A DNA stretch of 64,000 nucleotides, taken from positions 1 to 64,000 of the forward strand of contig NZ_JASHIU010000006.1 of assembly GCF_030733545.1 (NCBI RefSeq). The letters are read 5' to 3'. This DNA is from Oceanicaulis sp. MMSF_3324 (GTDB taxonomy: Bacteria > Pseudomonadota > Alphaproteobacteria > Caulobacterales > Maricaulaceae). The position numbers and the translations under genes are program-made. Positions 1 through 64,000 of this stretch are shown here, piece after piece. A model generated the notes under the pieces. It saw only the letters and a program-made list of their open reading frames with translations, had not been told where the DNA came from and did not search any database. How positions within the stretch are numbered: the stretch's first letter is position 1; each line of letters starts with the position of its first letter.

Positions 1-15
1 CCGCTCGCAATCGGG

Positions 16-282
16 TTAGCGGGTGAAAATGTCGGGCGGCGCGGCCATTTCGGCCCTCGCGGCCGGTTCCAGCAGCACCGCCAGCTCGCCGGGCGACAGG
101 TCCAGGCGCAGCCGGCCTCCGGTCACAAGCCAGATCACGCAGCCGCCATCCTCGTCCGGCTCGGCCCGGCCGATATTGGCGGGGTTCAACCAGACTTCGG
201 CGGGCTTTTCGCTCCATTCGGTCAGGGTCTGGCCGAACCGCATTTCCTTGACCGGCTTATGCACTTCAAACGCGATCAGCAT
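16..282 (-). CDS. Hypothetical small acidic protein of the element
   Basis: Last visible gene of the leftward operon, 88 residues. I take the ATG at 282 rather than longer readings, because it overlaps the stop of the upstream gene by 17 nt, as its neighbours do, and the extended N-terminus looks out of frame (Arg/Pro/Ser-rich). The protein has a compact, possibly all-beta core with several Trp and Leu residues and acidic stretches. It shows no recognisable catalytic motif or membrane segment. Function unknown; position suggests an early phage accessory role. Confidence 0.6.
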   Translation of the reverse strand: MLIAFEVHKPVKEMRFGQTLTEWSEKPAEVWLNPANIGRAEPDEDGGCVIWLVTGGRLRLDLSPGELAVLLEPAARAEMAAPPDIFTR

Positions 283-538
283 GGGCGTCCTCCACATAGG
301 CGCGCGCCTTCTCGAGCAGGTCATGGGCCGTGATCGTCTGATAGGCGGACTGGGCGTGCGGGTTGGGCTGGCCATCGGGGGCGAACCCCGTCCGCAGGCG
401 CTGCATGTCTTCATCATCCAGCCGCGCCAGCGCGCCGCATGTGCGCAGCTCCACGCGCGCCAGCAGCTGGGCGCGCTGCCCGCCCACGCCATTGACGTGG
501 ACGGTGGGGTGCTGGGCCTTGTCGTCAGTCGTTTGCAT
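266..538 (-). CDS. Hypothetical small protein of the element
   Basis: A 90-residue protein starting at an ATG that overlaps the stop of the helicase-like gene by 14 nt and ending inside the next gene, so translation is probably coupled. The N-terminal third is polar. The middle reads as a helical segment with acidic residues, and the C-terminus is helical (DLLEKARAYVEDA). There is no signal peptide, membrane span, metal-binding motif or known domain. The gene call rests on the overlapping operon architecture; no function can be assigned. Confidence 0.6.
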   Translation of the reverse strand: MQTTDDKAQHPTVHVNGVGGQRAQLLARVELRTCGALARLDDEDMQRLRTGFAPDGQPNPHAQSAYQTITAHDLLEKARAYVEDAHADRV

Positions 539-2483
539 CAGCCTGGCCTTTCTCCGGTTTCGGCATGAGGGCGCTCAGGCGGATCAGCACGCCTCGCGCT
601 TCGTTGGTGCGGTGTTTGCTGATCACCTCTCGCGGGCCGCCGCTCAGCGCCGAGCCCCAGCCGCCCGCAGCCCCCTTGGCGGCCGCGCGCCAGGGCGAGC
701 CGTCAAAGATGGCGTTCAGGCTGGGATGGGTGTTCGGCACGAACAGGCGCGCATGCTCAAAGTCCTGCGGCTCGCCCTTGGGGCGGTAAAGGCTCAGGCC
801 CACCGCCTTCAGGCTGTCGCAGGTCCAGTTCCAGTCCGCCGATGTTTCGTGCTGATCCTCGCCGCTTTCCACATAGGGATCGGCGCCGCGCCGGAATTTC
901 GATAGAATGTCGCGCACGCTCTTGGCGTTGCGCCGTTCCAGCTCGCGCGGGCGCGTGTCCAGAAGAAGATTAAGGCACTTCTTCCAGGTCGGCATGATGT
1001 TGTCATATTCGGCCAGCTGGTCGCGTTCGAGCCCTTTCACAAGCGCTTCCAGCTCGGCCCGATCGGGCATTTCGGTCTGGGTCGCCGCCCAGTATCCCGC
1101 CAGCAGGAAGCCGAACGTGTCCGCACCGCGGTCATTATGGCCGCCATGCTCTTTCAGCGCCTCGCGCACCGCCTCGGTCAGATCGTCAAAATCGCCCAGC
1201 TGGGCGTCGCGGCGGCGCGCATCGAACCAGTCAATCATCTGCCGGTGCAGCGCCCGGCCGAGGGCGGCCGCCTTCACCAGATCCAGCCCGGACTTGCGCT
1301 TGGCCCCTTCGGGGAACGGGCTCATGACCAGCGACGCCATACGCGCCCAGTCCTGATCCCCCATGGTCGGCATGTTGATCGCGGCGAACAGGATGCACGA
1401 GCGCACAATGGTTTCGGTGGAATTGCCATCGGCCCCGCCGCGCATGCGCGACGCGCCCGAACTCGCCCGGCGCGCCATGCGCACCATCTGCTCGGCCTTG
1501 GTGTTGTCTGCTTCCGGTTCCAGCTCGTCCAGCAAGACCGGAACCGAGGACAGGCCCAGCGTCTGGGCCACGCCCGCCTCTGTCGCATCCTCGCTGCGCA
1601 ACAGCGCATCCTTGCCGCCCAGCACCGCTTGCGTGTACTCGATCAGCGTGGATTTGCCCGCGCCCTGGTCGCCCGATGCGAACACATAGGGGCGCCAGCG
1701 CAGCGCGCCGCCCACCATGGCGCAGGCGGTCCAGCCCAGCATCAGCCGCGCATCCACCTCGCCGCGCATCCACAGCCAGCTTTGATAGTCCTCCATCAGC
1801 GCCTGGCCGGGCGTGTCAAAGTCCTCGATGCCGGGCCAGTCCGCGCCATGCGCGCCGGGCGCGGGCAGGGCCGGGCCGACCGGATACGCCTTGCCTTCAT
1901 ACACGCCAGGGCGGCGCAGTTCGGCGCGGCCGCTGGCGCCGGGCGTCAGCATCATGTCGCCCATGTGAACGATCAGCCCGCGCCCGTCCTCGCTGCGCCA
2001 GGCGCCGCGCCCGCGCACCCGGTTCATCGGGTCATACGCGCCCGCATCCGAACACGCCGCGAACAGGTCCTGACGCACTTCCTCGGCTTCGAAATTGCCC
2101 GACGCGCGCCGACTGTCGCCCTTGCCGGTCATGCGCGGCCAGGCCCAGGCCAGATACGCGCCATAGGGCGCGAACAGGGCGTCAATATTGCCCTTGCCCG
2201 CGTTTTCTTTCAGGCAGAACACATTGCGACGCGCCGACAGGAACCAGAACCCTTCATCGTCCCAGCCCAGGGGCGTGACCGGGCACCCGGTCGGCAAGCC
2301 ATCGTCGCGCGTCCCGTCCGGCGTCCATCGCCATTGCCCGGCCGCAATCTCGCGGAACACGGGCGCGCTGCGATTGATCGCGCGCAATTCCATGTCCAGC
2401 GTGTCACTGGCCCCGCCCTCGGCGGGGGGCAGGTCGGTCAACGCCCGGCGTCGCCGCTCGGTGAAGTCATACGTCTCCGTCAC
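525..2483 (-). CDS. P-loop replicative helicase-like ATPase of phage/P4 type
   Basis: A 652-residue protein with a GTG start that overlaps the upstream stop by 4 nt (GTGA). A Walker A motif, GDQGAGKST, lies at residues 271-279 and Walker B, VPVLLDELE, at about 314-322. A sensor-1-like Asn sits at about 370 in a hydrophobic strand (CILFAAIN). This is the layout of helicase or primase-helicase ATPases used by phages, P4-like satellites and plasmids. The N-terminal 230 residues do not match a primase domain I recognise; priming is probably supplied by the Toprim protein encoded two genes upstream. The likely role is unwinding at the element's origin. Exact family is uncertain. Confidence 0.75.
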   Translation of the reverse strand: MTETYDFTERRRRALTDLPPAEGGASDTLDMELRAINRSAPVFREIAAGQWRWTPDGTRDDGLPTGCPVTPLGWDDEGFWFLSARRNVFCLKENAGKGNIDALFAPYGAYLAWAWPRMTGKGDSRRASGNFEAEEVRQDLFAACSDAGAYDPMNRVRGRGAWRSEDGRGLIVHMGDMMLTPGASGRAELRRPGVYEGKAYPVGPALPAPGAHGADWPGIEDFDTPGQALMEDYQSWLWMRGEVDARLMLGWTACAMVGGALRWRPYVFASGDQGAGKSTLIEYTQAVLGGKDALLRSEDATEAGVAQTLGLSSVPVLLDELEPEADNTKAEQMVRMARRASSGASRMRGGADGNSTETIVRSCILFAAINMPTMGDQDWARMASLVMSPFPEGAKRKSGLDLVKAAALGRALHRQMIDWFDARRRDAQLGDFDDLTEAVREALKEHGGHNDRGADTFGFLLAGYWAATQTEMPDRAELEALVKGLERDQLAEYDNIMPTWKKCLNLLLDTRPRELERRNAKSVRDILSKFRRGADPYVESGEDQHETSADWNWTCDSLKAVGLSLYRPKGEPQDFEHARLFVPNTHPSLNAIFDGSPWRAAAKGAAGGWGSALSGGPREVISKHRTNEARGVLIRLSALMPKPEKGQADAND

Positions 2484-2713
2484 GCCTCCGGCTCTCCCTT
2501 CGGCGGCTCGCTCAGGAAAACGTCATTCAGGCCAAGCCCTTTGAATGTGATTGACTTCAAGGGCGCGTCGTAGTGGCGGCTCATAAAGCACATGCCAAAC
2601 AACACGTAATCGCGCATTGGTCCTGATAGCGCGCCAGTCTTACTTGCGCCGCCGAACTGGGTTTGCCGGTCGCACGCTTCATCGGGCAGGGTCGGGGCGA
2701 TGGCGCGGGTCAT
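2480..2713 (-). CDS. Hypothetical small protein between kinase and helicase genes
   Basis: A 77-residue protein whose start and stop each overlap the neighbouring genes by 4 nt, strongly suggesting a real, translationally coupled gene. The sequence is mixed, with a short Cys/Met-rich hydrophobic patch (YVLFGMCFMSRHY) that is too short and polar for a confident membrane span. No known domain is recognised. It may be a partner of the adjacent helicase-like ATPase, but that is only a guess from position. Confidence 0.65.
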   Translation of the reverse strand: MTRAIAPTLPDEACDRQTQFGGASKTGALSGPMRDYVLFGMCFMSRHYDAPLKSITFKGLGLNDVFLSEPPKGEPEA

Positions 2714-3300
2714 GACGGGCGGCCCTGACGCGGCGCCAGCTGCAAGACCTGGCGCTGCAAGTCTTCGGGCGATCCGTCATTGACGAAGGTCGCCGTGACC
2801 GGCAGATCGTCCAGCCCCTGTTCGCTGGTATGCTCGCCCGTCGCTTCATAACCGGGCCGCTTGATCCGCCACAGCTCGCCGTCCAGCATGCGGACCATGC
2901 GCGCTTCATTGGGCTTGCGAATGCCGGTGATCACAACGCCCGGCGCACCGCGCCTGAGCGCTTTGACAGCAGCGGTGTGCATCATGCAGGCGAACAGGTC
3001 GGGATGGATCATATCGCGGCCCCAATCGTCGCCCAGCGTCTGCATCATATGACGGGCTGAAATCTTCTCGCGATTAATCATCAAGACCGCCTCTTCGCGC
3101 AGATCGCCGTCCACATGGGCGTCGATCATGATTTCAGAACCGGGACCGAAATGATGCCTTAGCAGCGCCTTTGTCATGGCGCGGATCGGGTCGCCGGGAT
3201 TGATCTTCACCCAGCCCAGTTCACGCACCAGCGCATCAGCGGCGGTGTCCTTGCCCGACCGTTTCGGGCCGGTAAATCCGATAACCTTCAGCTCGCTCAC
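2710..3300 (-). CDS. Deoxynucleoside monophosphate kinase-like P-loop enzyme
   Basis: A 196-residue P-loop kinase with Walker A GPKRSGKDT at residues 11-19 and the strand before it (KVIGFT). This resembles phage dNMP kinases of the T4 gp1 kind, which phosphorylate dNMPs to dNDPs to supply replication. The conserved middle includes TLGDDWGRDMIHPDLF and a later VVITGIRKPNEA that fits the LID/substrate region. I choose the GTG at 3300 over the GTG at 3312, because GGAGG lies just upstream and the 4-nt GTGA overlap with the primase stop matches the operon's pattern. The specific substrate cannot be read from sequence. Confidence 0.8.
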   Translation of the reverse strand: MSELKVIGFTGPKRSGKDTAADALVRELGWVKINPGDPIRAMTKALLRHHFGPGSEIMIDAHVDGDLREEAVLMINREKISARHMMQTLGDDWGRDMIHPDLFACMMHTAAVKALRRGAPGVVITGIRKPNEARMVRMLDGELWRIKRPGYEATGEHTSEQGLDDLPVTATFVNDGSPEDLQRQVLQLAPRQGRPS

Positions 3301-4400
3301 ATTGACCTCCACCAGTCGTTCAGATCCTTGAAATGTTCAGGGGGGCGCTGGATCAGCACCGCCCGATCGCCCGCGCGGGCGCGCAGTCGCTCCACCACGC
3401 GGGCCAGCGCGCCGCTGGCGGCGCTGCCCTTGGGGTCGTTGTCGGCCAGGACGATGATCTGGCGCACGCAATCGGGCAGGGGGATATGGGCGATATTGTC
3501 CAGCGAATACGCCGCCGCCGTGCGGTGGGCGGGCTGGATCATCGACCAGCACAAGGCGTCCTCGATCCCCTCGCTGACCGCCAGCACCTCGGCCATGCGG
3601 CCGCGCTTGACCGCCTCCGCTTCCGACAGGCCGCTCGCGCCCCGGCTCAGCCGGATCATCGCCCCGCGCGGCTGGCCGAACACGCGCTTGGCGCGCTCCA
3701 TGTCCGCCTTGCCCGCGCCGTCTTCGGCGAGAAAGGTTGTGTGAATGGCGCGGACCTCGCCCTTGGCGTTGGTCATCGCCGCCTGCATGGCGTCGAAAAT
3801 CTCGCCCGTTTCGGGCGCGATGCGATCGGGGCAGAAGCGCAGGGCGTTCAACGGCGAACCGATTTCCCCAAGCGCGATTTGCCGCGCGCGCTCAAGATAG
3901 CGCTCAGCGGGCGTGCCGATGATCCGGCCCAGCTTGAACCAGCGATCGCGCGCGCGCTTGATCTGGGCTTCACGCCGCTGGCGGCTCTCATGCTCTTGCC
4001 GGGCGCGGCGCTCCTGGGCGGCCTGGGCCTCGCGGTCCAGCCGGGCGCGAAAGTCCGGGCTCAAATCCTCAAGCCCTAAGAACGCCCGCGCCCAGGCGAT
4101 CGCCTCGCCGCGCGTCTCGCGCGTCTTGTATGCCTGCGCATCGCCGGGCGCGATCTTCACATACCCGATCAGGTCCAGAAGATCGCCGCCGAACGCGCCC
4201 GCGAACTCGTACCAGCGGCCCGTGGTCGGCCCGCTCACATCAATCACGAAACTGTCCGGGGCCGAGTCCGCGCGAACAGGGTTCAGCGACCAGCGCCGAT
4301 ACCCTTCAACCCGCGCCAGATCCGGCGCCAGCTGATCGGCCAGCTCGGTGACGCGCGCAATCAGCTGGGCGCGCACCAGTTCGATCGGGGCGCGGCTCAT
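3297..4400 (-). CDS. Toprim-domain DNA primase
   Basis: A 367-residue primase of mobile-element type. Around residues 63-79 there is a CHC2-like core (WYEFAGAFGGDLLDLIGY) without the zinc-binding cysteines. A charged helical linker occupies about 120-150. The C-terminal Toprim domain has the catalytic Glu at about 277 (VSEGIEDA) and the DxD pair at 320/322 (VLADNDPKG). Such proteins synthesise RNA primers on single-stranded template at the element's origin. The gene sits in the leftward replication operon, one gene upstream of the kinase and three upstream of the helicase-like ATPase, with overlapping ends on both sides. Confidence 0.85.
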   Translation of the reverse strand: MSRAPIELVRAQLIARVTELADQLAPDLARVEGYRRWSLNPVRADSAPDSFVIDVSGPTTGRWYEFAGAFGGDLLDLIGYVKIAPGDAQAYKTRETRGEAIAWARAFLGLEDLSPDFRARLDREAQAAQERRARQEHESRQRREAQIKRARDRWFKLGRIIGTPAERYLERARQIALGEIGSPLNALRFCPDRIAPETGEIFDAMQAAMTNAKGEVRAIHTTFLAEDGAGKADMERAKRVFGQPRGAMIRLSRGASGLSEAEAVKRGRMAEVLAVSEGIEDALCWSMIQPAHRTAAAYSLDNIAHIPLPDCVRQIIVLADNDPKGSAASGALARVVERLRARAGDRAVLIQRPPEHFKDLNDWWRSM

Positions 4401-4642
4401 GCGATCAGCTCCACACTCAGAAACCCGTCCGGCGCATCGCCCCAGACGCCCGTGCGGGCGCTGCGCACATGCAGCGCGCCTGTCTCGGTCAGTCGAAATC
4501 CGGTGATCTTCGCCATCAGGGCGCGCGGCCCGGTCACGATTGCGCCGCGCTTGGTGTCCGCATCGGCTGCGCCCACCTGCGCCGGGTCCGGGCCGTCGCC
4601 GTCAATCAGCGGGGCGCATTGCTCAAAGCTGAACCGCATCAT
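4397..4642 (-). CDS. Hypothetical small protein upstream of primase
   Basis: An 81-residue protein with two adjacent ATG codons and 4-nt overlaps with both neighbours. It reads as a soluble mixed protein with several beta-like segments (ALHVRSARTGVWGDAPDGFLSVELIA at the C-terminus is the most hydrophobic). No motif is recognised. The tight overlap with the primase gene suggests it is co-expressed early in the element's lytic or excision phase. Confidence 0.65.
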   Translation of the reverse strand: MMRFSFEQCAPLIDGDGPDPAQVGAADADTKRGAIVTGPRALMAKITGFRLTETGALHVRSARTGVWGDAPDGFLSVELIA

Positions 4643-5031
4643 GGGCGCGCCTCGCTCAGACAGCGCTCGATCCGGTCCATCAGGGCGTCCAGCCCCGCGT
4701 CCTGATCGCGCAAATCGGCGGCGCGGCGCACCGCTTCGGATGCGGCGCGACGGTCTACGCAGCCCATGGCCACAGCGGCGCGGGTCTGGGTCCAGCCCAT
4801 GGCCGTCACCAGCAGCGACATGACAATGGTGCGCGCCTTGAGCCGGGTGCGGCTGCGCGTGCTGGTGCGGTCCTCGCCCGGCTGGGGCACGTCCAGCAAG
4901 GCGACGGGCGCAACCTTGTAAAAATCGCCCACCAGGATCGCCAGCATCATGACAAGCCCGGCCTCGGCGGTGTCGGTGCGATTGGCGTTGTGGTTGGGGC
5001 TGTGCTCGATCCGGGTCATGACAGCGTTCAT
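4639..5031 (-). CDS. Possible DnaA C-terminal-like helix-turn-helix protein
   Basis: A 130-residue protein. The region from about 65 to 125 is helical: a basic segment (RTRLKARTIVMSLL), then a turn-helix (AMGWTQTRAAVAMGC), then VDRRAASEAVRRAADLRD and a terminal helix. The order of a long basic helix followed by a helix-turn-helix recalls the DNA-binding domain IV of DnaA, which reads origin boxes. The resemblance is by eye and weak, and the protein lacks any AAA+ part. Its place in the replication operon between unknowns and the primase would fit an origin-recognition role. The gene itself is well supported by 4-nt overlaps. Confidence 0.5.
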   Translation of the reverse strand: MNAVMTRIEHSPNHNANRTDTAEAGLVMMLAILVGDFYKVAPVALLDVPQPGEDRTSTRSRTRLKARTIVMSLLVTAMGWTQTRAAVAMGCVDRRAASEAVRRAADLRDQDAGLDALMDRIERCLSEARP

Positions 5032-5402
5032 CCGTCCAGATCCTTGCGGGCGGCGGGTTCTCGCTTGGGCGCGCCCGCCTTCTGGTGATGGCGCAAGCCG
5101 TCGCCGGTCAGCGGGTGCAGGGCCTTGAAGGCGGCATAGCGGGCGCGCACCTCTTGCGAGCCGGCTTCACAGAACCGGGTCAGCTGATGGGCGATCTGGG
5201 TGGCCGTGCCCGAATTGACGCCCTCGGCGCTCAGGGCGGTGGCCAGGCTGGCGACGCCCCCATGGCGGGCATGCAGATCGCACAGAGCCTGATAGGCGGC
5301 TTCCCGGTTCGGGGCGCGCCCCCGCGTGCCGGGGCGGAACCCGGTCAGGGCGCGGTGATAGCGTGCGGCGGCGTCATGCAGGGCGACAATCAGGGCGGTC
5401 AT
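5028..5402 (-). CDS. Hypothetical element protein, helical and basic
   Basis: A 124-residue protein, largely helical. A basic N-terminal segment (RYHRALTGFRPGTRGRAPNRE) precedes helices around AYQALCDLHARHGG and ATQIAHQLTRFCEAG. The C-terminal 25 residues are Lys/Arg-rich. The basic character would suit nucleic acid binding, but no motif is diagnostic. The gene is joined to its neighbours by 4-nt overlaps in the leftward operon. Confidence 0.6.
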   Translation of the reverse strand: MTALIVALHDAAARYHRALTGFRPGTRGRAPNREAAYQALCDLHARHGGVASLATALSAEGVNSGTATQIAHQLTRFCEAGSQEVRARYAAFKALHPLTGDGLRHHQKAGAPKREPAARKDLDG

Positions 5403-5674
5403 GACTGATCCCCCCGATGTGCAAGGGCCACGATCAGCAGCGCCATTTCATTGCTGGTGACGAGCCCCGGCGTTTCGCCCTGCGCCACACGCAGCGCATT
5501 GGCCAGGATCGAGGCTGGCATAACGGGACCGCCCACCAGCTCGCCCGCACAGGTCAGAAACAACGCGCCATATTCGCTCGCCCAGATTTCAGTCGGGCTG
5601 GTCGGATCGTTGGGGTTCTCAAGCTCGGTCAGCTTGCGCCGACCGCCGCGCACAAAGGACAGGGCCGGGCTCAT
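5399..5674 (-). CDS. Hypothetical small element protein
   Basis: A 91-residue soluble protein with 4-nt overlaps on both sides, second gene of the leftward operon. The central part (EIWASEYGALFLTCAGELVGG) is mixed beta/helix and the C-terminal half is helical. No signal peptide, membrane segment or known motif is seen. Function unknown. Confidence 0.6.
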   Translation of the reverse strand: MSPALSFVRGGRRKLTELENPNDPTSPTEIWASEYGALFLTCAGELVGGPVMPASILANALRVAQGETPGLVTSNEMALLIVALAHRGDQS

Positions 5675-6018
5675 GATTGCGCCTCCGCCTTGGGCGGCAG
5701 GGGCAGATAGCCGGGCTCGGTCAGAAAGGCGTCGTCCACCTGATAGCCCGCATCGACATAGGCTTGGCGCATGTACGCAATGAAGGCGTCGGGAAAGAAG
5801 CCCGTATAGGGCTGGTAGCGCCAGCGCTGGATCGAGCGCTCATGGCGCTCCACCTTCTGCCGGGCGAGGGCGTCTTTCACCCCTTCCGGCCCGCCGAAGA
5901 TGGCGAAGGCGCGTTCAACCGGCGTCGGACACATCGGCACCTGATCGGGGGTGCGGGGGATAAACCGCCATGGCCGGATTTTCGGCGGCTGCGGCAAGGG
6001 TTTAGTCTGTGTGTTCAT
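5671..6018 (-). CDS. Cro-like putative DNA-binding regulator
   Basis: First gene of the leftward operon, 115 residues from the ATG at 6018; a TTG at 6036 in the same frame would add six residues. Residues of about 35-70 (VERAFAIFGGPEGVKDALARQ followed by ERSIQRWRYQP) follow the Cro/YdaS-type pattern. That pattern is a short helix, a Gly turn, a helix with Ala-Leu-Ala-Arg and a recognition helix ending in a Trp-Arg. It is transcribed divergently from the S24-like repressor across an operator region, the classic immunity layout. I infer an early regulator opposing that repressor; DNA binding is not proven by sequence. Confidence 0.6.
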   Translation of the reverse strand: MNTQTKPLPQPPKIRPWRFIPRTPDQVPMCPTPVERAFAIFGGPEGVKDALARQKVERHERSIQRWRYQPYTGFFPDAFIAYMRQAYVDAGYQVDDAFLTEPGYLPLPPKAEAQS

Positions 6019-6039
6019 GGCGTCGCTCGTGTTCAAACT

Positions 6040-6120
6040 TGCGAAATGCGCGAAATGTGCGTTTCATGCGCATATGATTTGCGCAATTGATCAAGGGAAA
6101 AGTTACGCACATTTGCACAC
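6040..6120. promoter_or_regulatory. Divergent immunity operator region
   Basis: This AT-richer gap separates the Cro-like and repressor genes. It holds an 18-mer GTTACGCACATTTGCACA at 6102-6119, only 8 nt before the repressor ATG. Several TGCG/TGTGCG repeats lie at 6040-6062, with AAATGTGCG at 6053-6061, and the palindrome TTGCGCAA at 6079-6086. The 18-mer recurs, inverted with 17/18 identity, at 7035-7052 and directly with 16/18 identity at 8410-8427. Repetition at three promoter regions marks it as a probable operator for the element's repressor and/or Cro-like protein. Confidence 0.7.
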
Positions 6121-6127
6121 TGGCCGT

Positions 6128-6781
6128 ATGAACGAGCCGGAACCCTTCAGCGTGCGGGCTGCACGCCTTCGCAAACGCATGGAAATGCTGGGCTATGAAC
6201 AGCAGGACGCCGCCGCCGCGCTTGGCTGGTCGGTGGATAAGGTCAATCGGGTGGTCAATGGCCGCCTGAAGCGCCCGCGTGACATTGAGGAAGCGGAAAC
6301 CGCGTTTGAGCGCTGGATTGCGCAAATGGAAGCCGAGCGCGGCCTGCCGGCCGGCGTCGTGCTGGACATGAACGCCGAGCGCGCCAAGCGTGGCGACGCC
6401 CTGAATGTGCGCATCCCGGTCTATGCCGCCGATGCGCGCGGCGGGGCGCACATGGACCCCGGCCAGGTGATTGAAACTTTGGCGCTGGCGGATCTGTTCG
6501 GCGGCGCGGGCGCGATCGGCCGCCTGATCGTGGCCGAGGTCACCGGCTTTGACATGGAGCCGCGCTTTCACCCCGGCGAGAAGGTGATCGCGGTGCGCGG
6601 CCAATGGCCCACGCCCGGCGATGACTGCCTGGTGGAAACCGCCGAGGGCGCCCTGAGCGCCCGGCGCTACAAGGGCCAGTCAGGCGGCCGCGTCTGGCTT
6701 GAAACCCTGACGGGCGAGGCGGACAGCTTCGACGCCACCGCCGTCAATCTGCACAAGATCCGCGCGAACGTGCGCGTTTAG
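6128..6781 (+). CDS. S24/CI-like repressor lacking the autocleavage dyad
   Basis: A 217-residue repressor starting at the ATG at 6128. Residues 14-50 form an XRE helix-turn-helix (YEQQDAAAALGWSVDKVNRVVNG). Residues 95-217 follow the LexA/CI peptidase S24 fold, starting with RIPVYAADARGG. In the usual GDSMEP motif the serine position is Asp142 (GFDMEP), and the usual catalytic lysine position is Arg179 (ARRY). It should therefore dimerise and bind operators but not self-cleave after RecA activation. It ends tail to tail with the small membrane gene, with stops overlapping by 4 nt. Role inferred: maintenance of lysogeny or quiescence through the repeated 18-bp operators. Confidence 0.8.
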   Translation: MNEPEPFSVRAARLRKRMEMLGYEQQDAAAALGWSVDKVNRVVNGRLKRPRDIEEAETAFERWIAQMEAERGLPAGVVLDMNAERAKRGDALNVRIPVYAADARGGAHMDPGQVIETLALADLFGGAGAIGRLIVAEVTGFDMEPRFHPGEKVIAVRGQWPTPGDDCLVETAEGALSARRYKGQSGGRVWLETLTGEADSFDATAVNLHKIRANVRV

Positions 6782-6975
6782 CGCGCCTTGATCACGGCAT
6801 GCGCCCAGCCCGCCAGCGCGGTGACGGGCGCAGCGATCAGGACAAAGCCCAGCACCGCCACGTCCACGGGTGGCCGGGCGTCCCAATAGACCACGCTGAC
6901 AATCACGCCTGCGGCCAGACCGCACGCCAGACCGACGCCCAGACTGTCGAAGGGCAGGGCGGGGGTGCGGCGCAT
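6778..6975 (-). CDS. Small two-span membrane protein
   Basis: A 65-residue protein starting at the ATG at 6975, with AAGGAGA 7 nt upstream. Two hydrophobic helices are clear: about 11-31 (LGVGLACGLAAGVIVSVVYW) and about 36-60 (VAVLGFVLIAAPVTALAGW). A short loop with WDARPP separates them. It is convergent with the repressor gene and shares the 7034-7082 operator region with the rightward operon. Size and topology would fit a holin, a superinfection-exclusion protein or a small membrane effector; nothing in the sequence decides between them. Confidence 0.65.
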   Translation of the reverse strand: MRRTPALPFDSLGVGLACGLAAGVIVSVVYWDARPPVDVAVLGFVLIAAPVTALAGWAHAVIKAR

Positions 6976-7033
6976 GGGCGTGTCTCCTTCAGAGGGGTGC
7001 AGGGCATGGCTCAGGCTCGGCAAAAATTCGTGC

Positions 7034-7082
7034 TTGTGCAAATGTGCGAAACGTGCGTAACGTGCAAATGCACTTGCGCAAT
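7034..7082. promoter_or_regulatory. Central divergent operator cluster
   Basis: GTGC recurs at 7036, 7044, 7053 and 7062, a spacing of 8, 9 and 9 bp. A GCAC follows at 7070 and TTGCGCAAT at 7074-7082. The segment 7035-7052 is the inverted match (17/18) of the operator before the repressor gene. TTGCGCAAT also occurs in the 6079-6087 region. The cluster lies between the small membrane gene (leftward) and the rightward operon beginning at 7115, so bound repressor could silence both. Confidence 0.65.
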
Positions 7083-7114
7083 CAATGCGCGTTTACTCTA
7101 CACGGAGATTTGCA

Positions 7115-7429
7115 ATGCGGCCGAAATCCAATCGCCTCAACGCCTACATGCTCAGAAGCGGGCGCGTCGTCCTGCGCCATCAGCGCTTCTCTCTATCGGG
7201 TGGTCGCCGCCTGGCGGCCGGGCTGACCCGCCACGACCTGCCCGCCCTCAATACCGTTCTACAGCCCGGCCCGGCACGCGACTTCTTCGTGCCCGAAGCG
7301 CGCGCCCGCCATGGTGATGACGTCGCGCGGCTCACGGTCGAAGGCTGGCGCAAGCTCGCCGAGATTTACAAGCGCCGCATCGCCGACGCGCTCGCGCGCC
7401 ACGCCCAGGACGAAGGGGTGGCGGCATGA
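7115..7429 (+). CDS. Hypothetical basic protein, first gene of rightward operon
   Basis: A 104-residue strongly basic protein. The ATG at 7115 is preferred over the one at 7085 because CGGAG lies 7 nt before it. The N-terminal half is rich in Arg (RPKSNRLNAYMLRSGRVVLRHQRF) and the C-terminus is a helix (VEGWRKLAEIYKRRIADALARHA). It could bind nucleic acid but no family is recognised. Its stop overlaps the next start by 4 nt. Confidence 0.6.
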   Translation: MRPKSNRLNAYMLRSGRVVLRHQRFSLSGGRRLAAGLTRHDLPALNTVLQPGPARDFFVPEARARHGDDVARLTVEGWRKLAEIYKRRIADALARHAQDEGVAA

Positions 7430-7743
7430 GCGACGCGATCAACCCACAACAGATGCTCGTTGCGAGCACGGACGAAAATGCAGTTTCACGCCTGCATCTT
7501 CTGGACGAGGGGCAGGACTTGCTCTGGTTTGACGTTATGCCGGCGGGCGAGCATTTCGTCATTCACGCCTGCGGCTACGGCTTTAATCGCCTTTATCAGG
7601 GGCGGCTTGTCCATGGCGAAAGCGCCAAGGCGGGCGAGAAGGCGGACCTGTACTGCCTAAAGGACGATCGCGCGCTCGGCTGCATCAAATGGCCGATAGT
7701 TCGCATCGAGCTGCGCGACCCCGCGAAGGAGAGCGCGAACTGA
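7426..7743 (+). CDS. Hypothetical acidic protein of rightward operon
   Basis: A 105-residue soluble protein overlapping the preceding gene by 4 nt (ATGA) and the following one by 1 nt (TGATG). The sequence looks mostly beta: LLWFDVMPAGEHFVIHACGYGFN, and later GCIKWPIVRIEL at the C-terminus. No signal peptide or known motif. The coupling to flanking genes supports expression; function unknown. Confidence 0.6.
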   Translation: MSDAINPQQMLVASTDENAVSRLHLLDEGQDLLWFDVMPAGEHFVIHACGYGFNRLYQGRLVHGESAKAGEKADLYCLKDDRALGCIKWPIVRIELRDPAKESAN

Positions 7744-7982
7744 TGGCCTCCCGTAAAGCCACAGCCACTTATCTCGGCCTCTCCGCTGACGGCAAGGTCA
7801 ATGCGGTCAGCCACGCCCATGCTGGCGATAGCTGGACGGATAGCAAGCACCGCAGCTTCTGCCGCTCGGGCTCCGCCTCCGTCCGCAAGATGAGCCCGGA
7901 CAAGGCCCGCGCCTACATCGACGCTCACGGGTTTGTGGACGGCTTCATGGGTGGCCCTACGAAAACTCCCCCCGCCGCCTGA
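7743..7982 (+). CDS. Hypothetical small protein of rightward operon
   Basis: A 79-residue polar protein with the ATG at 7743 overlapping the previous stop by one base. It is rich in Ser, Ala and His, with SKHRSFCRSGSASVRKMSPDKARAY-like basic and small residues in the middle and a helix near KARAYIDAHGFVDGF. No conserved domain is recognised. A strong hairpin follows about 20 nt after the stop, so it is probably the last gene of this short operon. Confidence 0.55.
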   Translation: MASRKATATYLGLSADGKVNAVSHAHAGDSWTDSKHRSFCRSGSASVRKMSPDKARAYIDAHGFVDGFMGGPTKTPPAA

Positions 7983-8002
7983 CAAGCGACAGGCGGACAC
8001 TG

Positions 8003-8046
8003 GCCCGGCCGATCCTCTCCCTCGTTCGGCCGGGCCGCATTTCTCT
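8003..8046 (+). terminator. Strong hairpin after rightward operon
   Basis: An 11-bp perfect stem: GGCCCGGCCGA at 8003-8013 pairs with TCGGCCGGGCC at 8027-8037, with a 13-nt loop and a T-rich but interrupted tail (GCATTTCTCTC). It separates the small-gene operon from the Xis-like gene at 8061. The tail lacks a clean T run, so termination may be partial. Confidence 0.6.
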
Positions 8047-8060
8047 CAAGGCGCATCGTT

Positions 8061-8408
8061 ATGACCTACGGCTTTGAAGGCGACCCGCTGGCGATCATCA
8101 CCACGAAAGAGGTGGCGGAACGGCTCGGCTATCCCTCCATGCGCGCCTGGTATGCGGACGCCGCGCGCCGACGCGCGGCCCGGTTTCCGCGCCCACAACG
8201 CCGGGGCTTCTATCGCCTTGGCGCCTTACAGGACTGGATGACGGCGGGCGGGTTCGAGGTGATGACCTCGGATCGGCCCGCTCCCCCCGTCTCCGGTTCT
8301 GACCCTGCGCAGGCGGGCGAGGATTTTCCCCCTCGCTTCGAACCGGGGCCGTCCTCCCCCCGGCCCGAAGTCCTCGCCCGCTTGCGCGTCATTCACGGTT
8401 CAAGCTAA
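8061..8408 (+). CDS. AlpA/excisionase-like winged-helix protein
   Basis: A 115-residue protein with an N-terminal MerR/AlpA-type winged helix. The segment IITTKEVAERLGYPSMRAWYADA is the helix-turn-helix; FPRPQRRGFYRLGALQDWM gives the wing and the final helix. Such proteins bind att DNA as directionality factors or activate integrase expression. The gene lies directly upstream of the recombinase, with an operator-like sequence between them. The C-terminal 50 residues are Pro-rich and probably disordered. Whether it acts as Xis or as a transcription factor cannot be decided from sequence. Confidence 0.65.
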   Translation: MTYGFEGDPLAIITTKEVAERLGYPSMRAWYADAARRRAARFPRPQRRGFYRLGALQDWMTAGGFEVMTSDRPAPPVSGSDPAQAGEDFPPRFEPGPSSPRPEVLARLRVIHGSS

Positions 8409-8409
8409 G

Positions 8410-8427
8410 GTTACGCAGTTTTGCACA
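8410..8427 (+). promoter_or_regulatory. Third copy of the element operator, before integrase
   Basis: GTTACGCAGTTTTGCACA differs from the operator at 6102-6119 at only two positions and has the same orientation. It starts right after the Xis-like stop codon and ends 14 nt before the recombinase ATG at 8442. Binding here would block integrase expression directly, linking recombination to the element's repressor. Confidence 0.65.
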
Positions 8428-8441
8428 ACGCGGCCGATACC

Positions 8442-9911
8442 ATGGTGAAACTTGCACGCGGACAGGCGCCGGGCCTGGCGGCCGGTCGGCCGTCCAAGGA
8501 CGGTACGCCTGTCTGGCGCTGGACGCCGGGCGCGTCCCAACGCAAGCGCGGGCTCAAGGCCATCAACCAGCTGCGCGGCGAGGGCGGCGAACAGCCTTTC
8601 AGCAATGAGGACTGGATCGCCAAGGGCTTCACCCACCGCCCGGCCGAGCTGACGCTCAGCCATGACGGCCCCTTGCTCGATCAGCTCAAGGCGGCCAAGG
8701 CGTGCCAGGCGATCGCCGCCGCCGCGCGCGGGCAGGGCGCGCCCTTGACCGATCAGGCGGCCGCCGACACGCCGACGCCGCCCCGACGCCGACCGGCGCG
8801 CACGCTCAATGACTGTCTGGACCTGTTTGAAAAGGCGGGCCGGGCGGGCAAGATCCTCAAGCGCGACAAGCGCACGGGCCAGCGCGTCGCGGTCAGCCAG
8901 AAAACCATGTCCGGCTATATCAGCCATCTTGTGCCGATCCGGCGCGCGCTCGGCATGGACGCGCCCTACCAGATCCGCCGCGGCGATGTAGTGGTGGTCC
9001 TCGATACACTCAGCCATGAGGGCAAGCATTCCATGGCGGTTGCGGCCGCAACCGCCTGGACGCGGGCGATGAACTGGCTCGCGCTTGAAGCGGGGATCAA
9101 TCCTGCGCTGCTGCCGCCGCCCAACGCTTACAAGGGGCTGGGCATGGGACAGAAGCCGAACCGGCAACGGCTCGCTCTGCCCGAAGAAGCCGAGGCCATG
9201 TATCAGGCGCTGGCCGAACCGCAGCGGCTCACCCTGGAACTGGGGTTGCATCCCGATGACGCCCCGGCCGCGCACCCTTCAGCCGCCGCCGCCTGGCGCA
9301 CGGCGCTCTGGACGGCGCAGCGCGGGGTGGACACGCTGTCCTTCAATGATCACGCCTTCCGCTCCGACCGCCTTCTCTGGCGCCAGTCCAAGACCGGATC
9401 GCGCATCAATATCCCGATCCTCGATCCGCTGCGCGAGGCCGTGCAGCTGGCCCGCGCCGCGCGATCGGGCATTGTCAGCGCGGCCGAGCTTGACCGTCAT
9501 GACGGGCTGCTGTTCTGGAACAATGACACGGGCAAGCCCTATCGCCAGGTCAAGCAGAAGACGGGCGAGGTCTATTACAAGGACTTCAACGAGCACTGGA
9601 ATGCGGCGCGCAAGCTGGCCGGCCGCAAGGTGCCGTCGCTGATCGGCGAGGGCGTGGACGGCTTCGGCGAACCCAACAAGCCGCTCTGGTTTCTGGACAG
9701 CCGAGACACGGCCGTCACGCGCCTGTTCGAGGCCATGGCCGAACAGGACGGGGCGCTGGCCTCGATCGCCATGTGGTGGGGCGGTGACAGCGCCTCGGTG
9801 GAAGATCTCTTGAAGGTGCTGCGCAACTATCTCGTGCTCAATCCCAGCTTCGCCGACAAGGCGGGCACGGCGCTCAGCGACCACGCCAACAAGCTCGGCT
9901 TCGCCATCTAG
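8442..9911 (+). CDS. int: Tyrosine-type site-specific integrase
   Basis: A 489-residue recombinase from the ATG at 8442; the TTG at 8421 lies inside the operator and is less likely. Residues up to about 110 are basic and could form an arm-binding part. Residues 120-230 look like a SAM-like core-binding domain. The catalytic domain shows Arg294 (AQRGVDTLSF), Lys317 (RQSKTGSRINIPI), Arg421 (LDSRDTAVTRL) and a candidate nucleophile Tyr463 (VLRNYLVLNP). The first His of HxxR is replaced by Leu418, and the usual GH pair reads GGD. It presumably inserts the element into tRNA-Val; the att fragment lies 190 nt downstream. Confidence 0.85.
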   Translation: MVKLARGQAPGLAAGRPSKDGTPVWRWTPGASQRKRGLKAINQLRGEGGEQPFSNEDWIAKGFTHRPAELTLSHDGPLLDQLKAAKACQAIAAAARGQGAPLTDQAAADTPTPPRRRPARTLNDCLDLFEKAGRAGKILKRDKRTGQRVAVSQKTMSGYISHLVPIRRALGMDAPYQIRRGDVVVVLDTLSHEGKHSMAVAAATAWTRAMNWLALEAGINPALLPPPNAYKGLGMGQKPNRQRLALPEEAEAMYQALAEPQRLTLELGLHPDDAPAAHPSAAAAWRTALWTAQRGVDTLSFNDHAFRSDRLLWRQSKTGSRINIPILDPLREAVQLARAARSGIVSAAELDRHDGLLFWNNDTGKPYRQVKQKTGEVYYKDFNEHWNAARKLAGRKVPSLIGEGVDGFGEPNKPLWFLDSRDTAVTRLFEAMAEQDGALASIAMWWGGDSASVEDLLKVLRNYLVLNPSFADKAGTALSDHANKLGFAI

Positions 9912-9940
9912 CGCCGCACGACACAGGACTTATCCCACAA

Positions 9941-9970
9941 AACCCGGCCGCAGCAGCGGCCGGGTTTTTT
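9941..9970 (+). terminator. Rho-independent terminator of the integrase
   Basis: AACCCGGCCGC and GCGGCCGGGTT form a long GC-rich stem around a short AGCA-like loop. Six T residues follow at 9965-9970. It begins 30 nt after the integrase stop, a textbook intrinsic terminator. Confidence 0.9.
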
Positions 9971-9993
9971 GTCCTATACAGGCGCTCAAAGCC

Positions 9994-10024
9994 GTGTGAC
10001 TAAAGGGGCGAAAACTGTGTGACT
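9994..10024 (+). repeat. Direct repeat GTGTGACT near att site
   Basis: GTGTGACT occurs at 9994-10001 and again at 10017-10024, 23 bp apart. Both copies lie between the integrase terminator and the tRNA-like attachment segment. Short direct repeats at this place are where integrase arm-type sites usually lie, but two copies of an 8-mer are weak evidence. Confidence 0.3.
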
Positions 10025-10097
10025 TCCCAAACAATCGCCCCCGAAAAACCGGAAGAAACGCACGCTAAGTCATTGAAAAGCGTATGGAAGCCCTTGT

Positions 10098-10142
10098 TTT
10101 ACACCCAGTAGGTCGGCGGTTCGACCCCGTCACCACCCACCA
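10098..10142 (+). other. attR-like 3' fragment of tRNA-Val(UAC)
   Basis: The segment carries the anticodon loop TTTACAC (anticodon UAC), the 3' anticodon-stem strand CCAGT and a variable loop. The T arm GGCGG-TTCGACC-CCGTC, the acceptor strand ACCACCC and an encoded A-CCA follow. The 5' half is absent: the bases before the loop (CTTGT) do not pair with CCAGT, and no GGGTGGT acceptor strand lies upstream. This is the duplicated 3' tRNA end left by integration, so an intact tRNA-Val should flank the element's other end. Confidence 0.85.
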
Positions 10143-10268
10143 TCCGACCGGGCCTTCACATGCAGGATACAGAGTGTCGGGACATTTCCCCATTGCCGCC
10201 CTATCGTGGCTTGGACAGGGTTCCTGTTCCAGGCTGCGGGTTGCGCCCGCTTGTGGGGAGTGTGCCGG

Positions 10269-10484
10269 ATGAGCTCGTTTGATGCGTTCAAGGCCGCCCA
10301 TGCCGGCGAGGACTTTGCGGACTATGCAGCCTTCGTCAAAGCCATGGACGAGGCCCGGCTCGAAGGTGAAGACCGCCAGCGCGCCTATTCGGCCTGGCGG
10401 CTGTGCTGGAGCCGGGCGACGCTGGGCGAAGATGGAGCAGAGCTCAAGAAAGTGCGTGAGGGCCGGATCAAGCGCTGGCTTTAA
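10269..10484 (+). CDS. Hypothetical small helical protein
   Basis: A 71-residue protein starting at the ATG at 10269, with GGGGAG 9 nt upstream. It is strongly charged and helical (SFDAFKAAHAGEDFADYAAFVKAMDEARLEG, then RAYSAWRLCWSRATLG), with no membrane span or signal peptide. It lies just outside the att site, on the chromosomal side, and is convergent with the esterase gene. No family is recognised; it could equally be a remnant of earlier integration at this tRNA. Confidence 0.55.
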   Translation: MSSFDAFKAAHAGEDFADYAAFVKAMDEARLEGEDRQRAYSAWRLCWSRATLGEDGAELKKVREGRIKRWL

Positions 10485-10493
10485 GGCCTGACG

Positions 10494-11780
10494 TCACTCT
10501 TCCTGGTCCTGGGCGTCCATAAACGCCAGGAAGGCGTCCCAGTCCTCAGCGCGCACGCCATGCGTGGCCGGACGGATGTGATAGGAGAGGTGTCCGCTGA
10601 CATCCATATCGGCCAGTCGTGTCTGGTTCAGTCCGTCCGCGCCATACAGAGGCCAAACTGGACTGGCGGCTTCAGCCGCGCGCCAGGCGCCGGCCGGATC
10701 GGACCAGACATCGCGCCAGCTATTGCCAAGCAAGACGCTTCGCGGTGCGATCAGAGCCAGTAAATGGTGAGCATCAAGCGGCAGCTCTTCCTCGCGTTCC
10801 GCGTATTCGGCATAAGCCGGGACGAACCAGTGCGGATAGTTCTGGGTGATGGAACTGACCGGCTCTCCCAGATTGTCACGATGCAATGAAGCGCCGCCCG
10901 TGCCGGACTGGTGTGCGATGATAGCGTTGAAGCGTTCATCTCGCGCGCCTGCCAGCAACGCGGCCTTCGCGCGGCGGGAATGCCCCATCACGGACAGACG
11001 CTCGCCATCAATGTCCGGATCCTGGAGCAGGGCGTCAGCAACCCGGCTCATCATCCAGGCCCAGACGCCTATGACGCCGGGGCGGTCCTGTTCGGTTGGG
11101 TCCAGGCCCAGAGACAGAAGCGTGTGATCGTGAAGGCTCGAGCGATCGGGCGCGATATCGCTTTCGTGCCAGGCGGCGACCGCATAGCCGCGGCGCAGGA
11201 TCTGTTCAATGGGCGGGCTGACCACATACTCGCCGAAAAAGCTGCTCGCATAGGCCTCAAGCCAGGAACCAGACGGCGTGCAGTAAGACGGAACGGGGTT
11301 CCGATTCGGTGGTAAATCCGGGCGCTCGAGCTGCGCCTGCAGGCCGCAATCACTGGGTATGAGGATGACGGGCGAGGGGGCGTCTGCGTCATTGGGCGTG
11401 ATGAGGGCGAGGTCGATCTCGCCGCGCCCTTCATTTGGCAGACGGATCGTGATCGTAAGCAGCTCCAGCCGTCCCGCACCGTGATAGGCGTGCGCATCAA
11501 TCAGCGTGCGCTCGTTGATATGAGTCTCGCCGTCCGGCGGGGCAGCGCCGTACAGCGTTTCCGAGATCTGATCCGCGATTTCCGGACGGTGTTCCAGCCA
11601 GCCGGATAACCCATTGTTCAGCCCTTCAAGCGGGGGTTCCGCGACAGGGCCCGCCCCGGTCGGGCTTGCGGTCATCATGATGTAGCGCACCGGGCTGCAG
11701 GAGATGGCGAGTCCCCCAAGAAGCGGTAGAATGAGCGCCAGAAAAAGGGAGGTGCGCAGAAGCGGGCGGGATCCGGTCAT
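10494..11780 (-). CDS. CE15-like glucuronoyl esterase/alpha-beta hydrolase, exported
   Basis: A 428-residue alpha/beta hydrolase with a hydrophobic N-terminus (residues 8-27) ending LAISC, so a lipoprotein or signal-anchored protein. The nucleophile motif is GHSRRAK (Ser268). It is followed by a CE15-like stretch (AHQSGTGGASLHRDNLGEP, then NYPHWF), and a late HIRPATHG supplies the catalytic His407. CE15 enzymes cleave ester bonds between lignin alcohols and 4-O-methyl-glucuronic acid of xylan. The substrate here could also be an algal polysaccharide, but that is inference. No carbohydrate-use cluster surrounds it. A promoterless gap leads to tRNA-Asp upstream. Confidence 0.75.
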   Translation of the reverse strand: MTGSRPLLRTSLFLALILPLLGGLAISCSPVRYIMMTASPTGAGPVAEPPLEGLNNGLSGWLEHRPEIADQISETLYGAAPPDGETHINERTLIDAHAYHGAGRLELLTITIRLPNEGRGEIDLALITPNDADAPSPVILIPSDCGLQAQLERPDLPPNRNPVPSYCTPSGSWLEAYASSFFGEYVVSPPIEQILRRGYAVAAWHESDIAPDRSSLHDHTLLSLGLDPTEQDRPGVIGVWAWMMSRVADALLQDPDIDGERLSVMGHSRRAKAALLAGARDERFNAIIAHQSGTGGASLHRDNLGEPVSSITQNYPHWFVPAYAEYAEREEELPLDAHHLLALIAPRSVLLGNSWRDVWSDPAGAWRAAEAASPVWPLYGADGLNQTRLADMDVSGHLSYHIRPATHGVRAEDWDAFLAFMDAQDQEE

Positions 11781-11876
11781 AGCGCCAGCCTAACGGCGCG
11801 GGCCAGGGTCTGCGAGCGCCTTCACAGGGCTGTGATTTTCCCACAGCGAGACGCTGCACTTGCTGGCAAAACCCGC

Positions 11877-11905
11877 TTGACCGTCGTGCGGAGCGCCTTT
11901 AGACA
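11877..11905 (+). promoter_or_regulatory. Candidate sigma-70-type promoter of tRNA-Asp
   Basis: TTGACC at 11877-11882 is separated by 17 bp from TAGACA at 11900-11905, ending 39 nt before the tRNA. The -35 box is strong and the -10 box is poor, so the call is tentative. Confidence 0.4.
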
Positions 11906-11944
11906 CACGCTTCCTGACGCGGCGATGCGCCGTGAATGATCTGA

Positions 11945-12021
<77 letters not shown>

Positions 12022-12082
12022 GTTCGGATCGATTTCTCTTCCCCGATATGGCTGTGACGCGACCCGAACCGGCCTTACGTGT

Positions 12083-12787
12083 CTAGATGTCGAGCTGGAA
12101 GAAGAGCGCGGTGAACACCAGGCAGTCGACGCTGGCGTGCGCGATGACCAGCGGCCAAAGATTGCGCTTGTACAGCACGAACAGGGTGCCCAGCATCAGG
12201 CCAATGAGCCCGGTGACGATCAGGCCGCGCAGGCCCTGATAGTAAAAGTGGCCATAGCCGAAATAGAGCGCCGGCAGGATGACGCTGACGGCGGTCATCG
12301 TCAGGCTGCGGCCCAGACCGTCCCCCAGACGATTGATCATGTAGCCGCGGAAGAACAATTCCTCGCCCAGGCCAGCTGCGAAGATCGCGATCACAAGCCA
12401 GAGCAGGTAATGGGGCAGGCTTCCGTCAGCGACGGCGCCGAAGCGATCCATCACGCCTTCCGGCTCTTCGGTCATGAACTCAAAGCCCAACGCGCCGCCC
12501 AGGCTGGCGGCGGCCACCCCGGTCCCGAGAATGGCGATGATGGCCAGGAGGCTCTGAAAGGGCAGCAACAGCCAGGATTTCAATCTCGGCAGTCGAACAA
12601 GGCCATAGTCCCGCCAGCTCATTCCGCTGGCCCTGAAATAGACGGTGAGGCCGGATAACAGCACGAGCAGTGTGAGCGGTCCGGCATAGCGCCAGGCCAC
12701 GAGCCCGAACAGGGCTTTGATCGACATGGCCAACGCGGCCAGTATCACGACTTCCAGAACAATGAGCGGACGAATTTTGGTGGACAT
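12083..12787 (-). CDS. CPBP-family intramembrane metalloprotease
   Basis: A 234-residue membrane protein with about seven hydrophobic segments, from the ATG at 12787 (AGAGGG 6-7 nt before it). The Abi/CPBP motifs are present: GEELFFRGYMINRL at about 141-154 with the Glu-Glu and Arg, then FGYGHFYYQG with a histidine, then LVIAHASVD near the C-terminus. Relatives include Rce1-type prenyl-protein proteases and bacteriocin-immunity proteins; the substrate is unknown. It is monocistronic between tRNA-Asp and the terminator of the efflux operon. Confidence 0.85.
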   Translation of the reverse strand: MSTKIRPLIVLEVVILAALAMSIKALFGLVAWRYAGPLTLLVLLSGLTVYFRASGMSWRDYGLVRLPRLKSWLLLPFQSLLAIIAILGTGVAAASLGGALGFEFMTEEPEGVMDRFGAVADGSLPHYLLWLVIAIFAAGLGEELFFRGYMINRLGDGLGRSLTMTAVSVILPALYFGYGHFYYQGLRGLIVTGLIGLMLGTLFVLYKRNLWPLVIAHASVDCLVFTALFFQLDI

Positions 12788-12842
12788 GAGACCCTCTTGA
12801 TTGGTGTCTCGTCTTGATGCGGCGCAGCGTCTGATCAGATGC

Positions 12843-12870
12843 AAAAAGGCCGCCCGAATGGGCGGCCTTT
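12843..12870 (-). terminator. Terminator of the macAB-like operon
   Basis: AAAGGCCGCCC at 12845-12855 pairs with GGGCGGCCTTT at 12860-12870 around a GAAT loop. Read on the minus strand the stem is followed by TTTTT (12843-12847), giving a strong intrinsic terminator 32 nt after the permease stop. Confidence 0.9.
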
Positions 12871-12901
12871 CGGTTGCGGCGCTGTCGGCGCTGCCAACGT
12901 T

Positions 12902-14152
12902 TTATTCGTGACGCAGGGCCGTGATCGGGTCGAGCCGGCTGGCTTGGTGGGCGGGATAGAAGCCAAACAGGACGCCCACCACCGTGGAAGCGCCGATCGC
13001 GACCAGCGCTATCGTGGGTTTCACCGCGACATTGAGGTTCACGCCCAGAGCCGGCGCGAATTGTTCAATGCTCAGCGCAAGTCCCAGTCCAAACAGAAGC
13101 CCCAGCACGCCGCCGACGGAGCACAGCACCACGGACTCGATCAGGAACTGGTTGCGAATGTCGGCTCGGCGCGCCCCGATGGCGAGCCTGAGGCCGATTT
13201 CCCGCGTGCGTTCGGTGACCGACACCAGCATGACGTTCATGATGCCGATGCCGCCGACAATGAGCGTGATCAGGCCGGCCACGGCCAAAAGCAGGCCCAT
13301 GACGGTCTCTGTCGCCCGGAAGGCGGTAATGAACTCTGCGAAGTTGCGCACTTGGAAGTCGTCATCCTCACCTGGATCAATGCCCCGACGAATGCGCAGG
13401 AAGTTCTCGAGCTCGGCCGTGGCGTAGTCCATGTCTTCGCCGGCGGCCACTTTCACCCAGATGCGCTGGACCGGATCGCGAACCCCGGCACGGGCATAGC
13501 CGACCACACGGGTGCGTACGGTGGAGACCGGCGCCATGATCAGGTCATCCTGGTCCTGGCCGAAGCTGGACTGACCGCGCTCTGACAGAATGCCGATGAC
13601 CTCGAAAGGTTGGCCGTTCAGACGGATGAAGGCGCCCAGGGCGCCGCCGGACGGAAACAGCTCTTCCGCGACGGTCTGACCCAGCACGGCGACGCGATTG
13701 CTGCGCTCCACATCGACGACGGAGAACATGCGTCCGTCCGCCATCGTCCAGTCGCGGATCTCCAGATAATCGGGATGCACGCCGCTGATCTGAGTCGGCC
13801 AGTTCACGCCGTCCACCACCGCAGTGACCGAGCCGTCCACCGTGCCGGATGCGGCGACGATGACGTCGACCTGATTGCGGATCGCATCCACATCGTCAGA
13901 GGAGAACGGCGTGCCGCTGCCGGCGCCGCCCCGCCGCCCTCCGCGACTGTTGGAGCCGGCGCGGATATTGAGCGAATTTGATCCCAGAGATGAGATCTGC
14001 TCCTGCACCGCCTGGCTCGCGCCATCGGCCAGTGAGACTGTCGTGATCACCGCCATGACGCCGAAGATCACACCCAGAATGGCCAGGAAACTGCGCAGTG
14101 CATTCACACGCAGGGCTGTCAGAGCAACCCCGATCGCCGCCATCATGTTCAT
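12902..14152 (-). CDS. macB: MacB-like ABC transporter permease
   Basis: A 416-residue permease. An N-terminal span near residues 17-40 (ALRSFLAILGVIFGVMAVITTVSL) is followed by a large periplasmic MacB domain. That domain contains a Gly/Arg-rich tract (NSRGGRRGGAGSG). Three C-terminal spans include the conserved GGIGIMNVMLVSVTERTREIG signature. It forms the membrane part of a MacAB-TolC-type mechanotransmission pump, which exports peptides, macrolides or lipoprotein-like cargo. The ATG at 14152 overlaps the ATPase stop by 4 nt. The ATPase is a separate gene rather than fused as in E. coli MacB. Substrate is not predictable. Confidence 0.85.
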   Translation of the reverse strand: MNMMAAIGVALTALRVNALRSFLAILGVIFGVMAVITTVSLADGASQAVQEQISSLGSNSLNIRAGSNSRGGRRGGAGSGTPFSSDDVDAIRNQVDVIVAASGTVDGSVTAVVDGVNWPTQISGVHPDYLEIRDWTMADGRMFSVVDVERSNRVAVLGQTVAEELFPSGGALGAFIRLNGQPFEVIGILSERGQSSFGQDQDDLIMAPVSTVRTRVVGYARAGVRDPVQRIWVKVAAGEDMDYATAELENFLRIRRGIDPGEDDDFQVRNFAEFITAFRATETVMGLLLAVAGLITLIVGGIGIMNVMLVSVTERTREIGLRLAIGARRADIRNQFLIESVVLCSVGGVLGLLFGLGLALSIEQFAPALGVNLNVAVKPTIALVAIGASTVVGVLFGFYPAHQASRLDPITALRHE

Positions 14153-14832
14153 TGGCTGTCCTCCACGATCAGGCCGTCGCGGAACCAGATCCGGCGACGG
14201 GCCCGTGCGCCCACCTCGTCTTCGTGGGTGACGAGAATGATGGTGATGCCCTCGGCGTTCAGCTGATCGAGAATGTCGAGCACCTCGATCGTGGTCTGGC
14301 TGTCGAGAGCCCCGGTCGGTTCGTCCGCCAGCAGGATGGAGGGTTTGCCCGCCAGCGCTCTTGCAATGGCGACACGTTGTTGCTGTCCACCAGACAGCTG
14401 GGATGGATGGTGATCCATCCGTTCGCCAAGCCCCACCATGCGCAGACATTCGGCTGCGCGCTCCTGGCGGGCCTTGGGTCCCATGCCGCGATACAGAAGC
14501 GGCAGCGCCACATTGTCGAGCGCCGTGGTCCGGGGCAGCAAATTGAACTGCTGGAACACGAAACCAACCTTGCGATTGCGAAAATCGGCCAGCTCGTCCG
14601 GGCTCAGGCCGGACAGCGATTCACCGCCAATGATGAGATCGCCCGAGCTGGGCCGGTCGAGCGCGCCCACCATGTTCATGAAGGTGGATTTTCCCGAACC
14701 GGACGGTCCCATGATCGCGACGTATTCCCCCGCCTGGATATCGCAATCCACGCCAGCAAGGGCATGAACATCACCGCCGCCCAGCGTATAGACGCGGGTC
14801 AGCTTGCGGGCCTTGATCAGGGCGTCGGTCAT
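14149..14832 (-). CDS. MacB/LolD-type ABC ATPase
   Basis: A 227-residue ATPase with Walker [11 protein letters not shown]-loop QQFNLLP, signature [15 protein letters not shown], Walker [13 protein letters not shown] and switch His in LVTHE. All are intact. It energises the neighbouring permease and adaptor. The gene overlaps both neighbours by 4 nt, so the three proteins are made together. Confidence 0.92.
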
Positions 14833-16295
14833 CCGGCGCTCTCACGCACGCGGGTGACGACACGATCGCCTTCGCTCAGCGCCGGTCCGATAACCTGGGT
14901 GAATTGGCCATCCGACAGGCCGATGCCGACAGGACGCTCTTGCAGGCGACCATCCTCGGTCTCGATCCAGATCGAGCCGCGCCGCACCTCTTCGCGCTGC
15001 TGGGCGCGTTCTTCGCTTAATGCGTCATAGCGGGCCATCTGGTCTGCTGTGAGAACGCCGGACAGGGCGCGCCGGATCAGCGCTTGCGGATTGGGACGTG
15101 GCGCGCCGGGGGCCGGGTTCTGGAACTGGGCCCGCATCTGCTGGAAGGTTTCCCGCATCACCCGTTCAACGTCATCGCGTTGGTCATCGGACAATTCGAG
15201 CTCTTCAGCCAGCCGGTCAATCATTGCCGTACCGCCGCCTTGGCGACGTCCGCTCTGTTCGGCTTCATTGACCTCAACCAGCGCTTCGGCCGCGCCGCGC
15301 GGGGTGAAGCGCAGGGCGGCGTTGGGAACCGACAGGGCGCCCTCGACTTCGCCTGTAACGATGGAGACGTTCGCGGTCATGCCCGGCAGCAGACGCTGGC
15401 CCGGATTGTCTGCCTGGATGACCACCGTATAGGTCACCACGTTGGCTTCGTTGGTTGCGGCAAGGCGCACCTGGGTGACTTCGCCGGCGAACTCACGATT
15501 GGGATAAGCGTCCACATCGAAGGTGACGGTCTGACCTTCGGCAATCTGGCCAATGTCCGCTTCATCGATTTCCGCCTCGATCTGGATACGCGACAGGTCC
15601 TGCGCGATCAGAAAGAGCACGGGGGCGTTGAAGGAGGCGGCCACGGTCTGGCCTTCATCGATCTGACGATCAATCACAACGCCTTCGATCGGGGAGCGGA
15701 TAAAGGTGCGTTCCAGATCCACTTCGGCGCTCTCAAGAGAGGCGCGACGCTGCAGTTCGCTGGCGCGGGCGTTGCGCAGATTGGCCCGGGCGACGAGTAG
15801 CGCCGCATTGGCTGCGGCGAGGGCTGATTCCGCAGTGTCGTATTGGGCGGCGGAATAGGTGCCACGCTGCACCAGCTCCTGGGCGCGGTCAAAGCTGCGT
15901 TGAGACACTTCCAGATCGACGCGCGCGCGCTCCAGATTCGCTTCGGCGACCACAACCTGGGCGCTGGCGACTTCCAATGAAGCCTGCGCCTCTTCGACGC
16001 GGGTCTCAAATGTCTGGGGATCGATTCGCGCCAGCAGGTCCCCTGAAGAGACCTGATCATTGAAATCGGCCTGAAGCTCGAGGATCTGGCCTGAAAGCTG
16101 AGAGCCGACCTCGACCGTCACCAGCGGCGCAATGGCGCCGGAGGACGAAACGATTCGGGAAATGTCGCGCGGCTCGGCAGCGGAGGTTTCGATGATCAGG
16201 TCACCTGTTGCAGCTGCGCCGCCGCGGAAAAAGAGAAACCATATCAATGCGACGGCGACGATCACCGCCCCGCCTGCGTATAGAATGCGTGTCAC
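14829..16295 (-). CDS. macA: MacA-like periplasmic adaptor with helical insertion
   Basis: A 488-residue membrane-fusion protein with a GTG start (AGGGG upstream) and an N-terminal anchor at residues 7-23. A lipoyl half-motif (SQLSGQILELQADFNDQVSSGDLLARID) precedes a long coiled coil at about 95-195. The second lipoyl half (IRSPIEGVVIDRQIDEGQTV) and beta-barrel domains follow. Residues of about 345-437 are an extra helical segment with LSDDQRDDVERVM and LTADQMARYDAL, resembling the LTxxQ motifs of Spy/CpxP-type chaperones. It splits the membrane-proximal domain, which resumes at about 440. First gene of the efflux operon. Confidence 0.82.
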   Translation of the reverse strand: MTRILYAGGAVIVAVALIWFLFFRGGAAATGDLIIETSAAEPRDISRIVSSSGAIAPLVTVEVGSQLSGQILELQADFNDQVSSGDLLARIDPQTFETRVEEAQASLEVASAQVVVAEANLERARVDLEVSQRSFDRAQELVQRGTYSAAQYDTAESALAAANAALLVARANLRNARASELQRRASLESAEVDLERTFIRSPIEGVVIDRQIDEGQTVAASFNAPVLFLIAQDLSRIQIEAEIDEADIGQIAEGQTVTFDVDAYPNREFAGEVTQVRLAATNEANVVTYTVVIQADNPGQRLLPGMTANVSIVTGEVEGALSVPNAALRFTPRGAAEALVEVNEAEQSGRRQGGGTAMIDRLAEELELSDDQRDDVERVMRETFQQMRAQFQNPAPGAPRPNPQALIRRALSGVLTADQMARYDALSEERAQQREEVRRGSIWIETEDGRLQERPVGIGLSDGQFTQVIGPALSEGDRVVTRVRESAG

Positions 16296-16627
16296 GTTGT
16301 GCCCCTGGCGAAATCCTGGCGCGTCTGCGCCAATTCACATCAGATACGCCGTATCACGGTCTGATCTGTTGGAGAAAATGAAACAGATGACAGATTTAGC
16401 TTCGCGATTGCGAAGCGTTTGCAAATATACCCGTGTTTTCCCCGCTTTAGACCGCATTTGGGCGGAGCTTTCAGCTTGCGAGCAGGCGGTCAGAAGACTA
16501 GCTTCCGCCCCAACCGCGACCGGAGATTCAGTGGGCAAGCGTTTGTTCGGATTTATATGGCCGGATACGCAAAACGGAATCACTGGTCCATTTGGCCATC
16601 TTGATGCGGGGAAGGGTGCGACCTCAC
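16296..16627. other. Intergenic region between efflux operon and nuo operon
   Basis: This 332-nt divergent gap must hold promoters for the leftward efflux operon and the rightward nuo operon. I see a 7-bp hairpin, GCTTCGC-GATT-GCGAAGC, at 16401-16418 within a locally AT-richer stretch, followed by TTTGCAAATATACC. No -35/-10 pair is convincing enough to assign, no tRNA is present, and short reading frames here look non-coding. The hairpin lacks a T run, so it could be an operator rather than a terminator. Confidence 0.4.
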
Positions 16628-16993
16628 ATGAACGCGCTCCTGTTGGAATATCTGCCGATCCTGATCTTTCTGGGCATAGCCGCCGGGCTGGGCCTGGCGT
16701 TCATTCTCGCCGCCTTCGTGTTGGCGCCGTCTGATCCCGACCCGGAAAAGGTCTCCACGTATGAATGCGGCTTCAACGCCTTTGATGACGCGCGGATGAA
16801 ATTCGACGTGCGTTTCTATCTGGTGGCGATCCTGTTCATCATCTTCGACCTCGAGGTCGCCTTCCTGTTCCCTTGGCTCTTCCCGATCTTTGAAGGCAGC
16901 GTCGCCGCCTTCTGGTCGATGATGGTCTTCCTGGGGGTTCTCACGGTGGGCTTTCTGTATGAATGGCGCAAAGGCGCGCTGGACTGGGAGTAG
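16628..16993 (+). CDS. nuoA: NADH-quinone oxidoreductase subunit A
   Basis: A 121-residue subunit with three membrane helices and the conserved YECGF segment (residues of about 40-45), followed by [25 protein letters not shown]. It lies at the junction between the membrane arm and the quinone site of complex I. I choose the ATG at 16628 with GGGGAAGG upstream. First gene of the nuo operon, separated from nuoB by 5 nt. Confidence 0.97.
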
Positions 16994-16998
16994 GGCAC

Positions 16999-17562
16999 AT
17001 GTCTGACCTGATTGTTCCGGCGGGATCCGCCGCTACGGCCAAGACCCCGCATTACGACCCGAAGAAGCATGACCCGTTCTTTGACGGCGTCAGCGATGCG
17101 CTTGCCGACAAGGGCTTCTTGGTCGCCGCTGCTGATGACCTGATCACCTGGGCGCGCACCGGCTCGCTGATGTGGATGACCTTTGGCCTGGCCTGTTGCG
17201 CCGTGGAGATGATGCAAGCCTCCATGCCGCGCTATGACGTGGAGCGTCTGGGCGCTGCGCCGCGCGGCTCGCCCCGCCAGTCCGACGTCATGATCGTGGC
17301 GGGCACCCTGACCAACAAGATGGCTCCGGCGCTTCGCAAGGTCTACGACCAGATGCCCGAGCCGCGCTATGTCATCTCGATGGGCAGCTGCGCCAATGGC
17401 GGCGGTTACTATCACTATTCCTATTCTGTCGTGCGTGGGTGTGACCGGATCGTGCCGATCGACATCTATGTGCCGGGCTGCCCGCCGACCGCCGAAGCGC
17501 TGGTCTACGGCATCCTGCAGCTTCAGAAGAAAATTCGCCGCGAAGGCTCGATTGAGCGCTAA
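16999..17562 (+). CDS. nuoB: NADH-quinone oxidoreductase subunit B
   Basis: A 187-residue subunit carrying the terminal [4Fe-4S] cluster N2 next to the quinone site. The ligands are visible: the adjacent Cys66-Cys67 ([10 protein letters not shown]), Cys131 (GSCANGGG) and Cys161 (VPGCPPT). The ATG at 16999 follows the nuoA stop closely. The protein belongs to the Q-module with NuoC, D and I, and electrons leave through it to ubiquinone. Confidence 0.97.
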
Positions 17563-17586
17563 GGCGCCCGTTTAGGAGACGCTCTT

Positions 17587-18201
17587 ATGAGCAAGACCGA
17601 AACGATGACTGAACTGGGCGCGCATATTTCTGCTGCGCTGAGTGATGACGTCCGCAGCGTGGACGTCGCCTACGAGGAACTGACCCTGACCATTCACCGC
17701 GATCGCGTGGTGAAGGTGCTGCGGTTCCTGCGCGATGATGCGCTGTGCCGGTTCACGACGCTGATTGATGTGTGCGGCGTGGACTGGCCGTCGCGGACCG
17801 ACCGGTTCGACGTCGTCTATCACATGCTGAGCATGCATCTGAATCAGCGCATCCGCGTGGTGCTGAGCACCGATGAGGACACGCCGGTGGATTCGGTGGT
17901 CGAGCTGTTCCCGGCGGCGAACTGGTTCGAACGCGAAGCCTTCGACATGTATGGCATCCTGTTCAACCACCATCCGGATCTGCGCCGCATCCTGACCGAT
18001 TATGGTTTCCACGGTCATCCGCTGCGCAAGGACTTCCCGCTGTCGGGCTTCAACCAGGTCGTCTATGACGACGAGCAGAAGCGCGTGGTCTACGAGCCGG
18101 TCGAGCTGGTCCAGGAATACCGTGACTTTGACTTCCTCAGCCCCTGGGAAGGCGCGAAATACGTGCTGCCCGGCGATGAGAAAGCGGAAGGGAAGGCGTA
18201 A
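17587..18201 (+). CDS. nuoC: NADH-quinone oxidoreductase subunit C
   Basis: A 204-residue subunit of the 30-kDa family. It has the signature segment [22 protein letters not shown] at about residues 117-138 and [13 protein letters not shown] following. It is a structural part of the peripheral arm. NuoC and NuoD are separate genes here, as in mitochondria and alphaproteobacteria, unlike the fused NuoCD of E. coli. GGAGACGCTCTT precedes the ATG. Confidence 0.97.
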
Positions 18202-18206
18202 TCGTC

Positions 18207-19397
18207 ATGGCTGAAACCGATATCCGCAATTTCACGATCAATTTCGGCCCGGTGCACCCCGCCGCGCACGGCGTGCTGCGCATGGTGCTGGAGCTGGATG
18301 GCGAAGTCGTCGAGCGCGTTGACCCGCACATCGGCCTTCTGCATCGCGGCACCGAGAAACTGCTCGAGCACAAGACCTATCTTCAGGGCATCGGCTATTT
18401 CGACCGCCTCGACTATGTGGCGCCGATGAACCAGGAGCACGCCTTCTGCCTGGCGATCGAGAAGCTCGCCGGCATTCCCGTGCCCAAGCGCGCCGCCTAT
18501 GTGCGCGTCCTGTACTCTGAAATCGGCCGCATCCTGAACCATTTGCTCAATGTCACAACTCAGGCCATGGACGTGGGGGCGCTGACCCCGCCGCTGTGGG
18601 GCTTTGAAGAGCGTGAGAAGCTGATGGGCTTTTACGAGCGCGCCTCCGGCGCACGCTTGCACGCCCACTATTTCCGCCCGGGCGGAGTGCATCAGGATCT
18701 GCCGCAAGAGCTGATCGACGACATCGTCGACTGGTGCGAGCAGTTCCCGCAGCATGTGGACGATCTCGAGACGCTTCTGACCGAGAACCGCATCTTCAAG
18801 GCGCGTAACGTCGATATCGGCGTGGTGTCCAAGCAGGAAGCGCTGGAATGGGGCTTTTCTGGCGTGATGGTGCGCGGTTCGGGCCTGGCCTGGGATCTGC
18901 GTCGTTCGCAGCCCTACGAGGTCTATGACGAGCTCGAATTCCAGGTGCCGCTGGGCAAGAACGGCGACAACTATGATCGCTATCTGTGCCGCATGGAAGA
19001 AATGCGCGAGTCCGTGAAGATCATGAAGCAGTGCTGCGACTGGCTCTCCCGTGAGGAGAACCAGGGCGACGTACTGCCGGTGGACACCAAGTTCGCGCCG
19101 CCGCGCCGCGCCGAGATGAAGCGCTCCATGGAAGCGTTGATCCAGCACTTCAAGCTCTACACCGAGGGCGTTCACGTGCCTGAGGGTCAGGCCTATGCCG
19201 CCGTGGAAGCGCCCAAGGGCGAGTTCGGCGTCTATCTGATCGGCGACGGCACCAACAAACCGTATCGTCTGAAGATCCGTGCGCCCGGTTTTGCGCACCT
19301 TCAGGCCATGGACCATCTGAACAAGGGCCACATGCTTGCGGACGTGTCTGCAATCCTGGGCTCTCTCGACATCGTGTTCGGGGAGATTGACCGATGA
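18207..19397 (+). CDS. nuoD: NADH-quinone oxidoreductase subunit D
   Basis: A 396-residue subunit of the 49-kDa family. Near the start it has [14 protein letters not shown], a loop lining the quinone cavity, then [12 protein letters not shown] and the C-terminal FGEIDR ending typical of the family. With NuoB it forms the ubiquinone-binding pocket. The stop overlaps the nuoE start by 4 nt. Confidence 0.97.
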
Positions 19398-20434
19398 GCG
19401 CGCGTCGCATCGCCGCCGAGCAACCCGACAGCTTCGCCTTCACCAAGTCGAGCGAAGCCAAGGTCAAATTCTGGCTCGCCAAATATCCTGAAGATCGCAA
19501 GGCTTCGGCGGTCATCCCGTTGTTGTGGATTGCCCAGAAGCAGGAAAACTGGGTGTCAGAGCCCGCCATGCGTGAAATCGCGGAACGCTGCGGCATGCCG
19601 TATATCCGCGTGTACGAAGTGGCGACCTTCTACACCATGTTCAATCTCGAACAGACCGGCAAACACCTGATCCAGGTGTGCGGCACAACCCCGTGCTGGC
19701 TGCGCGGCGCGGACGAGCTGAAGGCCGTGTGCGAGAAGAAGATCGGCAAGAAGGGCCGCGAGCATGTCTCTTCGGACGGCGCGCTGGCCTGGGAAGAAGT
19801 CGAATGCCTGGGCGCGTGCGCCAATGCGCCGATGGTTCAGATCTCCAACACCGAGGGCGACCTCTATTACGAAGATCTCACGCCCGAAGCGCTCGAGCAG
19901 ATGCTCGACGACCTGCGGGCCGGCAAGGATGTGAAGGCGGGGCCGATCTCCGGTCGTTCCTGTTCGGAGCCGACCGAGGCGACCGTCAAGACGCTGGTGG
20001 ATGAGAGCCTCTATGACGGCTCACGCGCCAAGAAGATCAAGCTGCCCAACACGCCGAAGAGCAACGACAACGACCCGCGCACGCCTGAGCCCTCCAAGCC
20101 GCAGGAAAAAAGCGCGGAGATGAAGGCCAAGCCCAAGGCGAAGGTGAAGTCTCCCGCGCCCAAGGGCGTTGCCGCAGATTCCGGAGCGGGCAAGAAGCCT
20201 GAGCTTCTTGATGCGCCCAAGGGCCAGGCTGATGACCTGAAAAAACTGTCAGGGCTTGGGCCGAAACTGGAAGCCTCGCTGAACGATGCGGGTGTTTATC
20301 ATTTCAGCCAGATCGCAAGCTGGTCGGCTGAAGAGGTGGCCTGGGTCGATGCTGCGCTGAAGCTGCGCGGCCGGATCGAGCGCGATAACTGGATCGACCA
20401 GGCCAAAGACCTGGCCGGCAAGGCGGAAGGGTAA
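19394..20434 (+). CDS. nuoE: NADH-quinone oxidoreductase subunit E with C-terminal extension
   Basis: A 346-residue protein, against about 160-240 in many bacteria. Residues 1-185 are the thioredoxin-like subunit with [2Fe-2S] ligands Cys96, Cys101, Cys138 and Cys142. Residues of about 205-275 are a Lys/Pro/Ala-rich linker. Residues 276-346 form a helix-hairpin-helix-like domain ([21 protein letters not shown]) of the kind found in DNA-binding or nuclease-associated proteins. Long NuoE proteins of this kind occur in alphaproteobacteria; the role of the tail is not known to me. It passes electrons between NuoF and the cluster chain. Confidence 0.95.
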
Positions 20435-20437
20435 TCC

Positions 20438-21745
20438 ATGACCCAGCTTTTGCAGGATAAGGACCGGATCTTCACCAACCTCTATGGCCGCCATGATTGG
20501 CGCCTGGAAGGGGCGAAGCAGCGCGGTCATTGGAACGCCACCAAGGAAATCCTTGAGCAGGGCCGCGACTGGATCATCGACGAGATGAAGAAATCCGGCC
20601 TGCGCGGTCGGGGCGGCGCCGGCTTCCCGACGGGCCTGAAATGGTCGTTCATGCCCAAGGAAGTGGGCGCGCGTCCGCACTATCTGGTTGTGAACGCTGA
20701 CGAATCCGAACCGGGCACCTGTAAGGACCGGGAGATCATGCGCAATGATCCCCAGACCCTGATCGAGGGTTGCCTGATCGCGTCTTTCGCCATGCAGGCG
20801 CACGCTTGCTACATCTACATTCGGGGCGAATACCAGTTCGAGCTCGAGCGCATGGAAGCGGCCATCAAGGAGGCGTATGACGCCAAGCTGATCGGCAAGG
20901 ACAATGTGCATGGCTGGGATTTCGACCTTTATATCCACCATGGCGCCGGCGCTTACATCTGTGGCGAGGAAACCGCGCTGCTCGAAAGCCTTGAAGGCAA
21001 GAAGGGCCAGCCGCGCCTGAAGCCGCCTTTCCCGGCGAATGCGGGTCTTTATGGCGCGCCGACCACCGTGAACAATGTGGAATCCATAGCGGTCGCGCCG
21101 ACCATTCTGCGTCGCGGCGCAGACTGGTTCTCGAGCTTTGGTCGCGAAGGCAATGCCGGCACCAAGGTCTTCTCCATTTCCGGCCATGTGAATGCGCCGT
21201 GCAATGTCGAGGAAGTGATGAGCATTCCGCTCAAGACGCTTCTGGAAACCCATTGCGGCGGCGTGCGCGGCGGCTGGGACAATCTCAAGGCGGTCATTCC
21301 GGGCGGCTCGTCTGTACCGCTGCTGCCCAAAGAGATTTGTGACGACGTCCTGATGGATTTCGACGCCCTGAAGGAACACCGTTCGGGCCTCGGCACGGCG
21401 GCGGTGATCGTGATGGACAAGTCCACCGATCTCGTCAAAGCGATCGCGCGCATCTCTTACTTCTACAAGCACGAGAGCTGCGGCCAGTGCACGCCGTGCC
21501 GCGAAGGCACCGGCTGGATGTGGCGCGTGCTCGATCGCATGTCCCGCGGCGAAGCGGAGACGAGCGAGATCGACGATCTTCTGGATGTGGCCGGCCAGGT
21601 GGAAGGCCACACCATCTGCGCACTCGGTGATGCGGCGGCCTGGCCGGTTCAGGGTCTGATCCGCCATTTCCGCGGCGAGATCGAGGATCGCATCAACAAC
21701 TACCGCGCCGGCAAGCCGGTGTTCGTGCCCCAGGCTGCGGAGTAG
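20438..21745 (+). CDS. nuoF: NADH-quinone oxidoreductase subunit F
   Basis: A 435-residue NADH-dehydrogenase subunit. It has the Gly-rich NADH/FMN region [29 protein letters not shown] and a [4Fe-4S] motif, [15 protein letters not shown], near residue 345. It binds NADH and FMN and starts electron transfer in the N-module. It lies 3 nt after nuoE. Confidence 0.97.
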
Positions 21746-21754
21746 GAACCAGAC

Positions 21755-23866
21755 ATGTCTGATAATCTGCGCACCATCGTGATCGACGGCGAGGAAGTCA
21801 CCGTCCCCAACGATTACAACCTGCTGCAGGCGTCCGAGGCGGCAGGCCGCGAAATTCCGCGCTTCTGCTATCACGAGCGCCTGTCGGTGGCGGGCAATTG
21901 CCGCATGTGCCTGGTGGAGCTGGTGGGCGCGCCGAAACCGGTCGCGTCCTGCGCCTTCATGGTGCGTGACATGCGCGGCGGGCCGAATGGCGAGCCGCCG
22001 CAAATGCGCACGCTCAGCCCGCTGGTGAAAAAGGCGCGCGAGGGTGTGATGGAGTTCCTCCTGATCAACCACCCGCTCGATTGCCCGATCTGTGACCAAG
22101 GCGGTGAGTGCGACCTTCAGGACCAGTCCCTGGCCTATGGCCGCTCCGGTTCCCGCTTTGACGAGAACAAGCGCGCGGTCGAAGAAAAATACATGGGCCC
22201 GCTGATCAAGACGGAGATGACCCGCTGTATCCAGTGCACGCGCTGTGTCCGCTTCTCCACCGAGATCGCGGGCGTGCCCGAACTGGGCGCGATCGGCCGT
22301 GGCGAGAACATGGAGATCACCACCTATCTGGAACAGTCCATGACGTCCGAACTGTCGGGCAATGTCATCGATCTGTGCCCGGTGGGCGCGCTGACCTCTC
22401 GCCCTTACGCCTTCAATGCGCGTCCGTGGGAGCTGACCAAGACCGAGACCATCGACGTGATGGATGCGCTTGGCTCGAACATCCGCGTCGACAGTCGCGG
22501 CGGCGCCGTGCTGCGCATCATGCCGCGTCTGCATGACGACGTGAACGAGGAATGGATCTCCGACAAATCCCGCTTCGTGTGGGACGGCCTGGGCCGGCAG
22601 CGTCTGGATCGCCCGTTCGCCAAGAAGGACGGCAAGCTTGCCCCGATCTCTTGGGATGACGCGTTGACCATTGCCCAGGAGAAGCTCTCCGGTGACGCCT
22701 CCAAGATCGGCGTCATCGCCGGCGACATGAATGATGTCGAAGGTCTGTACGCCGCGAAGTCTCTGTTTGACGCCATCGGCGTGGCCTCTATCGATGCCCG
22801 CCAGGACGGGTCCAAGCTCGGCGCGGGGCCGCGCGAGAGCTATCTGTTCAACTCCACCATCAAGGGGATTGATCAGGCCGACGCCATTCTGATCGTGGGC
22901 GCCAATCCGCGCTTGGAAGCCGCGGTGATGAACGCCCGCATCCGTCAGCGCTGGCTGACCGGCAAGTGCGAGATCGGCGTTATCGGCGAAGCCCATGACC
23001 TGACCTATGACTATGCGCATCTGGGTGAGGGCGCCTCTGACCTTGCAAGCCTTGGCGGAAAGCGCTCGGGCTTCATCAAGACTCTCAAGGACGCCGAGCG
23101 CCCGATGATCATTCTGGGCGCAGGCGCTCTGGCCCGTGAAGACGGTCCGCAGGTGCTGCGGGCCGCGGGTGAGCTGGCGGACAAGATTGGCGCGGTCAAG
23201 GATGGCTGGAACGGCTTTAACGTCCTGCACACGGCGGCAAGCCGTGTCGGTGCGCTGGATCTGGGCTTCATTCCGGGTGAGGGCGGTCGCGACACCGGCG
23301 CCATCCTCGACGGTGCGTCTTTGGGCGAGGTTGAAACTGTCGTGCTTCTGGGCGCGGATGAGATCGATACCGCCAAGCTGGGCTCGGCCTTCGTGATCTA
23401 TGTGGGCCATCACGGCGACAAGGGTGCGCAACGCGCGGACCTGATCCTGCCGTCCGCTGCCTACACCGAGAAGCCGGGCCTTTATGTGAACACCGAAGGC
23501 CGGGTGCAGATGGCGGAACGCGCCGTCTTTCCCAAAGGCGAAGCGAAAGAGGACTGGGCCATCTTCCGCGCCCTGTCCGCCCGTCTGGGCAAGACGCTGC
23601 CTTATGACAGCCTGAACGCACTGCGCGCCAAGCTGATCGCGGACCACGAGATCCTCGGTCAGATCGACCATGCGCCGGGCGCTCTGGCGGCGGCTGACTT
23701 CAAACCGGCCGAGCTGGGCGAGGCGGGCGATGTGTCCGATGCGCCGTTCAAGAGCCCGGTGGAAGACTTCTACTTTACCAACCCGATCTCCCGGGCATCC
23801 AAGACCATGGCTGAATGCTCAGCTGCGGCGGCGACGGCGCGGCAAACCCTGCAAGCGGCGGAGTAG
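21755..23866 (+). CDS. nuoG: NADH-quinone oxidoreductase subunit G
   Basis: A 703-residue iron-sulfur subunit. The N-terminal ferredoxin has Cys38, Cys49, Cys52 and Cys66. A His-Cys3 [4Fe-4S] segment follows ([17 protein letters not shown]), and further cysteines stand in [13 protein letters not shown]. The rest is a molybdopterin-oxidoreductase-like domain that no longer binds the cofactor in complex I. The length is typical of alphaproteobacterial and mitochondrial homologues. Confidence 0.97.
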
Positions 23867-23874
23867 GCGACACG

Positions 23875-24942
23875 ATGTTTAACTTCCTTTCCGATTGGTG
23901 GGGCTCATTACCCTTTGGGGTTCAGTGGTCGGTCAGCACCTTTAGTCAGATTTTGGCTTTCATGGTCGTCCTGCTGCTCTCGCTGGCCTTCCTGCTGCTG
24001 ATGGACCGCAAGGTCTGGGCTGCGGTGCAGATGCGCAAGGGCCCGAACACGGTCGGCGCCTTCGGCCTGCTGCAATCCTTCGCCGACTTCATCAAGTTCG
24101 TGCTCAAGGAAATCGTGGTGCCCGCCGGCGCGGATCGTCCGCTGTTCATTCTGGCCCCGCTCATGACGCTGGTCTTCGCCTTCATTACCTGGGCGGTGAT
24201 CCCGGTGGCGCCGGGCTGGGTGATCTCCGACCTCAATGTCGGCATCCTGTACATCTTCGCGATCAGCTCGCTGGGCGTGTACGGCATCATCATCGGCGGC
24301 TGGGCGTCCAACTCGAAATATCCCTTCCTGGGCGCGCTGCGCTCGGCGGCGCAGATGGTGTCTTACGAGGTCTCCATCGGTTTCGTGCTCGTCACTGTCC
24401 TGTTGATGGTGGGCAGCATGAACCTGACCGACATTGTCGAGGCGCAGGGCGGCGGATTCTGGAACTGGCACGTTCTGTCGTTCGACATGTTCCCGTGGCC
24501 GGCTTTCGTGATCACCATCCCGATGTTCGTGATCTTCTTCATCTCGGCGCTGGCGGAAACCAACCGTCCGCCGTTCGACTTGCCTGAAGCGGAATCCGAA
24601 CTGGTGGCCGGCTACCAGGTGGAATACTCCTCCACCCCGTACCTGCTGTTCATGATCGGCGAATACCTCAATATCGTGCTGATGTGCGCGCTCATGACCG
24701 TGCTGTTCATGGGCGGCTGGCATGCGCCGTTCGACTTCGCGCCGTTCACCTGGGTGCCGCCGGTGTTCTGGTTCGCGATCAAGGTTGTTCTGTTCTTCTT
24801 CATGTTCGCCATGGTCAAGGCGCTGGTGCCCCGGTACCGCTATGACCAGCTGATGCGTCTGGGCTGGAAGATCTTCCTGCCGACCTCGCTGGCCGCCGTC
24901 GCCGTGATGGGCGCGATCGTCGTCTACTCGAACGCTGGTTAA
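23875..24942 (+). CDS. nuoH: NADH-quinone oxidoreductase subunit H
   Basis: A 355-residue membrane subunit with about eight helices. It carries conserved [21 protein letters not shown] and [25 protein letters not shown], which form the quinone tunnel entrance and proton-coupling E-channel. The ATG at 23875 follows the nuoG stop by 8 nt; a longer in-frame reading overlaps nuoG and is not needed. Confidence 0.97.
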
Positions 24943-24959
24943 GAGGCCAAGGATCTGTC

Positions 24960-25448
24960 ATGAGCCGGATTGCACAAACCCTGCGCGGCGCTGCCCTGAT
25001 GGACTTCTGGGGCGCTTTCGCACTCGGCATGCGGTACTTCTTCCGCAAGAAGCCGACCATCAACTATCCCTTTGAAAAGGGACGCCTGAGCCCGCGCTTC
25101 CGTGGCCAGCACGCCTTGCGCCGCTACGCCAATGGCGAAGAGCGCTGCATCGCCTGCAAGCTGTGCGAAGCGATTTGCCCGGCCCAGGCCATCACCATCG
25201 AGGCCGAACCGCGCGCTGACGGCTCCCGCCGCACCACGCGTTACGACATCGACATGACGAAATGTATCTATTGCGGCTACTGCCAGGAGGCGTGCCCGGT
25301 GGATGCCATCGTTGAGGGCCCGAACTTCGAGTTCGCCACCGAAACCCGCGAAGAGCTTTACTATGACAAGGCGAAGCTCCTCGATAACGGTGATCGCTGG
25401 GAACGTGAAATCGCTCGGAACCTCGAACTCGACGCGCGCTACCGCTAA
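24960..25448 (+). CDS. nuoI: NADH-quinone oxidoreductase subunit I
   Basis: A 162-residue ferredoxin-like subunit with two [4Fe-4S] motifs. [12 protein letters not shown] holds Cys63, 66, 69 and 73; [12 protein letters not shown] holds Cys102, 105, 108 and 112. It hands electrons to NuoB. An unusual 103-nt gap with a GC-rich imperfect hairpin follows before nuoJ, the only wide gap in the operon. Confidence 0.97.
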
Positions 25449-25551
25449 CGCTATTACGGCGCGCGACTCCATTCCGGGGCTGGGGATTCTCTCCGGCTCC
25501 ACTTGATCTCAGTCCGGCGAGCCTCGCTCGTCGCCCGCAAGGGGGGCAACA

Positions 25552-26160
25552 GTGCTGTCAGCAGCGGCCTTCTACATTCTCTCAGCGATCGCGGTGATCT
25601 CCGCCTTGATGGTGGTGATCGCCAAAAACCCGGTCCGGGCGGTCCTGTTCCTGATCCTCGCCTTCTTCTCGGCGGCGGGGCTGTTCGTCCTTCTCGGGGC
25701 CGAGTTCCTGGCGATGATCCTGGTCATCGTTTATGTGGGCGCGGTTGCGGTGCTCTTCCTGTTCGTGGTGATGATGCTCGACATCGACTTCGCCCAGCTC
25801 AAGGAAGGTTTCATCTCCCATGCGCCGCTGGGCGGGCTGGTCGCGATCGCGCTGGCCGGCATCCTGGCGACGACGGGTCTGGGCTGGGTCAGCGCGGACA
25901 GCGCGACCAGCGCGTTGCAATCACCGACGCCGGAGGACATGACCAATGTCGCCGCGCTCGGGGCGCTCATCTACGACCGCTACGTCCTGTTCTTCCAGCT
26001 GGCGGGCCTTGTGCTGCTGGTCGCCATGATCGGGGCCATCGTTCTCACCCTGCGCCATCGCGATGGCGTGAAGCGTCAGGACATGCACGCCCAGGTCAAC
26101 CGCAAGCGTGAGGACTCCGTTGAAATCGTCGACATCAAGAGCGGCGAGGGGATTGGCTGA
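25552..26160 (+). CDS. nuoJ: NADH-quinone oxidoreductase subunit J
   Basis: A 202-residue membrane subunit with five predicted helices, including the conserved [17 protein letters not shown] segment (the helix that forms the pi-bulge). The start is GTG at 25552 with AAGGGGGG 5 nt upstream; an earlier in-frame reading lacks a site of this quality. The stop and the nuoK ATG overlap by one base. Confidence 0.95.
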
Positions 26161-26471
26161 TGCTTGAAATCGGATTGGGTCATTATCTCGCCCTGGCGGC
26201 GATCCTGTTCACCATCGGCGTGTTCGGGATCTTCGTGAACCGCAAGAACGTCATCATCCTCCTGATGTCGATCGAGCTCATTCTCTTGTCGGTGAACATC
26301 AACATGGTCGCTTTCTCCGCCCATCTCGGAGACCTCACCGGCCAGGTGTTCGCCATGTTCATCCTGACCGTCGCTGCGGCTGAAGCGGCCGTCGGTCTCG
26401 CCATCCTCGTCGTCTTCTTCCGCAACCGCGGCGACATCGCGGTTGACGACGTCAACCTGATGAAGGGCTAG
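26160..26471 (+). CDS. nuoK: NADH-quinone oxidoreductase subunit K
   Basis: A 103-residue three-helix subunit with buried Glu residues in [17 protein letters not shown] and [20 protein letters not shown], part of the proton path linking the quinone site to the antiporter-like subunits. Length and motifs are standard. Confidence 0.97.
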
Positions 26472-26480
26472 CGCACGGTC

Positions 26481-28619
26481 ATGGCTTATATCGTCGTCTT
26501 CGCCCCGCTTCTGGCTGCCGCCATCGCCGGTCTGCTGCAAAAGCAGATCGGGGATCGTCTGGCCCAGATCATCACCACCGGCGCCACCATCGCCGCTGCA
26601 TTGTGCTCCGTCGCGATCTTCTTTGACGTGACGGTAGGCGGCAATGCGCGCACCATCGAGCTGGCGCAATGGATGGCGGTGGGCAATTTCGAGATCAACT
26701 GGGCGATCCGCCTGGACACCCTGTCAGCGGTCATGCTGGTCGTGATCACCTCGGTGTCCTCGCTGGTGCACGTCTATTCGTGGGGCTACATGTCCCATGA
26801 TCCGCACCGGGCCCGGTTCTTCGCCTATCTGTCGCTCTTCACCTTTGCGATGTTGTCGCTGGTGACTGCGGACAATTTCATCCAGATGTTCTTCGGCTGG
26901 GAAGGCGTGGGGCTGGCCTCCTACCTGCTCATCGGCTTCTGGTACCAGAAAGACAGCGCCACCAGCGCCGCCATCAAGGCGTTCGTGACCAACCGCGTAG
27001 GCGATTTCGGTCTCGCGCTCGGCATCATGGCCATCTATCTGGTGTTCGGCTCGCTGCAGTTTGACGAAGTCTTCGCCCAGGTTCCGGCCATGGCGGAGGA
27101 AACGATCGGCTTCTTCGGCGTCAACTTCCAGGCGCTCGAACTGATCGCCTTCCTGCTGTTCATTGGCGCCATGGGCAAATCGGCCCAGTTCTTCCTGCAC
27201 GTCTGGCTGCCGGACGCGATGGAAGGCCCGACGCCGGTGTCCGCCCTGATCCACGCCGCCACCATGGTGACCGCCGGCGTATTCCTGGTGTGCCGCGCGC
27301 ACGGCATTTTCGAGCTCGCGCCCAACACCTCGGCCTTCATCACCTTTATCGGCGCGACGACGGCTTTGTTCGCCGCAACCGTGGGGCTGGCGCAGAACGA
27401 CATCAAGCGCGTGATCGCCTACTCCACCTGTTCGCAGCTGGGCTACATGTTCTTCGCGGCGGGCCTTGGCCTCTATTCCGCAGCCATGTTCCACCTGTTC
27501 ACACACGCCTTCTTCAAGGCGCTGCTGTTCCTGGGCGCAGGCTCGGTCATTCACGGCCTGCATGAAGAGCAGGACATGCGCAATATGGGCGGCATCTACA
27601 AGCTGCTGCCGATCACCTGGATCATGATGATCATCGGCACGCTGGCCCTGACCGGCGTGGGCATTCCGCTGCTGGGCATCGGTTTTGCGGGCTTCTACTC
27701 GAAGGACATGATCATCGAGGAAGCCTTCATGATGGGCCAGGACGGCGTCGCCTTCGGCATGTTCGCCTTCTGGATTGGCGTGATCGCAGCGGGTCTGACC
27801 AGCTTCTATTCCTGGCGTCTGATCTTCATGACCTTCCATGGCAAGCATCGGGGCGAGCCTGAAGTGCTCAAGCACGCCCATGAGAGCGGCCCGGTCATGA
27901 TCATCCCGCTGGTCTTTCTGGCCGTGGGCGCGCTGTTCGCCGGCGCGGCGTTCAAGTCGGACTTCGTGGGCAAGGGCGCACTGACCTTCTGGGAAGAAAG
28001 CCTGCCGCCCGGACCGTACGCCGTCGGCAATTACGGTCATCTGGTCGAGGACTATGGCCAGTCACACGCTGATGAGCATGGCGTCGAGTTGAGCGAGGCG
28101 GAATCCGCGTCGCTGGAAGCGGCCATGTCCGAAGACGAAGCGGCTGCGGCCCAAGACCATGCTGTTGAAGCCGCCCATGGCGATGATCATGGCGAAGGCG
28201 CAGACGGTGAGCATCATGGCCACCATCCGCCGACCTGGGTGCTGTTCAGCCCGTTCGCGGTGACGCTGTTCGGCTTCGTGCTCGCCTGGTACTTCTACAT
28301 GGCCAATCCGGAGCTGCCGCGTCGCATTGCGGCGAACAACGGCCCGCTGCATCGCTTCCTGTCCAACAAGTGGTATGTGGATGAAATCTACAACGCCACC
28401 TTCGTTCGGGCGACGCGCGTGCTGGGTGACGTGTTCTGGAAGTTCGGCGACCAGAAGGTCATTGACGGGCTGGGCCCGAACGGCATCGCCGCCACGGCGC
28501 TGTCCTCGGCTCGCCGCATCGCCAAGCTGCAGAGCGGCTATCTCTATCACTATGCATTCGTGATGCTCATCGGGGTCCTCGGACTGGCCCTGTGGCTGAT
28601 CGCTGGCGCTGGAGCGTAG
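26481..28619 (+). CDS. nuoL: NADH-quinone oxidoreductase subunit L with His-rich loop
   Basis: A 712-residue antiporter-like proton pump, the distal subunit of the membrane arm. It has the signature helices (FFGWEGVGLASYLLIGFWY, and DAMEGPTPVSALIHAATMVTAG) and the long lateral helix at the C-terminus. Between about residues 520 and 580 there is an acidic, histidine-rich cytosolic or periplasmic loop (for example HGDDHGEGADGEHHGHH) just before the penultimate hydrophobic segment. Such a loop might bind metal, but that is inference. Confidence 0.96.
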   Translation: MAYIVVFAPLLAAAIAGLLQKQIGDRLAQIITTGATIAAALCSVAIFFDVTVGGNARTIELAQWMAVGNFEINWAIRLDTLSAVMLVVITSVSSLVHVYSWGYMSHDPHRARFFAYLSLFTFAMLSLVTADNFIQMFFGWEGVGLASYLLIGFWYQKDSATSAAIKAFVTNRVGDFGLALGIMAIYLVFGSLQFDEVFAQVPAMAEETIGFFGVNFQALELIAFLLFIGAMGKSAQFFLHVWLPDAMEGPTPVSALIHAATMVTAGVFLVCRAHGIFELAPNTSAFITFIGATTALFAATVGLAQNDIKRVIAYSTCSQLGYMFFAAGLGLYSAAMFHLFTHAFFKALLFLGAGSVIHGLHEEQDMRNMGGIYKLLPITWIMMIIGTLALTGVGIPLLGIGFAGFYSKDMIIEEAFMMGQDGVAFGMFAFWIGVIAAGLTSFYSWRLIFMTFHGKHRGEPEVLKHAHESGPVMIIPLVFLAVGALFAGAAFKSDFVGKGALTFWEESLPPGPYAVGNYGHLVEDYGQSHADEHGVELSEAESASLEAAMSEDEAAAAQDHAVEAAHGDDHGEGADGEHHGHHPPTWVLFSPFAVTLFGFVLAWYFYMANPELPRRIAANNGPLHRFLSNKWYVDEIYNATFVRATRVLGDVFWKFGDQKVIDGLGPNGIAATALSSARRIAKLQSGYLYHYAFVMLIGVLGLALWLIAGAGA

Positions 28620-28625
28620 GGTCTC

Positions 28626-30176
<1,551 letters not shown>

Positions 30177-30188
30177 CAAGGACAGGAC

Positions 30189-31640
30189 ATGACTGTTTCG
30201 ACGCTGCTCGCTGACCTTCAACTGCTGACACCGGAGCTTGTGCTCGCCGTCGGCGCCATGGCGCTTTTGCTGATCGGGGTGTACACCAAGGGCGAGGCCA
30301 AGGCGGCCCAACGCATCATGACGCTGGCGACCGCGCTTCTGGTGGTCACCGCCGGTCTGTCGGTCTGGATGGCGCAAGGGCCGGGCGGAACCGCCTTCCA
30401 CGGCGCTTTCGTGCTCGATTCCTTCGCCATGTACGCCAAGACGGTCGTCTATCTCGCCGGCGCCGTGGCGCTGGTGCTGGCCGGCCAGTATCTGCGTGCG
30501 GAACAGCTGGCCCGTTTCGAATACCCGGTGCTTGTGACGCTCGCCGTGCTCGGCATGAGCTTCATGGTGTCCGCGAATGACCTGATCACCCTCTATCTGG
30601 GTCTCGAACTGCAATCGCTGGCGCTATACGTGCTGGCGGCGTTCAACCGGGACTCCCTGCGGGCGTCCGAGGCGGGCCTGAAATACTTCGTGCTGGGCGC
30701 GCTCAGCTCGGGCCTGCTGCTGTATGGCGCGTCGCTGGTCTACGGCTTCTCCGGCTCCACCAGCTTTGACGCCATTGCGGTCGCTGCGGCTGAAGGCTCC
30801 CAGAATCTGGGCCTGGTCTTCGGGCTCGTCTTCGTGGTCGCGGGGCTGGCGTTCAAGATTTCCGCCGCGCCGTTCCACATGTGGACCCCGGACGTTTATG
30901 AAGGCGCGCCCACGCCGGTCGCGGCCTTCTTCGCCACGGCGCCCAAGCTGGCCGCCATGGTGCTGCTGGCGCGGGTGCTCATGGAGCCGTTCGGCCCCAT
31001 GACCGAGCAATGGCAGCAAATCACCATGGTGATGGCGGTGCTGTCGATGGCGTTCGGCTCCTTCGGCGCGCTGATGCAATCGAACATCAAGCGCCTGATG
31101 GGCTACTCCTCCATTGGCAATATGGGCTATGTGCTGGTGGGCCTGTCGGCTGGCACCGCGCTCGGCCTGTGGTCGGTCCTGTTCTACATGACGCTTTATG
31201 TGATCGGCGTCGCCGGCGCATTCGCCGTCATCCTGTCCATGCGTCGGTCCGAAGGCATGGTCGAGCGGATCGAGGATCTCGCCGGCCTGTCCCAGACCCG
31301 TCCGGCGCTCGCCTGGTCGATGACCGCGCTGATGTTCTCCATTGGCGGCATGCCTTTCATGATCGGCTTCTTCGGCAAGCTTTTCGTGTTCTATGCCGCC
31401 GTACAGGCGGGCCTCATCTGGCTGGTCATCCTGGCGGTGATCTTCTCCACCATCTCGATCGCCTACTATCTGCGCGTCATCAAGGTGATCTGGTTTGATG
31501 AGCCGAGCGGCGACTTCCTGCCGGCGCCCACGGGCGCAGCGATCATTTCCCGCATTGCGGCCTTGATCGCGGTCTCCATGCCGGTCGTGGGCATCATCAT
31601 CGCCCTTGTGGTGAACGCCGGGGCGGGCATTGGCGGCTAG
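30189..31640 (+). CDS. nuoN: NADH-quinone oxidoreductase subunit N
   Basis: A 483-residue antiporter-like subunit, the third proton pump of the membrane arm. LYLGLELQSLALYVLAAF, FKISAAPFHMWTPDVYEGAPTPVAAFFATAPK and QSNIKRLMGYSSIGNMGY are family hallmarks. Last nuo gene; its end overlaps the start of the biotin ligase gene by 11 nt, so transcription probably continues. Confidence 0.97.
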   Translation: MTVSTLLADLQLLTPELVLAVGAMALLLIGVYTKGEAKAAQRIMTLATALLVVTAGLSVWMAQGPGGTAFHGAFVLDSFAMYAKTVVYLAGAVALVLAGQYLRAEQLARFEYPVLVTLAVLGMSFMVSANDLITLYLGLELQSLALYVLAAFNRDSLRASEAGLKYFVLGALSSGLLLYGASLVYGFSGSTSFDAIAVAAAEGSQNLGLVFGLVFVVAGLAFKISAAPFHMWTPDVYEGAPTPVAAFFATAPKLAAMVLLARVLMEPFGPMTEQWQQITMVMAVLSMAFGSFGALMQSNIKRLMGYSSIGNMGYVLVGLSAGTALGLWSVLFYMTLYVIGVAGAFAVILSMRRSEGMVERIEDLAGLSQTRPALAWSMTALMFSIGGMPFMIGFFGKLFVFYAAVQAGLIWLVILAVIFSTISIAYYLRVIKVIWFDEPSGDFLPAPTGAAIISRIAALIAVSMPVVGIIIALVVNAGAGIGG

Positions 31641-32379
31641 CACGCCGGACCTGCCCATCGCGTATTATGACACGCTGGACTCCACCAATGAGGAGGCCAA
31701 GCGTCAGGCTCTTGCGGGCGCAACCGGTCCGAAATGGATCGTTGCGCGCCGCCAGAGCAGCGGTCGCGGCCGACGCGGGCGACCCTGGGCTTCGAAGACC
31801 GGCAATCTCTTCACCACAGGCTTGTACCGGCTTGATTGCGATCCGGCCCGAGCCGCCCAGCTCTCCTTCGCGGCGGCGCTGGCGGTGGGTGATGTGTGCG
31901 CCAGCGTCCTCGATCCCGAGCGCGTACGCCTGAAATGGCCCAATGACGTTCTGGTGGAAGGGCGCAAGATCAGCGGCATCTTGCTGGAATCCGGTCAGCA
32001 CGCTCGCGGTGGGTTGTGGCTGGCGATTGGAATAGGCGTCAATCTGGCCCATCACCCCGAAGATTCTGAACGCCCCGCGACTGATCTGCGAGCTCAGGGT
32101 GGAGAGATCGCGGTGGACGCCGCCGCCGAGCGCCTGTCCCGACGGTTCGACCATTGGCTCAATCGCTGGGCGCAGGACGGGTTCAACCCGATCCGCGAAG
32201 CCTGGCTGTCCCGCGTGCACGGCCTGGGAGAGCGCTGCGTTGTCCGACTGGATCACGAGACTCTGGAAGGCGTGTTCGCCGATCTGGGACCGGATGGCTC
32301 TCTGCGTCTTGATTTGAAAGATGGCGGACGGCGCTTTATTTCCGCGGGTGATGTGTTTTTCCCCGGCGCCTCGTCCTGA
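31630..32379 (+). CDS. birA: Biotin-[acetyl-CoA-carboxylase] ligase, without HTH
   Basis: A 249-residue ligase beginning at a TTG that overlaps the nuoN end. Motifs: [25 protein letters not shown] (biotinyl-AMP loop), [21 protein letters not shown] and [10 protein letters not shown]. It attaches biotin to the carboxylase carrier domain. There is no N-terminal winged helix, so it should not be the biotin-operon repressor found in E. coli. The C-terminal SH3-like domain is present. Confidence 0.93.
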
Positions 32380-32402
32380 CGCGCCGCCTCCTGGAGCCCG
32401 AC

Positions 32403-33197
32403 ATGCTTCTCGCGATTGATTGCGGCAACACCAACACCCTGTTCGCGGTGCATGACGGCGCGGGCTGGCGCGCGCAATGGCGCACCGCCACCTATTCCAC
32501 ACGCACAGCCGACGAGTATGCAGTCTGGTTGCAGCAACTGCTTCAGCTTCAGGGGCTTAGCCTGGAAGACTTGAAGGGGTGCGTGATCTCTTCCGTGGTG
32601 CCGCAATCGCTGTTCAACCTGCGCAATCTGGCGCGGCGCTATATCGGCTCGGAGCCGGTCGTGGTGGGGGATGCGCATGTGGACCTGGGCGTGGGGGTGA
32701 ACCTGCCGCGCCCCGAAGAGGCGGGCGCAGACCGTCTGGTGAACGCGCTTGGCGGCCGCGTCGTCTATGACGGGGCCATGATCATCGTGGACTCCGGCAC
32801 CGCCACCACCTTCGACGTCGTCTCAGCGGACGGCGATTTTGAAGGCGGCATCATCGCGCCGGGCATCAATCTGTCCATGCAGGCGCTGCACCAGGCAGCC
32901 GCCCGGCTGCCGCGCATCGCCATCGAGAAACCTCAACGGGTTATGGGCACTGATACCGTCGGCGCCATGCAATCGGGCGTGTTCTGGGGCTATGTCGATC
33001 TCATCGACGGGCTTGTGACGCGGCTCAAAGACGAGTACGGCCAGCCTATGACTGTTATTGCAACTGGCGGCGTCGTCTCCCTGTTCGAGGGAGCGGCCCG
33101 GACCATCGACCATTATGATCCCGACCTGACCATGCGGGGGCTCCTGGAAATCTGGAAACGCAATGCGCCTCAGGGCGAAGGGGCGTCTGCATCATGA
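32403..33197 (+). CDS. coaX: Type III pantothenate kinase
   Basis: A 264-residue ASKHA-fold kinase with the phosphate-binding [15 protein letters not shown] at the N-terminus, [11 protein letters not shown], and [15 protein letters not shown] with the catalytic Asp. It phosphorylates pantothenate, the first step to coenzyme A. GGAG precedes the ATG, and the stop overlaps the RNase J start by 4 nt. Confidence 0.95.
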
Positions 33198-34864
33198 GCC
33201 AGGACGACAACGCGCTGTATTTCGTACCGCTCGGCGGTTCGGGTGAAATCGGGATGAACCTGAACCTGTACGGGTTCGGACCCGAGGAAGACCGCAAATG
33301 GATCATCGTCGATTGCGGCGTGACCTTTGGCGATCTGACGACTCCGGGCGTCGATATCATCACCCCGGACCCGCGCTTCATCGTTGAGCGCAAGCACCAG
33401 CTTCTGGGCATTGTGCTGACCCACGCCCACGAGGACCATATGGGCGCGGTGGCGCATCTGTGGCGAGAGCTGGAGTGTCCGATCTACGCCACGCCGTTTA
33501 CGGCCTGGCTGATGCGGGACCGTCTGGCCGAGCACGGCCTGCTGGGCGAGGCGGTGCTGCACGAGATCGGCCTGCATTCACGGTTCGAGCTGGGCCCGTT
33601 CGACATGCAGCTTGTTACGCTGACCCACTCCATCCCCGAACCCAACGGGCTGATCATCCGCACCCCGGTCGGCACAGTTCTGCATACCGGGGACTGGAAG
33701 ATCGACCCCGACCCGCTGATTGGCAAGTCCACCGATGTCGCCGCTCTGGAAGCGGCGGGCGAGGAAGGCGTGATGGCGATGGTGTGTGACAGCACCAATG
33801 TCTTCACCGAAGGCGAATCCGGGTCTGAATCCGATGTGCGCGACAATCTGATCGAGCTCGTGGGCCAGCAGGAAGGCCGCGTCGCCATCGCCGCTTTTGC
33901 GTCCAATGTCGCCCGGCTCGAGACCGCGATCCGTGCGGGTGAAGCCAATGGGCGCCGCGTCTGTCTTGTGGGGCGCTCCATGCACCGCATGACCCAGGCG
34001 GCGAAAGCGGTGGGGCTTCTCGCCGATTGCCAGCCCTTCATCGAGGAAGAGGAAATCGGCTATTTCCCGCCCGACAAGGTGCTGTTGTTGTGCACCGGTT
34101 CGCAGGGCGAGCCGCGGGCGGCCCTGTCGCGCATCGCCGAGGGCTCCCATCGCAATGTCACCCTGAACAAGGGCGACAGCGTGATTTTCTCCTCCCGGAT
34201 CATTCCGGGCAATGAGCGCGGCATCTTTGATCTGATGAACAAGCTGGCCGAGCGCGGCGTGGACATCATCACCGAGCGCGACGAGCATATTCACGTCTCC
34301 GGCCATCCGTGCCGTGACGAGCTGCGTCAGATGTACGCCTGGGCCAAGCCCAAGACCGCGATCCCGGTCCATGGCGAGTATCGCCATCTGGTGGAGCACG
34401 CCGAGCTGGCGCGCGAGCTTCAGGTGCCCAACGCCATTGTGCCGCGCAATGGCTCCATTATCCGCATCACCCAGGACGGCGCGTCGATTGTCGACGAAGC
34501 GCCGGCGGGGCGGCTCCATGTGGATGGCAATTTCATCGTTCCAGCCGATGCCGAGTCCATCAAGGAACGCCGACGCATGGCCTATAACGGGCATCTGACG
34601 GTGGCCGCCGTGCTGGCGGACGGCAATCTGGTGTCGGGGATCGACGTGCGCGCCATGGGTGTGGCGTCGACCTATCAATATGATCTCGATGACTTCCTGG
34701 ATGATCTGGCGGATGCTGCGGAGGCCGCGTTCAAGCGCCTGGATCGTCGTGATCGTCGTGATGCGGGCGCGGTGGAAGAAGCCATTCGCCGGGGCGTGCG
34801 GCGCGAGGCCAGTCGCATCTGGGGCAAGAAACCCCATGTGGAAGCCATCATTCTGACCGTTTGA
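33194..34864 (+). CDS. rnj: Ribonuclease J
   Basis: A 556-residue beta-CASP metallo-beta-lactamase enzyme. The metal-binding motif HAHEDH lies at residues 77-82. Later come HTGDWKID, the CDSTN segment, a CASP domain and the C-terminal HVSGHP and PVHGEYRHL. It is a 5'-exonuclease and endonuclease in RNA maturation and rRNA processing in alphaproteobacteria. It is coupled by a 4-nt overlap to coaX, a pairing seen in related genomes. Confidence 0.95.
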
Positions 34865-34881
34865 TTTGGGGAGTGACCAAC

Positions 34882-35322
34882 ATGAAGCTCGGACGTTTGA
34901 ACCATGTGGGCGTGGCCACGCCGGATGTCGAAGCGGCGGCTCAGGTTTATGCCGACCTTTATGGCGTCACAGATCGCACCGAGGCCATGGATTTCCCGCA
35001 TCTGGGCGTGCGCGTGGTGTTCGTGACCCTGCCGAACATGCAGATCGAGCTGATCGAGCCCTTGGGGGACCAAAGCCCGATCCACAAATTCCTCGAGAAG
35101 AACCCCAAGGGCGGCCAGCACCACATGTGCTTTGAGGTGGCCGATATCGTCAAAGCCCGCGACGCTATGGTGGAGCGGGGCGCCAGCGTGCTGGGGACAG
35201 GCGAGCCCTATATCGGCGCTCATGGCGTGCCGGTGATTTTCGTTCACCCCAAGGATACCGGCGGCGTTCTGGTCGAGTTGATGCAGGACCCGGCGCTTTA
35301 CGAAGGCGAGGGCGGTCATTGA
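34882..35322 (+). CDS. mce: Methylmalonyl-CoA epimerase
   Basis: A 146-residue vicinal-oxygen-chelate (glyoxalase-fold) protein. The metal ligands come from LNHVGVATPD (His), MQIELIEPLG (Glu), HHMCFEVADI (His) and GGVLVELMQ (Glu). It interconverts the methylmalonyl-CoA epimers in propionyl-CoA breakdown. The ATG at 34882 is the natural start. It is followed by a TTGA overlap with the DUF1467 gene. Confidence 0.92.
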   Translation: MKLGRLNHVGVATPDVEAAAQVYADLYGVTDRTEAMDFPHLGVRVVFVTLPNMQIELIEPLGDQSPIHKFLEKNPKGGQHHMCFEVADIVKARDAMVERGASVLGTGEPYIGAHGVPVIFVHPKDTGGVLVELMQDPALYEGEGGH

Positions 35323-35675
35323 GACGATATGCGGAATACACCCTTCTGGGCTTCGTCTTCGTGGTCTGGATCGCGCAGGGCTTTCTGCCTGACCGCGGCG
35401 TGGGCATCGTCACCGGCGTCGTGATCTATCTCATTTCCTGGTGGATGCTGTTTCTGGGCTCGCTGCCGCTCAAGGTGCGCGGCCAGTTCGAGGATGGCGA
35501 CGTGGTTGAAGGCTCAGAGCCGGGCGCGCCGATCACGCCGCGCATCAAGGAAAAGATGTGGCTCGCCGCCGTACTCGCCGGCATGGTCTGGCTCGTCCTG
35601 TTCTGCATTCTCGAATTCGGACTGATCAGCCTGGATTCCATGCCTTGGGGCCCGACCTTCGTGGAGTACGGCTAA
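35319..35675 (+). CDS. DUF1467 family membrane protein
   Basis: A 118-residue protein with three hydrophobic segments (residues of about 7-22, 28-50 and 80-105). A polar loop holds FLGSLPLKVRGQFEDGDVVEGSEPGAP, the hallmark of the DUF1467 family, which has no known function. It starts at a TTG overlapping the mce stop. In alphaproteobacteria such genes commonly follow mce and precede proS; here a transporter gene on the opposite strand lies between, with stops overlapping by 4 nt. Confidence 0.88.
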   Translation: MRRYAEYTLLGFVFVVWIAQGFLPDRGVGIVTGVVIYLISWWMLFLGSLPLKVRGQFEDGDVVEGSEPGAPITPRIKEKMWLAAVLAGMVWLVLFCILEFGLISLDSMPWGPTFVEYG

Positions 35676-36613
35676 TCGGCGTCTGACGGGTCTTCCGACA
35701 TCGAGGCGTGTTCCCAGCTCATCAGCAGCACGCCGAGGAAGACGGTGAGAAAGCCCGCAAGATGGATCCAGCGGAACGCCTCGCCCAACAGAATGTAGGA
35801 CAGGACGAGCGCAGATACTGGCATGACGCCCATGAAGGCGGCGGCCGTCGAGCCTTCGGCCTTCTGAACGCCCGCGTACCAGAGCCAGCTGCCAAGTGCG
35901 AGGGTGCCGATCCCGTACCAGATCAGAGCGGTCCACACCCCGGCGTCAAACTCTGCGGGTGTGAAGCTGGACCATTGCCAGATCGCGAACGGGATGAAGA
36001 GCGGGATGGAGAGCGCCGAGGCGAGAAAGGTCACCAGTAGCGGGTCGATGGATTTGGTCAGGGTCTTGCCCACCAGCGTGTAGGTGCTCTCGCAACACAC
36101 TGCAGCAAAGACCAGGGCCCCGCCCAGCAACGCGCCTTCGGTTTCATTGAGCGATGCGCCCAGCTGCAGGATCAGCACACCCAGAACGGCGAGGGCGATA
36201 GCGGAGAATTTGCGCCAGCTGCCCTGTTCGCCCAGGAACATCATGGACGCCGCGGCCGTAACGGCGGGCGTCGTGCTCATCACGATCGCGCCCGTCACGC
36301 CAGATGCCAGGCGCATCCCGTACAACATGAAGGCGGAAAAGCCGACCATGCCGAACAAAGCAATCAGGCCGATGCGGATCCAGTCGCCCCGATTGATGCT
36401 GGTGATCTGGTCGCGCTTGAACCAGGCGGCCGGGGCCAGGAAGAGCGCGCCCAGCCCGACCCGGAACAGCGATGCGATAAAGACCGGGGCGGCCTGGGTG
36501 ACAATCTTGCTGACCGGCGTCGCCGAACCGAACATGGCCATGCCGGAAAACAGCCGAGCAATCGTCAGGCTTTTCGAACTGTTGGAATTGGCGGTCTCGG
36601 ATGGGTCGCTCAT
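35672..36613 (-). CDS. EamA/DMT-family transporter
   Basis: A 313-residue protein of ten hydrophobic helices made of two EamA repeats. Recognisable parts are FRVGLGALFLAPAAW, an ASGVTGAIVMSTTPAVTAAAS segment and the second repeat's WYGIGTLALGSWLWYAGVQ. Drug/metabolite transporters of this type export amino acids or small metabolites; the substrate is unpredictable. I choose the ATG at 36613 rather than an in-frame start at 36655; the ribosome binding site is weak for both. It is divergent from proS. Confidence 0.85.
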   Translation of the reverse strand: MSDPSETANSNSSKSLTIARLFSGMAMFGSATPVSKIVTQAAPVFIASLFRVGLGALFLAPAAWFKRDQITSINRGDWIRIGLIALFGMVGFSAFMLYGMRLASGVTGAIVMSTTPAVTAAASMMFLGEQGSWRKFSAIALAVLGVLILQLGASLNETEGALLGGALVFAAVCCESTYTLVGKTLTKSIDPLLVTFLASALSIPLFIPFAIWQWSSFTPAEFDAGVWTALIWYGIGTLALGSWLWYAGVQKAEGSTAAAFMGVMPVSALVLSYILLGEAFRWIHLAGFLTVFLGVLLMSWEHASMSEDPSDAD

Positions 36614-36742
36614 GAACGGGTCTCTGGGCTGAGCGTCATGTGAGTTCACCCGCACACGGCGCGCAGGGATGGCTTGTTCTTAGCCAACGCTAAGTCTAAT
36701 CGTGGGGTTCCGCAGTTTTTCATTTACGCCGGATTCTTCCCC

Positions 36743-38071
36743 ATGCGCCTGTCCCGCTTTTTTCTGCCCGTTCTGAAGGAAACCCCGTCCGACGCGCAGA
36801 TCGTCTCCCACCAGCTCATGTTGCGCGCCGGCATGATCCGCCAGGAAGCGGCGGGGATCTATGCCTGGCTGCCACTGGGTTTGCGGGTCCTGCGCAAGAT
36901 CGAAAAGATCGTGCGTGAAGAACAGGATCGCGCCGGCGCTGTCGAGCTGTTGATGCCGACGCTCCAGCCTGCGGATTTGTGGCGCGAGAGCGGCCGCTAT
37001 GATGATTACGGCAAGGAAATGCTGCGCATTGTCGATCGGCATGAGCGCGATCTTCTGTACGGACCGACCAATGAGGAGATGATCACGGAGATTTTCCGGG
37101 GTTATTGCCGCTCCTACAAGGACCTGCCGAAAATCCTCTATCACATCCAGTGGAAGTTCCGGGACGAGATCCGCCCCCGCTTCGGCGTCATGCGCGGTCG
37201 GGAATTCCTGATGAAGGATGCTTATTCCTTCGACCTGGATTATGAAAGTGCTGTAAAGGCTTACAACAAAATGTTTGTAGCCTACCTCAACACGTTTGCC
37301 CGCATGGGGCTCAAATCCGTGCCCATGCGGGCGGACACCGGCCCGATCGGCGGCAAGCTGTCTCACGAGTTCATCATCCTGGCCGAGACCGGTGAGAGCG
37401 AGGTGTTCTGCGACTCCCGCCTGGTGGACATGCCGGCGCCGGGCGAGGTCGATTTTGACGGCGATCTGCAGCCATTGGTCGACCAGCGCACCGCGCTGTA
37501 CGCCGCCACCGAGGAAATGCATGACGCCGCCCGGTTCGAATCCGAAGTGCCCGAAACGCGTCGTCTCTCCGCCCGCGGCATCGAAGTGGGCCACATCTTC
37601 AACTTCGGCACCAAGTACTCCGAACCGATGAAAGCGCTCGTCACCGGGCCGGACGGCAAGGATACGCCGGTTCATATGGGCTCTTACGGCGTGGGCGTGT
37701 CGCGCCTTCTGGGCGCGATCATTGAAGCCAGCCATGACGAGAACGGGGTGATCTGGCCAGAAGCCGTCGCGCCCTTTGGCGCAGGCGTGATCAATATGCG
37801 CGCCGGCGATGAAGCGTGTGATGCGGCCTCCGCCGATGTCTATGCGAAGCTCGACGCCGCCGGGCTCGAACCCTTCCTCGATGACACCAATGAGCGGGCG
37901 GGCGCCAAGTTCGCCACCATGGACCTGATCGGCGTGCCGTATCAGGTGGTCATTGGTCCGCGCGGCCTGAAGGAAGGCAAGGTCGAGGTGAAGATCCGCG
38001 CCAGCGGCGAACGCCATGAGCTGAGCCTGGAAGACGCCGTCAATCGCCTGGTGGAGGGTGCGTTCAAGTGA
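36743..38071 (+). CDS. proS: Prolyl-tRNA synthetase, short alphaproteobacterial type
   Basis: A 442-residue class II synthetase. Motif 2 lies around [31 protein letters not shown] and motif 3 at [16 protein letters not shown], with the anticodon-binding domain at the C-terminus. The roughly 180-residue INS editing domain of E. coli ProRS between motifs 2 and 3 is absent, as is usual in this class, so Ala-tRNA-Pro must be cleared in trans. The stop overlaps the lolC GTG start by 4 nt. Confidence 0.95.
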
Positions 38072-39399
38072 GTTCAGACGCCGCCTCAGACGCTGTGCCG
38101 CAAGCGGGCGCACGCCCGTTCTCTCGCTATGAATTCCTTCTGGCGTTCAAGTATTTGCGGGCGCGTCGCAAGCATGGCGGCGTAACCCTGATCTCGGTGA
38201 TTTCCTTTGTGGGGATCATGCTGGCGGTTGCGGTCCTGATCACAGTGATGAGCGTGATGAACGGCTTCCGGCACGAGTTGCTGACCCGGCTTCTGGGCGT
38301 GCAGCCGCATATCTATGTCACCGTGCCCGCCGATCAGGGCGAGCTGGCGGAAACGCTGGCCGATCGCATTCGTGAGCTGGAGGGCGTGCGTCAGGCAGGT
38401 CCGGTCGCCACAGGACAGGCGCTGGTCACGTCGGGGCGGTCGGCCGCTTTCGCCTCGGTTTCGGGCGTGCGGCCGGAGGATCTGGCCCGGTTCGATCTGA
38501 TCACCGGCGCCCAGGGCGCGGATGAGGCGGGCGGCGGGCTTGTCGCGGGCTCGATCGGTCAGTTCGGCGAGGGCCGCAATGGCGGCGATGTCATCATCAT
38601 GGGCGCGGTCATGGCCAGTCAGCTGGGCGTGGGCGTGGGGGACCAGGTGACTCTGGTTTCGCCCCAGGGCGCCAATACCGCGCTCGGCATGACGCCGCGC
38701 TCCAAACGCTACACCATCGGCGCGCTGCTGAGCGTGGGGGTGCAGGACCTCGATCAGATCCTGGTTTACATGCCGCTCAATCAGGCCGCGCTCTTTTTCA
38801 ACAAACCCGCCCAGGGCGATTACATCGATGTGCGCATTGCCGATGCCGATGCGCCCGAACCCGTCATGGAGCGGATCCGCGCCATCGCGCCCCAGGGCAG
38901 TGTCATGTTCGACTGGCGACGGCAGAACCAGGCCTTCTGGAATGCGCTGCAGGTGGAACGGGTCGCCATGCGGCTGATCCTGTCGGCGATCGTGCTGATT
39001 GCGGCCATGAACATCATTTCCGGCCTGGTCATGCTGGTGAAGAACAAGACCCGCGATATCGCCATCCTGCGCACCATGGGCGCCAGCCAGGGCGCGGTGA
39101 TGCGGATCTTCCTGATTGCGGGCGCGGCTGTGGGCGTGCTCGGAACGCTTGCGGGCATCGGTCTGGGGCTGCTGGCCGTGATCGGCATCGGACCGTTGCA
39201 GGACTTTGTGAGCTGGGTCAGCGGCGTGAACGTGTTCGACCCCAGCGTCTATTCGCTCTACCGCCTGCCGGCGCGGCTCGATTGGGGCGAAGTGGCTTTC
39301 GTGTCCTTCTGGGGCTTCTTCACCTCGCTGGTGGCGACCCTTGCGCCCAGCTGGCGGGCGGGCCGCATCGATCCCGTGGAGGCGCTTCGCTATGAGTAA
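38068..39399 (+). CDS. lolC: Lipoprotein-releasing ABC permease LolC/LolE family
   Basis: A 443-residue permease with four spans: about 45-70 ([28 protein letters not shown]), a large periplasmic domain, and three near the C-terminus ([26 protein letters not shown] is the conserved loop). With LolD it pulls mature lipoproteins from the inner membrane to LolA. Only one permease gene is present before lolD, so the complex is probably a homodimer. GTG start overlapping proS. Confidence 0.93.
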
Positions 39400-40081
39400 A
39401 CCGGCGCTCTCCCTGCGCGGCATTACGCGGATCTACGAAACCGAAGGTGAGCGCCTGGAGGTGCTGACCAATGCCGATCTGGATCTGAATGCCGGCGAGC
39501 TTGTCGGCCTTGTGGGACCGTCTGGTTCGGGCAAGTCGTCTTTGTTGCACGCCGCCGCCTTGCTCGAGGCGCCCAATGCGGGCGAGGTCTGGATTGGCGG
39601 TCAGAACGGACTGGCTTTGAGCGAGCGAGAGCGCACCGCCCTGAGGCGTCGTGAAGTCGGTTTTGTCTATCAATTCCATCACTTGCTACCAGAGCTTGAT
39701 GCGCTCGATAACGTGGCCTTGCCGCGCATGATCGCCGGTGCGGGCCAGAAAGAAGCGCGGGAAGCCGCCCAGGCGCAGCTTGAAGCTCTGGGATTGGGCG
39801 GCCGTCTGCATCACCGTCCCGGACAATTGTCGGGCGGCGAACAGCAACGGGTGGCCATTGCGCGTGCGCTGGTGAACGAACCGCGCATCCTGCTCGCGGA
39901 CGAGCCCACTGGCAATCTTGACCCGACCACCTCCGACCAGGTCTTCGCCGCGCTGGCGCGGGCCTGTCGGGAGGCGGGCGCGGCGGCCCTGATCGCCACG
40001 CATAATCATGAACTGGCGGGTCGCATGGACCGGGTCATGACGCTCGATCAGGGGCGCGTCGTGGCCTGGACTGACGCCTGA
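39392..40081 (+). CDS. lolD: Lipoprotein-releasing system ATPase LolD
   Basis: A 229-residue ABC ATPase with Walker [10 protein letters not shown], the [15 protein letters not shown] signature, Walker [13 protein letters not shown] and a switch His in IATHNH. The ATG at 39392 overlaps the permease stop by 8 nt. It supplies energy for lipoprotein release. Confidence 0.95.
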
Positions 40082-40096
40082 CGGCGCGGCATCTCT

Positions 40097-40111
40097 GTTC
40101 CGGAAATGTTC
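40097..40111. promoter_or_regulatory. Perfect alphaproteobacterial LexA box
   Basis: GTTC CGGAAAT GTTC exactly fits the alphaproteobacterial SOS box GTTC-N7-GTTC. It lies 16 nt after lolD and 133 nt before the 30-codon gene. The interior is less AT-rich than in strong sites, so binding may be moderate. Confidence 0.65.
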
Positions 40112-40157
40112 TAAGTCGCGGGTTTTCCGCAGCTTTTAAGGCCGAATCAAAATCCGC

Positions 40158-40207
40158 TTGACGCGCGGAACAAAAGCAGAAAACATGCAATGGAACAAAA
40201 CAGGAAT
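40158..40207 (+). promoter_or_regulatory. Promoter overlapped by near-consensus LexA sites
   Basis: TTGACG at 40158-40163 is a good -35 element, with a weak -10 (AAACAT) 17 bp downstream. GAAC-AAAAGCA-GAAA at 40168-40182 matches the reverse SOS box GAAC-N7-GAAC at 7 of 8 fixed positions and falls between the -35 and -10. GAAC-AAAACAG-GAAT at 40193-40207 matches 7 of 8 and would cover the start site. GGAACAAAA is a direct repeat (40167-40175 and 40192-40200). This arrangement is what LexA-repressed promoters look like. Confidence 0.6.
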
Positions 40208-40243
40208 AGCTGCTTTTGAGGCAGCTGATCAAGGAGTTGTCCC

Positions 40244-40336
40244 ATGCGAAACCTGATTGAAGATATGACCTCCGCCGCTGTCATCGTCGGCTTTATCGCT
40301 GTCGCACTCAGCCTGTCAGCCGCACTCGCGGGCTGA
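40244..40336 (+). CDS. sidA: 30-residue single-span protein, candidate SidA-like SOS division inhibitor
   Basis: A 30-codon gene (ATG CGA AAC CTG ... GCG GGC TGA) with a near-perfect ribosome binding site, AAGGAG at 40231-40236. The protein starts MRNLIEDM and continues as one hydrophobic helix of about 20 residues rich in Ala, Val, Ile and Leu, ending in LAG. It is preceded by a perfect and two near-perfect LexA boxes and a small hairpin, AGCTGC/GCAGCT, at 40208-40226. Caulobacter SidA is a 29-residue SOS-induced inner-membrane peptide that blocks the divisome at FtsW/FtsN; length, topology and regulation match. Sequence homology is not testable by eye at this length. It sits between lolD and dnaE. 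Confidence 0.65.
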
Positions 40337-40397
40337 CCTGAGGGAGAGGCGGGGTCTAGAGTGCAAGCCTGATTCCGCCCGAGCTGGAGCGCCTGTC

Positions 40398-43850
<3,453 letters not shown>

Positions 43851-44105
43851 TTTGGCGTCTCGTCCTGAGCTTTGCTGACAAAGTCCGGCTTCTGAGTGCG
43901 ACAAAGGCGGAATTCTCCGCCCTCATGGCTTGCTCCCAAGCCCTCATGCCCGTATAAGCGCGCCCGATCCCGCACGCGGAGCTTCGGCTTTTCATGGTGA
44001 AAAGTCGCTCCGGTGTCGCAAGTCATGTCTGAAGGCCAGATCCGGTCCGAAGGCGTGAGGCGCGGCTCCGCTCCGCGGAGGCCAACCGGAAAAGGACCCG
44101 AAATC

Positions 44106-44945
44106 ATGGCTCTTCCTGAATTCTCCATGCGCCAGCTGCTTGAAGCCGGCTGTCACTTTGGTCACCAGACCCACCGCTGGAACCCGAAGATGAAAGAATA
44201 CATCTTCGGCGAACGCGCCAACATCCACATCATCGACCTGTCGCAGACCGTTCCGATGCTGCACCAGGCGCTGGTGAAGGTGCGTGAAGTCGCCGCCAAG
44301 GGCGGCCGCGTTCTGTTCGTGGGCACCAAGCGTCAGGCCGCCGAGCCGATCTCGCAGGCCGCGTCGCGCTGCGCGCAATACTACATGAACCACCGCTGGC
44401 TGGGCGGCACGCTCACCAACTGGCAGACCATCTCCAAGTCCATCGCGCGTCTGCGCGAGCTGGAATCCCTGCTGGACGCCGAAGGCGGCCCGCAAGGTCT
44501 GACCAAGAAAGAGATCCTGATGCTCACCCGTGAGCGCGAGAAGCTCGAGCGTTCTCTGGGCGGCATCAAGGAAATGGGCGGCACGCCGGACCTGATGTTC
44601 GTGATCGACACCAATAAGGAGTCCATCGCCATTCAGGAAGCCAAGCGCCTTGGCATCCCGGTCGTGGCCGTGGTCGACACCAACTGCGATCCCGACCCGA
44701 TCGATTTCCCGATCCCGGGCAATGACGACGCGTCGCGCGCCCTGTCGCTGTACTGCGACCTGATCGCGGACGCCGTGCTGGACGGCATTTCCGACAGCCA
44801 GGCGGCTCTGGGCATGGATCTGGGTGAATCCGACATGCCGAACGATGTCGCTCTGGGTCTGGAAGAAGGCGAAGCCGCCGCTGAAGAACCCAAAGCTGAA
44901 GAAGCTGTCGCTGTCGAAGCGCCGGCTGAAGACGCCAAATCCTAA
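44106..44945 (+). CDS. rpsB: 30S ribosomal protein S2
   Basis: A 279-residue S2 protein ([35 protein letters not shown]; later [12 protein letters not shown] and DTNKE). A C-terminal acidic Ala/Glu tail of about 40 residues is longer than in E. coli. AAAAGGA precedes the ATG at 44106. The 255-nt leader after dnaE contains a hairpin GGCGGA-ATTC-TCCGCC at 43906-43921 and CTTTTC/GAAAAG at about 43988-44004. Either could take part in S2 autoregulation, which is known in other bacteria, but I cannot identify the element. Confidence 0.96.
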
Positions 44946-44977
44946 TAGCGCCTAGCGCGATCCAAGGAGACCTCCCC

Positions 44978-45919
44978 ATGGCTCAGATCACCGCCGCTCT
45001 CGTCAAAGAGCTCCGCGAAAAATCCGGCGCAGGCATGATGGACGCCAAGAAGGCGCTTGTGGAAGTTGATGGCGACATGGACGCCGCCATCGACTGGCTG
45101 CGCAAGAAGGGCCTGTCCAAGGCCGCCAAGAAGGCCGACCGCGTCGCCGCTGAAGGCCTGGTGGCCGTCAAGGCGGAAGAGCGGGGCGCCGGCATGGCTG
45201 CCGCTGCGGTCGAAGTGAACGCTGAAACCGACTTCGTGGCGCGTAACGAGCTGTTCCAGAACGCTGTGGCTGAAGTCGCAGGCCTGGCCATCGGCGCTAA
45301 CGATCTGGCGTCGCTGAAAGCGGCTCAGACCTCGGCCGGCAAGTCCGTCGACGACACGATGACCGACCTGATCGCCCAGATCGGCGAGAACATGTCCGTG
45401 CGTCGCGCCGAGACCCTGTCCGTGGATCCGGGTGTTGTGGCGGCTTACGTTCACAACGCCGCCGGCGACGGCATGGGCAAGATCGGCGTGCTGGTTGCGC
45501 TGAAGTCCGAAGGCGACAAGGCTGTTCTGGCGGATCTTGGCCGCAAGGTCGCCATGCACGTGGCCGCTGCGTCCCCGGCGCCGGCTCTGGCTGTGCATGA
45601 AGGCGAGCTGGACCAGGCCGTGGTCGAGAAGGAGCGTCAGGTCTTTGCTGACCAGGCGCGTGAATCCGGCAAGCCCGAGCAGATCATCGAGAAGATGGTC
45701 GAGGGCCGTCTGCGCAAATTCTACGAAGAAGTCGTGCTTCTCAAGCAGGTCTTCGTGTTCGACACCGACAAGACCGTCGGCGAGGCCCTGAAAGCGGCTG
45801 AAGCCGAAGCGGGCGCGCCGATCGAGCTGTCCGGCTTTGTCCGGATGGTTCTGGGCGAAGGCGTCGAGAAGAAAGAAGAAGACTTCGCCGCAGAAGTCGC
45901 AGCCGTCGCCAAAGGCTAA
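44978..45919 (+). CDS. tsf: Elongation factor Ts
   Basis: A 313-residue nucleotide-exchange factor for EF-Tu. It has the N-terminal UBA-like domain ([21 protein letters not shown]), then [17 protein letters not shown] and the core [24 protein letters not shown] stands before the ATG. It lies 32 nt after rpsB in the usual rpsB-tsf order. Confidence 0.97.
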
Positions 45920-45925
45920 GATTTT

Positions 45926-45957
45926 CGGCCCGGGCTTGTGTATACACGTCCGGGCCG
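45926..45957 (+). terminator. Nested hairpin between tsf and pyrH
   Basis: CGGCCCGG at 45926-45933 pairs with CCGGGCCG at 45950-45957. The loop itself contains a perfect 10-bp palindrome, GTGTATACAC, at 45938-45947. There is no T run after the stem, so this may be an attenuator, an mRNA-processing site or a protein-binding dyad instead of a classic terminator. Confidence 0.45.
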
Positions 45958-45994
45958 GATTCCATCTGTAGACAGCATTCATGCGGAGATTGCC

Positions 45995-46741
45995 GTGACT
46001 GACACCGAGGACCGACCGTCAAAAACGCCTAAAGGCCCGTTCAAACGGGTTCTTTTGAAGGTTTCCGGTGAAGCCCTGATGGGCGATCAGCCTTACGGCA
46101 TCGACATGAACACCGCAGATCGCATCGCCCGGGAAGTGGGTGAGGCGGTCGAGGCCGGTTACGAGCTCTGCCTCGTCATCGGCGGCGGAAACATTTTCCG
46201 CGGTCTTACGGCCGCCGCCAAGGGCATGGAACGCGCCGCTGCCGACTATATGGGCATGCTGGCGACTGTGATGAACGCCTTGGCCATGCAGACCGCACTC
46301 GAGCGTGTTGGCGTTCAGACCCGGGTCCAGTCCGCCATTCCCATGACCACGGTGTGCGAGCCGTATATTCGCCGCCGGGCCGTGCGCCATATGGAGCGTG
46401 GCCGCGTGGTGATTTTCGCCGCGGGCACGGGCAATCCGTTTTTCACAACCGATACGGCGGCGGCTTTGCGCGCGGCTGAAATGGGGTGTGACGCCTTGTT
46501 CAAAGGCACCAGCGTGGATGGCGTCTATGATGATGACCCGCGCAAGAATCCGCAGGCCGAACGGTTTGAGTCCCTTGACTATATCGACGTTCTGGCGCGC
46601 GATCTGAAAGTTATGGATGCATCGGCGGTGACGCTGATGCGCGACAACCAGATACCGATCGTGGTGTTCAACATCCGCGAACAGGGCGGTCTCGCCCGTG
46701 TTCTGGATGGCGAGGGCGTTTGCACGGTCGTGGGCGGCTGA
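45995..46741 (+). CDS. pyrH: Uridylate kinase
   Basis: A 248-residue UMP kinase of the amino-acid-kinase fold, with [13 protein letters not shown] (phosphate binding), IGGGNIFRG, and the later [17 protein letters not shown] and [14 protein letters not shown]. It makes UDP from UMP for nucleic acid and UDP-sugar synthesis. I choose the GTG at 45995 (CGGAGA 7 nt upstream); longer readings run into the hairpin. Confidence 0.95.
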
Positions 46742-46774
46742 TCCGAGCCCGCCTTCAACAGGGGAGACACGGAC

Positions 46775-47332
46775 ATGTCCGGTTTCGACATTAAAGATAT
46801 CGAGCGCCGCATGGACGGCGCGATTGATGCGCTGAAAAAGGAATTCGGCGGCCTGCGCACCGGGCGTGCGAGCGCGAGCCTGCTCGATCCCATCAAGGTG
46901 GAAGCCTATGGCGCGATGACGCCGATCAACCAGGTCGGCAACGTCTCCGTGCCCGAGCCGCGCATGATCACCATCACCATCTGGGACAAGACGCTGGTCG
47001 GCCCGGTGGAAAAAGCGATTCGCAATTCCTCCCTGGGTCTGAACCCGGTGTCTGAAGGCGAAATGCTGCGCATCCCGATCCCGCCGCTCAACGAGGAGCG
47101 CCGCAATGAGCTGGCCAAGACCGCCGGCTCCTATGCGGAAAACGCCCGCATCGCCGTGCGCAATGTGCGCCGTGATGGCATGGACCAGCTCAAGCGTGAC
47201 GAAAAAGCGGGCGATATCAGCGAAGACGAGCACAAGAAGCTGGCGGACCAGATCCAGAAGCTGACGGACGCCAAGGTCGCCGCGATCGACGAACAGCTGA
47301 AGACCAAGCAGGAAGAAATCACCCAGGTCTGA
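46775..47332 (+). CDS. frr: Ribosome recycling factor
   Basis: A 185-residue RRF of standard length ([21 protein letters not shown] at the N-terminus, [16 protein letters not shown] in the middle, and a long helical C-terminus). With EF-G it splits post-termination ribosomes. GGGGAGA lies before the ATG. Usual position after pyrH. Confidence 0.97.
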
Positions 47333-47381
47333 TGGGACGGGCGCTCGCAAGAGCGCCCTTGACGGCGGGAGGGCCGTTTCC

Positions 47382-48101
47382 ATGAGCGAGACCGAACCGT
47401 CGGGCCCGGCGCCCCAGCACGTGGCCATCATCATGGATGGAAACGGTCGCTGGGCTGCGTCTCGTGGTCGTCCGCGCGCCTTTGGTCATCGCAAGGGGGT
47501 TGAGGCCGTCCGGGAGGCGGTCCGGAATGCGGGTGAGCTTGGCGTGCGCCATCTCACCCTGTTCAGTTTCTCGACCGAAAACTGGAACCGTCCCGCCGCC
47601 GAGGTGGAGGCCCTGTTCGAACTGTTGCGCCGCTTCGTCGCCGCTGATCTCGACCGCCTTCACGACGAGGGCGTGCGCGTCCGCATTCTGGGACGGCGCG
47701 AGGGCTTGAGCGAGGAGTTGCTCAATCTCATTGCTTCGGTGGAAAGCCGGACCGCCGAGAATGAGAAATTCTGCCTCAATATCGCGTTCAATTATGGCGG
47801 ACGCGATGAGATCGTCAGGGCCGCACGCCGGGCGGCGCTGGACCATGACGGGGATCTGTCAAAGCTGAGCGAAGCGGACTTCACTCAGTATCTCGATACA
47901 GCCGGCTTGCCGGATCCTGATCTCGTGATCCGGACAAGCGGCGAACATCGGATTTCCAATTTTCTGCTCTGGCAGGCCGCCTATGCCGAGTTCGTCTTCC
48001 TGGACACGCTCTGGCCGGACTTCGACAAGGCCGCGTTCGAGAGGGCCATCGCCGAATACGCCAACCGGGATCGCCGCTATGGCGGCGTACGCCATGGCTG
48101 A
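47382..48101 (+). CDS. uppS: Isoprenyl (undecaprenyl) diphosphate synthase
   Basis: A 239-residue cis-prenyltransferase with the catalytic Asp19 in IIMDGNGRWA, TLFSFSTENWNRP, FNYGGRDEI and RTSGEHRISNFLLWQAAYAEF. It makes the C55 lipid carrier for peptidoglycan and polysaccharides. The stop overlaps the cdsA start by 8 nt. Confidence 0.95.
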   Translation: MSETEPSGPAPQHVAIIMDGNGRWAASRGRPRAFGHRKGVEAVREAVRNAGELGVRHLTLFSFSTENWNRPAAEVEALFELLRRFVAADLDRLHDEGVRVRILGRREGLSEELLNLIASVESRTAENEKFCLNIAFNYGGRDEIVRAARRAALDHDGDLSKLSEADFTQYLDTAGLPDPDLVIRTSGEHRISNFLLWQAAYAEFVFLDTLWPDFDKAAFERAIAEYANRDRRYGGVRHG

Positions 48102-48948
48102 ACAGCCATCTCCGGACGATCTTCCCGGGCCAGACCGCGCCCGTCGCGGTGATCCCATGTTTTCGCGACGGGTGCTGTCCGCACTGGTGCTCGCGCCCGT
48201 AGCCGTCGGGATGATCTTGTGGGGCGGCATCGCGTTTTCGATCTTCATTGCTGCTTTCGCTGCGGCCATGGCCTGGGAATGGGTGCGCATGTCCGATCCC
48301 GATGCGCCGCCACGAGCCTTCGCCATCGCCACCGGCGCCGCCGTGGGCGGCGTGCTGCTGGCCAGCCAGCTGGAACTGGCGGGCGCGGCGATCTGGATTG
48401 CGGGCGGCGCTCTGGCGGCGTTTGCGGACCGATGGCCCCGGGACAGAGCGTTCGAAGCCCTGTTCGGCGTGGCCTATGTGGCCCTGGCGGCATCGGTGCT
48501 TGCGGTGCTGCGAATTGATGAGATGACCGGGCTCGCCGGCATCATCTTCCTGATCAGCGTGGTCTGGGCCGCGGACACGTTCGCCTATCTGGCCGGGTCC
48601 TGGCTGGGCGGGTGGAAGCTGTTGCCGGCCGCCAGCCCCAACAAGACCTGGTCCGGGCTGGTTGCAGGCCTCGCCTTCGGCGTCATCGCCGGCGCGTTCG
48701 CTGCCTGGTGGGCAGGCTGGGATCCCCGGCATGGCGCGCTGCTGGCGGCTCCGACCGCATTGGCCGCAGTTGCAGGGGACCTGTTGATGTCGCTGGCCAA
48801 ACGCCGGTTCGGGGTCAAGGATGCAGGTACGGTGATACCGGGGCATGGAGGTGTTCTGGATCGTGTGGACGCCTTGATGATGGCCGCTCTGTTTGCTGGA
48901 GCCTGGGCTTTCATGGGGCCGGGCGGCTGGCCGGGAGGAAGCGCATGA
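48094..48948 (+). CDS. cdsA: Phosphatidate cytidylyltransferase
   Basis: A 284-residue polytopic enzyme of about eight spans, ending with the CDP-diacylglycerol synthase signature around DLLMSLAKRRFGVKDAGTVIPGHGGVLDRVDAL. It makes CDP-diacylglycerol for all phospholipids. The ATG at 48094 (AEQPSPDDLP follows the Met) overlaps uppS; a Met 22 residues later could also serve. The stop overlaps the dxr start. Confidence 0.93.
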   Translation: MAEQPSPDDLPGPDRARRGDPMFSRRVLSALVLAPVAVGMILWGGIAFSIFIAAFAAAMAWEWVRMSDPDAPPRAFAIATGAAVGGVLLASQLELAGAAIWIAGGALAAFADRWPRDRAFEALFGVAYVALAASVLAVLRIDEMTGLAGIIFLISVVWAADTFAYLAGSWLGGWKLLPAASPNKTWSGLVAGLAFGVIAGAFAAWWAGWDPRHGALLAAPTALAAVAGDLLMSLAKRRFGVKDAGTVIPGHGGVLDRVDALMMAALFAGAWAFMGPGGWPGGSA

Positions 48949-50126
48949 GCTCGCGCAAGATTACAATCCTGGGCGCCACCGGATCGGTGGGCCGCGCCAC
49001 GCTGGACCTCGTTGAACGCGCGCCTGAGGGCGCGTTTGAGGTGGTCGCGCTCACGGCGAACCATCAGGCTGAAGAGCTGGCCCAGCTGGCCAGACGTACA
49101 GGCGCGCAATTCTGCGCCGTAGCGGCGCCGGAAGCGGGCCCTGCGCTGGAAGCGGCGCTCAAGGACACCTCCATTCGCTGTGCAGCCGGACCGGATGCCA
49201 TCTGTGAGGCCGCCCGCCTGTCTGCTGACTGGGTGATGGCGGCGATTGTGGGGGCGGCGGGGCTGCCGCCGACGCTGGAAGCGGTCAAACGCGGCGCAGC
49301 CGTGGCGTTCGCCAATAAAGAAGCGCTCGTGTGTGCAGGGGATCTGTTCATGCGCGCCGCCCGGGAAGCCCAGGCGCGCCTCCTACCGGTCGACTCTGAG
49401 CATAATGCGATCTTCCAGGCTTTCGAAGAACGCCAGCGCGATAGCGTACGCCGGATCATCCTGACGGCGTCCGGCGGACCGTTCCGCAACTGGTCGCTTG
49501 AGGATATGGGGCAGGCGAGCCCGTCCCAGGCTGTGGCGCATCCCACCTGGAGCATGGGCGCGAAGATTTCAGTCGATAGTGCGACCATGATGAACAAGGG
49601 CCTTGAGATCATCGAGGCCTGCCATCTGTTCGGCCTGCCGCAATCGGATGTGGATGTGCTCGTACATCCAGAATCCATAGTCCATGGCCTCGTCGAATAT
49701 GCCGATGGCGGCATGCTCGCCCAGCTCGGCATGCCGGACATGCGCACGCCGATCGCCCATGCGCTAGCCTGGCCCGATCGCATCGAAACGCCTGTCGAAC
49801 GGCTTGATCTGGCGCTGCTGAGCCAGTTGAGCTTTGAAGCGCCAGACCCGGTGCGGTTTCCCGCCCTGGGGCTGGCGCGGAGCGCCTTTGATGCAGGGCG
49901 CGGTGCTCCGGCCATTTTCAACGCCGCCAATGAAGTGGCGGTCGCCGCCTTTCTGAATGGTCAGATTGGCTTTCTTGACATCGCGGCATGCGTCTCGGAC
50001 TCTCTGGAGCGAGGGGAGAAGGATGGCGTCGCCTCGGTCGAGCCATCCGACTTTGAGACTGTGTTGGAGGTTGACCGGCAAGGGCGCCGGTTGGCAACGG
50101 ATGCAGTTGAGCAGCGATTCCGCTAG
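48945..50126 (+). CDS. dxr: 1-deoxy-D-xylulose-5-phosphate reductoisomerase
   Basis: A 393-residue MEP-pathway enzyme. It has the NADPH motif GATGSVGRATLDL, LPVDSEHNAIFQ (metal-binding Asp and Glu), LTASGGPFR, and VDSATMMNKGLEIIEA with the second metal Glu region. It converts DXP to MEP, the source of isoprenoids used by the upstream uppS. GGGAGGAA lies 6 nt before the ATG, and the start overlaps cdsA by 4 nt. Confidence 0.96.
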   Translation: MSSRKITILGATGSVGRATLDLVERAPEGAFEVVALTANHQAEELAQLARRTGAQFCAVAAPEAGPALEAALKDTSIRCAAGPDAICEAARLSADWVMAAIVGAAGLPPTLEAVKRGAAVAFANKEALVCAGDLFMRAAREAQARLLPVDSEHNAIFQAFEERQRDSVRRIILTASGGPFRNWSLEDMGQASPSQAVAHPTWSMGAKISVDSATMMNKGLEIIEACHLFGLPQSDVDVLVHPESIVHGLVEYADGGMLAQLGMPDMRTPIAHALAWPDRIETPVERLDLALLSQLSFEAPDPVRFPALGLARSAFDAGRGAPAIFNAANEVAVAAFLNGQIGFLDIAACVSDSLERGEKDGVASVEPSDFETVLEVDRQGRRLATDAVEQRFR

Positions 50127-50151
50127 AGCGGGCGCTGCATAAGGAGACCAT

Positions 50152-51345
50152 ATGCTCGACTGGCTTGGGTCCGGGACCCTGTCCATTTTCGCCTTCATCC
50201 TTGTGATGGGCTTTGTCGTGATCATCCATGAACTGGGCCATTACTGGGCCGGACGGATGTGCGGCGTGCATGCGGACGCCTTTTCAATGGGCTTTGGGCC
50301 CACCTTGATCTCACGCACCGACAAGCTGGGCACGGTCTGGAAAGTCAGCGCCTTGCCGCTGGGCGGCTTTGTGCAATTCCGCGGCGACGCCAACGCCGCC
50401 AGCGCGCCTGATTACGATACGCTCGAGCAATTGCGTCGTGAGCATCCTGATCCGGACAGCGTTCTGCATTTCAAGCCTGTCTGGCAACGCGCCTTCATCG
50501 TGGCGGCGGGGCCGCTGGCCAATTTTCTGCTCGCCATCGTGCTCTTCGCCATTCTCGGTCTCGTCCAGGGCGAAGCCCGGCTGGAACCGCTGGTGGGCGA
50601 GGTCATGGAAGACAGCCCGGCCCAGCAGGCGGGCTTTCAGGCGGGTGATCTGGTCACGCGGATGGATAACACCCCGATCCGCGGCTTCACCGATATGACC
50701 GAATATGTGGTCACCCGCGCCGGCCAGCCCATTGACGTGACAGTTGAGCGGGACGGCGAGCCTGTCGTGCTCGAAGTGGTGCCGGCGCGTGTGATGCGCG
50801 ATGACAATCTGGGTGGTGAACGGCCTTTGGGCACGATCGGTATTCGCAGTTCTGTCGATGCGGAACGGATGATCTACCGCCCTGCGGTGTGGGAAGCGCC
50901 GATCTATGGCGTCACCCGGACCGTGGACACCACGGCGACCATCGTCAGCTATCTGTCGCGCCTGGTGACGGGCCGCGCTTCGACCGAACACATCAACGGT
51001 CCGGTCGGAATCGCCACAACGGCTGGTCAGCTTGCGAATATGGCGGTTAGCGATAATGGCGCCTCTCAGCCTGTGGCGTTGATGACGCGCCTTGAGCGCC
51101 TGGTCATCGTGATGATAGCGCTGTCAGCGTTGCTGAGTGTCGGACTGGGGTTAATGAATCTTCTGCCCATTCCGGTTCTCGACGGCGGTCACCTTGTGTA
51201 CTACGCCTATGAAGCTATAGCTAAACGCCCGCCGAGCCCGTCCGTCCAGGAATTGGGGTTTCGGCTGGGACTCGGCTTTATTCTGGCCATGTTCGTGGTG
51301 GCCACTTGGAATGATTTGAGTTATCTGCGCGGTCAGTTCCTGTGA
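50152..51345 (+). CDS. rseP: RIP site-2 protease RseP
   Basis: A 397-residue intramembrane zinc protease with the active-site HELGH at residues 26-30 in the first span and a second metal-site segment NLLPIPVLDGGHL near the C-terminus. One recognisable PDZ domain (about 125-200) lies between; E. coli RseP has two. It cuts anti-sigma factors and signal-peptide remnants. It sits next to bamA, as in many proteobacteria. Confidence 0.95.
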   Translation: MLDWLGSGTLSIFAFILVMGFVVIIHELGHYWAGRMCGVHADAFSMGFGPTLISRTDKLGTVWKVSALPLGGFVQFRGDANAASAPDYDTLEQLRREHPDPDSVLHFKPVWQRAFIVAAGPLANFLLAIVLFAILGLVQGEARLEPLVGEVMEDSPAQQAGFQAGDLVTRMDNTPIRGFTDMTEYVVTRAGQPIDVTVERDGEPVVLEVVPARVMRDDNLGGERPLGTIGIRSSVDAERMIYRPAVWEAPIYGVTRTVDTTATIVSYLSRLVTGRASTEHINGPVGIATTAGQLANMAVSDNGASQPVALMTRLERLVIVMIALSALLSVGLGLMNLLPIPVLDGGHLVYYAYEAIAKRPPSPSVQELGFRLGLGFILAMFVVATWNDLSYLRGQFL

Positions 51346-51379
51346 TGGGGGCGTCGCAGGCGAGGGACGAGGGCCTTTC

Positions 51380-53785
51380 ATGAATGTGATCTTCAAGGGA
51401 TTGGCGGCAGCGCTCCTGAGTGTGCTCTGCGCGGGGGCGAGCCTTGCGCAGGATGAGGGAGTTAACCAACCTCAGCCGGAGATTCAGGCGGTTCCGTCTG
51501 AATCCGCACAGGAGGTTCGCCAGCAGCCGGTCCTTCAGATCGTTGTGGAAGGCAATGAACGGGTCGAGGCGGACACCATCCTGTCCTACCTGCTCATTCA
51601 GCCGGGCGATCTGCCCAACTCGCGCCTGATCAACCTGTCGATCCAGACCCTTTACAGCACGAACCTGTTCTCCGATGTCCGCGTGGCGATCGATGGCTCT
51701 TCCATGGTGCTTTATGTGGAAGAGAACCCGATCGTGAACCGGGTGATTCTCGAGGGCAATCGCGCCATTGGCGACGACAAGATCACCGACGAGATCGAAC
51801 TTCAGGCGCGCGCCATCTTTACGCGCTCGCGAGTGCAGTCTGATGTGCAGCGCATTCTGGAAGTGTATCGCCGTTCGGGCCGGTTCGCCGCCCAGGTGAC
51901 CCCGCAGATCGTTGAGCTGCCTCAGAATCGCGTCGATCTGGTGTTCGAGATTTCCGAAGGCCCGGTCACGGGTGTCGAGCGGATTTCCTTTGTGGGCAAC
52001 GAAGCCTATTCGGACCGCCGTCTGCGTGGCGAAATCGTTACGACCGAAGCACGTTGGTGGAAGTTCTTCAGCTCCAATGACAACTATGATCCCGACCGGA
52101 TCGAGTATGACCGTGAGCAATTGCGGACCTTCTACAACGATCGCGGCTTTGCCGACTTCCGCGTGACGTCCGTGTCCGCGGAACTCGCGCCCGACCAATC
52201 CGAATTCTATGTCACCTTCACCATGGATGAGGGCGAGCGCTACAATTTCGGTGAGATTGAAGTTGAAACCGAGATCTCTGACCTGAACACCGATTATCTC
52301 GAAGCTGCGCTTCCGACCCAGCCGGGACGGCTCTATGTGGGCAGTCTGATCGAAGACGCGACGGACTCCCTGACCTTCGCCGCTGGCGCATCCGGTTACG
52401 CCTTTGTGGATGTCAGCCCGCGCGTGGAGCTGAACCGGGAAGACCAGACGGTCGATATCACCTTCGTGATCGAGGAAAGCCCGCGCGTTTATATCGAACG
52501 TATCGATATCATCGGGAATACGCGTACGCTTGATCGCGTCATTCGTCGTGAGCTTGATCTGGTGGAAGGCGACGCCTTCAACCAGGCGCTGGTGAATATC
52601 TCGCGTTCGCGTGTCGGTCAGCTGGGCTTCTTCGAGGATGTCGAAGTTGATCCGATCCAGGGCAGTGCGCCTGATCGTGCGCAGGTCCAGGTGCGTGTGA
52701 CTGAGCAACCCACGGGTGAACTGGCTTTCGGCGCCGGTTTCTCGTCCACGGATTCGTTCCTGGTCGATTTCTCGATCTCCGAACGCAATCTGCGGGGACG
52801 AGGCCAGTTTCTGCGTCTGCGGGTCTCCACCAGTTCACGCCAGCAACAGATCGATATCCGGTTCACCGAACCGCGCTTTCTGGACCGCAACCTGGCGGCC
52901 GGTTTTGACCTCTTCCGGGTTCGCTCCGACTTCTCTCGTGAGGCCTCTTTCGAAACCGAATCCACCGGTTTCACCTTGCGGGCCGGTTTCCCGCTCACGC
53001 GGGCCGTCCAGGCGGGCGTGAACTACACCTTGCGGACCGATAATGTGCAGACCTTCGGCGGTGTGTCGGAATCCATCCAACGCGCCTCTGGCTCGCGGAT
53101 CACCTCGCTGATGGGGTATTCGCTGCGCTGGAACCGGACGGATGACTATCGAGAGCCGACCCGTGGCTTCCAGCTGAGCTTCAATCAGGATTTCGCCGGG
53201 CTTGGTGGTGATGTGCGCTATGTGCGCTCAGAGCTGCAGGGCGGGATCTACCGCAGTGTCTGGCGCGACCGTCTGGTCTTCAGCGCCACCGGCTCTGCCG
53301 GCTATCTGTTCTCCTGGGGCGGAGACACGGCCCGGATCAACGACCGCTTCTTCAAGGGTGGTAATTCGTTCCGCGGCTTCGAGACGGCGGGCATTGGTCC
53401 GCGCGTCGTCCAGCGTCGTGAAACGCCGCTGGAGGATGGCGATGAATTCATCTCGGGCGATGCCCTGGGCGGGAATTTTTACGCCATCGGCGCTTTCGAA
53501 ATGGGCTTCCCGCTGGGCCTGCCGGAACAGTATGGCATCCGGGGCAGCCTGTTTACGGAGTTTGGCACGGTGGGGCTGCTGCCTGACGACGACCAGATCG
53601 CCGATGATGGCACGGCATCTGCAATCTACACTGTTGACGACCTTGCGCTTCGCGCTTCGGCCGGGATGAGCATCTTCTGGGATTCTCCCTTCGGCCCTGT
53701 GCGCTTTGACCTGGCGCATGCCTTTATCAAGGAAGATTACGACCAAGGGGCGTTCTTCCGCTTTAGCACTCGAACGGGGTTCTAG
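51380..53785 (+). CDS. bamA: Outer membrane assembly factor BamA
   Basis: An 801-residue Omp85 protein. The signal peptide (residues 1-23) ends ASLAQ. Five POTRA-type repeats cover about 50-430 (for example QIVVEGNERVEADTILSYL as the first), then a 16-strand barrel ending in an aromatic residue (FFRFSTRTGF). The lid motif region includes GGNSFRGFETAGIGPR. It inserts beta-barrel proteins in the outer membrane. GAGGGCC precedes the ATG. Confidence 0.96.
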   Translation: MNVIFKGLAAALLSVLCAGASLAQDEGVNQPQPEIQAVPSESAQEVRQQPVLQIVVEGNERVEADTILSYLLIQPGDLPNSRLINLSIQTLYSTNLFSDVRVAIDGSSMVLYVEENPIVNRVILEGNRAIGDDKITDEIELQARAIFTRSRVQSDVQRILEVYRRSGRFAAQVTPQIVELPQNRVDLVFEISEGPVTGVERISFVGNEAYSDRRLRGEIVTTEARWWKFFSSNDNYDPDRIEYDREQLRTFYNDRGFADFRVTSVSAELAPDQSEFYVTFTMDEGERYNFGEIEVETEISDLNTDYLEAALPTQPGRLYVGSLIEDATDSLTFAAGASGYAFVDVSPRVELNREDQTVDITFVIEESPRVYIERIDIIGNTRTLDRVIRRELDLVEGDAFNQALVNISRSRVGQLGFFEDVEVDPIQGSAPDRAQVQVRVTEQPTGELAFGAGFSSTDSFLVDFSISERNLRGRGQFLRLRVSTSSRQQQIDIRFTEPRFLDRNLAAGFDLFRVRSDFSREASFETESTGFTLRAGFPLTRAVQAGVNYTLRTDNVQTFGGVSESIQRASGSRITSLMGYSLRWNRTDDYREPTRGFQLSFNQDFAGLGGDVRYVRSELQGGIYRSVWRDRLVFSATGSAGYLFSWGGDTARINDRFFKGGNSFRGFETAGIGPRVVQRRETPLEDGDEFISGDALGGNFYAIGAFEMGFPLGLPEQYGIRGSLFTEFGTVGLLPDDDQIADDGTASAIYTVDDLALRASAGMSIFWDSPFGPVRFDLAHAFIKEDYDQGAFFRFSTRTGF

Positions 53786-53789
53786 ACTC

Positions 53790-54398
53790 ATGAAACGTCA
53801 GATTTTCGCCGCCATGCGCCCGCTGCGCATGCTCTCAGCCGCCCTGGTGCTGAGCATCGGCTTCAGCGCCGCGAGCTTCGCCCAGAGCGTTCTGGTGATG
53901 AACGAGCAACGCATCCTGCGCGAGAGCGCAGTAGGCCAACACATCGCTTCGCGCCTTGAAGCCATCGGGACTGAAATCCAGGCTGAGCTGCAGCCGCAAC
54001 AAGAAGCGATCCAGTCCGAAAGCGAAGCGCTGAACGCTGAATTGTCCGCCCTGTCGGAAGACGCGATCCGTCAACGTCCGGATCTGGCGTCGCGCTATGA
54101 AGCGCTTCAGCGTGATGCCTCGACCTTCGAGCAGACCCGTCGTTTGCGCGGTCAGGAGCTGGCTGCGACCGAACAGCAGGCCATGCGCCCGGTTCTGCCC
54201 GTGCTTCAGGAAGTGCTCCAGGAGATCGTCAACGAGCGCAATGCGGACGTGCTGGTTGACCGCTCCACCATCGTTTACGCACGGGAATCCGTTGATATCA
54301 CGGACACCGCCATCGAACGTCTGAACCAGCGTATCACCACCACGCCGGTGAACCGTGTTCGCGTTCCCGCCCAAGCTGCTCAACAACAGCAGCAGTAA
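53790..54398 (+). CDS. skp: OmpH/Skp-family periplasmic chaperone
   Basis: A 202-residue protein with a long signal peptide (about 1-32, ending AASFA). A Skp core follows: SVLVMNEQRILRESAVGQHIASRL, then a long helical hairpin rich in Gln and Glu, then VLPVLQEVLQEIVNERNADVLVDRS. It ends in a Gln-rich tail. It carries unfolded outer-membrane proteins to the BAM complex encoded next door. The ATG lies just after the bamA stop. Confidence 0.9.
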   Translation: MKRQIFAAMRPLRMLSAALVLSIGFSAASFAQSVLVMNEQRILRESAVGQHIASRLEAIGTEIQAELQPQQEAIQSESEALNAELSALSEDAIRQRPDLASRYEALQRDASTFEQTRRLRGQELAATEQQAMRPVLPVLQEVLQEIVNERNADVLVDRSTIVYARESVDITDTAIERLNQRITTTPVNRVRVPAQAAQQQQQ

Positions 54399-54410
54399 GG
54401 GTGAACAGCC

Positions 54411-55436
54411 ATGGGGGCCGACCCGCGATTTTTTGAGCGCCTCGGTCCGCTCAAGGCTTCCGACATCGCCGCGCTTATCGGATCTGATCTGATAGGCGAC
54501 GGCGATGTCGCTGTTTTGGACGTGGCGACTCCGGACGAGGCGCGTCAGGGCGACCTGATGTTTCTGGCGGGCAAAACCCCGCCTCAGACACCGCCCAAGG
54601 CCGGTATCGCCATCGTCCCCGACGCCAGCTGGGCGGATTTCCTGCCGCATTGCCAGGCTGTGCTTGTCCATCGCGTAACCCGCGCAGGGTTCGCCAAGGC
54701 CGCGGCGCGACTGCTGGCCAGCCGGTTCCATGACGGTCCGGATTTCATCCATGAGAGTGCGACCATTGCGGACAGTGCTCGGCTGGCGCCAGGCGTCATC
54801 ATTGGACCTGATGCGGAAATCGGTGAGGGCGCCCGCATTGAATCGGGCGCCATTATCGGTCCGGGCGTGGTCATCGGCGCGCGAACCCGGATTGGCGTGC
54901 GCGCCAATGTCCAATGCGCGATCATTGGCGCGAACTGCGAGATTTCTGCCGGGGCGGTTGTGGGCGAGGCCGGGTTCGGGCTGGCCTATGAAAACGGGGA
55001 AGTCTTTACCCTGCCGCATCTGGGCCGCGTCATCATAGAAGATGAAGCGACCCTGGGGGCGAACGCGACCGTGGATCGCGGCATGCTCAAGGACACCCGG
55101 ATCGGCAAGGGCGCTCGCATCGATAACCTGTGCCATATCGCGCACAATGTGGATGTCGGCCCCTATGCGGTCATGGCGGCCTTTGCGGGCATTTCCGGCA
55201 GCACTGTCATCGGCGCCGGCGCCCAGTTCGGCGGTCGTGTCGGGGTGGCCGACCATTTGAAGATCGGTGAGGGCGCGAGGCTGGCGGCGGACGCCGCCGT
55301 CATGAAGGACGTACCGGCTGGGGAAACCTGGGCGGGCTCGCCTGCTCAACCCATCCAGAGCTTCATGCGCGAGACGGCCTGGCTGCGCCGCTCCGTCAGC
55401 CGCAAGTCCAAACCCGAGCGCAAGAAGGAAGAGTGA
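54411..55436 (+). CDS. lpxD: UDP-3-O-acylglucosamine N-acyltransferase
   Basis: A 341-residue left-handed beta-helix acyltransferase with many hexapeptide repeats ([IV]GxGAxI-like, about 105-300). An N-terminal uridine-binding domain precedes it. The catalytic His lies in the IDNLCHIAHNV segment. It adds the second acyl chain in lipid A synthesis. The stop overlaps the fabZ ATG by one base. Confidence 0.95.
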   Translation: MGADPRFFERLGPLKASDIAALIGSDLIGDGDVAVLDVATPDEARQGDLMFLAGKTPPQTPPKAGIAIVPDASWADFLPHCQAVLVHRVTRAGFAKAAARLLASRFHDGPDFIHESATIADSARLAPGVIIGPDAEIGEGARIESGAIIGPGVVIGARTRIGVRANVQCAIIGANCEISAGAVVGEAGFGLAYENGEVFTLPHLGRVIIEDEATLGANATVDRGMLKDTRIGKGARIDNLCHIAHNVDVGPYAVMAAFAGISGSTVIGAGAQFGGRVGVADHLKIGEGARLAADAAVMKDVPAGETWAGSPAQPIQSFMRETAWLRRSVSRKSKPERKKEE

Positions 55437-55894
55437 TGAGCGAGACCAACACCGCGATCGGGCCGGATGAGATATTGCGCCGTCTGCCGCACCGCTATCC
55501 CTTCTTGCTGGTGGATCGCGCTGAAAGCTATGTGCCGGGCGAGTCCATTGTCGGGTTCAAGTGCGTGTCCGCGGCCGAACCACATTTTCAGGGCCATTTT
55601 CCTGAAAATCCGGTGATGCCGGGGGTGCTGATCATCGAAGCGCTGGCGCAAACCGGGGCTATCTTGATGTCCAAGACGCTGGATGCGGACATCTCCAACA
55701 CGCTGATCTATTTCATGGGTGTCGAGATGGCGAAGTTCCGTCGTCCCGTTCGTCCCGGAGACGTGCTGGAAATGCCGGTTGAAGTGACTGCGAACCGTCG
55801 CGGCGTTTTCAAGTTCAAGGGCGAAGCGCGCGTGAATGGCGTACGGTGCGCGGATGCGACCTTCTCGGCCACTTCGGCGCCGCGCGAAGCCTGA
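55436..55894 (+). CDS. fabZ: 3-hydroxyacyl-ACP dehydratase FabZ
   Basis: A 152-residue hot-dog-fold dehydratase with LPHRYPFLLVDRA, GHFPENPVMPGVLIIEALAQTG (catalytic His and Glu) and KFRRPVRPGDVL. It dehydrates 3-hydroxyacyl-ACP in fatty acid synthesis and competes with LpxA/LpxD for the substrate. The ATG at 55436 is preferred to the GTG one codon earlier; AAGGAAG lies upstream. Confidence 0.96.
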   Translation: MSETNTAIGPDEILRRLPHRYPFLLVDRAESYVPGESIVGFKCVSAAEPHFQGHFPENPVMPGVLIIEALAQTGAILMSKTLDADISNTLIYFMGVEMAKFRRPVRPGDVLEMPVEVTANRRGVFKFKGEARVNGVRCADATFSATSAPREA

Positions 55895-55904
55895 GGGAGC
55901 CATC

Positions 55905-56696
55905 ATGACCACGACCATTCACCCGACCGCGATCGTGGACGACAGCGCCCGTCTGGGCGAGGGGGTCCAGATTGGTCCCTACTGTATTGTCGGTCCGAAT
56001 GTTCAGGTCGGCGATCGCACGGCCCTGAGTTCTCACGTCACGCTGAACGGCAATCTCGAGCTTGGCGCGGACTGCAAGATCCATCCCTTCGTCGCCCTGG
56101 GCGAAGCGCCTCAGGATTTCAAGTTCAAGGGCGGAGATGTGCGCCTGATCATCGGCGACAACAATACGCTGCGTGAACACGTGACCATGCATATGGGCAC
56201 CGAGGGCGCGAAAGGCGTCACCCGGGTGGGATCGAATAACTTCTTCATGGTGGGGGCGCACGTCGCCCATGACTGTACCGTGGGCGACCATGTCGTGTTC
56301 GCTAACAACGCCACGCTGGGCGGGGATTCCTCGGTCGCTGATTACGTGATCATGGGCGGCCTGTCCGCGCTGCACCAGCAATGCCGGATTGGCAAATACG
56401 CCTTCATCGGCGGCGGCGCGCCTGTTACGGGCGATGTCATTCCTTATGGCATGGTGGACAATCTGGGCGCCCTGGCCGGGCTCAACCTGGTGGGGCTCAA
56501 GCGCCGCGGCTTTTCACGAGACGCCATTCACGATTTGCGTGCGGCCTATCGGCTGGTCTTCGCCAATGAAGGCGCGTTCCATGAACGGGTCGAGGATGCG
56601 GCGCGCCTGTTCGAGAACCGGCCTGAGGTGATGGATATCGTCGACTTCATCCGGACGCCGGCCAAACGTCCGCTGTGTTCGCCGGAAGGGCGCTAG
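55905..56696 (+). CDS. lpxA: Acyl-ACP--UDP-N-acetylglucosamine O-acyltransferase
   Basis: A 263-residue hexapeptide-repeat enzyme catalysing the first step of lipid A synthesis. It has repeats from IHPTAIVDDSARLGEGVQIGPYC, a catalytic His in the HVAHDCTVGDHV segment, and a C-terminal helical domain (AYRLVFANEGAFHERVEDAARLF). The ATG at 55905 follows GAGGGAGCCATC. Confidence 0.96.
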   Translation: MTTTIHPTAIVDDSARLGEGVQIGPYCIVGPNVQVGDRTALSSHVTLNGNLELGADCKIHPFVALGEAPQDFKFKGGDVRLIIGDNNTLREHVTMHMGTEGAKGVTRVGSNNFFMVGAHVAHDCTVGDHVVFANNATLGGDSSVADYVIMGGLSALHQQCRIGKYAFIGGGAPVTGDVIPYGMVDNLGALAGLNLVGLKRRGFSRDAIHDLRAAYRLVFANEGAFHERVEDAARLFENRPEVMDIVDFIRTPAKRPLCSPEGR

Positions 56697-56699
56697 ATT

Positions 56700-57563
56700 G
56701 TGGCCGCGTACGAACGTCTGGGGCTGATCGCTGGCGGGGGCGACCTGCCTATCTATGTCGCTCAGGCGGCGGAGGCGGGCGATCGTCTGGCCTGCGTGAT
56801 CGCCCTGAAGGGTTTTGCCGACCCCACCCGCTATGACAGCCCGATCATTCGCGGCATCGCGCAGCTGGGACAGGTCGTGAAGGATCTGCGCCAGGCGGAT
56901 TGTGACGCGGTCTGCTTTGCCGGCATTGTGACTCGGCCGGACTTTTCGGCGCTCAAACCGGATCTCAAGGGCATGGCCTTCCTGCCTCAGGCCTTGTCCG
57001 CAGCGGCGCGGGGCGACGACGCCTTGTTGCGCGCGATCGTGGGCTTCTTTGAAAAAGAAGGCTTCACGGTGATTGGCGCCAATGACATCGCTGACGAGCT
57101 GCTTGTTGACCCCGGGCTGATCGGTTCTGTCTCTCCTGATGCGGCGACCCAGGCCGACGCCTTGAAGGCGCTCCATATCGCCGGCGTGACAGGCGCGGAG
57201 GACATTGGTCAGGGCGCTGTGGTCTGCAAGGGCCTGGTGCTGGCGGTCGAAGCCCAGGAAGGCACTGATCAGATGCTGGCGCGTGTCGCCGGTCTGCCTG
57301 CCGAGCTGCGCGGCGATGAACTGGATCGCTGCGGCGTGCTCGCAAAACGCCCCAAGCCCGGTCAGGAGCGCCGGATCGATTTGCCTGTGATTGGCGTCTC
57401 AACCGTCACTGGTGCAGCCAGGGCCGGGCTTGCCGGCATTGTCATACCGGCGGGCGGCGCGATGGTACTGGGACGTGAGGCGGTCGGACAAGCCGCAGAC
57501 GCGGCAGGCCTCGCGGTCTGGGCGATAGATATGGACGGACAGTCGCATGAGCCCGGCAACTGA
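56700..57563 (+). CDS. lpxI: UDP-2,3-diacylglucosamine pyrophosphatase LpxI
   Basis: A 287-residue DUF1009/LpxI protein (LGLIAGGGDLPIYVAQAA at the N-terminus; VVCKGLVLAVEAQEGTDQMLARV; KRPKPGQERRIDLPVIG). It produces lipid X, replacing LpxH, as usual in alphaproteobacteria. The start is GTG at 56700, directly after lpxA, and the end overlaps lpxB by 17 nt. Confidence 0.94.
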   Translation: MAAYERLGLIAGGGDLPIYVAQAAEAGDRLACVIALKGFADPTRYDSPIIRGIAQLGQVVKDLRQADCDAVCFAGIVTRPDFSALKPDLKGMAFLPQALSAAARGDDALLRAIVGFFEKEGFTVIGANDIADELLVDPGLIGSVSPDAATQADALKALHIAGVTGAEDIGQGAVVCKGLVLAVEAQEGTDQMLARVAGLPAELRGDELDRCGVLAKRPKPGQERRIDLPVIGVSTVTGAARAGLAGIVIPAGGAMVLGREAVGQAADAAGLAVWAIDMDGQSHEPGN

Positions 57564-58737
57564 TACGACGGGAAAGTTGACCCGCCCGCCGCGCCTGTTT
57601 CTGGTTGCGGCGGAACCGTCCGGGGACGCCTTGGCGGCGGATCTGATCGATGCGCTGCGCGCACAGCGACCAGATGTGGAAGTCGCCGGTGTGGGCGGGC
57701 CCGAAATGGCCAAACGCGGCGCCATCTCGCCATTTGATATTTCCGAATTATCGGTTTTCGGCCTGTTTGATGGCCTCAAGATCATCAATCTCGTTCATCA
57801 GCGGGCGCAAGAGACGGCAGACGCGGCCCAGGCGTTCGAGGCCGATGCGGTGGTGCTGATCGATTCCTGGGGCTTCATGTTGCGGGCGGCCTGGAAGCTG
57901 CGTGACGCGCTGCCGGATACGCCGTTGATCAAGTATGTCGCCCCGCAGGTCTTCGCCGCTCGGCGCGAGCGCGCCAAGGTGGCGGCGGACACGTTTGACC
58001 ATTTGCTGGCGATCCATCCTTTTGACGCTCCGTATTTCACCGAGCATGGCATGGATGTGACCTTTGTCGGCAATCCGGCGCTGGAGCGGGATCTGAGCGG
58101 GGATGGCCTAGGCTTTCGCGCGCGGCATGGTGTGGATCCATCTGATCAGCTTCTGCTCATCCTGTTCGGCAGCCGCAAATCCGAGCTGACACGCCTCTTC
58201 CCGCGCTTTGCCGATGCGGTAAAGCGTTTGAAGTCGGACCGTCCAGGGCTGAAACTCGTCACGCCCCTGGCCTCATCCATCGCCGAGCAGGCGCGCGAGA
58301 TGATTGCGCTTGAACCCGCTCTGGATGATCTCATTGTGGTCGACAGTGATGAGCGTCGCGATGCGTTTCACGCCGCCGATGCGGCGCTGGCCTGCTCGGG
58401 CACGGTTACGCTGGAACTAGCCCGGCTGGGCGTGCCCACAGTTGCAGCCTACAGGCTGGGCTGGCTGGCCTGGGCGGCGGCGCGGTTTTTCCTCATGAAG
58501 TCGAAATATATCTCGCTCGCCAATATTGCGGCTGACGAGATGCTGATTCCGGAACATGTCCAGACCCAGTGTCGCGGCGATCGGCTGGCTCACAGCGTTG
58601 CCGCCTTGCTGGATGATCCGGAACGCCGTGCCGAAGTGTCTGCGCGTTTGAAAGCGGTCACAGATCATATGCGCGGTGAGGGCGGCTCACCGTCTGCGAA
58701 CGCCGCGCAAGCCGTTCTCCAACTCATTTCATCCTGA
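57547..58737 (+). CDS. lpxB: Lipid-A-disaccharide synthase
   Basis: A 396-residue GT19 glycosyltransferase with LFLVAAEPSGDALAADLI, VGGPEMAKRG, WGFMLRAAW, VAPQVFAARR and the later ACSGTVTLELARLGVPTVAAYR donor-binding region. It joins lipid X and UDP-diacylglucosamine. Last gene of the envelope cluster that starts at uppS or earlier. Confidence 0.95.
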   Translation: MSPATDTTGKLTRPPRLFLVAAEPSGDALAADLIDALRAQRPDVEVAGVGGPEMAKRGAISPFDISELSVFGLFDGLKIINLVHQRAQETADAAQAFEADAVVLIDSWGFMLRAAWKLRDALPDTPLIKYVAPQVFAARRERAKVAADTFDHLLAIHPFDAPYFTEHGMDVTFVGNPALERDLSGDGLGFRARHGVDPSDQLLLILFGSRKSELTRLFPRFADAVKRLKSDRPGLKLVTPLASSIAEQAREMIALEPALDDLIVVDSDERRDAFHAADAALACSGTVTLELARLGVPTVAAYRLGWLAWAAARFFLMKSKYISLANIAADEMLIPEHVQTQCRGDRLAHSVAALLDDPERRAEVSARLKAVTDHMRGEGGSPSANAAQAVLQLISS

Positions 58738-58763
58738 GCCGAAAGCCTGAGCAGCCCATCACA

Positions 58764-58794
58764 TTGCGTAATGTAGCATATGTGCTATTTTACG
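58764..58794 (+). promoter_or_regulatory. Promoter embedded in a 28-bp perfect dyad operator
   Basis: The dyad at 58767-58794 is CGTAA, TG, TAGCA, TATG, TGCTA, TT, TTACG. The outer and inner arms are exact inverted repeats (10 bp paired). A -35 box TTGCGT (58764-58769) and a -10 box TATTTT (58786-58791), 16 bp apart, overlap it. Transcription would start near 58798, leaving a leader of about 18 nt. A dimer of the XRE regulator encoded downstream is the likely ligand. Confidence 0.7.
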
Positions 58795-58815
58795 TAGCGA
58801 ATGATGGAGGATTCA

Positions 58816-59376
58816 ATGACTGTTCGAGGCCCGTTGCATGCGTTTCATATCGCTGATGCGGATGATGATCCGCAAAAGGCCAAGGCGTGGTCCAGCCAAG
58901 CCAAGCGGCGTGGGCTGGTGATCTGTGTCACCGCGCTGTTCCTAGTCCTAATTGTAACGCTTGGCGTGGTTCTGGATGGCGTTGCCGGTGTCCTGACACG
59001 AGGGGAGCGCCTGACGGCGCCGGTGACGGGGCTGACGCCAATATTGTTCATCGCCGTCTTTCTGGCGATGCGCCTGGACCGCAACCTGTTTCTGGCGAGC
59101 CGTCCGGCGTTCGCCTTGCCTGATGAACCGTATGATGAGCGCCAGCAAGGACTTGTGAACATGGCGACCCGTCGGGGATTGAAGCTGGCCATGATCGTGC
59201 TCGTCCTTCTGACGGCCATTGGCGTAAGCCCGCTGCCCCCCGCCTACATGCTGGCGGCTGGTCTAGGGGGCATCGCGTTCGTGATGTCCGGCCCTCAGAT
59301 GATCCTGGCCTGGGCGCTGCGCCCATCGGATTTTGATTTTGACGGGATGGCCGATGACGAGGACAGCCATGCCTGA
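58816..59376 (+). CDS. Unknown four-span membrane protein paired with XRE regulator
   Basis: A 186-residue protein from the ATG at 58816 (GGAGG 5 nt before it; an ATG at 58801 is less well placed). Four hydrophobic helices lie at about 38-60, 72-90, 125-142 and 148-172. The N-terminus is polar and His/Asp-rich, and the acidic C-terminus (DFDFDGMADDEDSHA) has a possible EF-hand-like DxDxDG run. No family is recognised. It is co-transcribed with the XRE gene, whose start lies within its end, suggesting a signalling or sensing pair. Confidence 0.7.
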   Translation: MTVRGPLHAFHIADADDDPQKAKAWSSQAKRRGLVICVTALFLVLIVTLGVVLDGVAGVLTRGERLTAPVTGLTPILFIAVFLAMRLDRNLFLASRPAFALPDEPYDERQQGLVNMATRRGLKLAMIVLVLLTAIGVSPLPPAYMLAAGLGGIAFVMSGPQMILAWALRPSDFDFDGMADDEDSHA

Positions 59377-59599
59377 GCCTGTCAATTTCCAGAACCGGGT
59401 GAAGACTTATCGCGTCGATCGCGGACTCTCCCGACAAGAGCTGGCAGCGAAAATTCAGGTCCACCCCCAGACGATCGGCGCCATAGAACGCGGGCAGTTC
59501 AACCCCACAATCGAGGTGGCGTTGCGCCTATCGGAAACACTGGGCGTGGGACTCGACGCCCTGTTTTCGAGAGAAGGGTTCGGGGCGCTTCAAGCTTGA
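59369..59599 (+). CDS. XRE-family transcriptional regulator, YozG-like
   Basis: A 76-residue single-domain regulator made almost only of an HTH_3 fold: NRVKTYRVDRGLSRQELAAKIQVHPQTIGAIERGQFNPTIEVALRLSETLGVGLDALF. Its start overlaps the stop of the membrane gene by 8 nt. It probably binds the dyad upstream of the pair and represses its own operon. Such short XRE proteins often sit beside a small membrane protein. Confidence 0.85.
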   Translation: MPEPVNFQNRVKTYRVDRGLSRQELAAKIQVHPQTIGAIERGQFNPTIEVALRLSETLGVGLDALFSREGFGALQA

Positions 59600-59613
59600 T
59601 GTCCAGATATAGA

Positions 59614-59647
59614 AAAACCGGCGAAGCAATTGCTTCGCCGGTTCTTT
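59614..59647. terminator. Bidirectional terminator between XRE gene and gltA
   Basis: A 28-bp perfect palindrome at 59616-59643 (AACCGGCGAAGCAA and its complement) is flanked by AAAAA on the left and CTTTTT on the right. It can end transcription from both convergent genes. Confidence 0.92.
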
Positions 59648-59666
59648 TTGGCTTGAAATATGAAGC

Positions 59667-60971
59667 CTAGCGCTTGTCGATCGAGACAAAGTCGCGTGCG
59701 GTCGCGCCGGTGAAGGCTTGACGCGGACGGCCGATTTTCTGGCTCGGATCCTCGATCATTTCCGACCATTGCGCGATCCAGCCCACAGTGCGGGCCAAGG
59801 CGAACAGCACGGTGAACATCTCGGTCGGGAAACCCATCGCCTTCAGGGTGATGCCCGAATAGAAGTCGATGTTCGGATAGAGCTTCTTTTCGACGAAGTA
59901 CTCGTCCTCGAGCGCGATCTTCTCAAGTTCCATGGCCACGGCGAGCAGCGGATCATCACGCACGCCCAGCTCGTCGAGCACGGCATGGCAGGTCTCACGC
60001 ATCACCTTGGCGCGCGGGTCATAGTTCTTGTACACGCGGTGACCGAAGCCCATCAGACGGAACGGATCGTTCTTGTCTTTGGCTTTCGCGACGTATTCGG
60101 GGATTTTGTCCACCGAACCGATCTCACGCAGCATGTTGAGGGCGGCTTCGTTGGCGCCGCCATGCGCCGGGCCCCACAGCGAGGCGATGCCGGCCGCGAT
60201 GCAGGCGAACGGGTTGGCGCCCGACGAACCGGCCAGACGGACGGTCGAGGTCGAGGCGTTCTGTTCGTGGTCGGCGTGCAGGGTGAAGATCTTGTCCATG
60301 GCGCGGGCGAGGGTCGGGGACACCTCGTATTTCTCGGCCGGGACAGCAAAGCACATCTGCAGGAAGTTCGACGCATAGTCGAGATCGTTCTGCGGCGTCA
60401 CGAAGGGCTGACCGATGTGATACTTGTAGGCGCGCGCCGCGATGGTCGGCATCTTCGCGATCATGCGGTGCGACGCGATCAGGCGGGCCTGCGGATCGTT
60501 CACATCGGTGGAGTCGTGATAGAAGGCGGACAGTGCGCCGACCGTGCCGACCATGATGGCCATCGGGTGGGCGTCACGACGGAAACCCCGGAAGAACTGG
60601 TCGAACTGGTCGTGCAGCATGGTGTGACGACGGATCGTCCAGTCAAACTCTTCCAGTTCCTTGGCGTTCGGCAGTTCACCGTTCTGCAGCAGGTAGGCCA
60701 CTTCGATGAAGCTGGCATTGTCCGCCAGCTGGTCGATCGGATAGCCGCGATACAGCAGCGTGCCTTCATCACCATCGATATAGGTGATCTGGCTTTCGCA
60801 GGACGCGGTGGAGGTGAAACCGGGGTCAAAGGTGAAAACGCCCGCATTCTTGTAAAGCGCGCGGATATCGACCACGTCCGGACCCAGCGAACCGCCATAC
60901 ACAGGCAGGTCATAGGTCTCGCCGTTAATCGACAGCTGCGCGGAACCTTTCGGTTGAATCTTGTTTTCCAT
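59667..60971 (-). CDS. gltA: Citrate synthase
   Basis: A 434-residue type II (hexameric-type) citrate synthase. It has [57 protein letters not shown] (His at the active site), [14 protein letters not shown] and the catalytic Asp region NIDFYSGI. It makes citrate from oxaloacetate and acetyl-CoA. The ATG at 60971 (GGAG upstream) is chosen over an in-frame GTG-type start at 60998. It follows gltX by 56 nt. Confidence 0.97.
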
Positions 60972-61027
60972 ATCTCCAACCCCTTTTCTGTGGGTCATGA
61001 CGGACGCGGTCTGAGTAGGGGCGCGAC

Positions 61028-62416
61028 CTAGTCCATCACGTCATTGAGCCGATCCAGAACTTCATCGCGTCCCAGAACCGCTAGTACGAAACTCATATCC
61101 GGCGCTGGCGCGCCGCCGGTGAGGGCCGCTCGAAGCGGTTGACCCACCTTGCCGAAGCCAACCTCTTCAGCTTCTGCGAAAGCGTTAAGCACATCGCCCA
61201 AAGCCGCCTCGGTCCAGTCCGGCGTATCCCTTAGTACGTCCGCAAGACGCGACAGACGGGCCTTGGCGTCATCTTTGAGCGCCTTGGCCGCCTTGCCCGT
61301 CACTTCGATCGGGCGCGGACGAACAAGGAAATAGGTTTGATCCTCCAGGTCTGCGAGGGTCGCTGCGCGTTCTTTCAGCACTTTCATAGCCGAAGAAACC
61401 CAGACTTTCGCCTGATCATCAAGCCGCACATCGTCGCGGCCTTCCAGTCGATCCCAGAGCAGTTCGGTCAGGCGCGCATCCTCGGCGCGCTTCATGTGCC
61501 AGGCGTTGATGCTCGACATCTTGTCGAAATCGAGCCGCGCCGGCGCCTTGCCCAGACCTTTGAGGTCGAATGCGGCGGCCATTTCGGCGTCGGTGAAGTA
61601 TTCCTGATCGCCCTTGGCCCAGCCCAGACGCAGCAGATAATTGCGCAGGCCTTCAGGCAGATAGCCCATGTCCCGATAGGCTTCCACGCCGAGCGCGCCA
61701 TGGCGTTTGGACAGCTTCTTGCCATCCGGACCATGAATGAGCGGGATATGGGCGAAGACCGGGATATCCCAGCCCATGGCCTGATAGATCTGCGTCTGGC
61801 GACCGGCATTGGTCAGGTGATCATCACCGCGAATGATGTGGGTGACGCCCATATCATGGTCATCGACCACCACGGCGAGATTGTAGGTGGGGTTGCCGTC
61901 ACCGCGCAGAAGGACAAGGTCGTCAAACTCTTTCGCGCCCCAGCGGACCGGCCCCTGAACGGCGTCGTCGATCACGGTGTCGCTGTCAGCTGCCCGGAAA
62001 CGGACAACAAAGGGTGCGTCAGGCGCTTCTGAGGCGTCGCGATCGCGCCAGGGAGAGCGCAGGGCGCGTCCCTCGGCAAAGGCTTGCTCGCGCAGCGCCT
62101 CGGTTTCTTCCGCCGTGCAATAACACCGAAAGGCTGCGCCTTTCTCGATCAGGGCGTCCACGACTTCGCGATGGCGGTCTGCGCGCGCGAACTGGGACAC
62201 GGCCTCGCCATCCCATTTCAGACCCAGCCAGCTCAGCCCGTCCAGAATGGCCTGAACGGTTTCGTCTGTGGACCGGGCGCGGTCCGTATCCTCGATACGG
62301 AGCTTGAATTCACCGCCATTCGCCTGGGCGAACAGGGCGTTGAAAAGCGCCGTGCGCGCGCCGCCGATATGCAGATATCCGGTCGGTGAGGGCGCGAAGC
62401 GCGTGATGATTTTCAT
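61028..62416 (-). CDS. gltX: Glutamyl-tRNA synthetase
   Basis: A 462-residue class I synthetase with the HIGH-type motif in [19 protein letters not shown] and the KMSKS-type KKLSKRHG. The alpha-helical anticodon domain is at the C-terminus. A CYC pair lies in RCYCTAEE at about 100 without a complete zinc knuckle. The start could be ATG 62416 or ATG 62440 (8 residues longer); neither has a clear ribosome binding site. It charges tRNA-Glu, and possibly tRNA-Gln for later amidation. Confidence 0.95.
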
Positions 62417-62525
62417 GGTGTCTTGCAATTGCGAATTCATGCTGCAGTGCGAAGGGGAGTGCTCCTTAGCACGCCAAACCGCCTCCGTCATAGCCTCCGC
62501 CTGATGTTCGCGCCATGATGAAGGT

Positions 62526-64000
62526 GTGAAATGGCTAAAGTTTCCATCATCAGGGGAATACCCGGCCTTGCACCGCGCCCTGACGGCCGGGTTGGGCGGG
62601 ACATTGTCTGTCACCGCGCCGGACCCGTACCGCCTGATCCTTTGGGCGCCGGTCGCGATGGCGGCCGGGGCGGCGGCCTATTTTTCCTGGCCGAATGAGC
62701 CGGGCCCTTTGCCTTTTTATGCGAGCCTCGGTCTTCTCTGTCTGGCTTCACTATGTTGGGGGATTAATCGTGGCGCTCTCGCGCTTTACGCGCTCGTCCT
62801 GGTGTTCTGCCTGTCCGTAGGATTTTCGCTGGCGCGCGAGCGCGCCCACAGCCTGGGTTCTCCGGATTTGCCGGCCTTTGACTTTGAGCGCAGCGCTCAG
62901 CTCACAGGTTGGATCGAACGTGTGGAGCGGCTGGATGGGCGGGCGCGCCTGCTGATCCGGGTTCACACGCTGGATCACACGGATACGCCGCCGCATCGCA
63001 TCCGCATTCGAGCCAAGCTCGCGGAATTCGAGCCGGGCGACGCAATCGAGGTGCGCGCACGTCTGTCGCCTCCTTCTGCACCCGTCGCCGCGGGGGGATA
63101 TGATCCTGCAAGAGCGGCCTGGTTCGACCGGATCGGGCTGACCGGTTACGCCATATCCGATCTGAACGCGGCGCAGGTCGATGCATCGCCCCCGCTCAGT
63201 CTGGCGCTGGCGCGATTTCGCTGGCGATTATCAGAGCGGTTGCAGGCGCAAACCGGCGAGCGGACAGGCGCGATTGCAGCCGCCTTGCTGACCGGGGAGC
63301 GGGCCCGGGTCAGCCATGAAGACGCCGAGGCGCTGCGCCTGTCCGGTCTGGGGCATATTCTGGCGATTTCCGGTCTGCACATGGCGCTGTTTGCTGGCGG
63401 CGCCTATTGGGTAATCCGTTTGGGATTCGCCCTTTGGGAGCCCTGGGCGCGCGCCCATGATCCGCGAAAACCCGCTGCAATCGGCGCCCTCATGGCAGCC
63501 AGCCTCTATCTGGTGCTGTCCGGGGCCGCGGTGTCGACCCAACGCGCTTACATCATGGCCTTTGTGGTCCTGATGGGCGTTCTGTTTGACCGTCAGGCGT
63601 TCTCCATGCGGTCGCTGGCGCTGGCGGCGATGCTCATCCTGCTCATCGCCCCTGAAAGCGTGATTGAGCCGGGCTTCCAGATGAGCTTCTCGGCGGTGGC
63701 CGCCTTGATCGCCAGCTTCGAGGCGTACAAGCGCTGGCGCCCTGAACCGTCGGGGACGCGAACCGTGTTTAGCAAGCTCACGGACGCGTTCGCAGGGTTG
63801 AGCGCAACCTCGCTCATAGCCGGGGCGGCGACCGGCGCCTTCGCCATCTTTCATTTCCAGCGTATGGCGGCGTATGGACTGATCGCCAATCTGCTGGCCA
63901 TGCCTGTATTTACGTTCTGGGTGATGCCGGCGGGCGGCGCCGCTTTGCTCGCCTCTGTCATCAGGCTGGAGCGACCGTTTCTCTGGATCATGGATCACGG
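62526..64000 (+). CDS. comEC: ComEC/Rec2 DNA-uptake channel protein, cut by window end
   Basis: An open frame of at least 491 codons from a GTG at 62526 (AAGG 2 nt before, a poor site; TTG at 62568 or 62604 are alternatives). The N-terminal part has two or three spans and an OB-like soluble domain (about 105-195). The competence domain follows with LTGERARVSHEDAEALRLSGL, then GHILAISGLHM, then STQRAYIM and PGFQMSFSAVAAL. These are hallmarks of ComEC, which carries single-stranded DNA across the inner membrane. The beta-lactamase-like C-terminal domain lies beyond the window. Divergent from gltX. Confidence 0.93.
   Translation, partial: MKWLKFPSSGEYPALHRALTAGLGGTLSVTAPDPYRLILWAPVAMAAGAAAYFSWPNEPGPLPFYASLGLLCLASLCWGINRGALALYALVLVFCLSVGFSLARERAHSLGSPDLPAFDFERSAQLTGWIERVERLDGRARLLIRVHTLDHTDTPPHRIRIRAKLAEFEPGDAIEVRARLSPPSAPVAAGGYDPARAAWFDRIGLTGYAISDLNAAQVDASPPLSLALARFRWRLSERLQAQTGERTGAIAAALLTGERARVSHEDAEALRLSGLGHILAISGLHMALFAGGAYWVIRLGFALWEPWARAHDPRKPAAIGALMAASLYLVLSGAAVSTQRAYIMAFVVLMGVLFDRQAFSMRSLALAAMLILLIAPESVIEPGFQMSFSAVAALIASFEAYKRWRPEPSGTRTVFSKLTDAFAGLSATSLIAGAATGAFAIFHFQRMAAYGLIANLLAMPVFTFWVMPAGGAALLASVIRLERPFLWIMDH

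Follow-up and report, generated by a model that had tools for sequence, protein, structure and literature searches.

A reading frame of 30 codons directly upstream of dnaE is, with good confidence, the orthologue of the Caulobacter gene sidA in a Maricaulis-type lineage, where it probably acts under the control of LexA as a brake on cell division. We claim orthology because position, operator, size, stepping-stone sequences and a comparison of profiles point in this direction. By analogy with C. crescentus we expect the gene to be induced in the SOS response; the transcription start, the insertion and orientation of the peptide in the membrane, its target FtsW and the arrest of division are likewise predicted from that species.

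The gene lies in the first 64000 nt of one contig (hereafter the window, i.e. the whole stretch of DNA that was analysed) of a genome of 2.98 Mb in 24 contigs. The first-pass annotation had proposed a 30-codon frame with a single membrane span and the motif AAGGAG 7 nt before its ATG, and all of this was borne out (Table 1). The best 17-residue Kyte-Doolittle mean of the 30-aa peptide is 2.52, and one membrane span is predicted. A G-rich Shine-Dalgarno-like motif occupies the same place across the alignment of the 21 loci described below. A Pfam scan of the peptide gave no match, and the sole match in an NCBIfam scan (E up to 10) was RpfC with 14.9 bits against a cut-off of 200. Relatives were found neither in the PDB nor, by tblastn, among phage and plasmid sequences (both E up to 1). 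A known RNA family in the gap was likewise rejected, as the single Rfam match reached 17.5 bits against a gathering score of 70.

Table 1. Features of the lolD-dnaE region (positions in the window).
Feature	Position	Strand	Remarks
lolD, upstream neighbour	39392..40081	+	start codon chosen by the analyst
Perfect LexA box, GTTC-N7-GTTC	40097..40111	+	auxiliary operator or chance
-35 element, TTGACG	40158..40163	+	TTGAC 9 or 10 nt before the start of box 1 in 21/21 loci
LexA box 1, 7-of-8 match	40168..40182	-	between -35 and probable -10
LexA box 2, 7-of-8 match	40193..40207	-	over the probable transcription start (predicted)
5'-UTR hairpin	40208..40226	+	directly behind LexA box 2, before the Shine-Dalgarno motif; stem of at least 5 bp in 14/14 loci of the genus
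Shine-Dalgarno motif, AAGGAG	40231..40236	+	7 nt 5' of the ATG
SidA-like single-span peptide gene, 30 aa	40244..40336	+	stop codon included; purifying selection, conserved position
dnaE, downstream neighbour	40398..43850	+	61 nt past the peptide stop

DnaE was sought in 99 genomes, including the genome of the window, and was found in 98; upstream DNA was obtained for 96 loci. A rule was applied which demanded an ATG-initiated ORF of 25-37 aa with one hydrophobic span, a Shine-Dalgarno-like motif and LexA operators no more than 110 nt away, either one or more perfect boxes or two with a single mismatch. It was matched by 80 of the 96 upstream regions, the window included, a count that is descriptive since the rule was composed after these regions had been viewed; under the same rule, 1 of 1700 shuffles (20 of each of 85 stretches of at least 120 nt) and none of 421 stretches of 600 nt from elsewhere in the window qualified. 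Matches were distributed over the window's own family f1 (53/56), f3 (10/10), f4 (7/10) and f5 (10/10), with none in f2 (0/10). For L048, one of the three misses in f1, the peptide was recovered by a profile search (E 8.1e-8) with a profile that contained relatives from its genus. The gene lolD precedes dnaE in 56 of the 96 loci and was not found in the examined stretch of the other 40; as an upstream neighbour it is therefore not universal. The distance to dnaE also varies; measured from the start of the ORF, it is between about 100 and 400 nt.

Among 80 named loci, 24 conformed to the rule, of which 22 are of the Caulobacterales type (including Phenylobacterium, Caulobacter, Brevundimonas, Maricaulis, Hellea and Robiginitomaculum) and two belong to the Sneathiellales. 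The remaining 56, judged by a rule that is blind to peptides longer than 37 aa, comprise L127 (Caulobacter sp. S45), L131 (Brevundimonas) and, from other groups, 54 records that include many Rhodobacteraceae and Sphingomonadales. In L127 the peptide is present and a perfect box is absent.

Within the genus, the codons are constrained as well. The median dN/dS was 0.21 (14 loci, window included; 84 usable of 91 pairs) versus 1.12 and 3.06 for the shifted frames of the same DNA, with many pairs near saturation of synonymous sites and raw codon differences among eight diverse loci of 241 synonymous and 316 non-synonymous. The nearest pairs showed dN 0.00 with dS 0.24 and dN 0.015 with dS 0.60. 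By this measure, the peptide ORF evolves as a protein under purifying selection. The comparison of the dnaE-upstream gap in relatives that the first-pass annotation had called for thus returned the same type of peptide, ribosome binding site and LexA boxes in most loci.

The ten sampled loci of family f2 (L079, L084, L085, L087, L088, L089, L091, L092, L094 and L095) possess a lolD-dnaE gap of 55-81 nt. A profile search in this family gave a best match of E 0.047, and none of the f2 matches fetched had dnaE beside it. Loss of the checkpoint gene in f2 is probable. In L036, L068 and L095 no peptide was detected, and a perfect LexA box is kept shortly before dnaE, as if the operator had outlived its gene or now served dnaE.

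The SidA of C. crescentus (CCNA_02004; PMC10769358) is described as an inner membrane protein of 29 aa which interacts with FtsW (PMC4211646), and the dnaE of this organism is reported as CC1926 (PMC1839093). Peptides from Caulobacter and Phenylobacterium were recognised by the SidA model NF033228 (72.3, 73.7 and 65.6 bits; cut-off 35). The Brevundimonas-like peptide of genome G060 scored 20.5 bits; the peptides of Maricaulis and of genus g9 gave no match. The window peptide was not matched at E up to 10, nor was anything in its own genome at E up to 0.01. Across 299 genomes of the order, 53 matched at E up to 0.01 and 33 exceeded the cut-off, all of them in f3 and none in f1; in 14 control genomes, C. 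vibrioides was the sole match. Since the cut-off is passed only in f3, NCBI's model leaves the gene unnamed in the window's lineage.

In Caulobacter genomes, among them G092 and G138, dnaE follows directly on the SidA match, and the window peptide is thus the positional counterpart of SidA. Measured against the Caulobacter and Phenylobacterium genomes, it occupies the same place directly before dnaE; with 30 aa and one membrane span it falls within the 29-30 aa of SidA, predicted LexA boxes lie at its promoter, and NF033228 does not recognise it at 35 bits. The reading as a SidA homologue, already put forward in the first-pass annotation, is supported by the conserved locus and by the occurrence of SidA at the same place in Caulobacter and Phenylobacterium. 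The alignment with SidA that had been recommended gave a divided answer. In direct comparison, only 4 of 29 residues are identical to Caulobacter SidA and 725 of 20000 shuffles score as well. A chain of intermediates is significant at each step: the window peptide shares 14 of 30 residues with L011 and L011 shares 12 of 30 with the g9 peptide (0/20000 shuffles as good in either case), and the g9 peptide is identical to that of Caulobacter at 8 of 29 positions (4/20000).

Profile comparisons gave graded results. Aligned by hhalign, the peptides of the window's family and those of the Caulobacteraceae reached a probability of 94.9, equalled in none of 200 column permutations. With the HMM of the window's family, 12 of the 14 peptides from Caulobacteraceae outscored 99% of 766 decoys, from which SidA copies had been removed; two remaining top decoys are peptides of this kind themselves (L048/L231 and L272). 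With the Caulobacteraceae HMM, only 7 of 27 peptides of the window's family lay above 99% of the decoys, and 128 of the 766 decoys scored at least as high as the window peptide. Whole-genome searches with the profile of one family for the peptide of the other found nothing in either direction (0/12 and 0/15; the profile of the latter search included one row mixing two real Caulobacter variants). In our reading, the genes are orthologues by position, and their very short helix has diverged fast.

The divergence of the helix leaves room for a different function. The FVWM core, which is common in the Caulobacteraceae peptides, is missing in the genus of the window, and several SOS peptides of other bacteria, such as TisB, are membrane peptides with other targets. 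The window gene might occupy the sidA locus and encode a single-span peptide that is induced by SOS but has changed its target, either to another partner (for instance FtsN, as for DidA, or a respiratory or envelope complex) or to the membrane itself, which it would depolarise like TisB. The chain of intermediates nevertheless has position and length in common, as well as an acidic residue near position 7 and a GF or SF step, and purifying selection is clear; we consider a shifted target rather unlikely, and an orthologue of SidA directed at the divisome is the preferred reading.

The promoter region was predicted to contain a perfect GTTC-N7-GTTC box, two 7-of-8 boxes and a TTGACG element, and all of these were found. 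The two 7-of-8 boxes do not straddle TTGACG, as had been claimed; both are located downstream of it, with 4 and 29 nt between, so that they cover the stretch behind the -35 element and the probable transcription start. A scan with the sigma-70 consensus called no promoter at the TTGACG stretch. A perfect box alone is not unusual: three occur in the window versus 1.74 expected (22/100 shuffles reach three), and the genome contains 75, compared with 62 for the reversed pattern. The window has 63 boxes with at most one mismatch, where 42 are expected (0/100 shuffles reach 63). A lone 7-of-8 box is not unusual either, whereas the pair is; the combined pattern GAAC-N7-GAAW-N10-GAAC-N7-GAAW has its single occurrence in the 2.98-Mb genome at the peptide locus.

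Two one-mismatch boxes exactly 25 nt apart were present in all 21 compared loci, which were picked because they share the two-box layout and which cover five genera (14 of 15 loci of the window's genus and all seven of g10, g13, g14 and g15). All 42 boxes of these loci carry one mismatch each and none is perfect, whereas elsewhere in the family a perfect box is the usual form. The perfect box of the window is retained within the genus only in the two nearest relatives (L002 and L003), with an altered spacer, and was consequently rejected as the main operator; L006 possesses a perfect box of opposite orientation near the same place. Judged by this comparison, the conserved operators are the two predicted 7-of-8 boxes and not the perfect box. 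About 97% of the SOS promoters of C. crescentus are reported to carry a single LexA box (PMC12700426). A weakened double operator that has been kept for so long suggests a tuned and possibly cooperative repression.

A hairpin lies between the second box and the Shine-Dalgarno motif. It was noticed after the fact; all 14 loci compared in the genus, the window's own among them, can form a stem of at least 5 bp, where 0.86 are expected from dinucleotide and 0.97 from plain shuffles, and so can one of seven loci of other genera. Because the stem sequences differ among loci (for example AGCTGC/GCAGCT, AACTGC/GCAGTT, AAGCGC/GCGCTT, GGCTGCGA/TCGCAGCC and GCCGC/GCGGC), pairing rather than sequence is kept. 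If transcription begins in box 2, the mRNA would carry the hairpin close to its 5' end, where it may protect the transcript or pace translation. Read from the opposite strand, the hairpin looks like an intrinsic terminator.

The ORF could also be a translated leader through which dnaE is regulated under SOS conditions, the peptide having no function in trans. It lies on the same strand only 61 nt before dnaE, no terminator-like site was detected on the plus strand of 40000-40460, and the three loci L036, L068 and L095 keep their perfect box just before dnaE in the absence of the peptide. Against such a leader, the peptide is conserved as an amino acid sequence and as a membrane span, and the distance between ORF and dnaE varies as given above. 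The RNA of 40337-40420 folds no better than its shuffles (z = +1.1), and an attenuator between ORF and dnaE was discarded on this ground. A regulatory leader is thus improbable. Finally, a chance ORF, whose LexA boxes serve dnaE or nothing, can practically be dismissed: each element alone is common by chance, and locus conservation (80/96 versus 1/1700 shuffles) together with the low dN/dS in the true frame rules this out.

The gene lexA is located 1.4 kb past the end of the window (65389-66063 of the contig), and a perfect box ends 36 nt before its ATG. Perfect boxes also precede ssb, a dinB-like polymerase gene and an mmcB-like gene (names from translations). GTTC-N7-GTTC is the LexA motif reported for Caulobacter (PMC9578287, PMC12700426), and because perfect boxes stand at these four genes, the LexA of the host probably uses it as well. 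Out of the 75 perfect boxes, 15 were examined in their surroundings, most of them selected because their spacers are rich in A/T, and no classical SOS gene was recognised at the other 11. Perfect LexA-type boxes were seen close before a glyoxalase-like gene (L109, G000:C13:2309-2323) and before a gene for a short basic protein (L105, G000:C11:163892-163906), both named from translation; these are possible unlisted SOS genes. An FtsW homologue is encoded in the host genome (328 bits, slightly under the curated cut-off of 337.5).

For the preferred reading as a SidA orthologue, the following course is conceivable. LexA bound to the two tandem boxes would cover the promoter and keep the gene off. 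After DNA damage, RecA would trigger the self-cleavage of LexA, and a short mRNA with a 5' hairpin would be formed from which the peptide of 30 aa is translated. Its short charged N-terminus would stay in the cytoplasm while the helix inserts into the inner membrane, where it would block the late divisome (FtsW/FtsI/FtsN) for as long as the DNA is unrepaired. A recently published model puts SidA, at low confidence, on TM7 of FtsW (PMC13396833).

In its length of about 30 aa, its single span, its LexA boxes and its location directly before dnaE (the position being taken from genomes of the genus Caulobacter), the window peptide resembles the SidA of C. crescentus, from which it differs by the low identity of 4/29, the absence of FVWM and the failure of NF033228 to recognise it; its locus differs by two 7-of-8 boxes 25 nt apart and by the 5' hairpin. 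TisB and other SOS-controlled membrane toxins of E. coli are likewise very short, with one span, LexA control and a structured 5' UTR, but they depolarise the membrane and have no link to dnaE. We know of no sequence relation of the window peptide to YneA of Bacillus, SosA of Staphylococcus or ChiZ of Mycobacterium. These three, from other phyla, are described as DNA damage-induced membrane inhibitors of late division, for which FtsW as the target is shown (YneA) or predicted, so that SidA is not the only parallel; a LysM domain is present in ChiZ, an extended region in SosA (PMC13396833). DidA of C. crescentus is also a damage-induced inhibitor acting on the FtsW/I/N complex, but it is reported to be SOS-independent and activated by DriD (PMC4211646).

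The family appears to extend beyond the order. A profile of these peptides, blind to genomic position, was searched against 385 genomes of the class; it is short, and most of the genomes gave no match. In the first round (E up to 0.001), 16 matches were obtained, four in the order and 12 outside; nine of the latter lie directly before dnaE with a LexA box (eight perfect, one with one mismatch) and three do not. The second round, which included the new sequences (E up to 0.005), gave 25 matches, four in the order and 21 outside. Thirteen of the 21 precede dnaE and have a box (12 perfect, one with one mismatch), and two have a box with dnaE out of view, one at a contig end and one with another ORF followed by the contig end. 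The other six were set aside as something other than this kind of peptide; four of them are presumably spans of DgkA.

The 13 matches adjoining dnaE fall into six families (f8, f14, f46, f74, f95 and f141). Relatives from f46 (Sneathiella) were part of the first profile, and matches from f8, f95, f141 and f74 were added to the second; independent finds are therefore f8, f74, f95 and f141 in the first round and f14 in the second. In f14, the peptides of L266, L267 and L268 have a longer N-terminus (about 44-47 aa) and stand before dnaE with a perfect LexA box. In L273 (G357, f95), two perfect LexA boxes belong to a peptide gene for 39 or 46 aa, and the next ORF in the visible DNA is not dnaE. 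We somewhat favour the view that single-span peptides under LexA control, encoded directly before dnaE, form an old family of the Alphaproteobacteria, and that SidA is its tip in the Caulobacteraceae. The link between the SOS division brake and the gene of the replicative polymerase would then predate the order and would have been lost in some branches such as f2, while the genus of the window would have gained the double weakened operator and a hairpin that sets expression.

The SOS division inhibitors described so far vary from group to group (PMC4211646, PMC13396833). In our literature search, no description of SidA outside Caulobacter was found; the original SidA paper of 2011, which lay outside this search, may contain one. 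The locus illustrates how a gene of 30 codons escapes annotation. With their many natural variants, the relatives would be of use for mapping the contact with FtsW, and since their position is conserved across the order and further families, they may offer one lineage in which the evolution of a DNA damage checkpoint can be followed.
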